A stretch of 50,720 bases of DNA, taken from NCBI RefSeq assembly GCF_030053595.1, contig NZ_JASGBQ010000023.1, positions 1-50,720 on the forward strand, given 5' to 3'. Made by a program: the position numbers and the translations under genes. The DNA is from Fusibacillus kribbianus (GTDB lineage: Bacteria; Bacillota; Clostridia; Lachnospirales; Lachnospiraceae). The notes below the pieces were generated by a model. It did no database searches and was not told where the DNA came from. It saw nothing but the letters and a program-made list of their open reading frames with translations. The stretch's first letter is position 1. Each line of letters starts with the position of its first letter. Of this stretch, positions 1 to 50,720 are shown one piece after another.

Positions 1-32
1 TGTACTTGACATACTTAATTATACCACGGATG

Positions 33-55
33 CGGGTCCTTTTGGGGCCCGTTTT
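33..55 (+). terminator. Rho-independent terminator of an upstream gene
   Basis: A 7-bp stem (CGGGTCC with GGGCCCG, one G-U pair) and a five-base loop are followed by a short T run. It probably ends a gene lying before the window. Confidence 0.55.
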
Positions 56-71
56 CTGTTTTCGTACAAAA

Positions 72-121
72 AAGGAGCTGCTGCTCCGTAGATTATTACT
101 CTACTTTTGCAACAGCCCCTT
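72..121. terminator. Long terminator-like hairpin
   Basis: Outer arms AAGGAGCTGCTGC and GCAACAGCCCCTT pair with two mismatches. Inside them GTAGA (88-92) and TCTAC (100-104) pair perfectly. A-rich sequence lies on one side and pyrimidines on the other, so it may work in both directions. The rest of 122-315 shows nothing codable that I trust. Confidence 0.45.
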
Positions 122-315
122 CTTGAAGGACAGAAGAATCTTTTTCACATCTATAATACGAACACATTTATATGTAAAAAGAACCTATATCTGAACATAT
201 TTTTCCTGTATAATTAGAATATCTGAAGAGAACAAGTACAGGTATTTCCAGCCGATGGAGCCGGATTGCCGCTATTGGGAAAAACAGAACTGGTACGGAA
301 AAAGGAGGAAATTAC

Positions 316-861
316 ATGAAATCTCTGCAAACCATTCAGAAGACCTTCCGGGTCTTTCAGATACTCACAAAAATTGCTTTTATTTTTTGCGTTATCGGTG
401 CATCCGCCTGCGCTGTCGGCACTCTCTGCGCCGCGGCATGGTACTCGGGAGGTCAGGTGTTTTCCCTATTCGGTGAGCCGATAACGATTTTTGCCAGTGG
501 TAAGGGGCTGAACGAGATGCTGGCTGTATTGCTCTCTGATCTTATCCGGCTGGTTACCGAAGCGATCCTGCTGGCATTCGCCAGACAGTATTTCAAAACT
601 GAGCAGACCGAGGGTACGCCCTTTACGGAAAACGGTGCAAATCTGATTAGGAAGCTGGGCATCCGCTGCATTTATATGCCCATCGTGGCAGTGGTGATCG
701 CAGCTGTCGTCACAGTTTGTCTGGGTGCGGAAAGAAGCGGCGATATCAGCAATCTTCCCAGCGTGGCTACCGGCATTGTACTGATTCTGGCTTCTCTGAT
801 CTTCCGCTATGGCGCAGAGCTGGAGGGAGGGAATCATTTACAGATTTCTGACAAAGAATAA
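316..861 (+). CDS. DUF2975-like four-helix membrane protein
   Basis: This 181-residue protein has four predicted membrane segments (about 16-42, 65-90, 118-138 and 148-165). A GTPFT motif at 100-104 precedes the third helix and FRYGAEL at 163-169 follows the fourth. This layout matches the DUF2975 family, whose function is unknown and whose members often sit beside a small Cro/C1-type HTH gene. No such HTH partner follows here, which is slightly unusual. The start at 316 is supported by AAAGGAGG about 7 bases upstream. It may be co-transcribed with the next gene, 36 bases downstream. The family call rests on motif recognition only. Confidence 0.7.
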   Translation: MKSLQTIQKTFRVFQILTKIAFIFCVIGASACAVGTLCAAAWYSGGQVFSLFGEPITIFASGKGLNEMLAVLLSDLIRLVTEAILLAFARQYFKTEQTEGTPFTENGANLIRKLGIRCIYMPIVAVVIAAVVTVCLGAERSGDISNLPSVATGIVLILASLIFRYGAELEGGNHLQISDKE

Positions 862-897
862 AAAAGCGGGTATATTAGAAGCAGGAATGAAGAAAGT

Positions 898-1410
898 ATG
901 CGGAAAAGAATATGGAATCCGGTCATCATGTTATGCTTTGGCTTGATGATCGGATTTGTTTCAAGGCTATTGGATATTTATACCACGAATTTGGGGGAAA
1001 TATTCTCTCAAATGGCAATCTGGATTTTAATGGGCACTCTCATTTCCATTTACAGCAGGACAGCCGGGAAAGCGATGCTGAATGTCCTTACCTTCTGCCT
1101 GGGAATGCTGTTTACCTACTACCTGACCGCAGTCCTGAGCCACGGGGTATATTCAGGGAGTTACATGATCGGTTGGACAGTGTTCGCACTGTGTTCGCCT
1201 GTCATGGCTTATTTTGCATGGTTCACAAAAGAAAAAGGAATGTTCCCGAAAATTGTGAGTGTGGGAATCCTTGCGGTTTCAGTCCTGTCATCTGTCCTGT
1301 TTTTTAACAGGCTGCGAATCTATGATCTTGTCATTGACGGAGCTTTGTTTTACGTTCTGTTCTTCAAAAAGATCGACAGACAGGAAGGATTGGATGATTA
1401 TCGTTTTTGA
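898..1410 (+). CDS. Hypothetical multi-pass membrane protein
   Basis: A 170-residue, strongly hydrophobic protein with about five membrane helices, a basic N-terminus and a short charged C-terminal tail ending in LDDYRF. I do not recognise the family. The ribosome binding site is weak (GAAGAAAG). The gene sits tightly between the DUF2975-like gene and the dehydrogenase gene (6-21 bases away depending on its start), so the three may be one transcript. Function cannot be inferred beyond a membrane location. Confidence 0.6.
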   Translation: MRKRIWNPVIMLCFGLMIGFVSRLLDIYTTNLGEIFSQMAIWILMGTLISIYSRTAGKAMLNVLTFCLGMLFTYYLTAVLSHGVYSGSYMIGWTVFALCSPVMAYFAWFTKEKGMFPKIVSVGILAVSVLSSVLFFNRLRIYDLVIDGALFYVLFFKKIDRQEGLDDYRF

Positions 1411-1431
1411 AAAGGGATGAGAAAGCACATG

Positions 1432-2214
1432 AAAAGAAAGCAAGCAGCACTGAGAGTGATCGCAATCGTCGGAGCAAATCGCGGAATTGGTTATTATATG
1501 GTGAAACGTCTGCTCGAACTTGGCGATTCCATTTCGGTTTTGGATATTGAAACGGATAATCTGAAGGAATTGAGAGAACGCTATCCCGATAAATTAATTA
1601 CGATTACAGCGGACGCGGCAAAGGATGAAGATATAAAAAACGGCGTGTCCGAGACAATAAAACAATTCGGGAAAATTGATATCGCGGTACATAATGCTTG
1701 TCTTTGTACTTTTGAAAGCGAGTCACACAGCGATTACGAGCTTTACAACAAGGTAATGGATATCAACTTTTTTGGGGCCTTACGCCTTTCAAAGGCGGTT
1801 TTGCCGGAAATGCGCAAACAGGGTTTTGGAAAAATCATTTTTACCTGCTCAGGTGTTGGTGTTACGGGCTTTGGCAATATTTCTCCTTACGCTTCGTCAA
1901 AGGGAGCAATGGAAGCACTAGCGAAATGTCTTGAAATTGAAAATCAGAAATATGGCATTTCCTTTCATTTGTTTCATCCACCGCTTACAGATACGGCTTC
2001 ATCGGCGAAGCTTCCTGTTCCGAAAGAATTTATGGCAAGCCCTCAGAAAGTCGGGGAAGGGCTTGCCAGACATATTGGATCAAAAAAATTCATTATATGT
2101 CATTCTTTTAGCCAGGCAATGCAAATGAAGCTTTGCTATCGGCATCCTTTGTTTATGGGTAAGATGATGTGGAAAATGACAACACGGGCGGATCAGATGG
2201 ATGAGAATGAATGA
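1432..2214 (+). CDS. Short-chain dehydrogenase/reductase (SDR) family protein
   Basis: This is a classical SDR of about 260 residues with an N-terminal Rossmann fold. The cofactor motif reads VGANRGIG in place of TGxxxGxG. The catalytic Ser lies in TCSGVG and the YxxxK motif is YASSK. The usual NNAG reads HNAC, and the C-terminus is longer and more basic than in simple SDRs. The substrate is unknown. An in-frame ATG at 1417 would abut the AAAGGG, so I prefer the ATG at 1432; the difference is five residues. The gene is more AT-rich than the housekeeping genes further on. Confidence 0.75.
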   Translation, partial: KRKQAALRVIAIVGANRGIGYYMVKRLLELGDSISVLDIETDNLKELRERYPDKLITITADAAKDEDIKNGVSETIKQFGKIDIAVHNACLCTFESESHSDYELYNKVMDINFFGALRLSKAVLPEMRKQGFGKIIFTCSGVGVTGFGNISPYASSKGAMEALAKCLEIENQKYGISFHLFHPPLTDTASSAKLPVPKEFMASPQKVGEGLARHIGSKKFIICHSFSQAMQMKLCYRHPLFMGKMMWKMTTRADQMDENE

Positions 2215-2285
2215 AAACGGGAAAGTTCTTGATCGGAGGGATACCATGGTTTTTGCAGATCATAAAAAATTGTAACAAAAACCTA

Positions 2286-2314
2286 TTGACAAAATAGGCC
2301 ACAGTGAATATAAT
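2286..2314 (+). promoter_or_regulatory. Promoter of the feo locus
   Basis: Perfect -35 TTGACA (2286-2291) and -10 TATAAT (2309-2314) are separated by 17 bases. The palindrome at 2324-2337 begins about 10 bases after the -10, so a bound repressor would block initiation or early elongation. Confidence 0.8.
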
Positions 2315-2323
2315 AATAAACGG

Positions 2324-2337
2324 TTAGCGGTTGCTAA
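2324..2337. promoter_or_regulatory. Candidate DtxR/IdeR-like operator, site 1
   Basis: TTAGCGGTTGCTAA is a near-perfect palindrome, flanked by GG and CC so that the arms extend to GGTTAGC and GCTAACC. It lies at the predicted transcription start of feoA. Related copies are at 2358, 2921 and 5627. The half-site resembles the TTAG...CTAA ends of DtxR/IdeR boxes; the regulator itself is not in the window. Confidence 0.6.
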
Positions 2338-2357
2338 CCTATATTTGAGAAACTGAG

Positions 2358-2371
2358 TTAGCTGAAACTAA
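2358..2371. promoter_or_regulatory. Candidate DtxR/IdeR-like operator, site 2
   Basis: TTAGCTGAAACTAA starts 34 bases after site 1 and 20 bases before the first feoA start codon. The outer TTAG and CTAA are kept. Confidence 0.5.
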
Positions 2372-2390
2372 TGAATAGAAGGAAAATGTG

Positions 2391-2603
2391 ATGATGCCGC
2401 TTACACTTGCAGAAACAGGAGAAGAAAATATCATAAAAAAAATCGGAGGTAAGCAGGAAGTCAAGGTTCACCTGGAGAATCTTGGCTTTGTTGTGGGAGG
2501 AGCCGTTACGGTGATCAATACAATTGGCGGCAACGTCATTGTCAATGTGAAAGAATCCCGCATTGCAGTCAGTAAGGAAATGGCGCAGAAAATTATGATC
2601 TGA
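2391..2603 (+). CDS. feoA: Ferrous iron transport protein A (first copy)
   Basis: A 70-residue SH3-like FeoA-domain protein. The pattern of a short leading strand, a helix ending in LGFVVGG and a VNVKESRIAVSKEMA C-terminus is typical of FeoA. FeoA is a small cytosolic partner thought to modulate the FeoB transporter. GTG at 2388 and ATGs at 2391 and 2394 are all in frame; GAAGGA spacing favours 2391. It is the first gene after the promoter and two candidate iron-box palindromes. A second FeoA-type gene follows 47 bases later, a common clostridial arrangement. Confidence 0.85.
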   Translation: MMPLTLAETGEENIIKKIGGKQEVKVHLENLGFVVGGAVTVINTIGGNVIVNVKESRIAVSKEMAQKIMI

Positions 2604-2650
2604 TTTTCTGGCAGTTTAACTTAGAATACAGTTCAAGGAGGAGAACAGGC

Positions 2651-2872
2651 ATGAGAACACTGAAAGCAGCAAAAGTCGGTGATACGGTCAGGGTCGTAAA
2701 GCTTCATGGCGAAGGCGCGGTCAAACGCCGTATTATGGACATGGGACTGACGAAAGGGGTAGAAGTACACATCCGTAAAGTGGCACCTCTCGGAGATCCG
2801 GTTGAGATTACCGTCCGTGGTTACGAGCTTTCCATTCGCAAAGCAGACGCAGAAATGATCGAAATCGAATAA
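2651..2872 (+). CDS. feoA: Ferrous iron transport protein A (second copy)
   Basis: A 73-residue FeoA-domain protein containing KRRIMDMGLTKG and a closing strand with GDPVEITVRGYELSIRK, the family's best-conserved segments. It is more canonical than the upstream copy and probably is the one that contacts FeoB. A strong AAGGAGGAG precedes the start. The two FeoA proteins differ clearly in sequence, so they are diverged paralogues and not a recent duplication. A weak hairpin and the third palindrome separate it from feoB. Confidence 0.92.
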   Translation: MRTLKAAKVGDTVRVVKLHGEGAVKRRIMDMGLTKGVEVHIRKVAPLGDPVEITVRGYELSIRKADAEMIEIE

Positions 2873-2887
2873 GATAACATGGATTCA

Positions 2888-2910
2888 GGGGAGGTATCCC
2901 CATATTTTTT
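2888..2910 (+). terminator. Weak attenuator-like hairpin before feoB
   Basis: GGGGA and TCCCC form a 5-bp stem around a 4-base loop and are followed by AT and six Ts. It may reduce read-through from feoA into feoB, but the stem is short. Confidence 0.3.
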
Positions 2911-2920
2911 GAGTTAATGG

Positions 2921-2934
2921 TTAGCGGACACTAA
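2921..2934. promoter_or_regulatory. Candidate DtxR/IdeR-like operator, site 3
   Basis: TTAGCGGACACTAA lies 22 bases before the feoB start codon. It shares TTAGCGG exactly with site 1. Its position suggests separate control of feoB or a roadblock. Confidence 0.5.
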
Positions 2935-2956
2935 TCAAGAAAGCGAGGAGTGACAT

Positions 2957-5374
2957 ATGAATTTGCGAATTGCCCTTGCGGGTAACCCAAACAGCGGAAA
3001 GACGACTCTGTTCAATGCACTGACCGGCTCCAACCAGTTCGTCGGAAACTGGCCGGGGGTTACGGTCGAAAAAAAGGAAGGAAAACTGAAAAAGCACAAT
3101 GACGTTGTGATCACGGACCTTCCTGGTATTTATTCTCTTTCCCCTTACACATTGGAGGAAGTGGTAGCAAGAAACTATCTCATTACCGAGCGGCCTGATG
3201 CGATTTTAAACATCATCGACGGTACAAATCTGGAAAGAAACCTGTATCTGACGACGCAGCTTACCGAACTCGGCATTCCTGTTGTTGTTGCGATCAATAT
3301 GATGGATGTGGTGAAGAAGAACGGTGACAGGATCAATACGGAAGAGCTGTCCCATGAACTTGGATGCAAGGTAGTGGAAATTTCCGCTCTGAAGGGAACC
3401 GGAATTATGGAGGCGGCAGAGGCGGCAATTGATGCAGCGAAGAACGGGAAGACTGTCCCGATGCACACCTTCTCGGGCACTGTGGAGCATGCACTTGCGC
3501 ATATTGAGGAAGCGGCAGTACATAATATGCCTGAAGAACAGCAGCGCTGGTATGCGGTAAAAATTTTTGAACGCGATGACAAGGTACTGGAACAGATTCA
3601 GCTTGATCAGGCGGTTCTGGATCACATAGAAGCCGATATTAAGGCTGTGGAGGATGAATTGGACGACGATGCGGAATCCATCATTACCAATGAGCGCTAT
3701 GTTTATATCGGTCAGATCATCAAGGGCTGTTACAGGAAGAGATCGGCAGGGAGGCTTTCCACCTCCGATAAGATCGATAAGGTCGTTACCAACCGTTTTG
3801 CAGCGCTCCCGATATTTGCAGCTGTGATGTTCCTTGTTTATTATATTGCGGTCTCCACCGTCGGCACATTTGCGACTGACTGGGCCAATGACGGCGTGTT
3901 TGGCGACGGCTGGCATCTGTTCGGCATCGGAACATCCGCATATGAAGACGCTGTGACGGATTATGCGGCAGAAAACGTCTGGACCGACGAGATGATTTCT
4001 GCTGTGGACGCTGCAGCCGGGATGGGTGTCATCGGTGCCGAAGAGATTCAGTCTGCCATTGCCGATGAGGACTTCGGTGCATTTGATGGAGCTTACGGCT
4101 CCTATGCGGATGCTCTGGCAGAGGGAGGATATGATATTTCCGAAATCTATGAAGCGGCTCTCGGAGAGGAGGCGGAAGGTGTTCCTGATCCGTCTGAATA
4201 CGGCGTATGGGTGCCTGGTATTCCCGTACTTGTGGAAAAAGGTCTTGAAGCGGCAAACTGCCCTGAATGGCTGAACGGTTTGATCCTTGACGGTATTATC
4301 GGAGGCGTGGGTGCCGTTCTCGGCTTTGTACCGCAGATGCTTGTCCTTTTTATTCTGCTGGCCTTCCTGGAATCCTGCGGATACATGGCTCGAATTGCTT
4401 TTGTCCTTGACCGTATTTTCCGCAAATTCGGCCTTTCCGGCAAGTCCTTCATTCCGATGCTGATCGGCACCGGCTGCGGCGTACCCGGAATTATGGCATC
4501 CCGTACCATTGAGAATGAACGTGACCGCCGCATGACGATCATGACCACGACCTTTATCCCCTGCGGTGCAAAGCTCCCGATCATCGCACTTATTGCTTCC
4601 GCCCTGTTCGGCGGCGCATGGTGGGTGGCCCCCAGTGCTTATTTCATCGGCATCGCTGCTATCATTATTTCCGGCATTATGCTGAAGAAAACGAAAATGT
4701 TTGCCGGCGATCCTGCTCCCTTCGTAATGGAATTACCCGCATACCACTGGCCGACTGTCGGCAATGTGCTGCGCTCCATGTGGGAACGGGCATGGTCGTT
4801 CATTAAGAAGGCAGGAACGATCATCCTCCTTTCGTCTATCGTCATCTGGGCCGGCTCCTGTTTCGGGACTATGGATGGTGCGTTTACCTTCAGCACGGAA
4901 ATGGAGCTTGAAAACAGCGTGCTCGGTATGATCGGCAGCGCTCTTTGCTGGATCTTCTCACCACTCGGCTTCGGCAACATCAAGGCTACCGTTGCAACCG
5001 TCATGGGCCTTGTGGCAAAGGAAGAAGTTGTCGGCGTGTTCGGTGTCCTTGATTTTGAGGGAATGACCCGCCTTGCCGCGTATTCCTTCCTGGTGTTCAA
5101 TCTGCTCTGCGCCCCCTGCTTTGCGGCAATCGGTGCCATCAAGCGTGAAATGAACTCTGCAAAGTGGACCTGGTTCGCCATCGGCTATCAGTGTGTGTTT
5201 GCTTATGCAATCTCCCTGATGATCTATCAGTTCGGTTCGATCTTTACCGGAGATCTGAATGTGATCGGTCTGATTGCAGCAATTGCCGTTCTCGCAGGGA
5301 TGATGTATATGCTGTTCATTAAGCGCTATTCCGAAGCGAAAAAACTGACAAAAAGAGTTAAGGTAACAAAATAA
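2957..5374 (+). CDS. feoB: Ferrous iron transporter FeoB
   Basis: An 805-residue Fe(II) transporter with an N-terminal G-protein domain: G1 GNPNSGKTT (9-17), G3 DLPG (54-57) and G4 NMMD (114-117). A helical linker follows, then a C-terminal polytopic membrane domain with the Gate signatures ESCGYMAR and IGTGCGVPG, and FIPCGAKLPI. Between the first membrane helix and the next conserved block there is an acidic, Ala/Gly/Asp-rich stretch of about 100 residues (roughly 312-418), longer than in E. coli-type FeoB and predicted to lie outside the membrane. GAGGAGTGACAT precedes the ATG. It is in one direction with both feoA genes and the downstream small Cys-rich protein. Confidence 0.97.
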   Translation: MNLRIALAGNPNSGKTTLFNALTGSNQFVGNWPGVTVEKKEGKLKKHNDVVITDLPGIYSLSPYTLEEVVARNYLITERPDAILNIIDGTNLERNLYLTTQLTELGIPVVVAINMMDVVKKNGDRINTEELSHELGCKVVEISALKGTGIMEAAEAAIDAAKNGKTVPMHTFSGTVEHALAHIEEAAVHNMPEEQQRWYAVKIFERDDKVLEQIQLDQAVLDHIEADIKAVEDELDDDAESIITNERYVYIGQIIKGCYRKRSAGRLSTSDKIDKVVTNRFAALPIFAAVMFLVYYIAVSTVGTFATDWANDGVFGDGWHLFGIGTSAYEDAVTDYAAENVWTDEMISAVDAAAGMGVIGAEEIQSAIADEDFGAFDGAYGSYADALAEGGYDISEIYEAALGEEAEGVPDPSEYGVWVPGIPVLVEKGLEAANCPEWLNGLILDGIIGGVGAVLGFVPQMLVLFILLAFLESCGYMARIAFVLDRIFRKFGLSGKSFIPMLIGTGCGVPGIMASRTIENERDRRMTIMTTTFIPCGAKLPIIALIASALFGGAWWVAPSAYFIGIAAIIISGIMLKKTKMFAGDPAPFVMELPAYHWPTVGNVLRSMWERAWSFIKKAGTIILLSSIVIWAGSCFGTMDGAFTFSTEMELENSVLGMIGSALCWIFSPLGFGNIKATVATVMGLVAKEEVVGVFGVLDFEGMTRLAAYSFLVFNLLCAPCFAAIGAIKREMNSAKWTWFAIGYQCVFAYAISLMIYQFGSIFTGDLNVIGLIAAIAVLAGMMYMLFIKRYSEAKKLTKRVKVTK

Positions 5375-5399
5375 AAAATTGTGAAGGGGAGGTAAGAAT

Positions 5400-5573
5400 A
5401 TGCTTGCCTGGCTTTTAGAAAATATGGCAACCGTTATCATCTGTGCTGTTTTGATCGCTGTTGTTGCGGCAATTATTGTAAGCATGGTGAAAAACAGGAA
5501 AAAAGGAAAATCCTCCTGTGGATGCGGGTGTGCAGGCTGTTCAGGAAACAGTTCCTGCCATCCTGAAAAATAA
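5400..5573 (+). CDS. FeoB-associated Cys-rich small membrane protein
   Basis: A 57-residue protein with one membrane helix (about 10-30), a basic KNRKKGK stop-transfer segment and a C-terminus with six cysteines (CGCGCAGC, then one more before HPEK). This matches the FeoB-associated Cys-rich membrane protein family found after feoB in Firmicutes; a role in iron handling or FeoB assembly is inferred. GGGGAGG lies 7-8 bases before the ATG and the gene starts 25 bases after feoB. A terminator follows immediately. Confidence 0.88.
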   Translation: MLAWLLENMATVIICAVLIAVVAAIIVSMVKNRKKGKSSCGCGCAGCSGNSSCHPEK

Positions 5574-5581
5574 CGCTTACG

Positions 5582-5617
5582 GGAGACGCAGGATACAGTC
5601 TGCGTCTCCTGGTTTTT
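5582..5617 (+). terminator. Terminator of the feo operon
   Basis: A 10-bp perfect stem (GGAGACGCAG / CTGCGTCTCC) with an 8-base loop, followed by TGG and five Ts. It closes the feoA-feoA-feoB-Cys-rich gene unit. Confidence 0.75.
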
Positions 5618-5626
5618 ACATGGAGA

Positions 5627-5640
5627 TTAGTGATTGCTAA
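5627..5640. promoter_or_regulatory. Candidate DtxR/IdeR-like operator, site 4
   Basis: TTAGTGATTGCTAA lies 22 bases before the DUF2325 gene and after the feo terminator. It places the downstream gene in the same putative regulon. Confidence 0.5.
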
Positions 5641-5661
5641 CTGTATAAAAGGAGATACGGA

Positions 5662-5949
5662 ATGAGTGTTGTTATTGTGGGTGGAAATGAATGTATGGTC
5701 CGTCAATATAAAACTCTGTGCAGTGAGTATCGATGTAAAGCAAAGGTATATCCGAAAATGTCAGGTGGCTTAAAAAACATTGGAACACCTGATCTTCTGG
5801 TACTGTTTACCGATACTGTTTCTCACAAGATGATACAATGTGCGTTGAGTGAAACAAAGGGACGAAATGTACGGATTGCCCGTTCTCACACAAGCTCTAT
5901 AAGTGCATTAAAAAATATTTTAGAAAAACACACTGCAGGTTGTGAATAG
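5662..5949 (+). CDS. DUF2325 domain protein
   Basis: A 95-residue protein beginning with the VVIVGGNECM motif, followed by alternating strands and helices (DLLVLFTDTVSH, IARSHTSSISALKNIL). This is the DUF2325 pattern, a small Rossmann-like domain of unknown function. Such genes often sit near feo loci in Clostridia, and here a copy of the putative iron-box palindrome precedes it, which supports a metal-related role by context only. AAAGGAG lies 6-7 bases before the ATG. Confidence 0.8.
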   Translation: MSVVIVGGNECMVRQYKTLCSEYRCKAKVYPKMSGGLKNIGTPDLLVLFTDTVSHKMIQCALSETKGRNVRIARSHTSSISALKNILEKHTAGCE

Positions 5950-5963
5950 GAAGAGAGGTACAT

Positions 5964-6297
5964 ATGTCAGAATAATCGCGCATTAATATATGCTTATCGT
6001 CCCGTCCGGCTTTTTCAGGATTTGCAGAACAACACTGCCTGCAGGCTGCTCGCAGAACGAGGATATGAAGTGGGAACACCGGAAGATGTCTGCGGATTTA
6101 TCGAAAATAAAGCAGAAGGCTGTAAGTGTATCGGATGCTGGAAGATTTACGGAGATACAGATGCGGCGCAGAAAGTTTTTGCAAAATATAAAAAGTGTAC
6201 GGATATTTATTGCACGGTGTTTGCGAAGGGAAGGTCTGTTGAACGGCTTTGCTGCTGTATTATGCCCAGTGACCGGCATTGTATCGCGGGGCAATGA
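5964..6297 (+). pseudogene. Cys-rich small protein with a start-proximal frameshift
   Basis: AGAGAGG and an ATG at 5964 begin a gene that stops after three codons (ATG TCA GAA TAA). One base out of frame, an uninterrupted reading frame runs to 6297 and reads NNRALIYAYRPVRLF and onward. It ends with a cysteine-rich part containing CKCIGC, CTDIYC and LCCC. The simplest reading is a 1-base insertion just after the start codon of a gene of about 110 codons. A TTG at 6022 could also start a shorter 91-residue product. I do not recognise the family. It follows the DUF2325 gene by 14 bases. Confidence 0.45.
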
Positions 6298-6545
6298 TGA
6301 GAATGGTTCTCTGTAAACAATCCGATGGGCTGCTTCCGGATTCCGATAATTCCGGTATTTTTGCTTTTATGCGGCAGGGAGGAGACAAAATGGGAATATT
6401 ATGCCGCCTTCTTTGTGCCGGCACTCTCCTGTCTGACCGATTTTCTTGACGGGATAATTTGAGGAAAATTTCATTTGGTCACCGATTGGGGAAAGATACG
6501 GGATCCGATTCCTGATACAGGCCCTCATTCTGATGATGTAAGTTT

Positions 6546-7382
6546 TCATTTTGCGGCGTACACGATTCCGAAGGCTTCGGGACCGATATGGGCGCCGATG
6601 GTGGGACCGATCTGAAGCGTTTCGGCGGGGGCAAAGCCGGCAGTACGAAGCTTAGCCACCAGTTTTGTACAGTTATTGATGCCGTAGCTGTATATGGGGT
6701 ACAGGGGAAAAGAGGCGTCCATACCGGATTTTTCAAGGACGCTCACGATCTGGCTGATGGCCTTGTTTTTGCCCACGCATTTGCCGATGACTGCCACACT
6801 TCCCTCGGGAGAAATGGTTACGATCGGGCGGATACCGGCCAGATTTCCAATGGCAGCGGCAGTTTTTGAAATGCGGCCGCCCCGCTGCAGAAAATCCAGG
6901 GTGTCGGGCGCAGCAACCACACGGACCCGGGAACGCAGAGCTTCCAGCCGGGCTGCGATCTCTCCGGCTCCGAGCCCCTCTTTTACGAGCTGCAGGGCAT
7001 GATCGGCCATGAGCTTGATGGTGTAGGTGGCGGTAAGAGAATCAAGAATATAGATTTTATCGTAGGCGGCCATGGATTTGGCCAGAAAAGCACTTTGGCA
7101 GGTGCCGCTCAAAGCGGAGGAGAGCAGGATGCAGATCAGCTCGTCTCCGTTTTTCTTTGCCTCCAGGAACAGGTCCAGAAAGGCATGGGGGGAGGGCTGG
7201 GAGGTTTTGGGAAATTCTCCGGTCCGGGAAAGGATTTCATAAAATTCGTCCCGCCCCAGATTCTTTCCGTCGATATAGCCGGTTTCACCGATGGTTATGG
7301 TGATGGGAACAAGCAAAAGCCCCTTCGTTTGGATTTCTTCCATTTGATAGTCTGAAGCAGAATCTACAAGTATGCGTATCAT
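6546..7382 (-). CDS. DegV family fatty-acid-binding protein
   Basis: A 278-residue DegV/FakB-type protein, full length for the family. It opens with ILVDSASDYQ and carries the SQPSPHAF segment and the LLSSALSGTCQSA block that line the fatty-acid pocket, then DTLDFLQRGGRISK. Relatives deliver fatty acids to the kinase FakA for phospholipid synthesis; no fakA-like gene is nearby, so the specific ligand is unknown. GGAGAA precedes the start. It is transcribed alone, from a promoter at 7434-7462 on the minus strand. The 6298-6545 stretch downstream holds no gene that I can support. Confidence 0.92.
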   Translation of the reverse strand: MIRILVDSASDYQMEEIQTKGLLLVPITITIGETGYIDGKNLGRDEFYEILSRTGEFPKTSQPSPHAFLDLFLEAKKNGDELICILLSSALSGTCQSAFLAKSMAAYDKIYILDSLTATYTIKLMADHALQLVKEGLGAGEIAARLEALRSRVRVVAAPDTLDFLQRGGRISKTAAAIGNLAGIRPIVTISPEGSVAVIGKCVGKNKAISQIVSVLEKSGMDASFPLYPIYSYGINNCTKLVAKLRTAGFAPAETLQIGPTIGAHIGPEAFGIVYAAK

Positions 7383-7410
7383 ATATCGTATTCTCCAAAT
7401 AGTTTGAACA

Positions 7411-7433
7411 ACAAAATAAAAAGCTTATTTTGT
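7411..7433. promoter_or_regulatory. Palindrome at the degV transcription start
   Basis: ACAAAATAA and TTATTTTGT form a perfect 9-bp inverted repeat around a 5-base centre. It lies directly downstream of the predicted -10 of degV and could be an operator. Confidence 0.4.
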
Positions 7434-7462
7434 AGCATATTACATCATAGCTATGCTGTCAA
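7434..7462 (-). promoter_or_regulatory. Promoter of the degV-type gene
   Basis: On the minus strand, TTGACA (7462-7457) and TATGCT (7439-7434) are 17 bases apart. Confidence 0.6.
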
Positions 7463-7503
7463 TGGGTAAAACTATCCTTTTTGACGGTTTTTTTTTGAAA
7501 TGC

Positions 7504-7532
7504 TTGCAAAATAAAGAATATCGCTGTATGAT
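7504..7532 (+). promoter_or_regulatory. Promoter of the DUF6465 gene
   Basis: TTGCAA and TATGAT are 17 bases apart, 72 bases upstream of the ATG at 7605. Confidence 0.6.
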
Positions 7533-7604
7533 ATGGATGGCATCGTGCCTGTAACAGACTGGAAGATGGATAGGCAAAAAGTAAGTATAACGAGGAGAAT
7601 AATT

Positions 7605-8009
7605 ATGGCAAGAAGAAAAACTCAGACTACAGCAAAGGCAGCAGCCGCAGTTGTGAAGGAAGCGGCTAAGGCAGAGACTGTAAAGACAGCAGCTGCACCG
7701 GCAGAGGAGGCGGCAGTAAAGGAAGCCCCCGTGGCAGAGGCACCTGCAAAAGAGGCAGCGCCCGCTGCAGAGAAGAAGGCAGAAGCAAAGAAGCCTGCAA
7801 AGAAGCAGGAGATCAAGACGACCGTTTCTGTTCAGTACCTGGGCAAGGATATTTCCGATAAGGATATGGTTGCTCTCGTAAAGAAGCAGTGGACCGCTTC
7901 CAAGCACAAGATCAGCGAAATCAAGACCATGGAGCTGTATGTGAAGGTTGAGGAGAATACCGTATATTATGTGATCAACGGTACCGAGAAGGGAAGCGTG
8001 GAGATCTAA
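7605..8009 (+). CDS. DUF6465 family protein with Ala/Lys-rich N-terminus
   Basis: A 134-residue protein. The first 67 residues are a low-complexity Ala/Lys/Glu/Pro stretch like a histone H1 tail. The C-terminal half (VQYLGKDISDKDMVALVKKQW ending YYVINGTEKGSVEI) is a compact conserved domain that I match to DUF6465, known from clostridia and of unknown function. The charged tail may bind nucleic acid or another polyanion, by analogy only. I chose the ATG at 7605 because CGAGGAG lies 7 bases before it; upstream in-frame codons lack a site. The gene has its own promoter and terminator. Confidence 0.8.
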   Translation: MARRKTQTTAKAAAAVVKEAAKAETVKTAAAPAEEAAVKEAPVAEAPAKEAAPAAEKKAEAKKPAKKQEIKTTVSVQYLGKDISDKDMVALVKKQWTASKHKISEIKTMELYVKVEENTVYYVINGTEKGSVEI

Positions 8010-8051
8010 GGATTTCCGACGTGACGGCAGCCCTGCTTCGGAGCTTTTAAA

Positions 8052-8076
8052 GGCCCCGGAACGGGGCTGTTTTTTT
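8052..8076 (+). terminator. Terminator after the DUF6465 gene
   Basis: GCCCCG and CGGGGC form a stem with a 3-base loop, extended by one G-U pair, and are followed by G and seven Ts. Confidence 0.8.
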
Positions 8077-8104
8077 GCGGCTGTTTTGATGTCTGTGTGT
8101 TTGG

Positions 8105-8133
8105 TTGAAATACGGGGGTTTTTGTAGTATACT
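8105..8133 (+). promoter_or_regulatory. Promoter of the SleB-domain gene
   Basis: TTGAAA and TATACT are separated by 17 bases, 59 bases before the ATG. Confidence 0.55.
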
Positions 8134-8192
8134 CTACCATATATGAAATTTGCACACGAAAAACAGGTTTTTGAAAACGTACAGAGGTATTT

Positions 8193-9506
8193 ATGAAAAA
8201 ACACAGAACGCTATGGATTGCTCTCGTATTTCTGTTGACTGCAGTCGGCGCTTTGTCGGCAGCCGCATCCAATGCTGAGGTCGAGGATGCCAGAGATCAG
8301 GTGGAACAGGCGGAGGCCAAAGCAAAGGATATCCGTGAGGCCAGCGAACGGTTCCGTGCATATCTGGAAGAACTCAATCAGGAGCTCGATCAGCTGACGG
8401 AGGAGATGGAGGAACTGGCACTCAGAAGAGCGGAAGTGCAGGCATCTCTGGAGACAACGGCTGCTGAACTGGAAGAGGCCAGAGAGACGGAGGCTGTTCA
8501 GTATGAGGCAATGAAAAAACGGATTCAGTATATGTACGAGAACCGGGATGCAGGCTTTATCGGAGTGATTTTTTCGGAAGAGAGTCTTTCCACCATTCTC
8601 AACAAGGCGGAATATGCCATGGAGATGGCACAGTATGACAGAGAAATGCTGACTGCCTATCAGGAGACCAAGGAGCTGGTGGCGAGAAAGGAAAACGATC
8701 TTCTGACGGAGCAGACCGATCTCGACCAGCTGGTTCGAGAGACGGAGGAGAAGCAGAATGAGGTTCTGATCGCCATTGCCGAAACTTCCCAGAAGATGGA
8801 GGATTGTGCAGGAGAACTGGAGGATGCTGAAGGACAGCTGGCCCAATACCGTTCTGAACTTCAGAAGAGGGAACTGGAAGCGGAGGAGCGGATGGCTGAG
8901 CTGGCAGAACAGGAAAAACCCGATGATAATCAGGTGGCGGACGGAACAGGAAGTAATGCAAAGCCTCCGGCCATACAGCCGGAGGAACCGGAGAAGCCTT
9001 CCCCCGCCGAGTCGACAGCCGCACCTGATATACCGGATGAAAAGCCGGATACACCCACAGAAAAGCCGGATACGCCAACCGAAAAACCGGATATGCCGAC
9101 CCAGGCGCCGACGGAGCCTGCGGATCCCCAGCCCACGGAACCGGAAGACGAATTTGATTATTCAGTCTACAGTGATCTGGAGCTGATGGCGGCCATGATC
9201 TACCGGGAGGCAAATATGGAGCCGTGGGAGGGAAAGGTTGCCGTCGGCAATGTGATCATGAACCGGATAAACAGCAGCCGCTATCCCAATACTATGATCG
9301 GTGTGCTTTCCCAGCCGTATCAGTTCACTCCCTGGGGCTACCCAAAATATCAGAATGCCCTGAAGAACGGTGTTAACAGTGAATGTACAAGGGCAGCCCA
9401 GGTAGCTATGAGCGGCAGTGAAAATTACATTGGAGATCTGCTCCATTTCCGGACGGTAAAAGAGGGTTATGAAGGAATTATCATCGGAACGCACGTGTTC
9501 TATTGA
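8193..9506 (+). CDS. Secreted coiled-coil protein with SleB/CwlJ cell-wall hydrolase domain
   Basis: A 437-residue exported protein. A signal peptide (about 1-26, ending SAAAS) is followed by a PcsB-like coiled coil (about 27-245). A Pro/Thr/Glu-rich linker comes next, with tandem EKPDTPT units (about 250-325). The C-terminal Hydrolase_2 (SleB/CwlJ) domain spans about 330-437 and includes YREANMEPWEGKVAVGNV, MNRINSSRYP and QFTPW. The domain hydrolyses peptidoglycan, in spore cortex for SleB and in vegetative walls for others. The coiled coil suggests a division or wall-remodelling role. It converges on spoVAE with 7 bases between stop codons. Confidence 0.88.
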   Translation: MKKHRTLWIALVFLLTAVGALSAAASNAEVEDARDQVEQAEAKAKDIREASERFRAYLEELNQELDQLTEEMEELALRRAEVQASLETTAAELEEARETEAVQYEAMKKRIQYMYENRDAGFIGVIFSEESLSTILNKAEYAMEMAQYDREMLTAYQETKELVARKENDLLTEQTDLDQLVRETEEKQNEVLIAIAETSQKMEDCAGELEDAEGQLAQYRSELQKRELEAEERMAELAEQEKPDDNQVADGTGSNAKPPAIQPEEPEKPSPAESTAAPDIPDEKPDTPTEKPDTPTEKPDMPTQAPTEPADPQPTEPEDEFDYSVYSDLELMAAMIYREANMEPWEGKVAVGNVIMNRINSSRYPNTMIGVLSQPYQFTPWGYPKYQNALKNGVNSECTRAAQVAMSGSENYIGDLLHFRTVKEGYEGIIIGTHVFY

Positions 9507-9513
9507 TTCCGGG

Positions 9514-9870
9514 TCAGTCCTTCATTTTCGGATTGAAAAAGAGGGAGCCGATGTAGCCGAAGATCAGCGCTCCGCTGATTCCGGCGGCACTGGCCTTGAG
9601 ACCGCCAAGGAAAAGGCCGAGGGCGCCCTTTTCATCAATGCATTCCCGGACTCCTTTAAAAAGAGTATTCCCGAAGCCGAGGAGCGGAATGGACGCTCCG
9701 GCGCCGGCCCACTCGATAAAGGGATCGTAGATTCCGAGAAAGCCAAGAAACGTGCCGGTGCACACAAGAAGTACCATGATGCGGCCGGGCATCAGCTTTG
9801 TCCGATCCATCAGAATCTGGACCAGGGCGCAGATGGCGCCTCCGACTAAAAAAGCTTTTAAAAAATCCAT
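9514..9870 (-). CDS. spoVAE: Stage V sporulation protein AE
   Basis: A 118-residue membrane protein with about four helices. It matches SpoVAE in length and in motifs: a start MDFLKAFLVGGAICA, ILMDRTKLMPGRIMVLLV, then FIEWAGAGASIPLLGFGNTLFKGV. SpoVA proteins form the channel that loads and releases calcium dipicolinate in spores. The gene stands apart here, with no spoVAC or spoVAD neighbours. Its start codon lies inside one arm of a perfect 13-bp inverted repeat (9861-9873 with 9913-9925). AAAGG lies about 8 bases before the ATG. Confidence 0.88.
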   Translation of the reverse strand: MDFLKAFLVGGAICALVQILMDRTKLMPGRIMVLLVCTGTFLGFLGIYDPFIEWAGAGASIPLLGFGNTLFKGVRECIDEKGALGLFLGGLKASAAGISGALIFGYIGSLFFNPKMKD

Positions 9871-9925
9871 ACTTCACGACCTTTCATTGTATTCCTTTGA
9901 AAAGTCTGTGCAGTATGGATTTTTT
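9861..9925. promoter_or_regulatory. 13-bp inverted repeat over the spoVAE start codon
   Basis: AAAAATCCATACT (9861-9873) and AGTATGGATTTTT (9913-9925) are perfect complements around a 39-base loop. On the minus strand the downstream arm holds the spoVAE ATG and the loop holds its ribosome binding site. Each arm ends in a T run in its own direction, so it may be a terminator or a translation switch. Confidence 0.55.
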
Positions 9926-10008
9926 TATGCATTTCCCCGGAAATATTAAATTTTTGTTTCGATTTTTCGAGGAAGCTCAGGAATCCTCAAAAACAGTCCG
10001 TTTTGTGC

Positions 10009-12735
10009 TTAAGGACCTGTTGGACTTCCGGAATTTGTACTGCCGGTTCCGTTATTGCCGGTTCCTGTGGTTCCGGGAATCGTACCGGAACCATCACCGG
10101 GAGTGGTTTCTCCAGGAATCGGCTGACCGTTTTCATCGGTCAGGAAGGGGAAGCCGAAGCCGGTATGGATGGGACAGGTACTGTTCTTTAAGGTGGCGGG
10201 CAGCAGATACGCGTTGTCGTCGGTGACGCCGGTGGCCTCATCTGTCAGAGTCCGGTAAACCCGGTTCTGCTTGAGGGCCTCAGGACAGAATTCCGAGGCA
10301 AGGGCGCCGCTCAGGCTGCATACCGTTACCTTTACATGGTGATCGCATACCTCAGTGGGAGCAGTTCCTCTGGCAAAATATTCGGTATAGATCATATTGC
10401 CTTCGGGGTCAGCATCGCAGATACCGGGAACGGCCAGCTTGCCGGATTTGTGGCAGATCTGCACTTCCTCGATGGTTCCCGGCTTTTCAGGAAATTCTTT
10501 GGCTGGAAGCTTTTCGCAGGCACGGGACATGATGTTGTACCACATGGTTCTCACATCGTCACCGGTGTCTAACGGGCTGTTTTCATCGTAGCCCTGCCAG
10601 ATGCCCATGGTGTAATAGGGTGTGTATCCCACAAACCAGATATCGTTGGTGTTGGTGGTGGTACCGGTTTTTCCGGCGGTAGGCATATTCGGAATCTTGG
10701 TTTCCGGTTTGCTGGTGTGGATCGAGGTACGGTTATACAGGTGAGAGGAAACACAGACATCCTCCATGGCGTTGGTCAGAAGCCATGAGGTGGATTCCTT
10801 CAGAACCGTGCGGGTCTCCGGTTCATTATCAATGATGATCTTGCCGTTGCTGTCCACGATCTTTGTGTAATACACAGGCTTTGTGTAGATCCCTCTGTTG
10901 GCAATGGCTGCATACGCGGCGGTCAGCTCCAGATTGCTGACACCGTATGTGATGCCGCCCAGACACAGAGGCGCGCCGATATCGGTATAAACCTGGCCGG
11001 TCGTCTGATTGACTTCGCTCTCCACCAGGGAGGTAATGCCGAAATCCAGGGCATACTGATAACCGAGCTGCGGCGTTACCGTGTTCATCAGGGTTTTCAG
11101 AGCAATGATATTCATGGAATAGGTGACACCGTCCCGGATATTGGCATAGCCCACATACTGGGAACCCCACCAGTTTTTGAAATCCTTTTCGTCCACGGAG
11201 TAAGGTTCGTCGTAATAGACAGAACCGAGAGTGGCTCCGGCACTGTCGAGGGCCGGGGCAAAGGCGGTCAGCACCTTGAAGGTGGAACCGGGCTGACGCA
11301 GGGTGTCGGTGGCGCGGTTCAGGCTCATGCTGGTGGGCTTTTCTCCGCGTCCGCCGTTTATGGCCAGAACATATCCCGTTTCCTGATCCATGAGGACGCA
11401 GGAGCTTTGCGGCTGCAGCGTAATGTCAAGCCGTTCCCCCTGGATCATGTCGTCGGTCTTCACAACTGTCTCCTTATAGGCCTCGACATGCTGACGGATC
11501 TCATCCTCGGTGGCAAAGATCAGCTTTATTGTTTCTTCTCCTGTCTGCTGTCTCAGCCAGGATTTGATATTGGCTTCGGAATAATGATCGGTGGTGCCGT
11601 CCTTGTGCGTGACGGAAAGACGATAGGTGAAGCTGTAAAGGATCTCGCTGTGGGCATAATTGTCAGGGTCGGAGATCTCCTCGTCCACAATGGCCTGAAG
11701 CCGTGGATCCTGAGTGGTGTAGATCCTGAGACCGCCGCTGTAAAGCAGGTTGCGGGCCTCCGTTTCGGAGTAACCGGCCTTTTCCTGCAGATCCGCCAGC
11801 GCCTGTACAATGGTTTCATCTACAAAATAACTGTACACGGAGGGTTCGTTGGACCTGGCGGCTTCAACCTCCTGGATCTGCACATAGACATCGTCGGTCT
11901 GGGCGGCCAGCCGTTCTTCCTGGGTGATGTAACCCTGCTCGTACATATTTTCCAGAACGATATCCCGCCGTTTGGCATTATCCTCCGGATGGGTGATGGG
12001 ATTGTAACGGCCGGGACTGGAGGTGACGGCCGCGATCACGGCGCATTCGGACAGATTCAGTTCACTGACATCCTTCCCGAAATAACGCTGGGAGGCAGCC
12101 TGTACACCGAGGGTATTAGCTCCCAGATTGATGGTATTCAGATAATTCTGGAGAATGATCTTCTTATCCATGGTCTTTTCCAGCTGAATGGCCAGGTACT
12201 GCTCCTGAACCTTCCGCTTGACGGTGGCACCGAAATTGGTCTCCATGCCGCCGTCAAAGGCCACGTTTTTGATGAGCTGCTGGGTAATGGTGCTGGCTCC
12301 CTGCTCCATTTTCCGGGTGAGAAGTCCGGAAAAGACAGCACGGGTCATGCCCTTGATGTCCACACCCTTATGAGTCCAGAAACGGGAATCCTCGATGGCT
12401 ACAATGGCATTGACCAGATTCTTGGGGATCTGGGAATATTCGACCGGCTGCCTGTTGGAACCAGCCATAACAAGAGTTTCAATTTCATTGCCCTCCGCAT
12501 CATAGAGAATGGTGGCGGAGGCATTGGGAGACATGTCCAGGGTACTCAAGTCCGGGGCAGAGTTTAACATTCCCCGGAACATACCGAGACCGACAAAAAC
12601 ACATGCCACAAATAAAGTGATAAGACCAAGAAGAAAAAGCTTGAAGGTCAGCACGGCTGCCTTCGTTTTTCGCTTGACAGATTTTGAGGAACAGGCGTGA
12701 ATCTGCTTCTTCAGGCCGGATTTTCCATAGTTCAT
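10009..12735 (-). CDS. Class A penicillin-binding protein 1A
   Basis: A 908-residue bifunctional peptidoglycan synthase. A basic cytoplasmic tail and one membrane anchor (about 28-52) precede a GT51 transglycosylase domain with catalytic Glu115 in AIEDSRFWTHKGVD and the GASTITQQL motif (about 146-154). The transpeptidase domain has SxxK at S484-K487 (GSTFK), SxN at 540-542 (SMN) and KTGTT at 689-693. The last 40 residues are a Gly/Thr/Asn-rich disordered tail. It acts at the outer face of the membrane and is a beta-lactam target. AGGAGG precedes the ATG. The segment between it and spoVAE holds no further gene. Confidence 0.96.
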   Translation of the reverse strand: MNYGKSGLKKQIHACSSKSVKRKTKAAVLTFKLFLLGLITLFVACVFVGLGMFRGMLNSAPDLSTLDMSPNASATILYDAEGNEIETLVMAGSNRQPVEYSQIPKNLVNAIVAIEDSRFWTHKGVDIKGMTRAVFSGLLTRKMEQGASTITQQLIKNVAFDGGMETNFGATVKRKVQEQYLAIQLEKTMDKKIILQNYLNTINLGANTLGVQAASQRYFGKDVSELNLSECAVIAAVTSSPGRYNPITHPEDNAKRRDIVLENMYEQGYITQEERLAAQTDDVYVQIQEVEAARSNEPSVYSYFVDETIVQALADLQEKAGYSETEARNLLYSGGLRIYTTQDPRLQAIVDEEISDPDNYAHSEILYSFTYRLSVTHKDGTTDHYSEANIKSWLRQQTGEETIKLIFATEDEIRQHVEAYKETVVKTDDMIQGERLDITLQPQSSCVLMDQETGYVLAINGGRGEKPTSMSLNRATDTLRQPGSTFKVLTAFAPALDSAGATLGSVYYDEPYSVDEKDFKNWWGSQYVGYANIRDGVTYSMNIIALKTLMNTVTPQLGYQYALDFGITSLVESEVNQTTGQVYTDIGAPLCLGGITYGVSNLELTAAYAAIANRGIYTKPVYYTKIVDSNGKIIIDNEPETRTVLKESTSWLLTNAMEDVCVSSHLYNRTSIHTSKPETKIPNMPTAGKTGTTTNTNDIWFVGYTPYYTMGIWQGYDENSPLDTGDDVRTMWYNIMSRACEKLPAKEFPEKPGTIEEVQICHKSGKLAVPGICDADPEGNMIYTEYFARGTAPTEVCDHHVKVTVCSLSGALASEFCPEALKQNRVYRTLTDEATGVTDDNAYLLPATLKNSTCPIHTGFGFPFLTDENGQPIPGETTPGDGSGTIPGTTGTGNNGTGSTNSGSPTGP

Positions 12736-12903
12736 AAGGCGTCCTCCTAGAACTTAAGTATACCAAAAAAATGTCTACAAATAAAGGGGTATTTGGAGAT
12801 ACCAGCCTGTGGCTGCCCGGTTTTCTGCCGGATATTACAAGATTGTTACATAAATATTAGGGGCAGGAGCAGTCGAAACAGACTTTCCCGGGCCGGCGGA
12901 TGG

Positions 12904-12932
12904 TTTCCAAATGCGGGAAAAGATGGTATAAT
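12904..12932 (+). promoter_or_regulatory. Promoter of the YigZ-family gene
   Basis: A perfect -10 TATAAT lies 17 bases from a weak -35, TTTCCA, about 68 bases upstream of the start codon. Confidence 0.45.
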
Positions 12933-12999
12933 CAGAGAAACAGGATTCTTCCCGGTTAAACAGCGGGGATTCGCCGGGAAATAAAAATAAGGAGACGAT

Positions 13000-13656
13000 A
13001 TGAGACAGAGCTATCTGGAGGCTTACAAAGGCGGAGAGGGAGAACTGGTGGAAAAGAAATCCCGGTTTATTGCCACGGTCCGTCCTGTGAAATCAGAGGC
13101 GGAGGCAGCTGCCTTCATTGAGGAGATGAGAAAGAAATACTGGAATGCCAGTCATAACTGCACTGCCTTCTGCGTGGGCCGGAACAATGAGCTGACAAGA
13201 TGCAGCGACGACGGAGAGCCCGGCGGAACGGCGGGACGCCCCATGCTGGATGTGCTTCTTGGGGAAGGGATCCACAATGTATGTGTGGTCGTGACCAGAT
13301 ATTTTGGGGGAACGCTTCTGGGTACGGGCGGTCTGGTACGTGCCTATTCGGGAGCTGTGAAGGAGGGCCTGAAAAACAGCATTGTTTTAGACAAGCGTCC
13401 GGGCCGGGAAGCGGCGGTCACCTGTGATTACAACGGTCTTGGAAAGCTGCAGTACATTGCCGGACAGATGAAGCTCCCGGTGCTCGATATCCAGTATACC
13501 GATATCGTGGCAGCCAGGCTGATGCTCCCGGAGGCAGATGTGGATGCCTTTGTGAAAAAGGTGACTGAGGCAACCAACGGAAAGGCGGTCATTGAGCTTC
13601 TCGGCACACCTTATTATGCAGACAACGACGGAGAGCTTTTGATCTTCGAAGAGTAG
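13000..13656 (+). CDS. YigZ/IMPACT family protein
   Basis: A 218-residue protein with the UPF0029/IMPACT N-terminal domain (EKKSRFIATVRPV at 19-31 and the SDDGEPGGTAGRPML core at about 69-83, then VVTRYFGGTLLGTGGLVRAY) and a C-terminal DUF1949 ferredoxin-like domain. Relatives include bacterial YigZ and eukaryotic IMPACT, a regulator of translation control; the bacterial function is not firmly known. AAGGAG lies 6-7 bases before the ATG. The gene converges with the SDR gene, with 17 bases between them. Confidence 0.92.
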   Translation: MRQSYLEAYKGGEGELVEKKSRFIATVRPVKSEAEAAAFIEEMRKKYWNASHNCTAFCVGRNNELTRCSDDGEPGGTAGRPMLDVLLGEGIHNVCVVVTRYFGGTLLGTGGLVRAYSGAVKEGLKNSIVLDKRPGREAAVTCDYNGLGKLQYIAGQMKLPVLDIQYTDIVAARLMLPEADVDAFVKKVTEATNGKAVIELLGTPYYADNDGELLIFEE

Positions 13657-13673
13657 AACAAGGAACGGCGGCA

Positions 13674-14399
13674 TTATTGCCAGCCGCCGTCCAGGGTAAT
13701 GATCTGTCCGGTCAGATAGGCAGGAGAGGAAAGAATCCGGAAGGCGGTCTCTGCGGCCTCCTCCGGTCTGCCCAGACGGCCGGCAGGGATCTCATCAATG
13801 AGAGCGGCTTCCTCCTCCTCGGACAGGAAGCTGTTCATTGCGGTATCAATGGCTCCGCAGGCCAGGGCGTTGACCTGGATGTTTGACGGGGCCAGTTCCT
13901 TTGCAAGAGCTTTCGTAAGGGCGTTGATGCCGCCCTTGGTGGCAGAGTAGGCAGCCTCGCAGGAAGCGCCGACGGCCCCCCAGACTGAGGAAATATTGAG
14001 GATCCTTCCCTGCTGGGCAGCTACCATGGACGGAATGGCCTGACGGCAGCAGTAAAAGACGGAAGACAGGTTGGTGTGAAGCAGACTGTCCCATTCCGTG
14101 TCGGTCATATCCTGCAGAAGTCCGATATGGGAGATCCCGGCATTGTTGATAAGAATATCCACGGTGCCGAAGGCTTTTTGAGCTTCCTCAAACAGCCGCC
14201 GGCAGTCCTCTGCCTTTCCCACATCGGCAGTCACGGCCAGACAGGAAGCACCCAGGGCGAGAAGCTGATCCCTTGTCCGGAAAAGCTCGCCCTCTCCTCT
14301 TGCACAGAGAACAGTCCGGAATCCTTCTCTGGCGAACCGGAAGGCGATGGCTTTTCCGATTCCGCGGGAAGCTCCGGTTATCAAAACAGTTTTATTCAT
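13674..14399 (-). CDS. SDR family oxidoreductase, similar to EF-P 5-aminopentanone reductase
   Basis: A 241-residue classical SDR: TGASRGIGKAIA cofactor motif (about 8-19), NNAG, catalytic Ser in NISSVWG, YSATK as YxxxK, and a C-terminal YLTGQIITLDGGWQ. The sequence is close to FabG-like enzymes and to the YmfI-type reductase that completes 5-aminopentanol modification of elongation factor P in Firmicutes; I cannot separate these from sequence alone. AAAGGAG lies 6 bases before the ATG at 14399, so the longer frame from 14417 is rejected. It is a single gene on the minus strand. Confidence 0.85.
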   Translation of the reverse strand: MNKTVLITGASRGIGKAIAFRFAREGFRTVLCARGEGELFRTRDQLLALGASCLAVTADVGKAEDCRRLFEEAQKAFGTVDILINNAGISHIGLLQDMTDTEWDSLLHTNLSSVFYCCRQAIPSMVAAQQGRILNISSVWGAVGASCEAAYSATKGGINALTKALAKELAPSNIQVNALACGAIDTAMNSFLSEEEEAALIDEIPAGRLGRPEEAAETAFRILSSPAYLTGQIITLDGGWQ

Positions 14400-14575
14400 A
14401 AAAAACTCCTTTATCATCCATACGATTCTTTGACGGCAAAGCGGCAGAACAGGCTGCCTGCTTACTCAGTATAACACATTTTTTCGGATTATACGAGATG
14501 CCCTGTGAAAGATACGGGAAAAGCAGAAGCAGCCAGGTCTGAGAAACGGATTCTTTGACGGGAAAGAAGGGTATT

Positions 14576-15487
14576 ATGGAATATGATCTGATTATTGTGG
14601 GCTGCGGTCCGGCAGGGATGGCAGCAGCTGTTTATGGAGTGAGGGCAGGGCTTCGCACTCTGGCGCTTGATAAGACAGCAATCGGCGGCCAGCTTCTGAA
14701 TACCTGGGCCGTGGATAATTATCCGGGGCTTCCCGGACTTTCCGGTTTTGACCTGGCAGAGCGGATGAGAGATCACGCGAAGGAGCTGGGAGTGTCCTTC
14801 GCAGCAGAACGGGTCCTCCGTATCGAGAACGGAGGTGTCCGGAAAACCGTCATCGGCGAAGGGAAAGACTGGCAGACCAGGGCAGTCATTGCGGCAGGCG
14901 GCGCCAGACGCCGGCTTCTTCATGTGCCGGGGGAGGAGCGTCTGACAGGCCGGGGAGTCAGCTACTGCGCTGCCTGTGACGGGGCGTTTTTTAAAGGCAG
15001 AACGGCAGCTGTGGTCGGCGGAGGTGATGTAGCGCTGGAGGATGCCATTTTCCTGGCCAGAGTCTGCAGACAGGTGTATCTGATCCACCGCCGGGGAGAA
15101 TTTAGAGGAGCGAAAAGTCTTCAGGAGAAGGTTTTTTCTCTGTCCAATGTGAAGCTTCTGAAAAATACGGTGGTGACCTCCATTGAGGGGAAGGATGCGG
15201 TAACCGGAGTGAAGCTTCAAGCTGTGGGAAGCGGCAGAGAAGAAAGCCTTTCGCTGGATGGAGTGTTTATTGCCGTCGGTGCAGCACCGGAGACAGAAGC
15301 GTATGAGGGGCTTCTGGAGCTTTCGGAGGACGGTTATATCTGTGCCGGTGAGGATGGAATCACCTCCGTGCCGGGGATTTTTGCGGCGGGAGACATCCGT
15401 ACCAAGAGTCTCCGTCAGATCGTGACAGCAGTCTCTGACGGGGCCAATGCGGCGGTTTCGGCAGAACGTTATCTTGGCCGCCACTGA
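14576..15487 (+). CDS. Thioredoxin-disulfide reductase-like flavoprotein
   Basis: A 303-residue flavoprotein of the TrxB type. The FAD motif is VGCGPAGMAAA (8-18), the redox-active pair is C131-A-A-C134 (more often CATC), the NADPH motif is VVGGGDVALEDA (146-157) and the second FAD motif is GIFAAGDIR. It would reduce thioredoxin or a related disulfide carrier in the cytosol with NADPH. Several TrxB-like proteins usually exist in these genomes, so the partner is uncertain. GAAGGG precedes the ATG at 14576. The zinc-ribbon cassette follows 58 bases downstream. Confidence 0.88.
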   Translation: MEYDLIIVGCGPAGMAAAVYGVRAGLRTLALDKTAIGGQLLNTWAVDNYPGLPGLSGFDLAERMRDHAKELGVSFAAERVLRIENGGVRKTVIGEGKDWQTRAVIAAGGARRRLLHVPGEERLTGRGVSYCAACDGAFFKGRTAAVVGGGDVALEDAIFLARVCRQVYLIHRRGEFRGAKSLQEKVFSLSNVKLLKNTVVTSIEGKDAVTGVKLQAVGSGREESLSLDGVFIAVGAAPETEAYEGLLELSEDGYICAGEDGITSVPGIFAAGDIRTKSLRQIVTAVSDGANAAVSAERYLGRH

Positions 15488-15545
15488 CAGAAGCGGTGTA
15501 CAGGGAAGCTTTCCTGTGCACCGGATAAAGAGGAGGAAGCTACAT

Positions 15546-16313
15546 ATGCCCGAGGTGGGAAAATGGATACAGTGTAAAAACTGCGGTGCCGAATATGAGA
15601 TTCAGGAGGCTGCCTGTCCTTATTGCGGAGCGGAAAATGAGAGAGAGAAGGAAAGGATCCGGAAAGAGGATTTAAGAGAGTTTGCCAGAGAGCGGGAGGA
15701 GATCACAGCCCTTCCCAAACGGCATTTGAAAAAGAGGACAAAGATCGCGCTGATCGCATTGGCGGCTCTGCTTCTTTTGACACTCGTTCTTTCTGTAGCT
15801 GGAGGAATCAGCCGGAGCCTTTCGGAAAAAAAGGAGAGAAATCAGGCAGAGCAGGAGAAAGAGACCATGGAGGAATACTATCAGGCGAAGGATTACGAAA
15901 GCCTGTATGAGTATTATGTGGAATGTGAATCCTACAGTCCGTCCTACCGGAAATACTGGGAGGTGGCTTCCGCATGGAACTGGATGGAATTTATCCGTGA
16001 GACAAAGGAGGCTCTTTCCGGTCCTCAGGACGAATACGTGTATTATGGAATCTCCTATGCCCTTTCGGGCGCGTCATCGGCCCTTTCGGTCATAGACGAA
16101 GGCCTGGATGACGGAGTAGAGCGGGGAAACGAGGAGGTGCTTGAGGGCTTTCGGGAGGAGATCCTTCAGTTCTTCCGGGAAGATCTGAAGCTTACGGAGG
16201 AAGAAATCGAACAGGTCATCCGGGCCGGCGGACGCAACGATGCTGTGGACTGGGATGCCCTTGACCGGTCGGTGATGAATCGTCTGGGACTTACAGAAGG
16301 GGACGAATCATGA
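15546..16313 (+). CDS. Zinc-ribbon membrane protein, cassette member 1
   Basis: A 255-residue protein. An N-terminal zinc ribbon (C10, C13, C24 and C27) is followed by a charged segment, one membrane helix (about 66-88) and an acidic Tyr/Glu-rich extracytoplasmic domain of about 165 residues. GAGGAAGC lies before the ATG at 15546. The stop codon overlaps the next start (ATGA), so the two are translationally coupled. I do not recognise the family beyond the zinc ribbon. Two related genes follow, which suggests a three-component membrane complex. Confidence 0.75.
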   Translation: MPEVGKWIQCKNCGAEYEIQEAACPYCGAENEREKERIRKEDLREFAREREEITALPKRHLKKRTKIALIALAALLLLTLVLSVAGGISRSLSEKKERNQAEQEKETMEEYYQAKDYESLYEYYVECESYSPSYRKYWEVASAWNWMEFIRETKEALSGPQDEYVYYGISYALSGASSALSVIDEGLDDGVERGNEEVLEGFREEILQFFREDLKLTEEEIEQVIRAGGRNDAVDWDALDRSVMNRLGLTEGDES

Positions 16314-17086
16314 AATGTTCAGGCTGTGGCGCAAACTTTTCCAGTAGATTAAAGGCGTGCCCATACTGCGGTACGGTCAATAACGAGGCGCTGCTCCGGG
16401 AGAGGGAGCGGGAGGAAAGACGCCGGCTTTTGAAGCGTCTGAGGGTGAAAACACTCAGAGAAGCGGAGCCGAAGATCGTCCTTCAGGTATTAAACCGGGT
16501 GATCCTTTGTCTGGTGGCCCTTTGGGTCTTGATGATCGGAGCCGTTTATGTGGTCAGTGCTGTGGGAGAACGGAGGGAGGAGGCAAAAAAGGCTTCCGTT
16601 TCTCTGGAGGACCACAGAAGGCAGCTGGAAGAACTGAAAGCGGAAGAAAAGTATGATGAACTGGCTGAATATCTGGGAGAATATCATCTGTCCATGTATG
16701 AGGAGGGAATGGAGCCTTACTGGCAGCTCTATGAGCTTCATCGGGATATGAGAGATTTCTGGGAAAGGGCAGAAGCCATCGAGGCACTTTCCCAGGAAGC
16801 GGCGGCGGAGGATGAGTGGCGGTACCGGTCCTTTGCCGACAGCGTTTGCGAGATCTGGAAATACGGAAGCTCCCAGTATGAATGGGATCTGATCCTGCCG
16901 GAGAATGAGGAGCTTTACGGACAATGGAGGGAACAGGTTTTCCTTTATCTTCGGGCCTGCTGCGGTCTTTCTGAAGAGGAGATCGGGACGTGGCTGGAGG
17001 AAAAGGAGCTTTCCTATGAAAATGCAGAGCAGTTCGGTGATTTTCTGAAAAGGAGGGCGGCAGATGGAAGCGAAACGGAGTTTTAA
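16310..17086 (+). CDS. Zinc-ribbon membrane protein, cassette member 2
   Basis: A 258-residue protein with the same layout as its neighbour: a zinc ribbon (C3, C6, C17 and C20), an Arg/Glu-rich linker, a membrane helix (about 61-86) and an acidic domain with EEKYDELAEYLGEYH, recalling the KDYESLYEYYVECES stretch of member 1. The overlap is 4 bases upstream and 23 bases with the following gene. The similarity of design with low sequence identity points to old paralogues. Confidence 0.75.
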   Translation: MKCSGCGANFSSRLKACPYCGTVNNEALLREREREERRRLLKRLRVKTLREAEPKIVLQVLNRVILCLVALWVLMIGAVYVVSAVGERREEAKKASVSLEDHRRQLEELKAEEKYDELAEYLGEYHLSMYEEGMEPYWQLYELHRDMRDFWERAEAIEALSQEAAAEDEWRYRSFADSVCEIWKYGSSQYEWDLILPENEELYGQWREQVFLYLRACCGLSEEEIGTWLEEKELSYENAEQFGDFLKRRAADGSETEF

Positions 17087-17522
17087 AGGCTATACAGCAA
17101 AAATTGTGTTCCGAGCGGTTCTCATTGGCTTTCTCCTTCTGGGAATGATTCCTGCTCTGATGGCCTTCGGATATTTTCTGGGCGGAAGCGCCGGAGAGGA
17201 GGAACGGGAGCTGGAGGATGCTTATGCTGCCTGCGAACACGACTATTACAGCGGCGAGTATGCGGCGCTTTTCAATACGCTGGAGCTTTATGATGTCAGA
17301 AATGAACGGCTTTCCCGTTTTCAGGAGGCGGCAGAGTTCTATGAGGCCTGGCAGAAATGGCAGCTCTACCGGAAGGGAGCGGGGCTTTCGGATATTGACG
17401 AGGCGAAACGGCAGGAGTATGAGACGAAGGCGGCAGAGTATGAAAAAACTGTCCGCCAGTCCTATGAGAACTGTACGGACAGTGAAAACCGCAGTATGAT
17501 GAAAAAGCTTCTGGAAGAGTAA
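17064..17522 (+). CDS. Membrane protein, cassette member 3, without zinc ribbon
   Basis: A 152-residue protein that starts directly with a basic patch and a membrane helix (about 12-40), then a Tyr/Glu-rich domain (HDYYSGEYAALFNTLELYD) like that of the two upstream proteins. It lacks the zinc ribbon, as if the N-terminal module had been lost. AAAGGAGG lies in the end of the upstream gene, about 11 bases before the ATG. Function unknown; it probably acts with the other two. Confidence 0.72.
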   Translation: MEAKRSFKGYTAKIVFRAVLIGFLLLGMIPALMAFGYFLGGSAGEEERELEDAYAACEHDYYSGEYAALFNTLELYDVRNERLSRFQEAAEFYEAWQKWQLYRKGAGLSDIDEAKRQEYETKAAEYEKTVRQSYENCTDSENRSMMKKLLEE

Positions 17523-17524
17523 GC

Positions 17525-18391
17525 TTATTTTGCCTCCCATCGGCCTGAGGCGCCGCAGGGGAGAACTAGGCCGCTTTCCGTGACGGGAAGGCCGACCTCG
17601 TCGGCGGCAGTCTGTCCGCCAAGCTCCTTCAGAGTGACACCCAGCATATAGGAGAGAACGGAAGGGGCCAGACCGGTGGTGTAGGAGTTGATGAGGAAAA
17701 ACAGGGGATCTTTTGATAAAAGCTGCGCACACAGTTTCACAAGGGGGAAGATGGCGTCCTCGATCTTCCAGATTTCACCCTTTGGACCGCGTCCGTAAGA
17801 GGGAGGATCCATGATGATGCCGTCATAATGATTGCCGCGGCGGAGCTCCCGCTCCACGAACTTGACGCAATCATCCACGATCCAGCGGATCGGCGCTTCT
17901 CCGAGGCCGGAGGACCGGGCGTTTTCTCTGGCCCAGGTCACCATTCCTTTGGAGGCGTCCACATGGGTCACCTGCGCTCCGGCACGGGCTGCAGCCAGTG
18001 TGGCGCCGCCGGTATAGGCAAAAAGGTTCAGGACCCGGATAGGGCGTCCAGCTTTTTTGATTTTAGAGGAAAACCAGTCCCAGTTGACGGCCTGCTCCGG
18101 GAAAAGCCCTGTGTGCTTGAAGCTGAATGGTTTCAGATTGAAGGTCAGCTTCAGCGGCTCATAGCCGATGGTCCACTGCTCCGGCAGATGGAAAAATTCC
18201 CACTCGCCGCCGCCCTTGGAGCTTCGGTGGTAATGACCGTTTTTGGTACGCCAGCCCTTTGCCTTCCGCTCTGTATTCCAGATGACCTGCGGGTCAGGAC
18301 GAACCAGGATGTATTCTCCCCAGCGCTCCAGCTTTTCTCCGCGGGAGGTGTCGAGAACTTCGTAATCGTTCCAGTTATCTGCAATCCACAT
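17525..18391 (-). CDS. Class I SAM-dependent methyltransferase, RlmI-like
   Basis: A 288-residue protein. The SAM-binding motif is LNLFAYTGGATLAAARAGA (about 121-139), with acidic residue D146 in THVDASKG and the catalytic-type DPPSYGRG. This resembles the RlmI/RlmK group of 23S rRNA methyltransferases, but the N-terminal PUA domain is absent, so the substrate is uncertain. AAAGGA precedes the ATG. It converges with the zinc-ribbon cassette, with two bases between the stop codons. Confidence 0.82.
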   Translation of the reverse strand: MWIADNWNDYEVLDTSRGEKLERWGEYILVRPDPQVIWNTERKAKGWRTKNGHYHRSSKGGGEWEFFHLPEQWTIGYEPLKLTFNLKPFSFKHTGLFPEQAVNWDWFSSKIKKAGRPIRVLNLFAYTGGATLAAARAGAQVTHVDASKGMVTWARENARSSGLGEAPIRWIVDDCVKFVERELRRGNHYDGIIMDPPSYGRGPKGEIWKIEDAIFPLVKLCAQLLSKDPLFFLINSYTTGLAPSVLSYMLGVTLKELGGQTAADEVGLPVTESGLVLPCGASGRWEAK

Positions 18392-18514
18392 GTTGGATAT
18401 TCCTTTCCGGTTTATTCTTTACCACATTATATATGCTTTTGGAAATCCAGTCAATGGAAAGCAGGGAATGGGATTTTTTCTGCAACATTTTGTATGGGAA
18501 AAAGAAAAATGTTA

Positions 18515-18523
18515 TGATATACT
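18515..18523 (+). promoter_or_regulatory. Extended -10 promoter of the aldo/keto reductase gene
   Basis: TGATATACT fits an extended -10 (TGn plus TATACT). The -35 region is poor. Confidence 0.4.
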
Positions 18524-18560
18524 AAATTCAGCTAAAATGTATTGTGAGGAGGAGATCGCA

Positions 18561-19529
18561 ATGAAAACCATTAAAATCGGTGGAGTTTTGGAAGCTTCTG
18601 AAATGGCGCTCGGCTGCATGAGAGACTGCAGAATCCCGTTCGAGGACGCAGAAAAGCTGGTTCTTACTGCTGTTGACGAGGGTATTAACTTCTTTGACCA
18701 TGCGGATGTATACGGAGCAGGTGCTTCCGAGGAGTATTTCGGCAGAATCCTGGAGAGAAATCCCGGTCTCAGAAATAAGATCCTGGTTCAGTCCAAGTGT
18801 GCTCTGATCCGTGATACAGAGAAGACTCTGTACATCGATACGACCAAGGAGCACATCATTGAATCGGTTGAGAACAGTATGAAGCGCTTGAAGGTTGATC
18901 ATCTGGATACATTCCTTCTTCATCGTGCAGATACCCTGATGGAGCCCGATGATGTGGCAGAAGCCTTTGACATCCTTCATTCCAGCGGCAAGGTTCGTTA
19001 TTTCGGTGTAAGCAATTTCAAGACCATGGATCTGATGTATTTACAGTCCTGCATCAATCAGCGGCTGATCATCAACCAGATGCAGCTCTCTGTCGCCCAT
19101 ACGACCCTGATCGACCCTACTGATTCTGTTCAGCTCAATGAGGCAGACAATGTCGACAGAAACGGCGGAGTTCTTACCTATATGAGAATGAACAAGATGA
19201 CCGCACAGGCATGGTCTCCGTTCCAGGTTCGTTTCTACGGCGGCGTATTCATGAAGGACGATGGATATCCGATCCTCAACTCCGTAGTGAACAGAATGGC
19301 AGAGGAGAAGGGAGTATCTCCTTCCGCTATCGCCATTGCATGGATCCTGCGTCATCCCGCAAAGATCCAGCCGCTCATCGGCACTACCAACAAGGATCGT
19401 CTGAAAGACATCTGCACCGCTTCCAACGTAACCATTTCCAGAGAAGAATGGTACGAGCTGTACCGTGCAACTCTTTCTGATGAGAAGCGCGCTCAGGTTG
19501 GCAACTCCAATCCCAAGCCTGCAAAATAA
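18561..19529 (+). CDS. Aldo/keto reductase
   Basis: A 322-residue NADPH-type aldo/keto reductase with a TIM-barrel layout. The likely catalytic tetrad is D46, Y51 (FFDHADVYG), K79 (VQSKC) and H121 (LLHRAD). The C-terminal cofactor part contains IQPLIGTTNKDRLKD. It reduces a carbonyl substrate that cannot be named from sequence; it resembles the YdhF-type subgroup. GAGGAGGAG lies 6-8 bases before the ATG at 18561, so the longer in-frame extension is not used. Codon usage is strongly biased, which suggests high expression. Confidence 0.93.
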   Translation: MKTIKIGGVLEASEMALGCMRDCRIPFEDAEKLVLTAVDEGINFFDHADVYGAGASEEYFGRILERNPGLRNKILVQSKCALIRDTEKTLYIDTTKEHIIESVENSMKRLKVDHLDTFLLHRADTLMEPDDVAEAFDILHSSGKVRYFGVSNFKTMDLMYLQSCINQRLIINQMQLSVAHTTLIDPTDSVQLNEADNVDRNGGVLTYMRMNKMTAQAWSPFQVRFYGGVFMKDDGYPILNSVVNRMAEEKGVSPSAIAIAWILRHPAKIQPLIGTTNKDRLKDICTASNVTISREEWYELYRATLSDEKRAQVGNSNPKPAK

Positions 19530-19553
19530 AACAGAATATCCGGTGATACGGAT

Positions 19554-19590
19554 TCCGCCGCTGTGCCTGAAGGCATGGCGGCGGATTTGT
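19554..19590 (+). terminator. Terminator after the aldo/keto reductase gene
   Basis: TCCGCCGC and GCGGCGGA form an 8-bp stem. GCCT and AGGC pair inside, and TTTGTT follows. Confidence 0.75.
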
Positions 19591-19594
19591 TATG

Positions 19595-19920
19595 TTACAG
19601 TAAAAATCCCCCCTGCACTGCAGGGGGGGAGGGAAACTCTTCAGATTGAAGAACTCTTGTGCTAGAATAAATGTGGGTCTGCAAAACCACAAATAAAAGA
19701 GCACAGGAGATCCAATATGGACAATAACAGTTTAGCTCATACCAAATGGGAATGTAAGTACCATATTGTAGTTGCCTCTAAATATCGTCGGCAAGTGATA
19801 TCGGGCAGTTGTGGATGTGGTGCAGCTGGCAGGCCCTCAGTGCGCCTTCCGGGCGCAAGCAGGCAACAGCCCCTTATAGGAGCAGAACAAGCCACCGGTT
19901 AAGCTGGTGGTCTTGACTAT
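19595..19920 (+). mobile_element. Internally deleted IS200/IS605-family element
   Basis: A left-end hairpin (CCCCCCTGC / GCAGGGGGG, 19608-19628) is followed by a leader with a TGTGG/CCACA stem and an ATG at 19717. The start reads MDNNSLAHTKWECKYHIV, the N-terminus of IS200-type TnpA Y1 transposases. After about 27 codons the similarity stops. Unrelated GC-rich sequence then leads to a right-end hairpin (CCACC...GGTGG, 19892-19910). The catalytic HUH and Tyr region is missing, so the copy cannot transpose alone. Exact ends are inferred; TTAC at 19595 may be the target tetranucleotide. Confidence 0.75.
19717..19902 (+). pseudogene. tnpA: Truncated IS200-type transposase TnpA
   Basis: The first 27 codons or so match the TnpA start (KWECKYHIVVASKYRRQVI). 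The remaining 33 codons (GCGAAGRPSVRLPG and onward) do not resemble TnpA and arise from the deletion junction and right end. Normal length is about 130-155 residues. No active product is expected. Confidence 0.7.
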
Positions 19921-20023
19921 GATGGATAAAAGAAAACGATTTGTTTGTTATAAGAATTAATGGTGGGAGAAAAACCAAAAAAAGTAATTATTATAAAGAA
20001 TAATCGGAGACATGAAAAACTTC

Positions 20024-20052
20024 TTGTAAATATTATGCAGATATGATATATT
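20024..20052 (+). promoter_or_regulatory. Promoter of the BlaI/M56 module
   Basis: TTGTAA and TATATT are separated by 17 bases. The dyad at 20057-20074 follows at the expected start point. The 19921-20023 gap upstream is AT-rich with no gene. Confidence 0.55.
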
Positions 20053-20056
20053 TTAA

Positions 20057-20074
20057 TTATAATTCAAATTATAA
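20057..20074. promoter_or_regulatory. Candidate operator of the BlaI-like repressor
   Basis: TTATAATT-CA-AATTATAA is a perfect dyad with 8-bp arms. It sits at the predicted transcription start and 18 bases before the repressor's start codon, where a BlaI-type autorepressor would bind. Confidence 0.55.
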
Positions 20075-20092
20075 ATGGAGATGAGAAATATA

Positions 20093-20485
20093 ATGAAGAT
20101 GCAGGAACTGCCGCCGACAGAATTAACGGTCATGAAAGCGATCTGGGATGCGGGAAAGCCGGTACATTTATCTGAAATCCACGTAATGCTGGAACGCTAT
20201 GGGAAGGACTGGCAGTATCAAACGGTTTCTACCTATATACGGAGCTTGGTAAGACGGGGATTTTTGATTATGGAACAGGTAAAGGGAACCCGCGGTAAAG
20301 TATACCTGTATACACCGGCGATTAGCCAGGAAGAATACCTGGAATATACAATGGGGAAAATGGCACGCTTTTGGGGAAAGCACTCCCTGAAACCCATATT
20401 GTGTGCTTTACGGGAAAATGAAGAACTGACTGAGGAAGATATACAGGAACTACAGGGGTATCTACATGATTGCAATAATCGTTGA
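20093..20485 (+). CDS. BlaI/MecI/CopY family transcriptional repressor
   Basis: A 130-residue winged-helix protein, the usual BlaI size. The motifs are LPPTELTVMKAIWDAGKPV at the first helix, YQTVSTYIRSLVRRGFL at the recognition helix and wing, then a C-terminal dimer region. In the family, cleavage by the partner M56 protease relieves repression. The partner gene overlaps by 20 bases. ATGs at 20075 and 20081 are too close to the GGAG; 20093 is preferred with a long spacing of 12. A dyad (20057-20074) lies just upstream as a likely autoregulatory site. Confidence 0.88.
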   Translation: MKMQELPPTELTVMKAIWDAGKPVHLSEIHVMLERYGKDWQYQTVSTYIRSLVRRGFLIMEQVKGTRGKVYLYTPAISQEEYLEYTMGKMARFWGKHSLKPILCALRENEELTEEDIQELQGYLHDCNNR

Positions 20486-21839
20486 ATGGTTTTTCTGGCT
20501 TGTACTGACTTCTTTAACAGGAAGTTTGGCTTATGGTTTGTGGAAAATAGCAGAGTCTATTTTGAAAAGAAAAAAGAAATATAGCTGGCTTTTTATATCA
20601 ACACAGCTCGTTATTATTTTTTTTGCTTTTCCGATTATTTTTTTGAGCATTTATTTAAAAACGATAGATTGGAAAGGAGGAGCAATACTTGATGTCTTTT
20701 CTATTTCTCCTTTACTGTATGAAATACTATGCGTTTTATTCTGGATTTGGCTGGTTGGCTTTTTGATTGAAATGTGTCTTTATATAATTGAAAGACATGG
20801 AATGCGTAAAATCAAAAAGTATAATTTGTGTGTCCCTTATGATATTCGGACGTTATGCGATGAAATCCGGGTGGAAAATAAAATTCGGATTCAAGTTGAG
20901 GTTTTTTATAATCTGCACTGTAAAATACCGTCGGTGAGTGGAGTTTTCAGGCCAGTCATTATGTTGCCCGCAGAAGCGTTGGAAGGAGAAGCACTTAAGG
21001 TGATCCTGACCCATGAGCTGACTCATATTAAACATCACGATTTGTGGTGGAAATACGTCACTGCCTGGATCAGAAGGATCCATTGGTTCAATCCGGTGAT
21101 TTCTGTGCTGATTAGAGATGTGTTTGAATGGAAAGAAACGCAATGTGATCTTGATGTATGCAGTTCTAGAAAAATAAGTTTTGAGCAATATTTCACGATT
21201 GTTATTGCAAATGCAGGAAACAAAAAGCAGCGTTCCTATTTATTTGCAATGACTCTAAGCGAAAGCAAAAACAGTATAAAAAGGAGGATGGAAAAGATGA
21301 ACGGATATCGACGAGATAAGGAATGGAAACAATGGAGTGTTGTAGCACTATCTATATTGTTTGTGTGTATGATTTCTTTGACTTCCTATGCGGCTGGTGA
21401 AGGAATTTTGTATGGGTATCATGCACTGGTTGATGCTACAGAAGTTCTGGAGACAGAAGAATTGATTCCGATAGAAGAACTGGAGGAAGAGATTATTCCT
21501 GCAGGAACAAATTCCGGTGTGATTGAGATTGAACTGGAAGACGTCATGACATATTCGTCTGGTACAATTGATATGAGTATTCCGGTGAATGCGCTGATAA
21601 AAACATCATCCTTTTCTTGTGGTGTTGATGATGTGATTAATGTTACCGTTGGTGTGACACCTAATAATGTACCGACGAGAGTTGGTATTATAGAGCCGGA
21701 CGGGATACGACGGGCAGTTACTTCTACCGGGATGATCATACATAATTTTTCTGTGAGAAAAGGTGGATTTCATCAGGTCTACGTTGAGAATTTATCGGGA
21801 GCTACAATTGCAGTGAGCGGTACATATCTTGTATATTGA
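20466..21839 (+). CDS. M56 family (BlaR1-like) membrane metalloprotease with novel sensor domain
   Basis: A 457-residue protein. Three N-terminal membrane helices (about 5-30, 41-64 and 84-108) precede a cytosolic zinc protease domain with HELTH at 183-187 and the downstream E224 in WKETQCD. A fourth helix (about 291-308) ends at SLTSYAA. The C-terminal 150 residues are predicted outside the cell, acidic at first and then beta-rich (FSVRKGGFHQVYVENLSG). They do not contain the SxxK/KTG penicillin-binding fold of BlaR1, so the ligand is unknown. By analogy, ligand binding activates cleavage of the BlaI-like repressor encoded upstream. Confidence 0.87.
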   Translation: MIAIIVEWFFWLVLTSLTGSLAYGLWKIAESILKRKKKYSWLFISTQLVIIFFAFPIIFLSIYLKTIDWKGGAILDVFSISPLLYEILCVLFWIWLVGFLIEMCLYIIERHGMRKIKKYNLCVPYDIRTLCDEIRVENKIRIQVEVFYNLHCKIPSVSGVFRPVIMLPAEALEGEALKVILTHELTHIKHHDLWWKYVTAWIRRIHWFNPVISVLIRDVFEWKETQCDLDVCSSRKISFEQYFTIVIANAGNKKQRSYLFAMTLSESKNSIKRRMEKMNGYRRDKEWKQWSVVALSILFVCMISLTSYAAGEGILYGYHALVDATEVLETEELIPIEELEEEIIPAGTNSGVIEIELEDVMTYSSGTIDMSIPVNALIKTSSFSCGVDDVINVTVGVTPNNVPTRVGIIEPDGIRRAVTSTGMIIHNFSVRKGGFHQVYVENLSGATIAVSGTYLVY

Positions 21840-21868
21840 TTTAAATGGGGGTAATCCCCATTTAAATC
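21838..21868. promoter_or_regulatory. 13-bp perfect hairpin over the M56 stop codon
   Basis: GATTTAAATGGGG and CCCCATTTAAATC pair perfectly around GTAAT. There is no T run, so it is not a standard terminator. It may protect or process the message between the sensor pair and the effector genes. Confidence 0.5.
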
Positions 21869-21909
21869 AGGAATTAATTATTAATAATGCAGTTATAAAT
21901 TAATAAAAT

Positions 21910-22269
21910 GTGATTATTATTCAGATGAATAATAAAATATGCCTGAATGCGAGCTTAGGGGATTCTGTAAGTGTTCAAAAAGTGAACGATGGGGACCCGT
22001 ATGGATATGTAACATCGGTAAAAAATGCAGATGGGTATGTGAGTAATACTATTGAAAACCATGGGGTTTCTTATGCGAGGATCTATAATAGAGACAATGC
22101 AAACAACAAGACTGATCCGTATTTTACATTTACAGATTATGAGCAGCGTAGAAGTGATACATACAATGGCGGAGCGTCATATGGGGGATACTATTATGTA
22201 AAGGCTGAGATTGCAGAATGTGATTTCACTGGAGCTGCGATGTATATGTGTTTCCGCTGGATTCCGTAA
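21910..22269 (+). CDS. Small beta-rich protein of unknown family
   Basis: The frame opens at a GTG and encodes up to 119 residues, rich in Tyr, Asn, Asp and Gly: SVSVQKVNDGDPYGYVTS in the first third, YNRDNANNKTDPYFTF in the middle and AAMYMCFRWIP at the end. Composition suggests a secreted beta-sandwich protein, yet no signal peptide and no good ribosome binding site are present. It may be the 3' part of a gene that lost its export signal. Its place between the sensor protease and the lipoprotein suggests it belongs to the module. I do not recognise the family. Confidence 0.5.
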   Translation: MIIIQMNNKICLNASLGDSVSVQKVNDGDPYGYVTSVKNADGYVSNTIENHGVSYARIYNRDNANNKTDPYFTFTDYEQRRSDTYNGGASYGGYYYVKAEIAECDFTGAAMYMCFRWIP

Positions 22270-22348
22270 TTATTATTTGCATAAAACATAGTAAATGATA
22301 AACCGAAGAAGACAAGCTCGCAGCTTCATTGGTTTGAGGAGGAAAACA

Positions 22349-23479
22349 ATGATCACAGGTCTAAAGAAAAAAATGTTAACAGCTCTGGCGATAGTCATTG
22401 TCCTGGCTTTCTGTGGCTGCGGAAAGAAGGAGACAGACGCAGGGGAGAATGGACAGATCGGAGAAAAGTTTGAGACTGGGAAAGAAGAGGTAACAGACAT
22501 AAAAAATGGCGATCTCATTTCTCGTGAAATCACAGGGAGGGTAAAACTGGAGGCTGTGGTGAAATTGCCGGAAGAAGGAATTGCAAATGTTGAAGAATGC
22601 CAGGTGCAGCAGGTGAAATTTGACGGAGAATCCATGCGTACCACCGTATTTCCGGAGCTTGCTTTGGAAGGCTGGATATATGACGAGCAATACGACAGTC
22701 ATTATTGGAGAAGCAAAGAAAACAAAGATAATGCTGTGATCGGCAGTATAATCTCTTATAATAAAGAGCGTTGGTATGAAAATCGATTTTGCCTTCCCAT
22801 GAGGGAAATAAACGGAACTTATGTGGTCAAAGACGATGAATATACGGAGGAACTTTTCTTTTCATCCAGAGAAGAAATCGCAGAAACTGCAAAGACCTGG
22901 CTGAAGGAGCGGGTGGGTATTACAGAAGTGGGCATAGAACGGATCTATTCAATTACCCATCAGGAAATGAAAAAAACAGAGGAACAGCAATATGTGGAAA
23001 ACGGCACTGCGGGCGTCGGAAAGCCAGGAGAGAGCTTTGAATTAAAGACAACCTGGAGTGAAGCAGATGACTTTTATATGATTTTTCTAACGCGGGTGAT
23101 CAATGGCCTTCCGCTTCTCACAGGAGATTATGTGAGACAGGATGAAGTTTATTTGCCAAATGGAAGGATTACCCTGTGCTATGCAGAAGAGGGACCGATC
23201 AATATAGATATTCCCTGGGATTATAAAATATTGGGGAGAAAGACAGCAAAGTTATGTCCGATGGAAATGGTTTATGAGTCTCTTCAGAGGAAGTTTGAAA
23301 GGACAATCACCGCAGATGTTTTGATTGATGAGATGCAGTTGATCTACTTTCCCTATCCGGTCGACATCGAGGAACGGGTCTATGATTTGATTCCTGCCTG
23401 GAAGTTTTCGTTTTCTGATTATGGTATGGAAAAATTCGTTTATATCAATGCCATAGATGGGATAGAGATCATAGAGTGA
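22349..23479 (+). CDS. Large lipoprotein of the BlaI/M56-ABC module
   Basis: A 376-residue protein with a lipoprotein signal: basic start, hydrophobic core and FCGC at the cleavage site (Cys about 26). The mature part is acidic with several Trp/Tyr-rich blocks (VFPELALEGWIYDEQYDSHY, then IYFPYPVDIEERVYDLIPAW). It should be anchored on the outer face of the membrane. TGAGGAGG lies 6 bases before the ATG. Eleven bases separate it from the first permease, so it is probably an ABC-associated or ligand-sensing component. It resembles uncharacterised clostridial lipoproteins found beside such modules; a family name is not certain. Confidence 0.75.
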   Translation: MITGLKKKMLTALAIVIVLAFCGCGKKETDAGENGQIGEKFETGKEEVTDIKNGDLISREITGRVKLEAVVKLPEEGIANVEECQVQQVKFDGESMRTTVFPELALEGWIYDEQYDSHYWRSKENKDNAVIGSIISYNKERWYENRFCLPMREINGTYVVKDDEYTEELFFSSREEIAETAKTWLKERVGITEVGIERIYSITHQEMKKTEEQQYVENGTAGVGKPGESFELKTTWSEADDFYMIFLTRVINGLPLLTGDYVRQDEVYLPNGRITLCYAEEGPINIDIPWDYKILGRKTAKLCPMEMVYESLQRKFERTITADVLIDEMQLIYFPYPVDIEERVYDLIPAWKFSFSDYGMEKFVYINAIDGIEIIE

Positions 23480-23490
23480 GGGGATGAGTT

Positions 23491-24294
23491 ATGGGATTTT
23501 TTCGTATGCTGAGTTCCGATATAAAACGTTTGTTTCTCTCTAAACGTTTTTATATGACGATTGTGCTGGTGATCGTCCTGTATTTGTTGACGGTCTGTAC
23601 AGAATTGGGAATGGCACGGGAATTATTTTACATGATAGATGTTCGGCATGGGCTGGGGGCCTTTTTGCTTGCAATGACCATATTGTCTCCGATACCGTAT
23701 GGATTAAGTTATCAGGAAGATATTTCACACAATTACGCTTATGGGATAGAAATTAGGGTGAGTCATAGGAAATATTGCTGGGCAAAGGTGATCGCGACAG
23801 CAGTGGGAACCTTTCTGAGCGTGTTCTGCGGCTATATGATTATCTGTGGGATATTGAGTTTCTTTCATCCGCTTATATCGGATATTGCCATAGGAAATAT
23901 GCAGGTGAATTATCAGGCGGGGGTGTTGGATCCGTATCAGAAATATTTCATATGGGGACATCCTGTTTTTTATTTTGTAAGCACGTTTGCAACAGAAGCG
24001 GCAGCATATTCTTTCATGGCCGTGTTTACATTGATGGTTTCCACTAAAGTACGAAATGTCTTTATTCTACTATCAGTACCAGCCGTGCTTTATTATGGAA
24101 ATATTGTGCTTTGTGATATCCTGAAACTTCCTGCCATTTTTCGATGGAATAATACCATGAAATTAGGATTACGGGTATTTTCGTCCGATCCCGTCATAGT
24201 GCTTTTGGAAACTATTGTATACTTTGCAATCCTTATTTTTCTGGCGGGACTGGTTTTTAACTGGCTGACAGAAAGGCGGCGTTTTCATGGATAA
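23491..24294 (+). CDS. ABC transporter permease subunit 1
   Basis: A 267-residue integral membrane protein with about six helices, beginning with a cytosolic amphipathic start (RMLSSDIKRLFLSKRFYMT) as in ABC-2-type export permeases. An N-terminal hydrophobic pair, a loop with DISHNYAYGIEIRVSHRKY and four later helices are seen. It overlaps the second permease by 8 bases, so the two probably form a heterodimeric channel with the ATPase encoded downstream. The substrate is unknown; bacitracin- or lantibiotic-immunity-type exporters share this design. Confidence 0.8.
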   Translation: MGFFRMLSSDIKRLFLSKRFYMTIVLVIVLYLLTVCTELGMARELFYMIDVRHGLGAFLLAMTILSPIPYGLSYQEDISHNYAYGIEIRVSHRKYCWAKVIATAVGTFLSVFCGYMIICGILSFFHPLISDIAIGNMQVNYQAGVLDPYQKYFIWGHPVFYFVSTFATEAAAYSFMAVFTLMVSTKVRNVFILLSVPAVLYYGNIVLCDILKLPAIFRWNNTMKLGLRVFSSDPVIVLLETIVYFAILIFLAGLVFNWLTERRRFHG

Positions 24295-25141
24295 AATATA
24301 TAAAAGTCTTCGTATCTGTGGAATCCACTTGAGGAAAATGCTTGGAAATCCACGGTTTTATATTGCATTTCTGTGGTTTGTGTTTCTTATATACTTCTAT
24401 GTGTCAAAAGTAAAATCGTTTTCCATAGAGACAGGGATTAAAGTATCCCCATGGCTTTTCCCGCTTTTGCTGAATCAGGCCGGAAACCAACTTTTTGTGA
24501 TCATAGGTGCCCTTTTGCTGTTCTGTGATGCTCCTTTCATCAATGAGACCACCGCCTGGCAGATGATGAGGGCAGGCAAGAGAAGCTGGTTTTGGGGGAG
24601 TATGCTGTATATCTCCGTGCTGTCATTGATTTATTCAGTAGGGCTTTCGGTGATTCCAAATCTTATGCTATTTCCACGTGTTACATGGATGGAGGACTGG
24701 GGGCAGATTTTAGGTGCCCTGGCGCAGTCCAGCGCCGCTTCGCAGCTTGGAATCATAAATCTGGATTATGGTCTTATGGTGCGCTTTATGCCCTGGCAGG
24801 CTATGTGTTTGAAGATACTGGCAGTATGGTTGAATACCGTGTTGATCGGAGAATTGTGCTATGTGTTTAATGTATGGCTGAGGTGGGGGAGTGGTCCTCT
24901 TGCAGGAATGATGATGGGGCTGACTCCGTACCTGATTTTGCGGCTTCCGAATTTCAGAGTTGGTTATTATCTGGCACCTCCGGCATGGATGAACCTCAGC
25001 ATGTACAGTTGGAATGGGTATGGAACATTTCCTTCTCCTGCCTATATTTATACGACATTTGCAGTTTTGATTCTGGGATGTGTGATATTTTCTTATATTG
25101 GTATTAAGAAAAAGGACGTAATACCAACGGAAGATCTGTAA
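24287..25141 (+). CDS. ABC transporter permease subunit 2
   Basis: A 284-residue polytopic membrane protein with about six helices. It has the same cytosolic start type (KSLRICGIHLRKMLGNPRFY) as subunit 1 and a loop NETTAWQMMRAGKRSWFWGS that corresponds to the GIEIRVSHRKY loop of its partner, which suggests ancient duplication. A C-terminal helix ends in a KKKD tail. It is translationally coupled to subunit 1 and lies 21 bases before the ATPase gene. Confidence 0.8.
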   Translation: MDKIYKSLRICGIHLRKMLGNPRFYIAFLWFVFLIYFYVSKVKSFSIETGIKVSPWLFPLLLNQAGNQLFVIIGALLLFCDAPFINETTAWQMMRAGKRSWFWGSMLYISVLSLIYSVGLSVIPNLMLFPRVTWMEDWGQILGALAQSSAASQLGIINLDYGLMVRFMPWQAMCLKILAVWLNTVLIGELCYVFNVWLRWGSGPLAGMMMGLTPYLILRLPNFRVGYYLAPPAWMNLSMYSWNGYGTFPSPAYIYTTFAVLILGCVIFSYIGIKKKDVIPTEDL

Positions 25142-25162
25142 AAGAATGAAATGGAGGAAACG

Positions 25163-25807
25163 ATGTCATATAAAATAGAAGTGTGTCATGTGACAAAAAA
25201 ATTCAAAGAATACAAGGCGCTGGATGATGTATCCCTGCAGTTTGAGGAAGGAAAAATCCATGGGATCATCGGGCGAAATGGCAGCGGGAAAACGGTTTTG
25301 TTCAAATGTATCTGCGGTTTGATAAAGGTGGATAAAGGTGACATTCTTGTGGATGGAAAAAGGATCGGAAAAGAACTAGAATTCCCGACGGATACGAGAG
25401 TCATCATTGAAAATCCGGGATTTTTGCCTGGATACAGCGGATATCAGAACCTGAAATTTTTAGCAGACATTCAAAATAAAATTAAAAAAAAAGATATCGA
25501 GGCAGTGATGGAGCGGGTAGGTCTGGATCCGAAGAGCAAAAAGCATGTGGGAAAATATTCTCTTGGAATGAGACAGCGCCTTGGGATTGCCCAAGTGATC
25601 ATGGAAGAACCGTCTTTGCTCATTATGGATGAACCGATGAATGGCCTGGATAATCAGGGGGTCAGAGAAATGCGTGACTTGTTTTTACAATTGAAAGAGC
25701 AGGGAAAGACAATCCTGTTGGCAAGTCACAACCGAGAAGATATTTCTGTGCTTTGCGACACTGTTGTGGAAATCGATCATGGAAGAATTGTAAAAGGGAA
25801 TATATGA
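25163..25807 (+). CDS. ABC transporter ATP-binding protein, BcrA-like
   Basis: A 214-residue ATPase subunit: Walker A GRNGSGKT (37-44), signature YSLGMRQRLGIAQ (132-144), Walker B LLIMDEP (152-158) and switch His189. The Q-loop position holds Glu (IIENPGFLPGYSG), the variant seen in BcrA and lantibiotic-immunity (LanF-type) exporters. It is short, with no C-terminal extension after the core. TGGAGG lies 5 bases before the ATG at 25163. It completes an export system with the two permeases upstream. Confidence 0.93.
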   Translation: MSYKIEVCHVTKKFKEYKALDDVSLQFEEGKIHGIIGRNGSGKTVLFKCICGLIKVDKGDILVDGKRIGKELEFPTDTRVIIENPGFLPGYSGYQNLKFLADIQNKIKKKDIEAVMERVGLDPKSKKHVGKYSLGMRQRLGIAQVIMEEPSLLIMDEPMNGLDNQGVREMRDLFLQLKEQGKTILLASHNREDISVLCDTVVEIDHGRIVKGNI

Positions 25808-25926
25808 GTTTCTCGGACTTCGTATGAAAAAAGTAAAATAAAATTTTCTGCCGGGATAGCAAAAACTATCGCTTCCATGTTATAATGAACGCAGATAAAA
25901 ATCCGGCGGAAGAGGAGTGGATAGGT

Positions 25927-26487
25927 ATGGAAGAGAATTATGGCGGTCAGAATCAGTATGATCAGCAGTATGGCCAGCAGCAGTACGGTGAGCAGAATCA
26001 GTATAGCCAGCAGGGGCAGTACGGTCAGCAGCATCAGTATGGTCAGCAGGGGCAATATGGTTGGCAGCAGTACGGCGAGCAGAATCAATATGGCCAGCAG
26101 GGGCAGTATGGTTGGCAGCAGTACGGTGAGCAGAATCAATATGGCCAGCAGGGGCAGTATGGTCAGCAGTATGGGTGGCAGAATTCCTATAGAAATGAGC
26201 AGTGTGACATGACTCCGGCCAGACAGGCAGTGAAGGATTGCGTGAATTCTCCGCTTTATGTAGTGATGGCAGCACTTTATACGGCATCGCTGGTCTTTTC
26301 TGTGATTCAGGTTTTTAGAGGTAACAGTGCAGTTACAGGTACTATAAATGGGGTGGGTTCCACTCATTTTACTATTGTGCTCAGTCTCCTGGCAATGATT
26401 CCGGCAATCCTGATCGGCATCGGTCTGTGGATGTTCTACAGTGGCTGCAGGGAAAGGGAGCGCCAAAGGCATCGGGACTTTCTCTGA
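25927..26487 (+). CDS. Gln/Tyr/Gly repeat membrane protein, N-terminal part before a frameshift
   Basis: The first 83 or so residues are a low-complexity QYGQQ-type region with two nearly identical 17-residue units (44-60 and 61-77). A membrane domain starts with MTPARQAVKDCVNSPL, and two helices follow. The frame then slips into a basic tail (RERERQRHRDFL) and stops at 26487. The likely continuation is in the other frame from about 26445. GAGGAG lies 8 bases before the ATG at 25927. Function unknown; this design (disordered N-terminus, multi-helix C-terminus) is common in Lachnospiraceae. Confidence 0.7.
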   Translation: MEENYGGQNQYDQQYGQQQYGEQNQYSQQGQYGQQHQYGQQGQYGWQQYGEQNQYGQQGQYGWQQYGEQNQYGQQGQYGQQYGWQNSYRNEQCDMTPARQAVKDCVNSPLYVVMAALYTASLVFSVIQVFRGNSAVTGTINGVGSTHFTIVLSLLAMIPAILIGIGLWMFYSGCRERERQRHRDFL

Positions 26488-26987
26488 TCAACGGAGGAGT
26501 CATTACTCTGATCGTCCTTGTTTCTATCCTTGGCGTGCTGATGATGTTTGGACTTGGATTATATCTTTCAGAGTTGAGTCGATGGGGATTTTTCAGCGGC
26601 TACGGCACATCGAGCAGTGTCCGTGCGGCCCGGGTTGTGCTTCCCCTGGTGGTAATCATTGTGATTGCATTATTTGTCCTCATGATCGTTTATCTGGCCA
26701 AGGGGCTGAAAACCAACAAAGTCGTGATCCGGATCTGTGAGACCGGATGGCCTCATAAAAAGCTTTCCATGTATGTGGTGGTGATGAACTTTGTCTGTCT
26801 GGCTCTGGAAGTGCTTCTTATTGTGGCAGGTGTTTCTGTTTTGTCTGCATCCGGTATCTATTTGGGAGGCGTTGACGTGAAGTGGGATGTTATGATGATT
26901 CTTCAGACCCTGGTGGGAATGGCAGAGCTTGTTCTGATCAGTGTAAATATTCTGAAGCTCAGAGGAAGACTTATAAGCGGCAGATAG
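26427..26987 (+). pseudogene. C-terminal part of the Gln/Tyr/Gly repeat membrane protein, out of frame
   Basis: This frame continues the previous protein with APKASGLSLINGGVITLIVL and about four membrane helices, ending KLRGRLISGR. It has no ribosome binding site of its own. A shift of one base in the purine-rich stretch near 26445-26460 would join the two parts into one protein of about 350 residues. I take it as one gene broken by an indel, or a sequencing error. A separate downstream product is possible but less likely. Confidence 0.65.
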
Positions 26988-27013
26988 AATCGGTTAACAG
27001 GATTAAAACTTAT

Positions 27014-27067
27014 GGGGCTGTTGTGAAAGCAGATCGATGTGATCTGCCGGGCAGCAGCCCCCTTTTT
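27014..27067 (+). terminator. Terminator between converging genes
   Basis: GGGGCTGTTG and CAGCAGCCCC form an outer 10-bp stem with one G-U pair. GCAGATC and GATCTGC form an inner 7-bp stem. Five Ts follow on the plus strand. Confidence 0.75.
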
Positions 27068-27073
27068 ATTCCA

Positions 27074-28180
27074 CTATTTTAATGCCAGACTGTTGTTTAA
27101 GAGCAGTGTGCTGTAAAGAAACAGTATATCCTGATTATCGAAGGAGAGAAATTGGTCAAGCAGGTCGCTTCGGATATAGCGGATATCCACAAGGGTGATT
27201 TTGGAGTAACCGCTCACCAGGAGGGGAACCAGACTGCTTCCGAAGGAATCGCGGAAGACGATCAGTTCCCGGTCGACAGGACCGGAGGGATTTTCAATTG
27301 TCAGGAGAGCACTGGACCCGGAAAGAAAGAGTTCATAGGGATCCCTTCCGAGGGCGGCTTTCGGATCGTACATGAAACTGTTTTTCGGTGAACCGGTGTC
27401 CCAGTCGGTCACGATAGAGTTATTCAGAAGGTCATTGGTCAGAAATCGGAGGGTGTCCGGCTTCAGAGGAAGTGCTGACTGTCCGCAATATACACCGTAA
27501 AACGGCTCCTCCACAGTGACCGTTTCATAGTCGTGGGAAAGCGTGGTGCCCATGGCTTCTGCCAGTCTGTCAGCTGCGGGAATCAGAGTTTCCTGCCTCC
27601 AGTGGGTATCTGTCCGATAATAGTTTTCCAGGGAAAGCAGAGGGAAAAGATCAACATATTCCATATAGGAGGTTTTTTCCTGCATATAGGAGACAAGAGC
27701 GGAATAATCCATGGACAGATAACCGTTCGTTCCGGCAAGGAAACAGTTTTTGTCAGGCACGATGGAGAAATACAGCTTCACATCTTTATCTTCCAGATAC
27801 GTGTTGTAAAGATACTGAAACCGCTCGGCTGCATGGTCGAGCATTTTTGTGTTCACAGGGTATTCCAGCCGGGAGGCATATCCGTGTTTCGCATAATAGC
27901 CGTTGTTGTCCTTCTGATGGAACAGATGGAGGGCGGAGAATGCCTTGGCAGATCGGAAGCTGTCCCGGAAGGGAAACTGATCTCCGGCATAATCCTCAAA
28001 TTGGGTCATAAAACTGCCGGAGAGGAGGGAATCGGCGGTCAGCTCCGGTCTGGAAGCCAGAACACGGCGCTCATCCTCGGAATAAGCTGTCTCTTTTTTT
28101 AAGAGGCAGAGAGCGGAAAGCCCGAAGAGCAGGATAGCCATGGGAATGACCATCAGAAGATTCTGAGCCTTTTTATTCAT
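27074..28180 (-). CDS. DHHW family protein (AlgX-like, polymer O-acetylation)
   Basis: A 368-residue protein with an N-terminal membrane anchor (about 8-27), an EDERRVLASRPELT segment, the FPFRDSF motif and the family core YYRTDTHWRQE (about 192-202). A later FRDSFGSSLVPLL corresponds to the GDSL-like Ser block. DHHW/AlgX-like proteins act outside the membrane and transfer acyl groups to cell-surface polymers, with an MBOAT partner. That partner gene lies 11 bases upstream on the same strand, so they form an operon. The acceptor polymer is unknown. Confidence 0.88.
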   Translation of the reverse strand: MNKKAQNLLMVIPMAILLFGLSALCLLKKETAYSEDERRVLASRPELTADSLLSGSFMTQFEDYAGDQFPFRDSFRSAKAFSALHLFHQKDNNGYYAKHGYASRLEYPVNTKMLDHAAERFQYLYNTYLEDKDVKLYFSIVPDKNCFLAGTNGYLSMDYSALVSYMQEKTSYMEYVDLFPLLSLENYYRTDTHWRQETLIPAADRLAEAMGTTLSHDYETVTVEEPFYGVYCGQSALPLKPDTLRFLTNDLLNNSIVTDWDTGSPKNSFMYDPKAALGRDPYELFLSGSSALLTIENPSGPVDRELIVFRDSFGSSLVPLLVSGYSKITLVDIRYIRSDLLDQFLSFDNQDILFLYSTLLLNNSLALK

Positions 28181-28191
28181 GAGAGTACCTC

Positions 28192-29595
28192 CTAAAAACG
28201 GAAATAAAGAAACGGGTTGAAGGAGCCGTCCACCAGGTAACCGGTCATGACAAGGAGCAGGATGCCGAGAAAAAGCGGCTCAAGAAACGGAAAGCTCCAT
28301 TGACCCCGTTTCGTGGAACGGAGCTTCGCTGCCAATCGGGCCGGCAGAGGCGTTGCCCCTATGGCTGCAATCAGAAAAAGAAACAGATAACTCTTCATAT
28401 AATAAAGGGCCTCTGCCGACCATATGGGCAGGGAACCGGAACCGAACATGGCTCCTATGAGGCGGAAGGCTTCCGGGAGACTTGCAGCATCAAAAATGAC
28501 AAAGCCGATCATGACAAAAAACAGGACAAGGATATGGCAGACAGCTTTTGGAAACTTCGGATACCGGTGCGTATTCCAGAGCTTTTCGATCATCAGAAGC
28601 GCTGCAAAATAAAGTCCCCACACGATAAAATTCCAGGAGGCTCCGTGCCAGAAACCGGTGAGGAACCAGACCACCAGAAGATTGCGGAGCCATTTGGCGA
28701 AGGAGACACGGTTTCCTCCGAGGGGAATATAAATGTAATCACGAAACCAGGTGCCGAGGGAGATATGCCATCGGCGCCAGAATTCGGAAATACTTGCCGA
28801 AAGATAGGGATAATTGAAATTCTCCGGGAATTCAAAACCAAAGATCCTGCCGAGACCGATAGCCATATCGCTGTAGCCGGAGAAATCGAAATAGATCTGC
28901 AGGGTGAAGGAAACGGCATAGATCCAGACAAAAAGTACTGAGCTGTCGCCGGATTCCCGGAAAAGGCTGCACAGCTCTCCAAGGGTGTTTGCCAGAAGTA
29001 TCTTCTTTCCCAGACCGAGAACGAAACGGCGGATGCCTGAGGCGAGTTTTTCCAGTGTATGGCGGCGGCTTTTTAACTGTTCGGCGATGGTACTGTAGCG
29101 GACGATGGGGCCGGCGATCAGCTGGGGAAACATGGACACATAAGCGGCCAGGGCAACGGGATTTTTCTGGGCACAGGTGTCACCGCGGTAAACATCGATG
29201 GTATAGCTTAAGACCTGAAAGGTGTAAAAGCTGATTCCCACAGGAAGAGAAAGACGCAGGAGAGGCATGGAGAGACCTGTAACGGCGTTGAAATTCTCAA
29301 TGAAAAAGTCGGCGTATTTAAAATAAAGAAGAATTCCCGCATGAACGATCACGGAAAAGAGAAGGAAGAGGCGGGAGGCCTGCCTTCCCCGATATTTTTC
29401 AATGATCAGACCGAAGAAGTATCCGGACAGGATAGTGAAGACCATAAGCAGGACATACTTTGGCTCGCCCCAGCCGTAAAAAGCAAGACTGATGAGAAGC
29501 AGGGCTCCGTTTTTCAGAAATCCGGGAACGGCGAAATAAAGGATCAGGGCAGCAGGAAGAAAATAATAAAGAAAAGGAAGACTGGAAAATACCAA
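28192..29595 (-). CDS. MBOAT family O-acyltransferase (AlgI-like)
   Basis: A 467-residue polytopic membrane protein. The start VFSSLPFLYYFLPAALILYF and the PVGISFYTFQVLSYTIDVYRG block are typical of AlgI/DltB-type MBOAT proteins, as are DFSGYSDMAIGLGRIFGF and the catalytic His in GFWHGASWNFIVWG. It should move acyl groups across the membrane to its DHHW partner. The start is an unusual TTG at 29595, supported by GGAGG 7 bases upstream and by match to the family N-terminus. Confidence 0.95.
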   Translation of the reverse strand: MVFSSLPFLYYFLPAALILYFAVPGFLKNGALLLISLAFYGWGEPKYVLLMVFTILSGYFFGLIIEKYRGRQASRLFLLFSVIVHAGILLYFKYADFFIENFNAVTGLSMPLLRLSLPVGISFYTFQVLSYTIDVYRGDTCAQKNPVALAAYVSMFPQLIAGPIVRYSTIAEQLKSRRHTLEKLASGIRRFVLGLGKKILLANTLGELCSLFRESGDSSVLFVWIYAVSFTLQIYFDFSGYSDMAIGLGRIFGFEFPENFNYPYLSASISEFWRRWHISLGTWFRDYIYIPLGGNRVSFAKWLRNLLVVWFLTGFWHGASWNFIVWGLYFAALLMIEKLWNTHRYPKFPKAVCHILVLFFVMIGFVIFDAASLPEAFRLIGAMFGSGSLPIWSAEALYYMKSYLFLFLIAAIGATPLPARLAAKLRSTKRGQWSFPFLEPLFLGILLLVMTGYLVDGSFNPFLYFRF

Positions 29596-29620
29596 AACGT
29601 CACCTCCGTTTTGACAGATG

Positions 29621-29649
29621 AAAAACGGGCGCGGAAACTGCCGCGCCCG
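29621..29649 (-). terminator. Terminator of the minus-strand lipoprotein gene
   Basis: CGGGCGCGG and CCGCGCCCG form a 9-bp stem with a 6-base loop. On the minus strand it is followed by five Ts. Confidence 0.8.
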
Positions 29650-29669
29650 CAGGCTGTGCCTGTGAATGG

Positions 29670-30278
29670 TTATGATTCAAAGGATTTTGGACACATCACG
29701 AAAAATACAGTGTTACCTACAGAATGGACAACAAGCTCCTCTGCTTCCGTGCAGATATTCCATCTGAGGTCGGCGTTATCCTTTAAAAGCCCGGTGAAAC
29801 CGTCAATGTCAGCATCGTCTTCCAGGACAAAGATATAACCCACGAAGGGAATGGTGCCGATCATGGGGGAGAACATGACACCCTCTTGAAAACCGGTGAT
29901 CTCTGCGTTCCCGAAGCCTGTCAGAAGTCCCGGCTCAACAGCCATAGATGCTCCTGCGAAGGGAATGATCGGATTGGTAATCAGCGCATCTGCAATGGCC
30001 TGAGCACCTTTGCCGGCGTCCTCTGTCATCTGTTTTTCAAAATCGGCCAATAAAGTCTGTCCAACTGTGACAGAATCTGTCGCAGAGGCGGAAGAGGATT
30101 CCTGGGAAGCAGAGCTTTCTGTTTCCGCTGCTGTTGTCTCATCCGTCGTTGTCTCAGGCACTTCTGTATGCTCGGTGGACGCAGCGGTGGTTTCTGCAGT
30201 CTCGCCGGTATCTTTTTTGCAGGCGGAAAGGGAAATAATCAGTGCCGCTGTGAGTAAGATGCAAATCAGTTTCTTCAT
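29670..30278 (-). CDS. Lipoprotein of unknown function
   Basis: A 202-residue lipoprotein with signal MKKLICILLTAALIISLSAC (lipobox LSAC, Cys20), a Thr/Glu/Ser-rich linker (about 22-70) and a C-terminal domain of about 130 residues with GAQAIADALITNP, MIGTIPFVGYIFVLEDDADI and VFFVMCPKSFES. The C-terminal part resembles small clostridial lipoproteins of unknown role. The ATG at 30278 is preferred, 11 bases from AAGGAG; the in-frame GTG at 30290 overlaps that site. It is divergent from the ribosomal run. Confidence 0.75.
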   Translation of the reverse strand: MKKLICILLTAALIISLSACKKDTGETAETTAASTEHTEVPETTTDETTAAETESSASQESSSASATDSVTVGQTLLADFEKQMTEDAGKGAQAIADALITNPIIPFAGASMAVEPGLLTGFGNAEITGFQEGVMFSPMIGTIPFVGYIFVLEDDADIDGFTGLLKDNADLRWNICTEAEELVVHSVGNTVFFVMCPKSFES

Positions 30279-30450
30279 TATTATATACACTCCTTAAAAT
30301 AATATACTGCCGACGGTCGGGGCATTCCGCCGGGCCTTCATTTTACCATAGAGCATAAGAAAATACAATAGTGAAAGAGGGAGGAAAAAACTGGAGCATC
30401 AGGCACTTATTCCGCAGATTTTGTATGAAAAAAAGAACAAGAAAAATCCC

Positions 30451-30479
30451 TTGCATTTTTTGATGGTTTCATGTATAAT
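30451..30479 (+). promoter_or_regulatory. Main promoter of the S10-spc-alpha operon
   Basis: TTGCAT and a perfect TATAAT are separated by 17 bases, about 238 bases before rpsJ. The segment 30279-30450 upstream holds no gene that I can see. Confidence 0.8.
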
Positions 30480-30485
30480 GTATCG

Positions 30486-30706
30486 TGCTGTGGCATGATA
30501 GCGATGAAGCGTGAGGTTGCTGCCCACCGTGGCAGGTTTTCCGTGGAGCGAATGTCAAGTTAGGAAACTGGCGACAAGTCACTGTACAGATTGAATCATC
30601 TACAAATCACAAGAAGTAGAAATGACGTGTGAGCCTTTAGGACACACACGGGAAAGTGTACAGTCACCGCTTGTCGTACTTACATTGAAAAGTGCGAAAA
30701 GGAGGC
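30486..30706 (+). promoter_or_regulatory. Structured 5' leader of the S10 operon
   Basis: A leader of about 230 bases holds nested stems. CGACAAG (30572) pairs with CTTGTCG (30670), ACTGTACA (30581) with TGTACAGT (30657), and CGTGTG (30626) with CACACG (30645). A CTGCC/GGCAG hairpin lies upstream near 30520. S10 operon leaders in other bacteria are bound by L4 (rplD, encoded downstream) to control the operon; that role is inferred here. Confidence 0.6.
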
Positions 30707-30716
30707 GACTTTTTTT

Positions 30717-31034
30717 ATGGCAAGTCAGGTAATGAGAATCACATTGAAGGCTTATGACCACCAGCTGGTAGATCAGTCCGCTGGCAAAATCATCGAAACT
30801 GTAAAGAAAACCGGATCTCAGGTGAGCGGACCTGTGCCACTGCCCACCAAGAAGGAGGTTGTAACTATCCTTCGTGCAGTACACAAGTACAAAGATTCCA
30901 GAGAGCAGTTCGAGCAGAGAACTCATAAGAGACTCATCGACATCACGGCACCCACTCAGAAGACCGTAGATGCCCTTTCCAGACTGGAAATGCCTGCCGG
31001 TGTTTACATCGACATCAAGATGAAAACAAAGTAA
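30717..31034 (+). CDS. rpsJ: 30S ribosomal protein S10
   Basis: The 105-residue S10 protein of the 30S head, also the NusE antitermination factor. Recognised by [29 protein letters not shown] and the HKRLIDI loop. It is the first gene of the superoperon. AAGGAGG lies about 12 bases before the ATG, with a T-rich spacer. Length is normal. Confidence 0.98.
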
Positions 31035-31136
31035 TTAAATCAAAAATCCAGAATTGGTTTCGGCCTGTTCTAGGATGATTGCCCTTGACGAACAGTCATG
31101 TTGGTAATCCGCTGTAGAATAACAGGAGGTAAAAGA

Positions 31137-31769
31137 ATGAAGAAAGCGATTTTAGCAACAAAAGTCGGAATGACTCAGGTCTTCACCGAAGACGGAGCTC
31201 TCATTCCTGTAACTGTACTTCAGGCTGGTCCCTGCGTGGTTACACAGGTTAAGACAGTTGAGAACGACGGTTACGCAGCAGTACAGGTTGGTTTTGCAGA
31301 CATCAGAGAGAAACTGGTGAATAAGCCTGTAAAGGGACAGTTTGACAAAGCAGGCGTGTCCTACAAGAGATATATCAGAGAGTTCAGGTTCGAGAATGCG
31401 GAAGACTATAAGGTGGCAGACGAGATCAAGGCTGATATCTTTGCAGCAGGCGACAAGGTTGACGCAACCGCAATCTCCAAAGGTAAAGGCTTCCAGGGCG
31501 CCATCAAGCGTCACGGACAGCACAGAGGACCCATGGCTCACGGTTCCAAGTTCCATCGTCATGCAGGTTCCAACGGCGCAGCATCCGATCCCAGCAAGGT
31601 ATTCAAGGGAAAGAAGATGCCCGGTCAGATGGGTAACAAGAAGATCACCATCCAGAATCTGGAAGTTGTCCGCGTAGATGCAGAGAACAACATCCTTCTG
31701 GTAAAGGGTGCAGTACCCGGACCGAAGAAGTGCTTAGTAACAATCAAGGAAACTGTAAAAGCAGTTTAA
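31137..31769 (+). CDS. rplC: 50S ribosomal protein L3
   Basis: A 210-residue L3. It begins [15 protein letters not shown] and holds the central loop [20 protein letters not shown] that reaches towards the peptidyl transferase centre. CAGGAGG lies 7 bases before the ATG at 31137; an in-frame extension to 31098 lacks a site. A 102-base gap with no gene separates it from rpsJ. Confidence 0.98.
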
Positions 31770-31799
31770 TGTTTTTACGAGGAAAGGAGGAACACACAA

Positions 31800-32420
31800 A
31801 TGGCAAACGTATCTGTTTACAATATGGAAGGCAATGAAGTTGGCACTTTAGAGCTTAACGATGCCGTGTTCGGTGTAGAAGTAAACGAACACCTGGTACA
31901 CATGGCCGTAGTCAGCCAGCTTGCAAATAATCGTCAGGGAACACAGAGCGCCAAAACACGTTCCGAAGTGAGCGGCGGCGGAAGAAAGCCCTGGAGACAG
32001 AAGGGAACCGGTCATGCAAGACAGGGTTCAACAAGAGCTCCTCAGTGGACCGGCGGCGGAGTGGTATTCGCTGTAAAACCCAGAGAGTACACCATCAAGC
32101 TGAACAAGAAGGAGAGAAGACTGGCTCTCAAGTCCGCTCTGACCTCCAGAGTGGCTGAGAACAAATTCATCGTTCTTGACGAGCTGAAGCTTGATGAGAT
32201 CAAGACAAAAGCAATGAAGAAGGTTCTTGACAACCTGAAAGTAGAGAAGGCTCTGGTTGTGATGAATGAGAAGGATGAGAATGTGATCAAGTCCGCAAAC
32301 AACCTGAAGGGCGTTAAGACAACACTTACCTCTACCATCAATGTATACGATATTCTGAAATACAACACAGTCGTTACTACAAAGGCTGCTGTTGCCGCAA
32401 TCGAGGAGGTGTACGCATAA
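31800..32420 (+). CDS. rplD: 50S ribosomal protein L4
   Basis: A 206-residue L4 with the extended tunnel loop [19 protein letters not shown]. In other bacteria L4 also represses its own operon by binding the leader, which fits the structured leader at 30486-30706. The start overlaps nothing; the stop overlaps the L23 start by one base (TAATG). Confidence 0.98.
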
Positions 32421-32719
32421 TGGCTGATATTAAGTACTATGACGTAATCCTGAAACCGGTAGTTACCGAGAAGTCCATGAATCAGATGTCTGAGAAGAAG
32501 TACACATTCCTGGTACATGTGGACGCAAACAAGAGCATGATCAAAGAGGCCGTTGAGAAGATGTTTGCAGGCACCAAGGTTGCTTCCGTAAACACCATGA
32601 ACTGCGACGGCAAAGAGCGCAGAAGAGGCCGCGATGTCGGCAAGACGGCTGCCACCAAGAAGGCAATCGTAAAACTGACCGCTGACAGCGCAGATATTGA
32701 GATTTTTGAAGGCCTGTAA
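32420..32719 (+). CDS. rplW: 50S ribosomal protein L23
   Basis: A 99-residue L23 near the polypeptide exit tunnel, the docking site for trigger factor and SRP. Recognised by [15 protein letters not shown] and [18 protein letters not shown]. Translationally coupled to rplD by a 1-base overlap. The upstream GAGGAGG within rplD serves as its binding site. Confidence 0.97.
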
Positions 32720-32805
32720 GCCGAACGCGCAAATAACTATACGGCACATACGCCGTGATAACAAAACACACTCGACAGAGTTGTACAGCAGAAAGGAGTA
32801 AGGAA

Positions 32806-33648
32806 ATGGGAATTAAGACATACAATCCCTATACACCTTCCAGAAGAAATATGACCGGCTCTGATTTCTCCGAGATCACCAAGACGACTCCCGAGAAATC
32901 CTTAGTAGTTTCTCTTAATAAGAACTCCGGCCGTAACAATCAGGGTAAGATCACAGTAAGACACCGCGGAGGCGGTTCCAGAAGAAAATACAGAGTCATC
33001 GACTTCAAGAGAAGAAAGGATGGCATCCCCGCAACAGTAATTGGTATCGAGTACGATCCCAACAGAAGCGCAAACATCGCCCTCATCTGCTACGCAGACG
33101 GCGAGAAAGCATATATCCTGGCTCCCGAGGGACTGAAGGATGGCATGAAGGTTATGAGTGGTGAGCATGCCGAGGCAAAGATCGGCAACTGCCTGGAGCT
33201 CAAGGACATCCCCATCGGTACTCAGGTTCACAACATTGAGCTGTATCCCGGTGCAGGCGGACAGATGGTTCGTTCCGCAGGCGTAAGCGCACAGCTCATG
33301 GCAAAGGAAGGCAAATATGCCACTTTAAGACTTCCTTCCGGCGAAATGAGAATGGTTCCCATCATCTGCCGCGCAACCATCGGCGTTGTAGGCAACGGCG
33401 AGCATTCCCTGATCAACATCGGTAAGGCAGGACGTAAGCGTCACATGGGCATCCGTCCCACAGTTCGCGGTTCCGTTATGAACCCCAACGACCATCCTCA
33501 CGGCGGTGGTGAAGGCAAGGCTGGTATCGGTCGTCCCGGTCCCTGCACTCCTTGGGGCAAGCCTGCTCTGGGCCTTAAGACCAGAAAGAAGAATAAGCAG
33601 TCCAACAAGTTGATCGTAAGACGTCGCGATGGCAAGACCATTAAGTAA
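32806..33648 (+). CDS. rplB: 50S ribosomal protein L2
   Basis: A 280-residue L2, needed for subunit association and peptidyl transfer. It has the catalytic-core loop [13 protein letters not shown] and the basic C-terminal [26 protein letters not shown] lies 8 bases before the ATG at 32806. The in-frame ATG-less extension from 32755 lies in the 86-base gap after rplW. Confidence 0.98.
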
Positions 33649-33672
33649 TTCGGATAAGAAGGAGGTAAACCA

Positions 33673-33951
33673 ATGGCACGTTCATTGAAAAAAGGACCGT
33701 TTGCAGATGCTCATTTATTAAAGAAGGTAGATGAGATGAACGCAGCAGGACAGAAGCAGGTTATCAAGACCTGGTCCCGCCGTTCCACCATTTTCCCGCA
33801 GATGGTTGGACATACAATCGCAGTTCATGACGGCAGAAAACATGTTCCGGTATATGTTACCGAGGATATGGTAGGCCATAAGCTTGGTGAGTTCGTTGCA
33901 ACCAGAACCTACAGAGGTCACGGCAAGGACGAGAAGAAATCCAAGCGCTGA
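33673..33951 (+). CDS. rpsS: 30S ribosomal protein S19
   Basis: A 92-residue S19 of the 30S head with [10 protein letters not shown] at the start, [20 protein letters not shown] and a basic C-terminal tail. AAGGAGG precedes the ATG. It is 24 bases after rplB. Confidence 0.98.
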
Positions 33952-33980
33952 TCGTGAAATAGAGAAAGGAGGTTTTATCC

Positions 33981-34367
33981 ATGGCTAAGGGACATAGAAG
34001 CCAGATTAAGAGACAGAGAAACGAGAACAAAGATACCAGACCTTCAGCAAAGCTGTCTTTCGCCAGAGTATCTGTTCAGAAAGCATGCTTCGTATTAGAC
34101 GCCATCAGAGGCAAGGATGTGCAGACTGCACTTGGTATTGTCACCTACAATCCCAGATATGCTTCTACTTTAATAAAGAAATTGCTTGAGTCAGCAATCG
34201 CAAATGCTGAGAACAACAACGGTATGAACCCTGAGAAGCTTTACGTAGAAGAGTGCTACGCAAACAAGGGACCGACCATGAAGAGAATCAAACCGAGAGC
34301 ACAGGGCAGAGCTTACAGAATCGAGAAGAGAATGAGCCACATTACCGTTGTGCTTAATGAAAGATAA
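33981..34367 (+). CDS. rplV: 50S ribosomal protein L22
   Basis: A 128-residue L22 whose beta-hairpin ([18 protein letters not shown]) lines the exit tunnel at the macrolide site. AAAGGAGG lies 9 bases before the ATG. The N-terminus has a short basic extension ([16 protein letters not shown]) common in Clostridia. Confidence 0.97.
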
Positions 34368-34377
34368 GGAGGGCAAT

Positions 34378-35028
34378 ATGGGACAGAAAGTTAATCCTCA
34401 TGGCTTAAGAGTCGGTATTATCAAAGACTGGGACTCTAAATGGTATGCGGAAGCTGATTTTGCCGACAACCTGGTAGAGGACCATAAGATCAGAGTGTTT
34501 CTGAAGAAAAAATTATACAGCGCCGGCGTTTCCAAGATCGAGATCGAGAGAGCGTCTGACCGCGTAAAGGTAATTATCTATACAGCAAAGCCCGGTATCG
34601 TGATCGGTAAGGGCGGTGCAGAGATCGAAAAGTTAAAGGCTCAGGTTCAGAAGATGACTGACAAGAAGCTTTTCATCGACATCAAGGAAGTTAAGAGACC
34701 CGACAAGGATGCACAGCTGGTAGCAGAGAGTATTGCTCTTCAGCTTGAGAACCGTATTTCCTTCCGCCGTGCCATGAAGTCCACCATGGCAAGAACCATG
34801 AAGGCCGGCGCACTGGGAATCAAGACCTGCGCTTCCGGACGTCTGGGCGGTGCTGATATGGCCCGTACCGAGTTCTACAGCGACGGTACCATCCCGCTGC
34901 AGACCCTGAGAGCAGACATCGATTATGGTTTCGCCGAAGCAGATACCACCTACGGCAAGGTTGGCGTAAAGGTTTGGATTTACAAAGGCGAAGTTCTTCC
35001 AGCTAAGAAGGAAGGGGGAGCTAAATAA
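34378..35028 (+). CDS. rpsC: 30S ribosomal protein S3
   Basis: A 216-residue S3 at the mRNA entry site. It starts [20 protein letters not shown], has the KH-domain motif [13 protein letters not shown] and a C-terminal [29 protein letters not shown] precedes the ATG at 34378; the in-frame extension into rplV is not used. It overlaps the rplP start by one base. Confidence 0.98.
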
Positions 35029-35465
35029 TGTTAATGCCTAAGAGAGTTAAACGTCGTAAGCAGTTCCGCGGAACCATGGCAGGAAAAGCCATGAGAGGCA
35101 ACAAGATCACCAATGGTGAGTTTGGTCTTGTAGCTGTTGAGCCCGCATGGATCAAATCCAATCAGATCGAGGCTGCCCGTGTTGCCATGACCAGATACAT
35201 CAAGCGTGGCGGTAAAGTTTGGATCAAGATTTTCCCCGATAAGCCCGTAACTACGAAACCGGCTGAAACCCGTATGGGTTCTGGTAAAGGCTCACTGGAG
35301 TACTGGGTTGCAGTTGTAAAACCCGGCCGTGTGATGTTTGAAATTGCAGGTGTAGCCGAGGAGACAGCCAGAGAAGCATTACGTCTTGCTATGCACAAGC
35401 TGCCAGTAAAATGTAAGATCGTTTCTCGCGCAGATTTAGAAGGCGGTGATAACAGTGAAAATTAA
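35028..35465 (+). CDS. rplP: 50S ribosomal protein L16
   Basis: A 145-residue L16 close to the A-site tRNA elbow. The start [15 protein letters not shown] and the [20 protein letters not shown] block are diagnostic. It overlaps rpsC by one base (TAATG) and the following rpmC by 11 bases, so coupling is tight. Confidence 0.98.
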
Positions 35466-35658
35466 TAAGTATGTAGAAGATTTAAGGACAAAGTCCGCTG
35501 CAGAATTAAATGAAGAATTAGTAGCTGCTAAGAAGGAACTTTTCAACCTGAGATTTCAGAACGCAACCAACCAGCTGGATAACACAAGCAGAATCAAAGA
35601 GGTTCGCAAGAACATCGCCAGGATTCAGACCGTGATTACCGCAAAGGCTGCTGAGTAG
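35455..35658 (+). CDS. rpmC: 50S ribosomal protein L29
   Basis: A 67-residue L29 made of two helices next to the exit tunnel: [18 protein letters not shown], then ELFNLRFQ and the C-terminal [11 protein letters not shown]. The GTG at 35455 is preferred, 8 bases from AGGCGG; an in-frame GTG at 35446 overlaps that site. It overlaps the end of rplP by 11 bases. Confidence 0.96.
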
Positions 35659-35687
35659 TCATACGCGCTATGAAAGGAGAAAAATCC

Positions 35688-35942
35688 GTGGAAAGAAATT
35701 TGAGAAAGACCCGTACCGGTAAGGTTGTAAGCGACAAGATGGAAAAGACTATCGTAGTTGCAATTGAGGACCATGTAAAACATCCTTTATACGGTAAAAT
35801 CGTAAAGAGAACCTACAAGCTGAAGGCACATGATGAGAACAATGAGTGCGCAATCGGCGATACTGTTAAAGTAATGGAAACGAGACCTTTGTCCAAGGAT
35901 AAGAGATGGAGACTTGTCGAGATCATCGAAAAGGCGAAATAA
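35688..35942 (+). CDS. rpsQ: 30S ribosomal protein S17
   Basis: An 84-residue S17 with the OB fold: [19 protein letters not shown] and [15 protein letters not shown]. The start is a GTG at 35688, 8 bases after AAAGGAG; the in-frame ATG at 35670 lies before that site. Confidence 0.97.
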
Positions 35943-35972
35943 GCTTTTCATCCGACTGAAAGGAGAATTAAC

Positions 35973-36341
35973 ATGATTCAGCAGGAAACAAGACTGAAGG
36001 TGGCTGACAATACCGGCGCCAAAGAGCTCCTTTGCATCCGTGTAATGGGCGGTTCCACCAGAAGATATGCAAGTATTGGCGATGTAATCGTTGCTTCGGT
36101 TAAAGATGCAACACCTGGCGGTGTTGTAAAGAAGGGTGATGTCGTGAAGGCCGTAGTTGTACGTACCGTAAACAGCACCCGCCGTAAGGACGGTTCCTAT
36201 ATCCGTTTCGACGAAAATGCTGCTGTCATCATCAGAGATGACAAGACCCCCAGAGGAACCCGTATTTTTGGGCCTGTGGCAAGAGAGCTCCGTGAGAAGC
36301 AGTTTATGAAGATTGTTTCCCTGGCTCCCGAAGTATTATAA
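35973..36341 (+). CDS. rplN: 50S ribosomal protein L14
   Basis: A 122-residue L14, exactly the usual length, at the subunit interface. It has [35 protein letters not shown] and the closing [16 protein letters not shown] lies before the ATG. It starts 30 bases after rpsQ. Confidence 0.98.
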
Positions 36342-36355
36342 GGAGGGGCGAAAAA

Positions 36356-36667
36356 ATGGCAACTATGAAGATTAAGAAAGGCGATATGGTCAAAGTTATC
36401 GCCGGCAAGGATAAGGATAAGGAAGGCAAGGTTATCAAGGTTGACCATGTGAATGGCCGCGTGATCGTTGAGGGCGTGAATATGCTGACAAAGCATACAA
36501 AGCCCAGCGCTCAGAATCAGCAGGGCGGTATCGTTAACATGGAAGGTGCCATTGACGCTTCCAACGTTATGTATCTTCACAATGGCAAGGTAACCAGAAT
36601 CGGTTTTACCGAGAAGGACGGAAAGAAGGTCCGTGTTGCCAAGTCTACCGGTGAAGTAATCGACTAA
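36356..36667 (+). CDS. rplX: 50S ribosomal protein L24
   Basis: A 103-residue L24 with the KOW motif [20 protein letters not shown] and [18 protein letters not shown]. It initiates 50S assembly. AAGGAGGGG lies 7-8 bases before the ATG. Confidence 0.98.
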
Positions 36668-36687
36668 TCAGAAAGGAGGTCAGGAAA

Positions 36688-37227
36688 GTGAGTAGATTAA
36701 AGGAGTTATACAATAGCGAGATCAAAGACGCTATGGTGAAGAAATTCGGCTACAAGAACGTAATGGAAATTCCGAAGCTCGAGAAGGTTGTCATCAACAT
36801 GGGCGTTGGCGAAGCCAAGGAAAATGCCAAGATTCTTGATACAGCTGTTAAGGATATGGAGACCATCACCGGACAGAAGGCTGTTCTTACAAAGGCCAAG
36901 AAGTCTGTTGCAAACTTCAAGATCAGAGAGGGGATGGCCATCGGCTGCAAGGTTACTCTTCGCGGCGAGAAGATGTATGAGTTCGTTGACCGTCTTGTAA
37001 ACCTGGCACTGCCCCGTGTACGTGACTTCCGCGGTGTGAACCCCAATGCGTTCGACGGCAGAGGAAACTATGCGCTCGGTATCAAGGAGCAGCTGATTTT
37101 CCCTGAGATTGAATACGATAAGGTTGATAAGGTAAGAGGTATGGACATCATCTTTGTTACAACTGCAAAGACCGATGAGGAAGCCCGTGAACTTTTGAGA
37201 TTATTCAATATGCCTTTTGCGAAATAA
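36688..37227 (+). CDS. rplE: 50S ribosomal protein L5
   Basis: A 179-residue L5 that contacts 5S rRNA and P-site tRNA. It contains [16 protein letters not shown] and [20 protein letters not shown]. The start is GTG, preceded by AAAGGAGG. Confidence 0.98.
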
Positions 37228-37243
37228 TTAGGAGGAAAATCAA

Positions 37244-37429
37244 ATGGCAAAGACTTCAATGAAGATTAAACAGCAGAGACCGGCCAAGTTCTCCACCAGA
37301 GAATACAGCCGCTGCAGAATCTGCGGACGTCCCCATGCGTACCTGAGAAAATACGGAATTTGCAGAATTTGCTTCCGTGAATTAGCATATAAAGGACAGA
37401 TTCCCGGAGTTAAGAAAGCCAGCTGGTAG
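37244..37429 (+). CDS. rpsZ: 30S ribosomal protein S14, zinc-binding type Z
   Basis: A 61-residue short S14 with two zinc-binding pairs (CRIC and CRIC in [13 protein letters not shown] and [12 protein letters not shown]) and the end GVKKASW. This C+ form is typical of Gram-positive bacteria; the operon has no longer zinc-free copy. Its stop codon abuts the first copy of the 152-bp repeat. Confidence 0.98.
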
Positions 37430-37580
37430 GCCGAAAGCAACTTAGCGAAAACGAGCCGGAGGCGAAGTTTGAGCTTAGTGCGAGGCCGTTCGCGACCCTT
37501 AGCGAGCACAAGTCGTCAGGCGCAGTGCGAGGTTAGTGGAGCGAACATACCCGAAAGCAACTTAGCGAAAACGAGCCGGA
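37429..37580. repeat. 152-bp intergenic repeat, copy 1 (rpsZ-rpsH)
   Basis: It begins right at the rpsZ stop codon with GGCCGAAAGCAACTTAGCG. It matches 38051-38202 at 150 of 152 positions. A 50-base inner unit starting CCGAAAGCAACTTAGCG (37431-37480) recurs at 37551-37600, 120 bases later. The gap of 220 bases before rpsH is otherwise occupied only by the rpsH binding site. Confidence 0.9.
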
Positions 37581-37649
37581 GGCGAAGTTTGAGCTTAGTG
37601 GCGACAACTCCAAATCACTGATGCAAATAACAATAAGGAGGCAAAAAAA

Positions 37650-38051
37650 ATGACTATGAGCGATCCCATTGCAGATATGCTTACAAGAATCCGTAATGCA
37701 AATACTGCAAAACATGATACAGTAGATATTCCTGCATCAAAGATGAAACTGGCGATTGCCGATATTCTGGTTGACGAAGGTTACATTGCAAAGTATGACC
37801 TGTTAGAGGACGGTGCTTTCAAGACCATCCGTGTTACCCTGAAATACGGCAAGGACAAGAATGAAAAGATCATTACCGGATTAAAGAGAATCTCCAAGCC
37901 CGGTCTGCGTGTATACGCCGGCAAAGAGGATCTTCCCAAGGTTCTCGGCGGACTCGGAATTGCGATCATCTCCACAAACCAGGGTGTTATGACCGACAAG
38001 AAGGCCAGAGAGATGAACGTAGGCGGCGAAGTTTTAGCATTCGTTTGGTAG
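37650..38051 (+). CDS. rpsH: 30S ribosomal protein S8
   Basis: A 133-residue S8, a key assembly protein and in other bacteria the repressor of the spc genes. It has [19 protein letters not shown], the internal [19 protein letters not shown] and the end [16 protein letters not shown] precedes the ATG at 37650, with an in-frame ATG two codons later. It is flanked on both sides by copies of the 152-bp repeat. Confidence 0.98.
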
Positions 38052-38202
38052 GCCGAAAGCAACTTAGCGAAAACGAGCCGGAGGCGAAGTTTGAGCTTAG
38101 TGCGAGGCCGTTCGCGACCCTTAGCGAGCACAAGCCGTCAGGCGAAGTGCGAGGTTAGTGGAGCGAACATACCCGAAAGCAACTTAGCGAAAACGAGCCG
38201 GA
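38051..38202. repeat. 152-bp intergenic repeat, copy 2 (rpsH-rplF)
   Basis: It begins at the last base of the rpsH stop codon and differs from copy 1 at only two positions. Here the second inner unit is cut short at GAGCCGGA, after which the sequences diverge. The same inner motif repeats (CTTAGCGA, GGAGCGAAC) are present. Confidence 0.9.
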
Positions 38203-38217
38203 ATTACGCTTATTCAT

Positions 38218-38387
38218 GTTAATAGTGAAGAGTGAACAGTCACCTTAGACTGTCCGCTCGCGCGATTAACAGTATGTAACCGTTCAGAGTGCTCATCCGA
38301 AAATGAAAAATCATCCGCCTGCAGATGGATCTGCGCGTCTGTTTTTCATTTTCCGGCTGCTCAGGACTGTTAAACAAAACTATTAAC
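38218..38387. repeat. 170-bp palindromic element with terminal inverted repeats
   Basis: Ends pair in two blocks: GTTAATAGT (38218) with ACTATTAAC (38379), and AACAGTC (38235) with GACTGTT (38365). Inside, AAAATGAAAAA pairs with TTTTTCATTTT (38300-38352) and GCAGAT with ATCTGC (38321-38334). It has no coding capacity. It resembles a MITE or a large RNA hairpin between rpsH and rplF. Confidence 0.6.
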
Positions 38388-38409
38388 TATTATTTAAGGA
38401 GGTACGGGC

Positions 38410-38952
38410 ATGTCACGTATAGGTAGAATGCCAATCGCGGTACCGGCTGGTGTAACAGTCGATATTGCAGAAAATAACAAGGTATCAGTTAAAGGCCCCA
38501 AGGGAACTCTGGAGAGAGTGCTTCCCGCTGAAATGGATATTAAGCTGGAAGATGGCCATATCGTTGTAACAAGACCCAACGATTTAAAGAAAATGAAATC
38601 CTTACATGGTTTGACCAGAAGCCTGCTTGCCAACATTGTACACGGTGTTACGGAAGGATACCAGAAGGTACTGGAAGTAAACGGTGTTGGTTACAGAGCT
38701 CAGAAGCAGGGCAAGAAGCTGATTCTTTCCCTGGGTTACTCCCATCCGGTTGAAATGGAAGATCCCGATGGTCTGGAGTCCGTAGTGGAAGGCCAGAACA
38801 AAATCATCGTAAAGGGTATCGACAAAGAGAAAGTCGGCCAGTTTGCTGCCGAGATCAGAGACAAGAGACGTCCTGAGCCTTATAAGGGCAAGGGCATCAA
38901 GTATGCTGATGAGGTAATCAGACGTAAGGTTGGAAAGACCGGTAAGAAATAA
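38410..38952 (+). CDS. rplF: 50S ribosomal protein L6
   Basis: A 180-residue L6 with two similar domains: [18 protein letters not shown] at the start, and the closing [34 protein letters not shown] precedes the ATG. The 207 bases before it consist of the end of the second repeat copy and the 170-bp palindromic element. Confidence 0.98.
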
Positions 38953-38973
38953 TAAATAGGAGGAGTGACAAGA

Positions 38974-39342
38974 ATGATTAGCAAGGAATCAAGAACGGAA
39001 ATCCGTCGTAATAAACATAGAAAAATCCGCAATCGTTTCAGCGGCACCGCTGAGAGACCGCGTCTTTGTGTGTTTAGAAGCAATAATCATATGTACGCTC
39101 AGATCATCGACGATACGGTTGGCAACACGCTGGTATCCGCATCCACTCTGCAGAAGGATGTAAAGGCTGAGCTTAGCAAGACGAACAATGTGGAAGCTGC
39201 TGCTCATCTGGGAACAGTAATCGCAAAGAAGGCTCTGGAAAAGGGAATTACCACTGTTGTTTTCGACAGAGGCGGTTTCATCTATCAGGGCAAGATCAAA
39301 GCGTTAGCAGATGCGGCTCGTGAAGCTGGTCTGGAATTCTAA
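38974..39342 (+). CDS. rplR: 50S ribosomal protein L18
   Basis: A 122-residue L18, a 5S rRNA-binding protein. It contains [19 protein letters not shown] and [26 protein letters not shown] favours the ATG at 38974 over an in-frame GTG at 38965. Confidence 0.98.
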
Positions 39343-39358
39343 TTGAGGAGGAGAACAC

Positions 39359-39868
39359 ATGAAACGTACAATTATTGACGCCAGCCAGTTAGAGCTCAGC
39401 GATAAGGTAGTTGCGATTAAGCGTGTATCCAAAACCGTTAAAGGCGGACGTACAATGCGCTTTTCCGCACTGGTAGTTGTCGGAGACGGCAACGGACATG
39501 TGGGAGCCGGCATGGGCAAGGCTGCAGAAATTCCTGAGGCAATCCGCAAGGGTAAAGAAGATGCCATCAAGAACATGATCGAGATTCCCGTTGACGAAAA
39601 TAAGAGCATTCCCCATGACTTCATCGGCAAGTTCGGCAGCGCATGTGTGCTTCTGAAGAGAGCTCCTGAAGGTACCGGTGTTATCGCCGGCGGTCCTGCA
39701 CGTAACGTGCTGGAGATGGCAGGAATCAAGAATATCAGGACCAAGTCCCTGGGCTCCAACAACAAGCAGAACGTTGTTCTTGCTACCCTTGAGGGCCTCA
39801 AGAGCCTTAAGACTCCTGAAGAAGTTGCCAAGAACCGCGGCAAGGCTGTGGAAGAGCTGATTGGCTAA
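39359..39868 (+). CDS. rpsE: 30S ribosomal protein S5
   Basis: A 169-residue S5 involved in decoding fidelity and mRNA unwinding. It has [20 protein letters not shown], then [17 protein letters not shown] and [17 protein letters not shown] precedes the ATG. Confidence 0.98.
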
Positions 39869-39882
39869 AGGAGGAAACGAAA

Positions 39883-40065
39883 ATGGCAGAGAAATTAAAA
39901 GTTACGCTGGTAAAATCTCCCATCGGTGCTGTTCCGAAGCACAGAAAAACTGTGGAAGCCCTTGGCCTTACCAAGCTTCAGAAAACAGTTGAGCTTCCTG
40001 ACAATGAAGCTGTCAGAGGTATGATCTGGCAGGTTAAGCACTTGGTGAAAGTAGAAGAAGTCTAA
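39883..40065 (+). CDS. rpmD: 50S ribosomal protein L30
   Basis: A 60-residue L30 ([35 protein letters not shown]). AAGGAGG precedes the ATG. It starts 14 bases after rpsE. Confidence 0.97.
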
Positions 40066-40085
40066 CGAGAAGGAGGTGCAACAAG

Positions 40086-40526
40086 ATGGAATTATCAAAC
40101 TTAAGACCCGCTGAGGGCTCCAAGCACAGCGATGCGTTCCGCAGAGGCCGTGGACACGGTTCAGGAAACGGAAAGACTGCAGGTAAGGGACACAAGGGCC
40201 AGAAGGCTCGTTCCGGCGCTCCCAGACCCGGTTTTGAAGGCGGTCAGATGCCTTTATACAGAAGACTTCCTAAGAGAGGCTTCACAAACAGAAATTCCAA
40301 GGTGATCGTAGGCATTAACGTAGATGCTCTTGAGAGATTCGATAATGATACCGTAGTTACCGTTGAGACTCTCATCGAAAGCGGTATCGTAAAGAACCCC
40401 AGAGATGGCGTTAAGATCCTCGGAAATGGTGAGTTAACCAAAAAGCTTACGGTTAAGGTGAACGCATTCAGTGAGGGTGCAAAAGCAAAAATTGAAGCTG
40501 CTGGTGGAAGTGCAGAGGTGATCTAA
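40086..40526 (+). CDS. rplO: 50S ribosomal protein L15
   Basis: A 146-residue L15, a late assembly protein, with the basic N-terminal loop [20 protein letters not shown] and [25 protein letters not shown] precedes the ATG. Its stop lies one base before the secY start. Confidence 0.98.
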
Positions 40527-40527
40527 T

Positions 40528-41844
40528 ATGTGGAAAACACTCCAGAATGCGTTTAAAATTAAAGAAGTGAGAAAGAAAATCCTGTTCACATTCTTCATTT
40601 TAATTGTAGTGAGAATTGGTGCTCATATACCGATTCCGGGTGTTAACACGGCGTATTTTGCCGACTGGTTTGCAAGTCAGTCCGGCACAGCGTTCAATTT
40701 CTTCAACGCTATGACCGGCGGCTCCTTTACGAAGCTCTCTGTATTTGCATTGAGCATTACCCCTTACATCACATCCTCCATTATCATGCAGCTTCTGACC
40801 ATTGCAATTCCGAAGCTGGAAGAGATGCATAAGGAAGGTGAAGAGGGGAGAAAGTTCATTGCCAAGCTCACCAGATACGTGACGGTCGGCCTGGCTCTGA
40901 TCGAATCCACAGCTATGACCATTGGCTTCGGCAACTCCGGTATGCTGATCAACTTCACATGGTACAATGCCATCGTGGTGATCATGACCATGACTGCCGG
41001 CAGTGCAGTGCTTATGTGGCTGGGGGAGAGAATTACCGAAAAGGGTGTTGGAAACGGTATTTCCATTATCCTGCTTATCAATATCCTGTCCGGACTGCCC
41101 GATGACTTTATGTCTCTTTACGAGCGGTTCATGGCAGGGACCTCTGTAGCAAAGGCTGCTCTTTCTGCAGTCATCATCCTGGCAGTGATTCTGGCAATGA
41201 TCGCATTTGTCGTATTGCTTCAGGGCGGTGAGAGAAGGATCCCCGTACAGTATGCAAAGAAGATGCAGGGAAGAAGATATGTTGGCGGACAGTCCAGCAA
41301 CATTCCCCTGAAGGTGAACACCGCCGGTGTGATCCCGGTCATCTTCGCATCCTCACTGATGTCCTTCCCGGTAGTGATCGCACAGTTCTTCAGCGTGGAT
41401 TATTCCACAGTGGGAGGCCGGATCCTTCTGGCTCTTTCCTCCTCCAACTGGTGCAAACCGTCCGATCCTATTTTGAGCATTGGTCTTCTGATCTATATCG
41501 GTCTGATCGTAGCCTTTGCATATTTCTACACCTCAATCACCTTTAACCCGATTGAGATTGCGGACAACATGAAGAAGCAGGGCGGCTTTATCCCCGGTAT
41601 CCGTCCGGGACGTCCTACCTCGGATTACCTGAACAGAATTCTCAATTATATTGTGTTTATCGGCGCTGTCGGTCTCACGATTGTGGCTGTTATCCCGATT
41701 CTGTTCTCCGGTATCTTCAACATCGGCCAGCTCTCCTTCGGAGGCACCTCCATCATCATTATCGTAGGTGTTATCCTTGAGACGCTGAAGCAGATCGAAT
41801 CCCAGATGCTGGTACGGTATTACAAGGGCTTCTTAAACGACTAA
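40528..41844 (+). CDS. secY: Protein translocase subunit SecY
   Basis: A 438-residue SecY, the ten-helix pore of the Sec translocon. It has [16 protein letters not shown] in the first helix and plug area, [34 protein letters not shown] in a cytosolic loop and [17 protein letters not shown] near the ribosome-binding loop. It starts one base after rplO, so it is translationally coupled. Confidence 0.98.
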
Positions 41845-41865
41845 ATTCGATTCAAATAAACGGTT

Positions 41866-41897
41866 CCGGCAGGGGAAACGAAGGTTTCCTGTGCCGG
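41866..41897 (+). promoter_or_regulatory. Hairpin between secY and adk
   Basis: CCGGCA pairs with TGCCGG and GGAAAC with GTTTCC around a 2-base mismatch. No T run follows. It may be an RNA processing or attenuation site. Confidence 0.4.
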
Positions 41898-41968
41898 TCA
41901 ACCTGACTTTACTCGTTGTTTTCGTATCCGGGGGTCAGGCCTCCCGGAAATCAACCGGAGGATGGATT

Positions 41969-42613
41969 ATGAGACTGATTATGTTAGGGGCACCTGGGGC
42001 AGGAAAAGGAACCCAGGCAAAGAAAATCGCCGACAGGTATCAGATTCCCCACATTTCCACAGGTGATATCTTCCGCGCCAACATTAAGAACGGCACGGAG
42101 CTTGGAAAAAAGGCGAAGGCTTATATGGATCAGGGTGCTCTGGTTCCCGACGAGCTGGTAGTCGACCTGGTGGCTGACAGGGTAAAGCAGCCGGATTGTG
42201 AGAAGGGCTATGTTCTGGATGGCTTCCCCAGAACCATTCCTCAGGCCGAAAGCCTGGATGCAGTGCTTCTCTCCATGGGACAGAAGATTGATTATGCGAT
42301 CAATGTAGAAGTACCCGATGAGAATATTGTAAACCGGATGTCCGGCAGAAGAGCATGTGTCGGCTGCGGAGCTACCTATCACATTGTTCACGCTCCCACC
42401 AGGAAGGAGGGCGTATGCGATGTCTGCGGTGAGGCTCTTATTCTGAGAGATGACGACAAGCCGGAGACCGTGACAAAGCGTCTTTCTGTATACCACGAGC
42501 AGACACAGCCCCTCATTGATTATTATGAGAAGCAGGGTTGCCTCAAAGAGGTAGACGGAACAATGGACATGGACGATGTCTTTGCTGACATCTGCAAGAT
42601 ATTAGGAGAATAA
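41969..42613 (+). CDS. adk: Adenylate kinase
   Basis: A 214-residue long-form adenylate kinase that interconverts ATP, ADP and AMP. The P-loop is [10 protein letters not shown] (7-16), followed by HISTGDIFR and [11 protein letters not shown]. The LID domain carries a four-Cys zinc site (CVGC and CDVC), as in Gram-positive enzymes. GGAGG lies 7 bases before the ATG at 41969. Confidence 0.98.
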
Positions 42614-42615
42614 AA

Positions 42616-43365
42616 GTGGCAGTTACGATCAAATCAGAAAGAGAAATCGAACTGATGAGAGAGGCCGGACGACTCCTTGCCAAAACCCATCTGGAACTTG
42701 AAAAAGCGCTCCGTGCAGGTATGACGACCAAGGAGATCGACAGGATCTGTGAGGAAATTATCCGAAGCTACGGATGTACTCCTTCGTTCCTGAACTACAA
42801 CGGTTTTCCCGCATCGGTGTGCGTATCCATCAACGATGAGGTCGTTCACGGGATCCCCAGTAAAAAGCGGGTGATCCATGAGGGCGACATTGTCAGTCTG
42901 GACACCGGTCTGATCTACAAGGGCTATCAGTCAGACGCGGCCAGAACATACGGGATCGGAGAAATCAGCAGGGAAGCAGCACAGCTCATCGAGGTGACAA
43001 GGCAAAGCTTTTTTGAAGGTATTAAATTCGCAAAAGCGGGCAATCATCTCAATGACATTGGAACTGCGATCCAGAAATACTGTGAACAGTTTGGGTATGG
43101 CGTGGTCAGAGATCTGGTGGGACACGGAATCGGAACGGAAATGCATGAGTCCCCGGAAATTCCCAATTTCGATATGGGACGAAGAGGCATCAAGCTCCGC
43201 CCCGGTATGACCCTTGCAATTGAACCCATGGTCAATATGGGACGCTATGATGTGGCCTGGAGCGATGATGAATGGACAGTAGTGACCGACGATGGTTCCC
43301 TGTCGGCCCATTATGAAAACACGATCCTCATCACAGAAGGTGAGCCGGAAATCCTGTCTTTGTAG
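42616..43365 (+). CDS. map: Methionine aminopeptidase, type I
   Basis: A 249-residue enzyme that removes the initiator methionine. The metal ligands are seen in SLDTGLIYKGYQSDAARTYG (two Asp), GHGIGTEMHESPEI (His and active-site His), LAIEPMV (Glu) and HYENTILIT (Glu). The start is GTG, with TAGGAG 7 bases before it. It lies 2 bases after adk. Confidence 0.97.
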   Translation: MAVTIKSEREIELMREAGRLLAKTHLELEKALRAGMTTKEIDRICEEIIRSYGCTPSFLNYNGFPASVCVSINDEVVHGIPSKKRVIHEGDIVSLDTGLIYKGYQSDAARTYGIGEISREAAQLIEVTRQSFFEGIKFAKAGNHLNDIGTAIQKYCEQFGYGVVRDLVGHGIGTEMHESPEIPNFDMGRRGIKLRPGMTLAIEPMVNMGRYDVAWSDDEWTVVTDDGSLSAHYENTILITEGEPEILSL

Positions 43366-43377
43366 GCGGTGCCGGAT

Positions 43378-43653
43378 ATGAGGAAGGAAATCGGCGGATT
43401 CGCCATCGCAACGGCCGGCCATGACAAAGAAAAGCTGTATATAATCGTCGGATATGAGGAAGGAAAATACCTTCTTGCCGACGGAAAGACGCGGACCCTT
43501 GACAAGCCCAGAAGAAAGCAGAAAAAACATCTGAAATTTGTTCCTGCACAGACAGATCTCAGAATGCTGTTTTCCGAAGGTACAAAGCCGGTCAGAAATG
43601 AAGACGTAAAACGGGCCATTAAGCTGCAAACGGCCAAGGTCCCCACCAAGTAG
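43378..43653 (+). CDS. KOW-domain RNA-binding protein
   Basis: A 91-residue protein (94 if the GTG at 43369 is used) with a KOW-like start [20 protein letters not shown] and [20 protein letters not shown]. It resembles L14e/YlqC-like RNA-binding proteins seen at this place in clostridial r-protein operons. The binding site is weak (GGCGG), so translation may depend on coupling to map. Exact role unknown. Confidence 0.85.
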
Positions 43654-43664
43654 GAGGTAACGGG

Positions 43665-43883
43665 ATGTCCAAGAGTGACGTTATTGAAATCGAAGGAACC
43701 GTAATTGAAAAGCTGCCCAATGCCATGTTCCAGGTAGAATTGGAAAACGGACATCAGGTGTTAGCACATATCAGCGGAAAGCTCCGCATGAACTACATCA
43801 GAATTTTACCGGGCGACAAGGTAACCCTGGAGCTTTCTCCCTATGATCTGTCAAAGGGAAGGATCATCTGGAGAGACAAATGA
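43665..43883 (+). CDS. infA: Translation initiation factor IF-1
   Basis: A 72-residue OB-fold IF-1: [20 protein letters not shown] and the end [12 protein letters not shown]. It blocks the ribosomal A site during initiation. TAGGAGGTAACGGG precedes the ATG. An internal promoter lies downstream. Confidence 0.98.
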
Positions 43884-43920
43884 CATTGAGGAACCAATGA
43901 AAAAAATCCCATAGAAACAC

Positions 43921-43949
43921 TTGCTTTTATGAAGGGTAAGTGCTATAAT
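43921..43949 (+). promoter_or_regulatory. Internal promoter before rpmJ
   Basis: TTGCTT and a perfect TATAAT are separated by 17 bases, 36 bases before rpmJ. It would give the alpha-operon genes (rpmJ to rplQ) their own transcript. Confidence 0.7.
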
Positions 43950-43985
43950 GATATGCGGACTTTTTTGGGAAAGGAGAGTAAACCT

Positions 43986-44099
43986 GTGAAAGTTAGGTCA
44001 TCTGTAAAACCGATTTGCGAAAAATGCAAGGTTATCAAGAGAAAAGGCAGCATCCGGATCATCTGCGAGAATCCGAAGCATAAGCAGCGTCAGGGTTGA
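43986..44099 (+). CDS. rpmJ: 50S ribosomal protein L36
   Basis: A 37-residue L36 with the zinc-ligand pattern ICEKC and CENPKH. The start is GTG, with AAAGGAG about 8 bases upstream. It is the smallest gene of the run. The 171 bases after it, before rpsM, hold short stems but no gene. Confidence 0.97.
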
Positions 44100-44270
44100 T
44101 TCCTGCGGGCTGTTTTATTTACAGCGCCAGTGCGCGCTTGATTCATGCGGCTGCATTGTGAACACACCCGGCAGAGTTGTTCATGATGATTAAAAATAAA
44201 AAATGCAAAATGCTGTGCAGACAGCGAAAGAAACACCGGCAGTAAAAATAATAATGGAGGTACAATACTC

Positions 44271-44642
44271 ATGGCTCGTATTTCAGGTGTCGATTTACCG
44301 AGAGAAAAGCGCATTGAAATCGGATTGACTTATATCTATGGAATCGGTAGGGCTAGTTCCAACCGTCTCCTCGCCGAGGCCAATGTAAATCCTGATACCC
44401 GCGTGCGTGACTTAACTGACGATGAAGTTAAGAGAATCGCAGCTGCCATTGAAGCAGACCATCAGCTTGTAGAAGGCGATCTGCGTCGTGAAGTGGCAAT
44501 GAATATCAAGAGATTACAGGAAATTGGCTGCTACAGAGGAATTCGTCATAGAAAAGGTCTGCCTGTTCGTGGTCAGAAAACAAAGACCAATGCCAGAACA
44601 AGAAAAGGCCCGAAGAAGACAGTAGCTAATAAGAAGAAATAA
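44271..44642 (+). CDS. rpsM: 30S ribosomal protein S13
   Basis: A 123-residue S13 of the 30S head: [40 protein letters not shown] and a basic tail that contacts P-site tRNA. TGGAGG precedes the ATG. Confidence 0.98.
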
Positions 44643-44727
44643 TCATTAAGCTACGAGCAATGCGAGGCAGACGGGACAGAGCGAACGGGACGCTTGCGTA
44701 CCGGACGATCGGGACCGGATGACACAT

Positions 44728-44825
44728 ATGGCGACAGCCATGTGTTCAAAAAACGTCAGTTTTTTGAACTGGCATTGCGGACGAATAATGCATTGGCATT
44801 ATTATCATCAATGTGCAGCATTGAT
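44728..44825 (+). promoter_or_regulatory. Cluster of four hairpins between rpsM and rpsK
   Basis: Four stems follow each other: ACACAT..GGC with GCC-ATGTGT (about 44722-44745), TTCAAAAAAC with GTTTTTTGAA (44745-44768), AATAATGC with GCATTATT (44784-44803) and ATCAATG with CATTGAT (44807-44825). Nothing codes in this 226-base gap. The first half (44643-44720) is GC-rich with repeated GGGAC and GAGCGAAC words. Confidence 0.6.
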
Positions 44826-44868
44826 TAAGTAACAGGTAAACAAGTAGAAGAAAGTAGGTTAGTTTAAA

Positions 44869-45270
44869 ATGGCTAAAAAAGTGTCCACTGCAAAGAAAGT
44901 GACAAAAAAGCGTGTTAAGAAAAACGTTGAACGCGGACAAGCGCACATCCAGTCATCTTTTAACAATACCATCGTTACGTTAACAGATACACAGGGCAAT
45001 GCTCTGTCATGGGCTAGTGCAGGCGGTCTGGGATTTAGAGGTTCAAGGAAATCTACTCCATATGCAGCTCAGATGGCTGCAGAAACTGCTACAAAGGCAG
45101 CTCTGGTACATGGACTTAAATCCGTTGATGTTATGGTAAAGGGCCCCGGCTCAGGACGTGAAGCTGCGATCCGTGCACTGCAGGCATGCGGTCTGGAAGT
45201 AACCAGCATTAAAGACGTAACTCCGGTTCCCCATAATGGATGTCGTCCGCCCAAGCGTAGAAGAGTTTAA
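44869..45270 (+). CDS. rpsK: 30S ribosomal protein S11
   Basis: A 133-residue S11 of the 30S platform: [20 protein letters not shown], the [14 protein letters not shown] loop and the end [10 protein letters not shown]. The binding site (AAAGTAGG) is weaker than those of its neighbours, so the hairpin region upstream could matter for its translation. Confidence 0.98.
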
Positions 45271-45287
45271 TTAGGAGGTGCAGAAAA

Positions 45288-45881
45288 GTGGCAGTAGATA
45301 GAGTTCCTGTTCTTAAAAGATGCAGGTCCCTTGGACTTGACCCGATTTATTTAGGAATAGATAAGAAATCCAACAGAGAATTAAAGAGAGCCAACAGAAA
45401 GATGAGTGAGTATGCTCTTCAGCTTCGTGAGAAGCAGAAAGCAAAATTCATCTACGGTGTATTGGAGAAGCCCTTCAGAAATTATTATGCAAAGGCTTCC
45501 AAGATGAGAGGCATGGTTGGTGAGAACCTGATGATCATGCTGGAATCCAGACTGGACAATGTACTGTTCCGTGCTGGTTTCGGAAGAACCAGAAAAGAGA
45601 CAAGACAGATCGTTGACCACAAGCACGTTCTTGTAAACGGCAAGTGCGTAAACATTCCTTCTTATCTGGTAAAAGCCGGCGATGTGATCACGATTAAAGA
45701 GAAAGTGAAAGATTCCCAGAGATACAAGGATGTTCTGGAAGTGACCGGCGGCAGACTGGTTCCCGAATGGCTGGATGTTGATCAGGAGAACCTGTCCGCA
45801 ACTGTAAAGCAGCTGCCCACAAGAGAGATGATCGACGTTCCCGTAAACGAGATGCTTATCGTCGAGTTGTACTCCAAATAA
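45288..45881 (+). CDS. rpsD: 30S ribosomal protein S4
   Basis: A 197-residue S4, a primary 16S rRNA-binding protein and in many bacteria an autoregulator. It has the S4 domain ESRLDNVLFRAGFGRTRKET and the closing MLIVELYSK. The start is GTG with TTAGGAGG upstream. The N-terminus lacks the zinc Cys cluster seen in some S4 proteins. Confidence 0.98.
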   Translation: MAVDRVPVLKRCRSLGLDPIYLGIDKKSNRELKRANRKMSEYALQLREKQKAKFIYGVLEKPFRNYYAKASKMRGMVGENLMIMLESRLDNVLFRAGFGRTRKETRQIVDHKHVLVNGKCVNIPSYLVKAGDVITIKEKVKDSQRYKDVLEVTGGRLVPEWLDVDQENLSATVKQLPTREMIDVPVNEMLIVELYSK

Positions 45882-45954
45882 TCCTTAAGGCATAAGGAGT
45901 GTCCGAAGCTTTTTTCGGCCCTCAGATTAATTACCCAAAAGGAGGGCTTAATCA

Positions 45955-46914
45955 ATGTTCGATTTTGAAAAACCCAATATCGAAATAGCAGAGATTTCAG
46001 AAGATAAAAAGTATGGAAGATTCGTCGTTGAGCCTCTGGAGCGTGGTTATGGCACCACTCTGGGAAATTCACTGAGGAGAATCATGCTCTCCTCATTGCC
46101 CGGAGCAGCCATCAGCCAGGTGAAGATTGACGGCGTGCTTCATGAGTTCAGTTCCATTCCCGGTGTCAAGGAGGATGTGACTGAGATCATTATGAATCTG
46201 AAGAATCTGGCCATCAAAAATACCAGCGAGACAAACGAGCCCAAGGTTGCTTACATTGAGTTCGAAGGCGAGGGTGTTGTGACCGGCGCAGATATTCAGG
46301 CTGATCAGGACATTGAGATCATCAATCCTGACCAGGTGATTGCCACCTTAAGCGGCGGCAGCGACTGTAAGCTTTACATGGAGCTGACCATTACAAAGGG
46401 ACGCGGCTATGTGAGCGCAGATAAAAATAAGAGCGAGGATTTGCCCATCGGTGTGATCGCAATCGACTCCATTTACACTCCCATTGAGCGTGTGAATCTG
46501 TCTGTTGAGAATACCCGTGTAGGTCAGATTACCGATTTCGATAAGCTGACTCTGGATGTTTATACAAACGGCACCCTGGCTCCCGATGAGGCTGTAAGCC
46601 TCGCGGCAAAGGTACTGAGTGAGCATCTGAACCTGTTCATTGATCTGTCTGAGAACGCCAAGACTGCAGAAGTTATGGTGGAGAAGGAAGACAATGAGAA
46701 GGAAAAGGTACTGGAAATGAACATTGACGAGCTGGAGCTGTCTGTTCGTTCCTACAACTGTCTGAAGCGTGCCGGCATCAATACCGTAGAGGAATTGACC
46801 AACCGCACATCTGAGGATATGATGAAGGTCAGAAACCTGGGCCGCAAGTCCCTGGAAGAAGTTCTGAGCAAGCTCAAGGAGCTTGGTTTGGAGCTGAATC
46901 CCAGCGACGAATAA
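45955..46914 (+). CDS. rpoA: RNA polymerase subunit alpha
   Basis: A 319-residue alpha subunit. The N-terminal assembly domain has [20 protein letters not shown] and [18 protein letters not shown]; the C-terminal domain that contacts promoters and activators has [19 protein letters not shown] and [28 protein letters not shown] precedes the ATG. A small CCGAA/TTCGG hairpin lies near 45902-45918 in the 73-base gap after rpsD. Confidence 0.98.
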
Positions 46915-47001
46915 AAACAACACATTATGGAATTGAAAGCAGACGGTCAGTAAGCCCGAAGATGCGTGGCCGCCTGTTCCACAAATGGAGGAAAGAATAT
47001 C

Positions 47002-47538
47002 ATGGCAGGTTATAGAAAGCTTGGAAGAACTTCCAGCCAGAGAAAGGCTCTCCTGAGAAATCAGGTGACCAATCTTCTCTACAATGGCAAGATCGTTACC
47101 ACAGAGGCTAAGGCTAAAGAGATCCGCAAGATCGCTGAAGGCCTGATCGCTCTGGCAGTAAAGGAAAAGGATAACTTCGAAGAGGTTACCGTTACTGCAA
47201 AGGTGGCAAGAAAAGACAAAGACGGCAAGAGAGTAAAGGAAGTTGTAGACGGCAAGAAGGTTACCGTATACGATGAGATCCAGAAGACCATCAAGAAGGA
47301 TATGCCCAGCAGACTGCACGCACGTCGCAAGATGCTTGAGGTTCTTTATCCTGTGACTGAGGTTCCCAAGGAAGTTGCCGGACGCAAGAAGAACACCAAG
47401 GCTGTAGATATGCCCAAGAAACTGTTTGAGGAGATCGCTCCCAAATATGTTGACCGCAAGGGCGGCTACACCAGAATCGTAAAGATTGGCCAGAGAAAAG
47501 GCGATGCAGCCATGGAAGTGCTCATCGAGCTGGTATAA
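47002..47538 (+). CDS. rplQ: 50S ribosomal protein L17, enlarged form
   Basis: A 178-residue L17. The N-terminal core GYRKLGRTSSQRKALLRNQV and the end RIVKIGQRKGDAAMEVLIEL are conserved. Between them lies an insertion of roughly 50-60 residues rich in Lys and Val relative to Bacillus L17 (about 120 residues); similar long forms occur in Lachnospiraceae. GGAGG lies before the ATG at 47002. It is the last gene of the ribosomal run. Confidence 0.97.
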   Translation: MAGYRKLGRTSSQRKALLRNQVTNLLYNGKIVTTEAKAKEIRKIAEGLIALAVKEKDNFEEVTVTAKVARKDKDGKRVKEVVDGKKVTVYDEIQKTIKKDMPSRLHARRKMLEVLYPVTEVPKEVAGRKKNTKAVDMPKKLFEEIAPKYVDRKGGYTRIVKIGQRKGDAAMEVLIELV

Positions 47539-47564
47539 GCTTTATCATTCCAACAGAATTTATG

Positions 47565-47592
47565 AAGAAGAGCGCAGAAGCGCTCTTCTTTT
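47565..47592 (+). terminator. Terminator of the ribosomal superoperon
   Basis: AAGAAGAGCGC and GCGCTCTTCTT form a perfect 11-bp stem with an AGAA loop, followed by TT. Confidence 0.85.
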
Positions 47593-47667
47593 GCATTTAC
47601 AGGATGCTCTTTTTTTGCTATGCTTATCTTCAATATAAGAAGCAGTTTTTCGGAAAAAGGAGGTAAC

Positions 47668-48825
47668 ATGGACGATCGTTTTGAGATGATACGTAATACG
47701 CATCAGGCGTCAAAGAAGACCGATCTGAGCCTATGGAATGAAGCCGCAGCCAGAGAGGTGAGAAGCTTTCATGAGACTCTTTCAGGCTACAGACCAACGC
47801 CTCTTGTGCCGCTTGCGGGTCAGGCGGAGAAGCTGGGGATCAGCGGGCTCTATGTGAAGGATGAGTCCTCCCGCTTCGGACTGAATGCCTTTAAGGCACT
47901 GGGGGCCTCCTTTGCCATGGGTACTGCAGCAAAGGACTGGATGCCCGGCGAGAAGCATACCTTTGTTACAGCGACTGACGGCAATCACGGGAGAGGAGTC
48001 GCCTGGATGGCGCGTCAGATGGGCCAGAAAGCGGTCGTTTATCTGCCGGAAGGAACAGCGAAAAGCCGTTTACACAATATCCTTGCAGAGGGAGCGGACG
48101 CGTATATCACAGATTTAAACTATGATGACGCAGTTCGTCTGGCTGCCTCTAAGGAGAAAGAGGAGGGATGGATTCTCGTGCAGGATACGGCCTGGGATGG
48201 CTACGAGCGCATTCCGAAGCTGATCATGAAAGGGTATCTCACCATGGCGCTGGAAGCGTATGAAGAACTGGAGGCATTCGGAACGAGGCGGAAAACCAGA
48301 CCGACTCATATATTCCTTCAGGCGGGAGTTGGATCCATGGCGGCTGCTGTGGCAGCCTTTTTTCTGAACGTATACCGGGAACAGCCACCGGTTATCGTGA
48401 TCGTGGAGCCGAAGAAGGCGGACTGCTTCTTCCGGTCAATCAGGAAAGGGGAAGGGAAACCGGTAGCGGTCACCGGAAAAATGGATACCATGATGGCCGG
48501 TCTTGCCTGCGGGGAACCGTCTGCCCTGGCATGGCCCATTCTGCGGGATCACGCATATGCGTTTATTTCCTGTCATGACTGTTATGCGGCCGATGGAATG
48601 AGACTTCTGGGGAAGCCGCTCCCTGGGGACAAAAGGATCATTTCCGGTGAATCCGGCGCCGTAGGACCCGGTGTGCTGTCAGCTCTTATGAAAGATCCGG
48701 AGCTGGCAGAAGATAAAGAGGCTTTGAAGCTTAACGAGGAATCTGTCGTTCTCTGTTTCAGCACGGAGGGAGCGACCGATCCGGAACATTACCGGGCCGT
48801 CGTTGAGAATGGGAAAAGCAATTGA
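47668..48825 (+). CDS. dpaL: Diaminopropionate ammonia-lyase
   Basis: A 385-residue PLP enzyme that converts 2,3-diaminopropionate to pyruvate and ammonia. The PLP lysine is K76 in SSRFGLNAFKALGASF; other marks are TDGNHGRGVAWMAR, FLQAGVGSMAAAVAAFF and ISGESGAVGPGVL. Its length matches the YgeX family. AAAGGAGG lies 4-5 bases before the ATG at 47668. The PfkB kinase follows on the same strand after 134 bases. Confidence 0.92.
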   Translation: MDDRFEMIRNTHQASKKTDLSLWNEAAAREVRSFHETLSGYRPTPLVPLAGQAEKLGISGLYVKDESSRFGLNAFKALGASFAMGTAAKDWMPGEKHTFVTATDGNHGRGVAWMARQMGQKAVVYLPEGTAKSRLHNILAEGADAYITDLNYDDAVRLAASKEKEEGWILVQDTAWDGYERIPKLIMKGYLTMALEAYEELEAFGTRRKTRPTHIFLQAGVGSMAAAVAAFFLNVYREQPPVIVIVEPKKADCFFRSIRKGEGKPVAVTGKMDTMMAGLACGEPSALAWPILRDHAYAFISCHDCYAADGMRLLGKPLPGDKRIISGESGAVGPGVLSALMKDPELAEDKEALKLNEESVVLCFSTEGATDPEHYRAVVENGKSN

Positions 48826-48959
48826 TTTTCAAGTTGCGGGAAAGCCGTCTGAGCGTTACAATGAAAGCAGTGCCAGTCCACAGAGGGCAAACGGCGTGAT
48901 CCGTATTGAGCCTATTAAGTGGCGCTGGCAAAAAGAGGATAGAAAGTGGGGATTTGATC

Positions 48960-49937
48960 GTGAATATGCAGAACAAAGAATATGATGTCATTTGTATCGG
49001 ACAGATCGTACAGGATATTTTAGTTACGAATATCCCTTCGGATGCACTGACCTCCGAGAAGGATACTTTTATGGCCGACGAGATTCTGTTTGCCTCCGGC
49101 GGCGACGCAGTCAATGAGGCGTCCATGCTGGCAAAGTACGGAAACCGCTGTGCGCTTCTTACGAGGCTGGATAAGAAGGATGTGGGCGATATGATCTATG
49201 GGGACCTGGTAAGGCAGGGAGTAGATACTTCTCTTCTGGTGCGCCCCGATGACTGCCGTACCTTTACGGCCATCGTCATTATCGGACCGGACGGAAACCA
49301 TACCTTCTTTGATGGGCCAGGGCACAATTTCACTTTGAAAATGTCAGATATTGATCTGTCTGTATTTGAGAAGACAAAAGTGGTTACAGCAGGCAGTCTG
49401 TTTGCATTGGGAGAACTGGACACCGACGGTATCGAGGTGATTTTTAAGAAAGCCCAGGAGAGCGGAGCCATCACCGTGGCAGATATGAACAACGACAGCG
49501 ACAGAAAGGGGCCGAAAGCGGTGGAGAAGGTCTATCCCTACACCGATTATCTGATGCCCAGCTATGATGAGGCGGTATATGTGACAGGGGAAACGGATCC
49601 GGACAAAATTGCCGACTATTTCCTGTCGGCAGGAGTGAAAAATGTGGTCTTAAAAATGGGCGGCGACGGCTGCTTTTTCAAGAATGCAGAAAAGAGATTC
49701 TTTACGGATCCCTACCGGGTGGAGCCCGTCGACACAACGGGCTGTGGCGATAATTTTGTGGCGGCTTTCATCCACTCTCTGCTGAAGGGCATGGAGCCCG
49801 AGGCCTGTGCGGAATTTGCCTGCGGCGCAGGTGCACTCAATTCCCAGGGGCTGGGAGCTCACCTGCACATTCAGTCGGAAGCGCAGGTGCTGGATTTTAT
49901 GGCCGGTGCAGAAAGGAAAACTCTGGGAAGAGAGTAA
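48960..49937 (+). CDS. PfkB family carbohydrate kinase
   Basis: A 325-residue ribokinase-like enzyme. The N-terminal GQIVQDILVTN and ASGGDAVNEASMLAKYG substrate region and the C-terminal DTTGCGDNFVAAFIHSLLKG (catalytic Asp and anion hole) are clear. The sugar or nucleoside substrate is not evident. The GTG at 48960 is chosen, 8 bases from GTGGGG; an ATG two codons on is also possible. Confidence 0.9.
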   Translation: MNMQNKEYDVICIGQIVQDILVTNIPSDALTSEKDTFMADEILFASGGDAVNEASMLAKYGNRCALLTRLDKKDVGDMIYGDLVRQGVDTSLLVRPDDCRTFTAIVIIGPDGNHTFFDGPGHNFTLKMSDIDLSVFEKTKVVTAGSLFALGELDTDGIEVIFKKAQESGAITVADMNNDSDRKGPKAVEKVYPYTDYLMPSYDEAVYVTGETDPDKIADYFLSAGVKNVVLKMGGDGCFFKNAEKRFFTDPYRVEPVDTTGCGDNFVAAFIHSLLKGMEPEACAEFACGAGALNSQGLGAHLHIQSEAQVLDFMAGAERKTLGRE

Positions 49938-49980
49938 ACCGGGCCATAAGCTCTCACTACAGAATCCGGTCACGGCAGTT

Positions 49981-50376
49981 TTACGCCTTCTGATCGCGGG
50001 GGCCTTTGCGGTAGAGCCAGATAAAGATCCCCATCAATAAAAGGATCAGGCAAACGTTCAGAACTGTGCTGATGATACCCAAAAGATCGTAGGTCAGAAA
50101 AGAAAAGCCTGAGATGGAAAAATTTTGGGTAATAGATGAACCTGCTTCTGTTGAGACGATGGTAAACATAGAAGACTTAAGAGAGGCGATCCCAAATTCT
50201 GCCAGTGCAATAACGCCTCCGATGGCATACAGAATTCGCAGTGGTTTATGGACGGCGGCCTGGTCTGCTTCGCTCAGGTTGCCGAAGCGGTACATCTGGC
50301 CATTGCCTTTAATTGCGATATAGAGAAGATAGCCAGCAACGATCAGCTGGAAGGAATCAAGTAAAGCTGTGGACAT
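49981..50376 (-). CDS. Hypothetical four-helix membrane protein
   Basis: A 131-residue protein with three to four membrane helices: one at the start (SFQLIVAGYLLYIAI), one in the middle (ILYAIGGVIALAEFGIA) and one near the end (IISTVLNVCLILLLMGIFIWLY) with a basic tail. I do not recognise the family. AGGAGG lies 6 bases before the ATG. It converges with the kinase gene. Confidence 0.75.
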   Translation of the reverse strand: MSTALLDSFQLIVAGYLLYIAIKGNGQMYRFGNLSEADQAAVHKPLRILYAIGGVIALAEFGIASLKSSMFTIVSTEAGSSITQNFSISGFSFLTYDLLGIISTVLNVCLILLLMGIFIWLYRKGPRDQKA

Positions 50377-50502
50377 GTGAGACCTCCTGTGTTTTGATAG
50401 ATGGTTTTGGGGCGGTTTACAAACTGGCGGCCGCCGAATTAAATCAATTATATTACAGGTTTAGAACAATTACAACAGGCTTTTCACGAACGAAAAAACA
50501 GG

Positions 50503-50577
50503 AAAACCGTCCCGGTATCTCGCCGACAGATGTGTAAGGAATCAAACATATCTGAGAGAAATAACCGGGGCGGTTTT
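50503..50577. promoter_or_regulatory. 75-base near-perfect hairpin upstream of the last gene
   Basis: AAAACCGTCCCGGT (50503-50516) pairs with ACCGGGGCGGTTTT (50564-50577) over 14 positions with one G-U. The loop contains a further CAGAT/ATCTG stem. It lies in the 326-base gap between the minus-strand membrane gene and the gene at 50703. It may be a bidirectional terminator or a small RNA. Confidence 0.5.
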
Positions 50578-50702
50578 ATGCTTGGAACATTTTTCAACGT
50601 AAGCGCCAAATATTCCTGCGGATTTTCTTATCTCCTGGATTCCTCTATAATTGTAAATGAAAGATAGTTAGACTATTTCACTACAATTACGGAGGATAGG
50701 TT

Positions 50703-50720
50703 ATGACAGCTACACGCAAA
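50703..50720 (+). CDS. Start of a gene cut by the window end
   Basis: An ATG with ACGGAGG 7-8 bases upstream opens MTATRK and runs off the window. TATAAT at 50646-50651 may be its -10. Nothing can be said about function. Confidence 0.5.

Follow-up and report, generated by a model that had tools for sequence, protein, structure and literature searches.

Which signal is read, and which function is controlled, by a BlaI-type repressor and an M56 membrane protease that stand next to a lipoprotein and an ABC exporter? BlaR1-type proteases are known chiefly as beta-lactam sensors. The locus was analyzed in a window of 50,720 nt (the whole stretch of DNA under study) from Fusibacillus kribbianus of the Lachnospiraceae (contig NZ_JASGBQ010000023.1, assembly GCF_030053595.1), where the module occupies positions 20024..25807. 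Its genes are arranged in the order blaI, M56 protease, small-protein remnant, lipoprotein, permease 1, permease 2, and ATPase from 5' to 3' (Table 1). The genes predicted in an earlier sequence-only reading (BlaI, M56, lipoprotein, two permeases, and ATPase) proved to be real, with coordinates as it had given them.

Table 1. Coordinates of features in and around the module (positions in the window)
Feature	Position	Strand	Basis
IS200/IS605-type remnant: one end and transposase 5' stub, plus other end	19640..19919	.	genome repeats
Perfect AT-rich dyad ahead of blaI	20057..20074	.	candidate operator, a guess
BlaI/MecI-type repressor, 136 aa	20075..20485	+	PF03965, 76.1 bits (cut-off 22.6)
M56 membrane zinc protease, 457 aa, BlaR1-like at residues 86-303	20466..21839	+	PF05569, 88.6 bits (cut-off 31)
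HELTH zinc site, residues 183-187	21012..21026	+	H183, E184, and H187 invariant in 21-row alignment
Fourth hydrophobic helix of M56	21336..21386	+	4-9 K/R ahead of helix in 21/21 rows
Predicted M56 extracellular beta-rich domain, residues 313-457	21402..21836	+	alignment of 29 members; no PBP model match
Stem-loop directly 3' of M56	21836..21870	+	-20.1 kcal/mol
5'-truncated remnant of small secreted protein (SMALL)	21910..22269	+	37% identity over 110 aligned positions to intact copy of locus L078
Lipoprotein, 376 aa, ATG start at 22349	22349..23479	+	Cys24 nearly invariant in 14-row alignment
ABC permease 1, 267 aa	23491..24294	+	between lipoprotein and permease 2 in relatives too
ABC permease 2, 284 aa	24287..25141	+	34-51% identity in genus loci
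ABC ATPase, 218 aa, Glu at Q-loop position	25151..25807	+	PF00005, 110.7 bits

The regulatory pair shares its plan with BlaI-BlaR1 and MecI-MecR1. The repressor is a member of the BlaI/MecI/CopY family by PF03965, and its gene overlaps that of the protease, which retains the HExxH zinc site noted in the earlier reading, with both histidines and the glutamate invariant. The profile of M56 relatives matches the solved BlaR1 structure (8exp) at positions 87-301 and not beyond (E 3e-24), and the NCBIfam model blaR1_generic covers residues 89-303 (86.6 bits, cut-off 400). The fourth helix, in which a K/R-rich stretch is followed by 17 hydrophobic residues and an AxA-like end, appears to resemble a signal peptide. 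Unlike the bla and mec systems, the module includes no beta-lactamase or PBP2a gene in the scan of its genes against family models; as had been claimed, none of the nine proteins in and around it matched a beta-lactamase or penicillin-binding protein (PBP) model.

The second difference concerns the extracellular part of the protease, which, in contrast to the BlaR1/MecR1 sensor with its SxxK and KTG motifs, is probably not penicillin-binding, in agreement with the earlier proposal: the BlaR1 matches stop at residues 301-303, no PBP family matches the C-terminal part, and PBP models find no match in 29 aligned M56 ectodomains, including the window copy. Judged from these comparisons, the PBP sensor seems to be replaced by an unnamed beta-rich domain of ~145 residues. 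The description of this part as a new sensor domain holds to the extent that the window copy matches no named family, but the domain is not peculiar to the locus, being frequent in the genus and present in other genera. Six full-length copies are found in this genome, and each of the 11 genus genomes has at least one. The Pfam GOLD model gives weak matches in 5 of the 29 members (best E 5.6e-4) and PPC in one (E up to 0.1), the window copy matching neither.

The earlier reading had described the exporter as BcrA-like. It does resemble BcrAB(C) in being an ABC exporter with a single small ATPase; however, Bcr systems have one permease and an ATPase of 280-320 residues (PMC4239024), whereas two dissimilar permeases and a shorter ATPase are encoded here, with two permeases also in many relatives, making the exporter LanFEG-like rather than BcrAB-like. 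The best NCBIfam model for the ATPase is the lantibiotic protection model TIGR03740 (177.6 bits; cut-off 309.75). LanF ATPases carry a glutamate in the Q-loop (E-loop), and so do the window copy and 37 of 42 relatives (Asp in one, four not read). LanFEG comprises one ATPase and two dissimilar permeases and is often partnered by a LanI lipoprotein (PMC4239024), as in NisFEG/NisI and SpaFEG/SpaI, a composition matched by the surface lipoprotein, two permeases, and small ATPase of the module. The other proteins match no named Lan family: LanE/LanG models match neither the two window permeases nor 13 permease 2 rows, permease 1 has no match among Pfam and NCBIfam models, and Lan models find no match in the lipoprotein. 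Furthermore, the module has no lantibiotic synthesis genes, and its regulator is BlaI/M56. The lipoprotein is perhaps a distant relative of DUF6034, which matches 1 of 14 rows of its relatives (E 9.3e-6) and scores 23 bits in the Niallia copy, below the cut-off of 27, with no match in the window copy. DUF6034 was not mentioned in the literature searched, where coverage of subscription journals is thin and bioRxiv preprints are absent. A defense system was considered and rejected, as PADLOC gave only generic ATPase matches and weak BlaI matches.

The block formed by the lipoprotein, permeases, and ATPase recurs widely. The lipoprotein is present in 8 of 11 genus genomes, and 85 of 397 family genomes are matched by the permease 2 profile; the loci examined cover the permease 2 matches down to E 6e-29 except for two (G269:C29 and G130:C13:35585). 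We compared 55 loci, each with a neighborhood of 4 kb: 15 genus loci other than the window, found by the lipoprotein (13) or by permease 2 (L090 and L108), and 40 loci outside the genus. The gene maps omit genes where the longest frame overlaps with a neighbor, a rule not applied in the 55-locus tallies; tblastn recovered the ATPase missing from the maps of L075, L080, L082, and L086 and permease 1 missing from those of L052, L079, and L082. Blocks in other genera are accompanied by different regulators, and the loci include one from a megaplasmid of Bacillaceae (L130) and one from a human-gut scaffold that had been deposited as phage (L129). Three further contig loci matched by the lipoprotein were discarded, since the matches are short, with two confined to the N-terminal signal, and tblastn found no module BlaI, M56, or permease there.

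The open reading frame at 21910, previously described as a small beta-rich protein, is in fact the 5'-truncated relic of a secreted protein: it has neither a signal peptide nor a visible ribosome-binding site, and the family profile extends further 5' only across two TAA stops. Secreted-looking relatives of 123-154 residues, from no named family, adjoin the block in 19 of the 55 loci (6 of 15 in the genus, 13 of 40 outside). They have ordinary signal-peptide-like starts and a YVT-like motif, and most end in W/Y-x-P. The profile was trained on 17 of the 19 loci, with L118 (29 bits) and L130 (55 bits) independent of the training. For the 18 members scanned, all Pfam and NCBIfam scores stayed below the model cut-offs; DUF6520 for L081 (21.0 vs. 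25.4 bits) and OMP_b-brl for L094 (20.0 vs. 28.7 bits) were set aside, neither being common to the other members scanned. Distant kinship is possible for the small proteins of L041 and L048; for L041, the profile match has E 0.0027 and hhalign gives a probability of 23%. To our knowledge, no activity has been shown for any member of this family.

The lactococcin 972 loci (lcn972, streptococcin B, and mediterrocin) offer a parallel in layout, a small Sec-secreted protein beside immunity/ABC genes. Mediterrocin, a Sec-secreted bacteriocin of 89 residues from Lachnospiraceae, has an ABC gene within its cluster (PMC12345188). Immunity-only loci also occur: scbBC without the bacteriocin gene scbA was found in 157 of 571 pneumococcal genomes, the function of scbB/C being putative according to that paper (PMC11796350). 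In contrast to these loci, the module has an additional lipoprotein and two permeases, and its secreted-protein profile is dissimilar (hhalign probability 10% over 8 columns), so that assignment to lactococcin 972 was rejected. Models PF09683 and TIGR01653 gave no match in the scanned members (part of them scanned with Pfam only), and DUF1430, representing the seven-helix immunity protein, matched none of the window's proteins. The 115-residue L041 protein alone approaches TIGR01653 (E 0.057; 13.7 bits vs. cut-off 32.1). TIGR01653 has matches in 14 of 397 family genomes, two of them above the cut-off and none in this genome, and PF09683 in 0 of 199 phylum genomes, a search that is uninformative, as its control was also without a match.

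With confidence that is about evenly balanced, we interpret the locus as an immunity module that was acquired and protects against a beta-rich, bacteriocin-like protein secreted via Sec, governed by a BlaR1-like protease switch and deprived here of its secreted partner. BlaI would repress the locus until the extracellular beta domain of M56 senses the protein secreted by neighbors or kin, or wall damage caused by it; the cytoplasmic zinc protease would then inactivate BlaI. We infer both the sensing of the substrate and the release of this repressor by M56. At the cell surface, the lipoprotein would capture the attacker for expulsion by the two-permease ABC transporter, in the way that lantibiotics are handled by LanI and LanFEG. 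Because the secreted-protein gene in the window no longer has its start or signal peptide, the cell would have immunity but not make the protein itself. The sequence-only reading had suggested a surface-stress or peptide-sensing immunity system; its peptide-sensing part fits, but general surface stress is a poorer guess than self-immunity, since the small frame is the remnant of a protein that is intact in some relatives. Speaking against the immunity module, 17 of 40 outside loci have no regulator of the kinds sought within 4 kb, and BlaI/M56 is missing from 9 of 15 genus loci.

General envelope-stress or antimicrobial-peptide detoxification, in which M56 senses wall damage or foreign (host or microbial) peptides, the pump clears diverse peptides, and the secreted protein is a cell-surface helper, is somewhat unlikely, although it survives best among the alternatives. 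No secreted gene was recognized in 27 of 40 outside loci and 9 of 15 genus loci, although a contig end is close by in 7 of the 40 and 7 of the 15, and copies that have diverged may go unrecognized. The beta domain shows a resemblance to chains of the lysozyme inhibitor PliG that is not significant (E ~0.1) and is a hint at most. LanFEG-type pumps without a bacteriocin gene, such as CprABC, can also have broad specificity (PMC4239024). Against detoxification, a fast-diverging secreted protein next to a lipoprotein and varied regulators resembles bacteriocin/immunity turnover, not a housekeeping stress response: a histidine kinase or LytTR-type regulator is found instead of BlaI-M56 in 16 of 40 outside loci. 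Histidine kinases and LytTR-type regulators are frequent in bacteriocin loci.

We regard as quite unlikely an exporter or signaling cassette, in which the small protein is the M56 ligand (a self-made signal or matrix protein) moved, matured, or anchored by the ABC transporter and lipoprotein. Secreted-looking proteins with a beta domain of the M56-ectodomain type adjoin BlaI-M56 in L058, L059, and L060, and in L093, L116, and L126 a short M56 protein is directly followed by a different small secreted-looking protein, as such a cassette would have it. However, the ordinary signal-peptide-like starts of SMALL members should make a dedicated exporter needless, and M56 is missing beside the block at 9 of 15 genus loci and at 33 of 40 loci outside the genus. 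Kinship of SMALL with the M56 ectodomain was likewise rejected, the two profiles being dissimilar (hhalign probability 0.7%).

The expected co-occurrence of BlaI/M56 with the block in related genomes is borne out in part: the pair adjoins the block in 6 of 15 genus loci and 5 of 40 outside loci, upstream or downstream, and is absent from 9 and 35, respectively. Adjacency by chance or shared mobility with no functional link, the regulator transcript ending at the stem-loop, is very unlikely given 6 of 15 genus loci in two gene orders and five loci of other genera against ~1.8% expected per locus (44 M56 matches in 29.9 Mb; P ~1e-7, computed as 8e-8 for 6/14, with loci related to each other), even though the six BlaI-M56 beta pairs of this genome have quite different neighbors and the site beside an aldo/keto reductase gene is variable. 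Module-linked M56 proteins fall on several tree branches, where well-supported forks force at least four label changes and 138 of 500 shuffles are as low; because the module label is not clustered, the link between BlaI-M56 and the block is not stably inherited. The stem-loop (z -3.96; 0 of 200 shuffles as stable) has counterparts after M56 in four other BlaI-M56 loci that fold likewise with a different sequence (five of six examined in all, L086 having no room for it), and, since this strong structure separates them, M56 and the downstream genes may not share a transcript or regulator. The AT-rich dyad was dismissed as a BlaI operator, being reached by 29 of 300 shuffles.

More tentatively than for the immunity module itself, it is possible that BlaI-M56 proteins with a beta ectodomain form a large receptor class for secreted bacterial proteins rather than beta-lactams, many copies being wired to their own cassette of secreted protein, lipoprotein, and ABC transporter, and the sensor domain in some cases being a secreted protein of its own. 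The secreted proteins paired with them would then represent a bacteriocin family not yet described, and the copy in the window would be an immunity-only one that eavesdrops. If the class does read secreted proteins of competitors, M56 proteases of this bacterial family would gain a new signaling role, an unnamed secreted-protein family with a ready-made immunity partner would become accessible and its function directly testable, and there might be a reason for six BlaI-M56 pairs in one genome. We found no description of such a module in the literature searched, which largely excludes subscription journals and has no bioRxiv preprints.

Both sequence features previously cited for gain by transfer were found again. 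The module is more AT-rich than its flanks: GC content is 37.5-43.6% at 20001-26000 vs. 47.5-55% over the preceding 3 kb and 49-50.5% over the following 3 kb. Values close to 43% also occur elsewhere in the window (1001-3000 and 5001-6000). The IS200-type remnant was confirmed by repeats in the genome, one on contig C23 with 82% identity to 19640-19800 and six others with 90-91% identity to 19803-19919; its transposase stub scores 21.4 bits with PF01797 (cut-off 23). A phage or viral origin was rejected after scans of viral contigs with M56 and with the ATPase found no relative. Genome G095 shows a site without the module: downstream of its aldo/keto reductase gene come relatives of the window genes at 25885 and 26427, with homology picked up again after ~100 bases.

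The genes called in the module, which lies on a contig (C16) of a 2.9-Mb genome, largely bear out the sequence-only reading: BlaI and M56 pass Pfam cut-offs, and a lipoprotein, two permeases and an ATPase are present. The small open frame, both permeases and the lipoprotein reached the cut-off of no Pfam or NCBIfam model. The ATPase matches PF00005 and has a glutamate at its Q-loop, as in the E-loop of LanF. Taken together, the evidence partly supports the module being an acquired immunity-type block built on the LanI/LanFEG plan and controlled by a BlaR1-like protease whose sensor domain is unnamed. In the available part of one account, LanFEG pumps, which combine one ATPase with two dissimilar permeases, mostly shield producers from their own bacteriocin and are often partnered by LanI lipoproteins of little or no mutual homology (PMC4239024). 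The lipoprotein, two permeases and ATPase of the window fit that description; the sensing, cleavage and transport attributed to the module are inferences. For a locus such as that of the window, pneumococcal loci offer a precedent: the accessible text of another study reports scbBC kept without the bacteriocin gene in 157 of 571 genomes, the roles of scbB and scbC there lacking experimental verification (PMC11796350).

A profile of 21 M56 relatives matched the solved BlaR1 at positions 87-301 and nowhere beyond. The remaining ~145 residues after the fourth helix, including an acidic linker, form a separate beta-rich domain that is conserved across relatives (core pattern VGIxxPDGxxRxV in their alignment). 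For this ectodomain Pfam gave at most weak matches, to GOLD in 5 of the 29 members (best E 5.6e-4) and to PPC in one, and none of the PDB chains compared with it was significant. These results agree with the earlier suggestion of an M56 protease whose extracellular domain differs from that of BlaR1. Six full-length copies of the ectodomain are present in the same genome, and each of the 11 genus genomes has at least one (44 M56 matches in total, fragments counted); matches reaching position 445 or further occur in at least 16 of 150 family genomes, the source genome counted. Since the fourth helix is signal-peptide-like in the 21 relatives and single-domain, secreted-looking copies of the beta domain adjoin BlaI-M56 in three loci, the ectodomain may derive from a secreted protein by fusion. 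Three other loci encode M56 proteins of 379-390 aa that lack the beta ectodomain and are directly followed by a separate small secreted-looking protein; these small proteins share a Q-R-W-T-W-WID-like pattern and are perhaps a sensor part acting in trans.

Positions of the module and of features in compared loci (L, DNA stretches)
Feature	Location	Strand	Remark
BlaI, M56, 119-codon open frame, lipoprotein, two permeases, ATPase	window 20075-25807	+	gene calls
Probable membrane protein	window 25885-26487		just downstream of module; N-terminal part low-complexity, QYGQQ-rich
Stand-alone secreted-looking beta-domain protein	L058:3018-3509		beside BlaI-M56
Stand-alone secreted-looking beta-domain protein	L059:10947-11489		beside BlaI-M56
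Stand-alone secreted-looking beta-domain protein	L060:10432-10842		beside BlaI-M56
Small secreted-looking protein	L093:8372-8647		right after short M56
Small secreted-looking protein	L116:3814-4059		right after short M56
Small secreted-looking protein	L126:12203-12490		right after short M56
Block with AgrC-like kinase and LytTR-type regulator	L083:8860-11016		by eye; not BlaI-M56
Block with AgrC-like kinase and LytTR-type regulator	L084:9747-11775		by eye; not BlaI-M56
BlaI-M56 pair adjoining sigma-factor-like gene	L043:6656-8393		by eye; same genome as window, contig C1
Lactococcin-972-like protein, 114 residues	L139:1465-1809		identical in three genera
Lactococcin-972-like protein, 114 residues	L140:1465-1809		identical in three genera
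Lactococcin-972-like protein, 114 residues	L141:1498-1842		identical in three genera

Relatives of the lipoprotein were found in 8 of the 11 genus genomes (14 loci, window counted). In many locus maps the lipoprotein is followed by permease 1, permease 2 and the ATPase, in that order; in L086 and L118 it comes last. Permease 2 as a query has matches in 85 of 397 family genomes, the weak tail of which are probably generic permeases; 40 stretches, nearly all permease 2 places down to E 6e-29, were taken. The 38 of them outside the genus, a human-gut scaffold deposited as phage (L129) and the Niallia taxi megaplasmid NZ_CP102590 (L130) make up an outside set of 40 loci, 7 of which, like 7 of the 15 genus loci, lie near a contig end. 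Of the outside loci, 32 have the lipoprotein within 4 kb of the block, 13 the secreted protein family, 7 BlaI and 7 M56. A histidine kinase or LytTR-type regulator is equally close in 16, probably an undercount with kinase and regulator profiles built from two loci only; none of these regulators was found in 17. Among the 15 genus loci besides the window, a kinase or regulator accompanies 2 and the secreted protein 6, and L083 retains a C-terminal remnant of the latter. The anticipated co-occurrence of BlaI and M56 with the block was seen in 6 of 15 genus loci and 5 of 40 outside loci, but not in the others. Relative to the BlaI-M56 loci, L083 and L084 represent a regulator swap.

Chance proximity would place an M56 match in 1.8% of 12-kb stretches (44 matches in 29.9 Mb); 6 of 14 loci with M56 would then have P 8e-8 (6 of 15, same order), which is not a strict probability, the loci being related. 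The BlaI-M56 pair lies upstream of the block in five loci (the window, L052, L082, L085 and L086); in L076 and L078 it is downstream. On a tree of 28 M56 proteins, some details of which are unsure owing to long branches, the module label requires 8 changes, at least 4 of them on well-supported forks, and is unclustered (138 of 500 shuffles as low). We read the link as repeated association or exchange; the tree equally shows that it is not stably inherited.

The likely target of the block is the secreted protein family visible in relatives. In its intact members, which measure 123-154 residues counted from the chosen start, a hydrophobicity rule marks the N-terminal stretch as signal-peptide-like; most rows have a YVT-like motif in common and terminate in a W/Y-x-P-like pattern. 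No Pfam cut-off was reached by the 18 members scanned and no NCBIfam cut-off by the 16 scanned; the family profile scores 29 bits for L118 and 55 bits for the Niallia copy, neither in its training set. An earlier, narrower profile matched 5 of 397 family genomes, two of them (G024 and G210) with the match adjoining the block. The open frame at 21910, previously described as a small beta-rich protein, does exist, but we read it as a decayed gene of this family, because its GTG start has no visible ribosome-binding site, the signal peptide and first strand are missing, and the profile extends upstream only across two stops. According to the available portion of its description, mediterrocin, from Lachnospiraceae, is a Sec-secreted bacteriocin of 89 residues. 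Gene disruption confirmed it (a synthetic version was less active), and its cluster includes an ABC gene as well as a DUF1430 protein (PMC12345188). Judging from length and distribution, the protein of L139-L141 is probably mediterrocin. Profile comparison found no similarity between the secreted family and the mediterrocin/lactococcin 972 group, and therefore the likeness is one of plan, not of membership.

As the sequence-only reading had noticed, the module is AT-rich relative to its near flanks and directly preceded by an IS200-type remnant; both ends of the remnant recur elsewhere in the genome. In G095 (L133), the genes after an aldo/keto reductase gene 88% identical to that of the window are kin of those at 25885 and 26427 in the window; homology resumes ~100 bases on, and therefore the module and the remnant are absent there. 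The same reductase (91%) in G156 (L080) is followed 5.3 kb further, past unrelated genes, by the lipoprotein block. The compared stretches of L131 and L132 contain no kin of the 25885 or 26427 genes, and in L134 the contig end adjoins the reductase. These comparisons fit the suggested gain, at a variable site, but the direction is unproven.

Directly 3' of M56, the window has a strong stem-loop (z -3.96, 0/200 shuffles as stable). Stem-loops of other sequence occupy the same place in L041, L042, L052 and L082 (z -3.2 to -4.1; 0/200, 2/200, 0/200 and 1/200 shuffles as stable, respectively), and L086 lacks the space for one. The structure may terminate the transcript of the regulator genes or modulate those further downstream. 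L041 (contig C48) and L042 (contig C3), both from the same genome as the window, have nearly identical M56 copies, and the cassettes downstream of these differ clearly: L041 has a secreted-looking protein of 115 residues, a lipoprotein, an ATPase and an 810-residue permease, and L042 a secreted-looking protein of 235 residues. On the Enterocloster bolteae plasmid pCbo51 (NZ_CP053230.1, typed mobilizable; L088), three exported-looking proteins are encoded after BlaI-M56, and one of the three resembles the 235-residue protein in length and plan. Beside the BlaI-M56 pair of L043 there is also a DUF4179 gene (42 bits) on the opposite strand.
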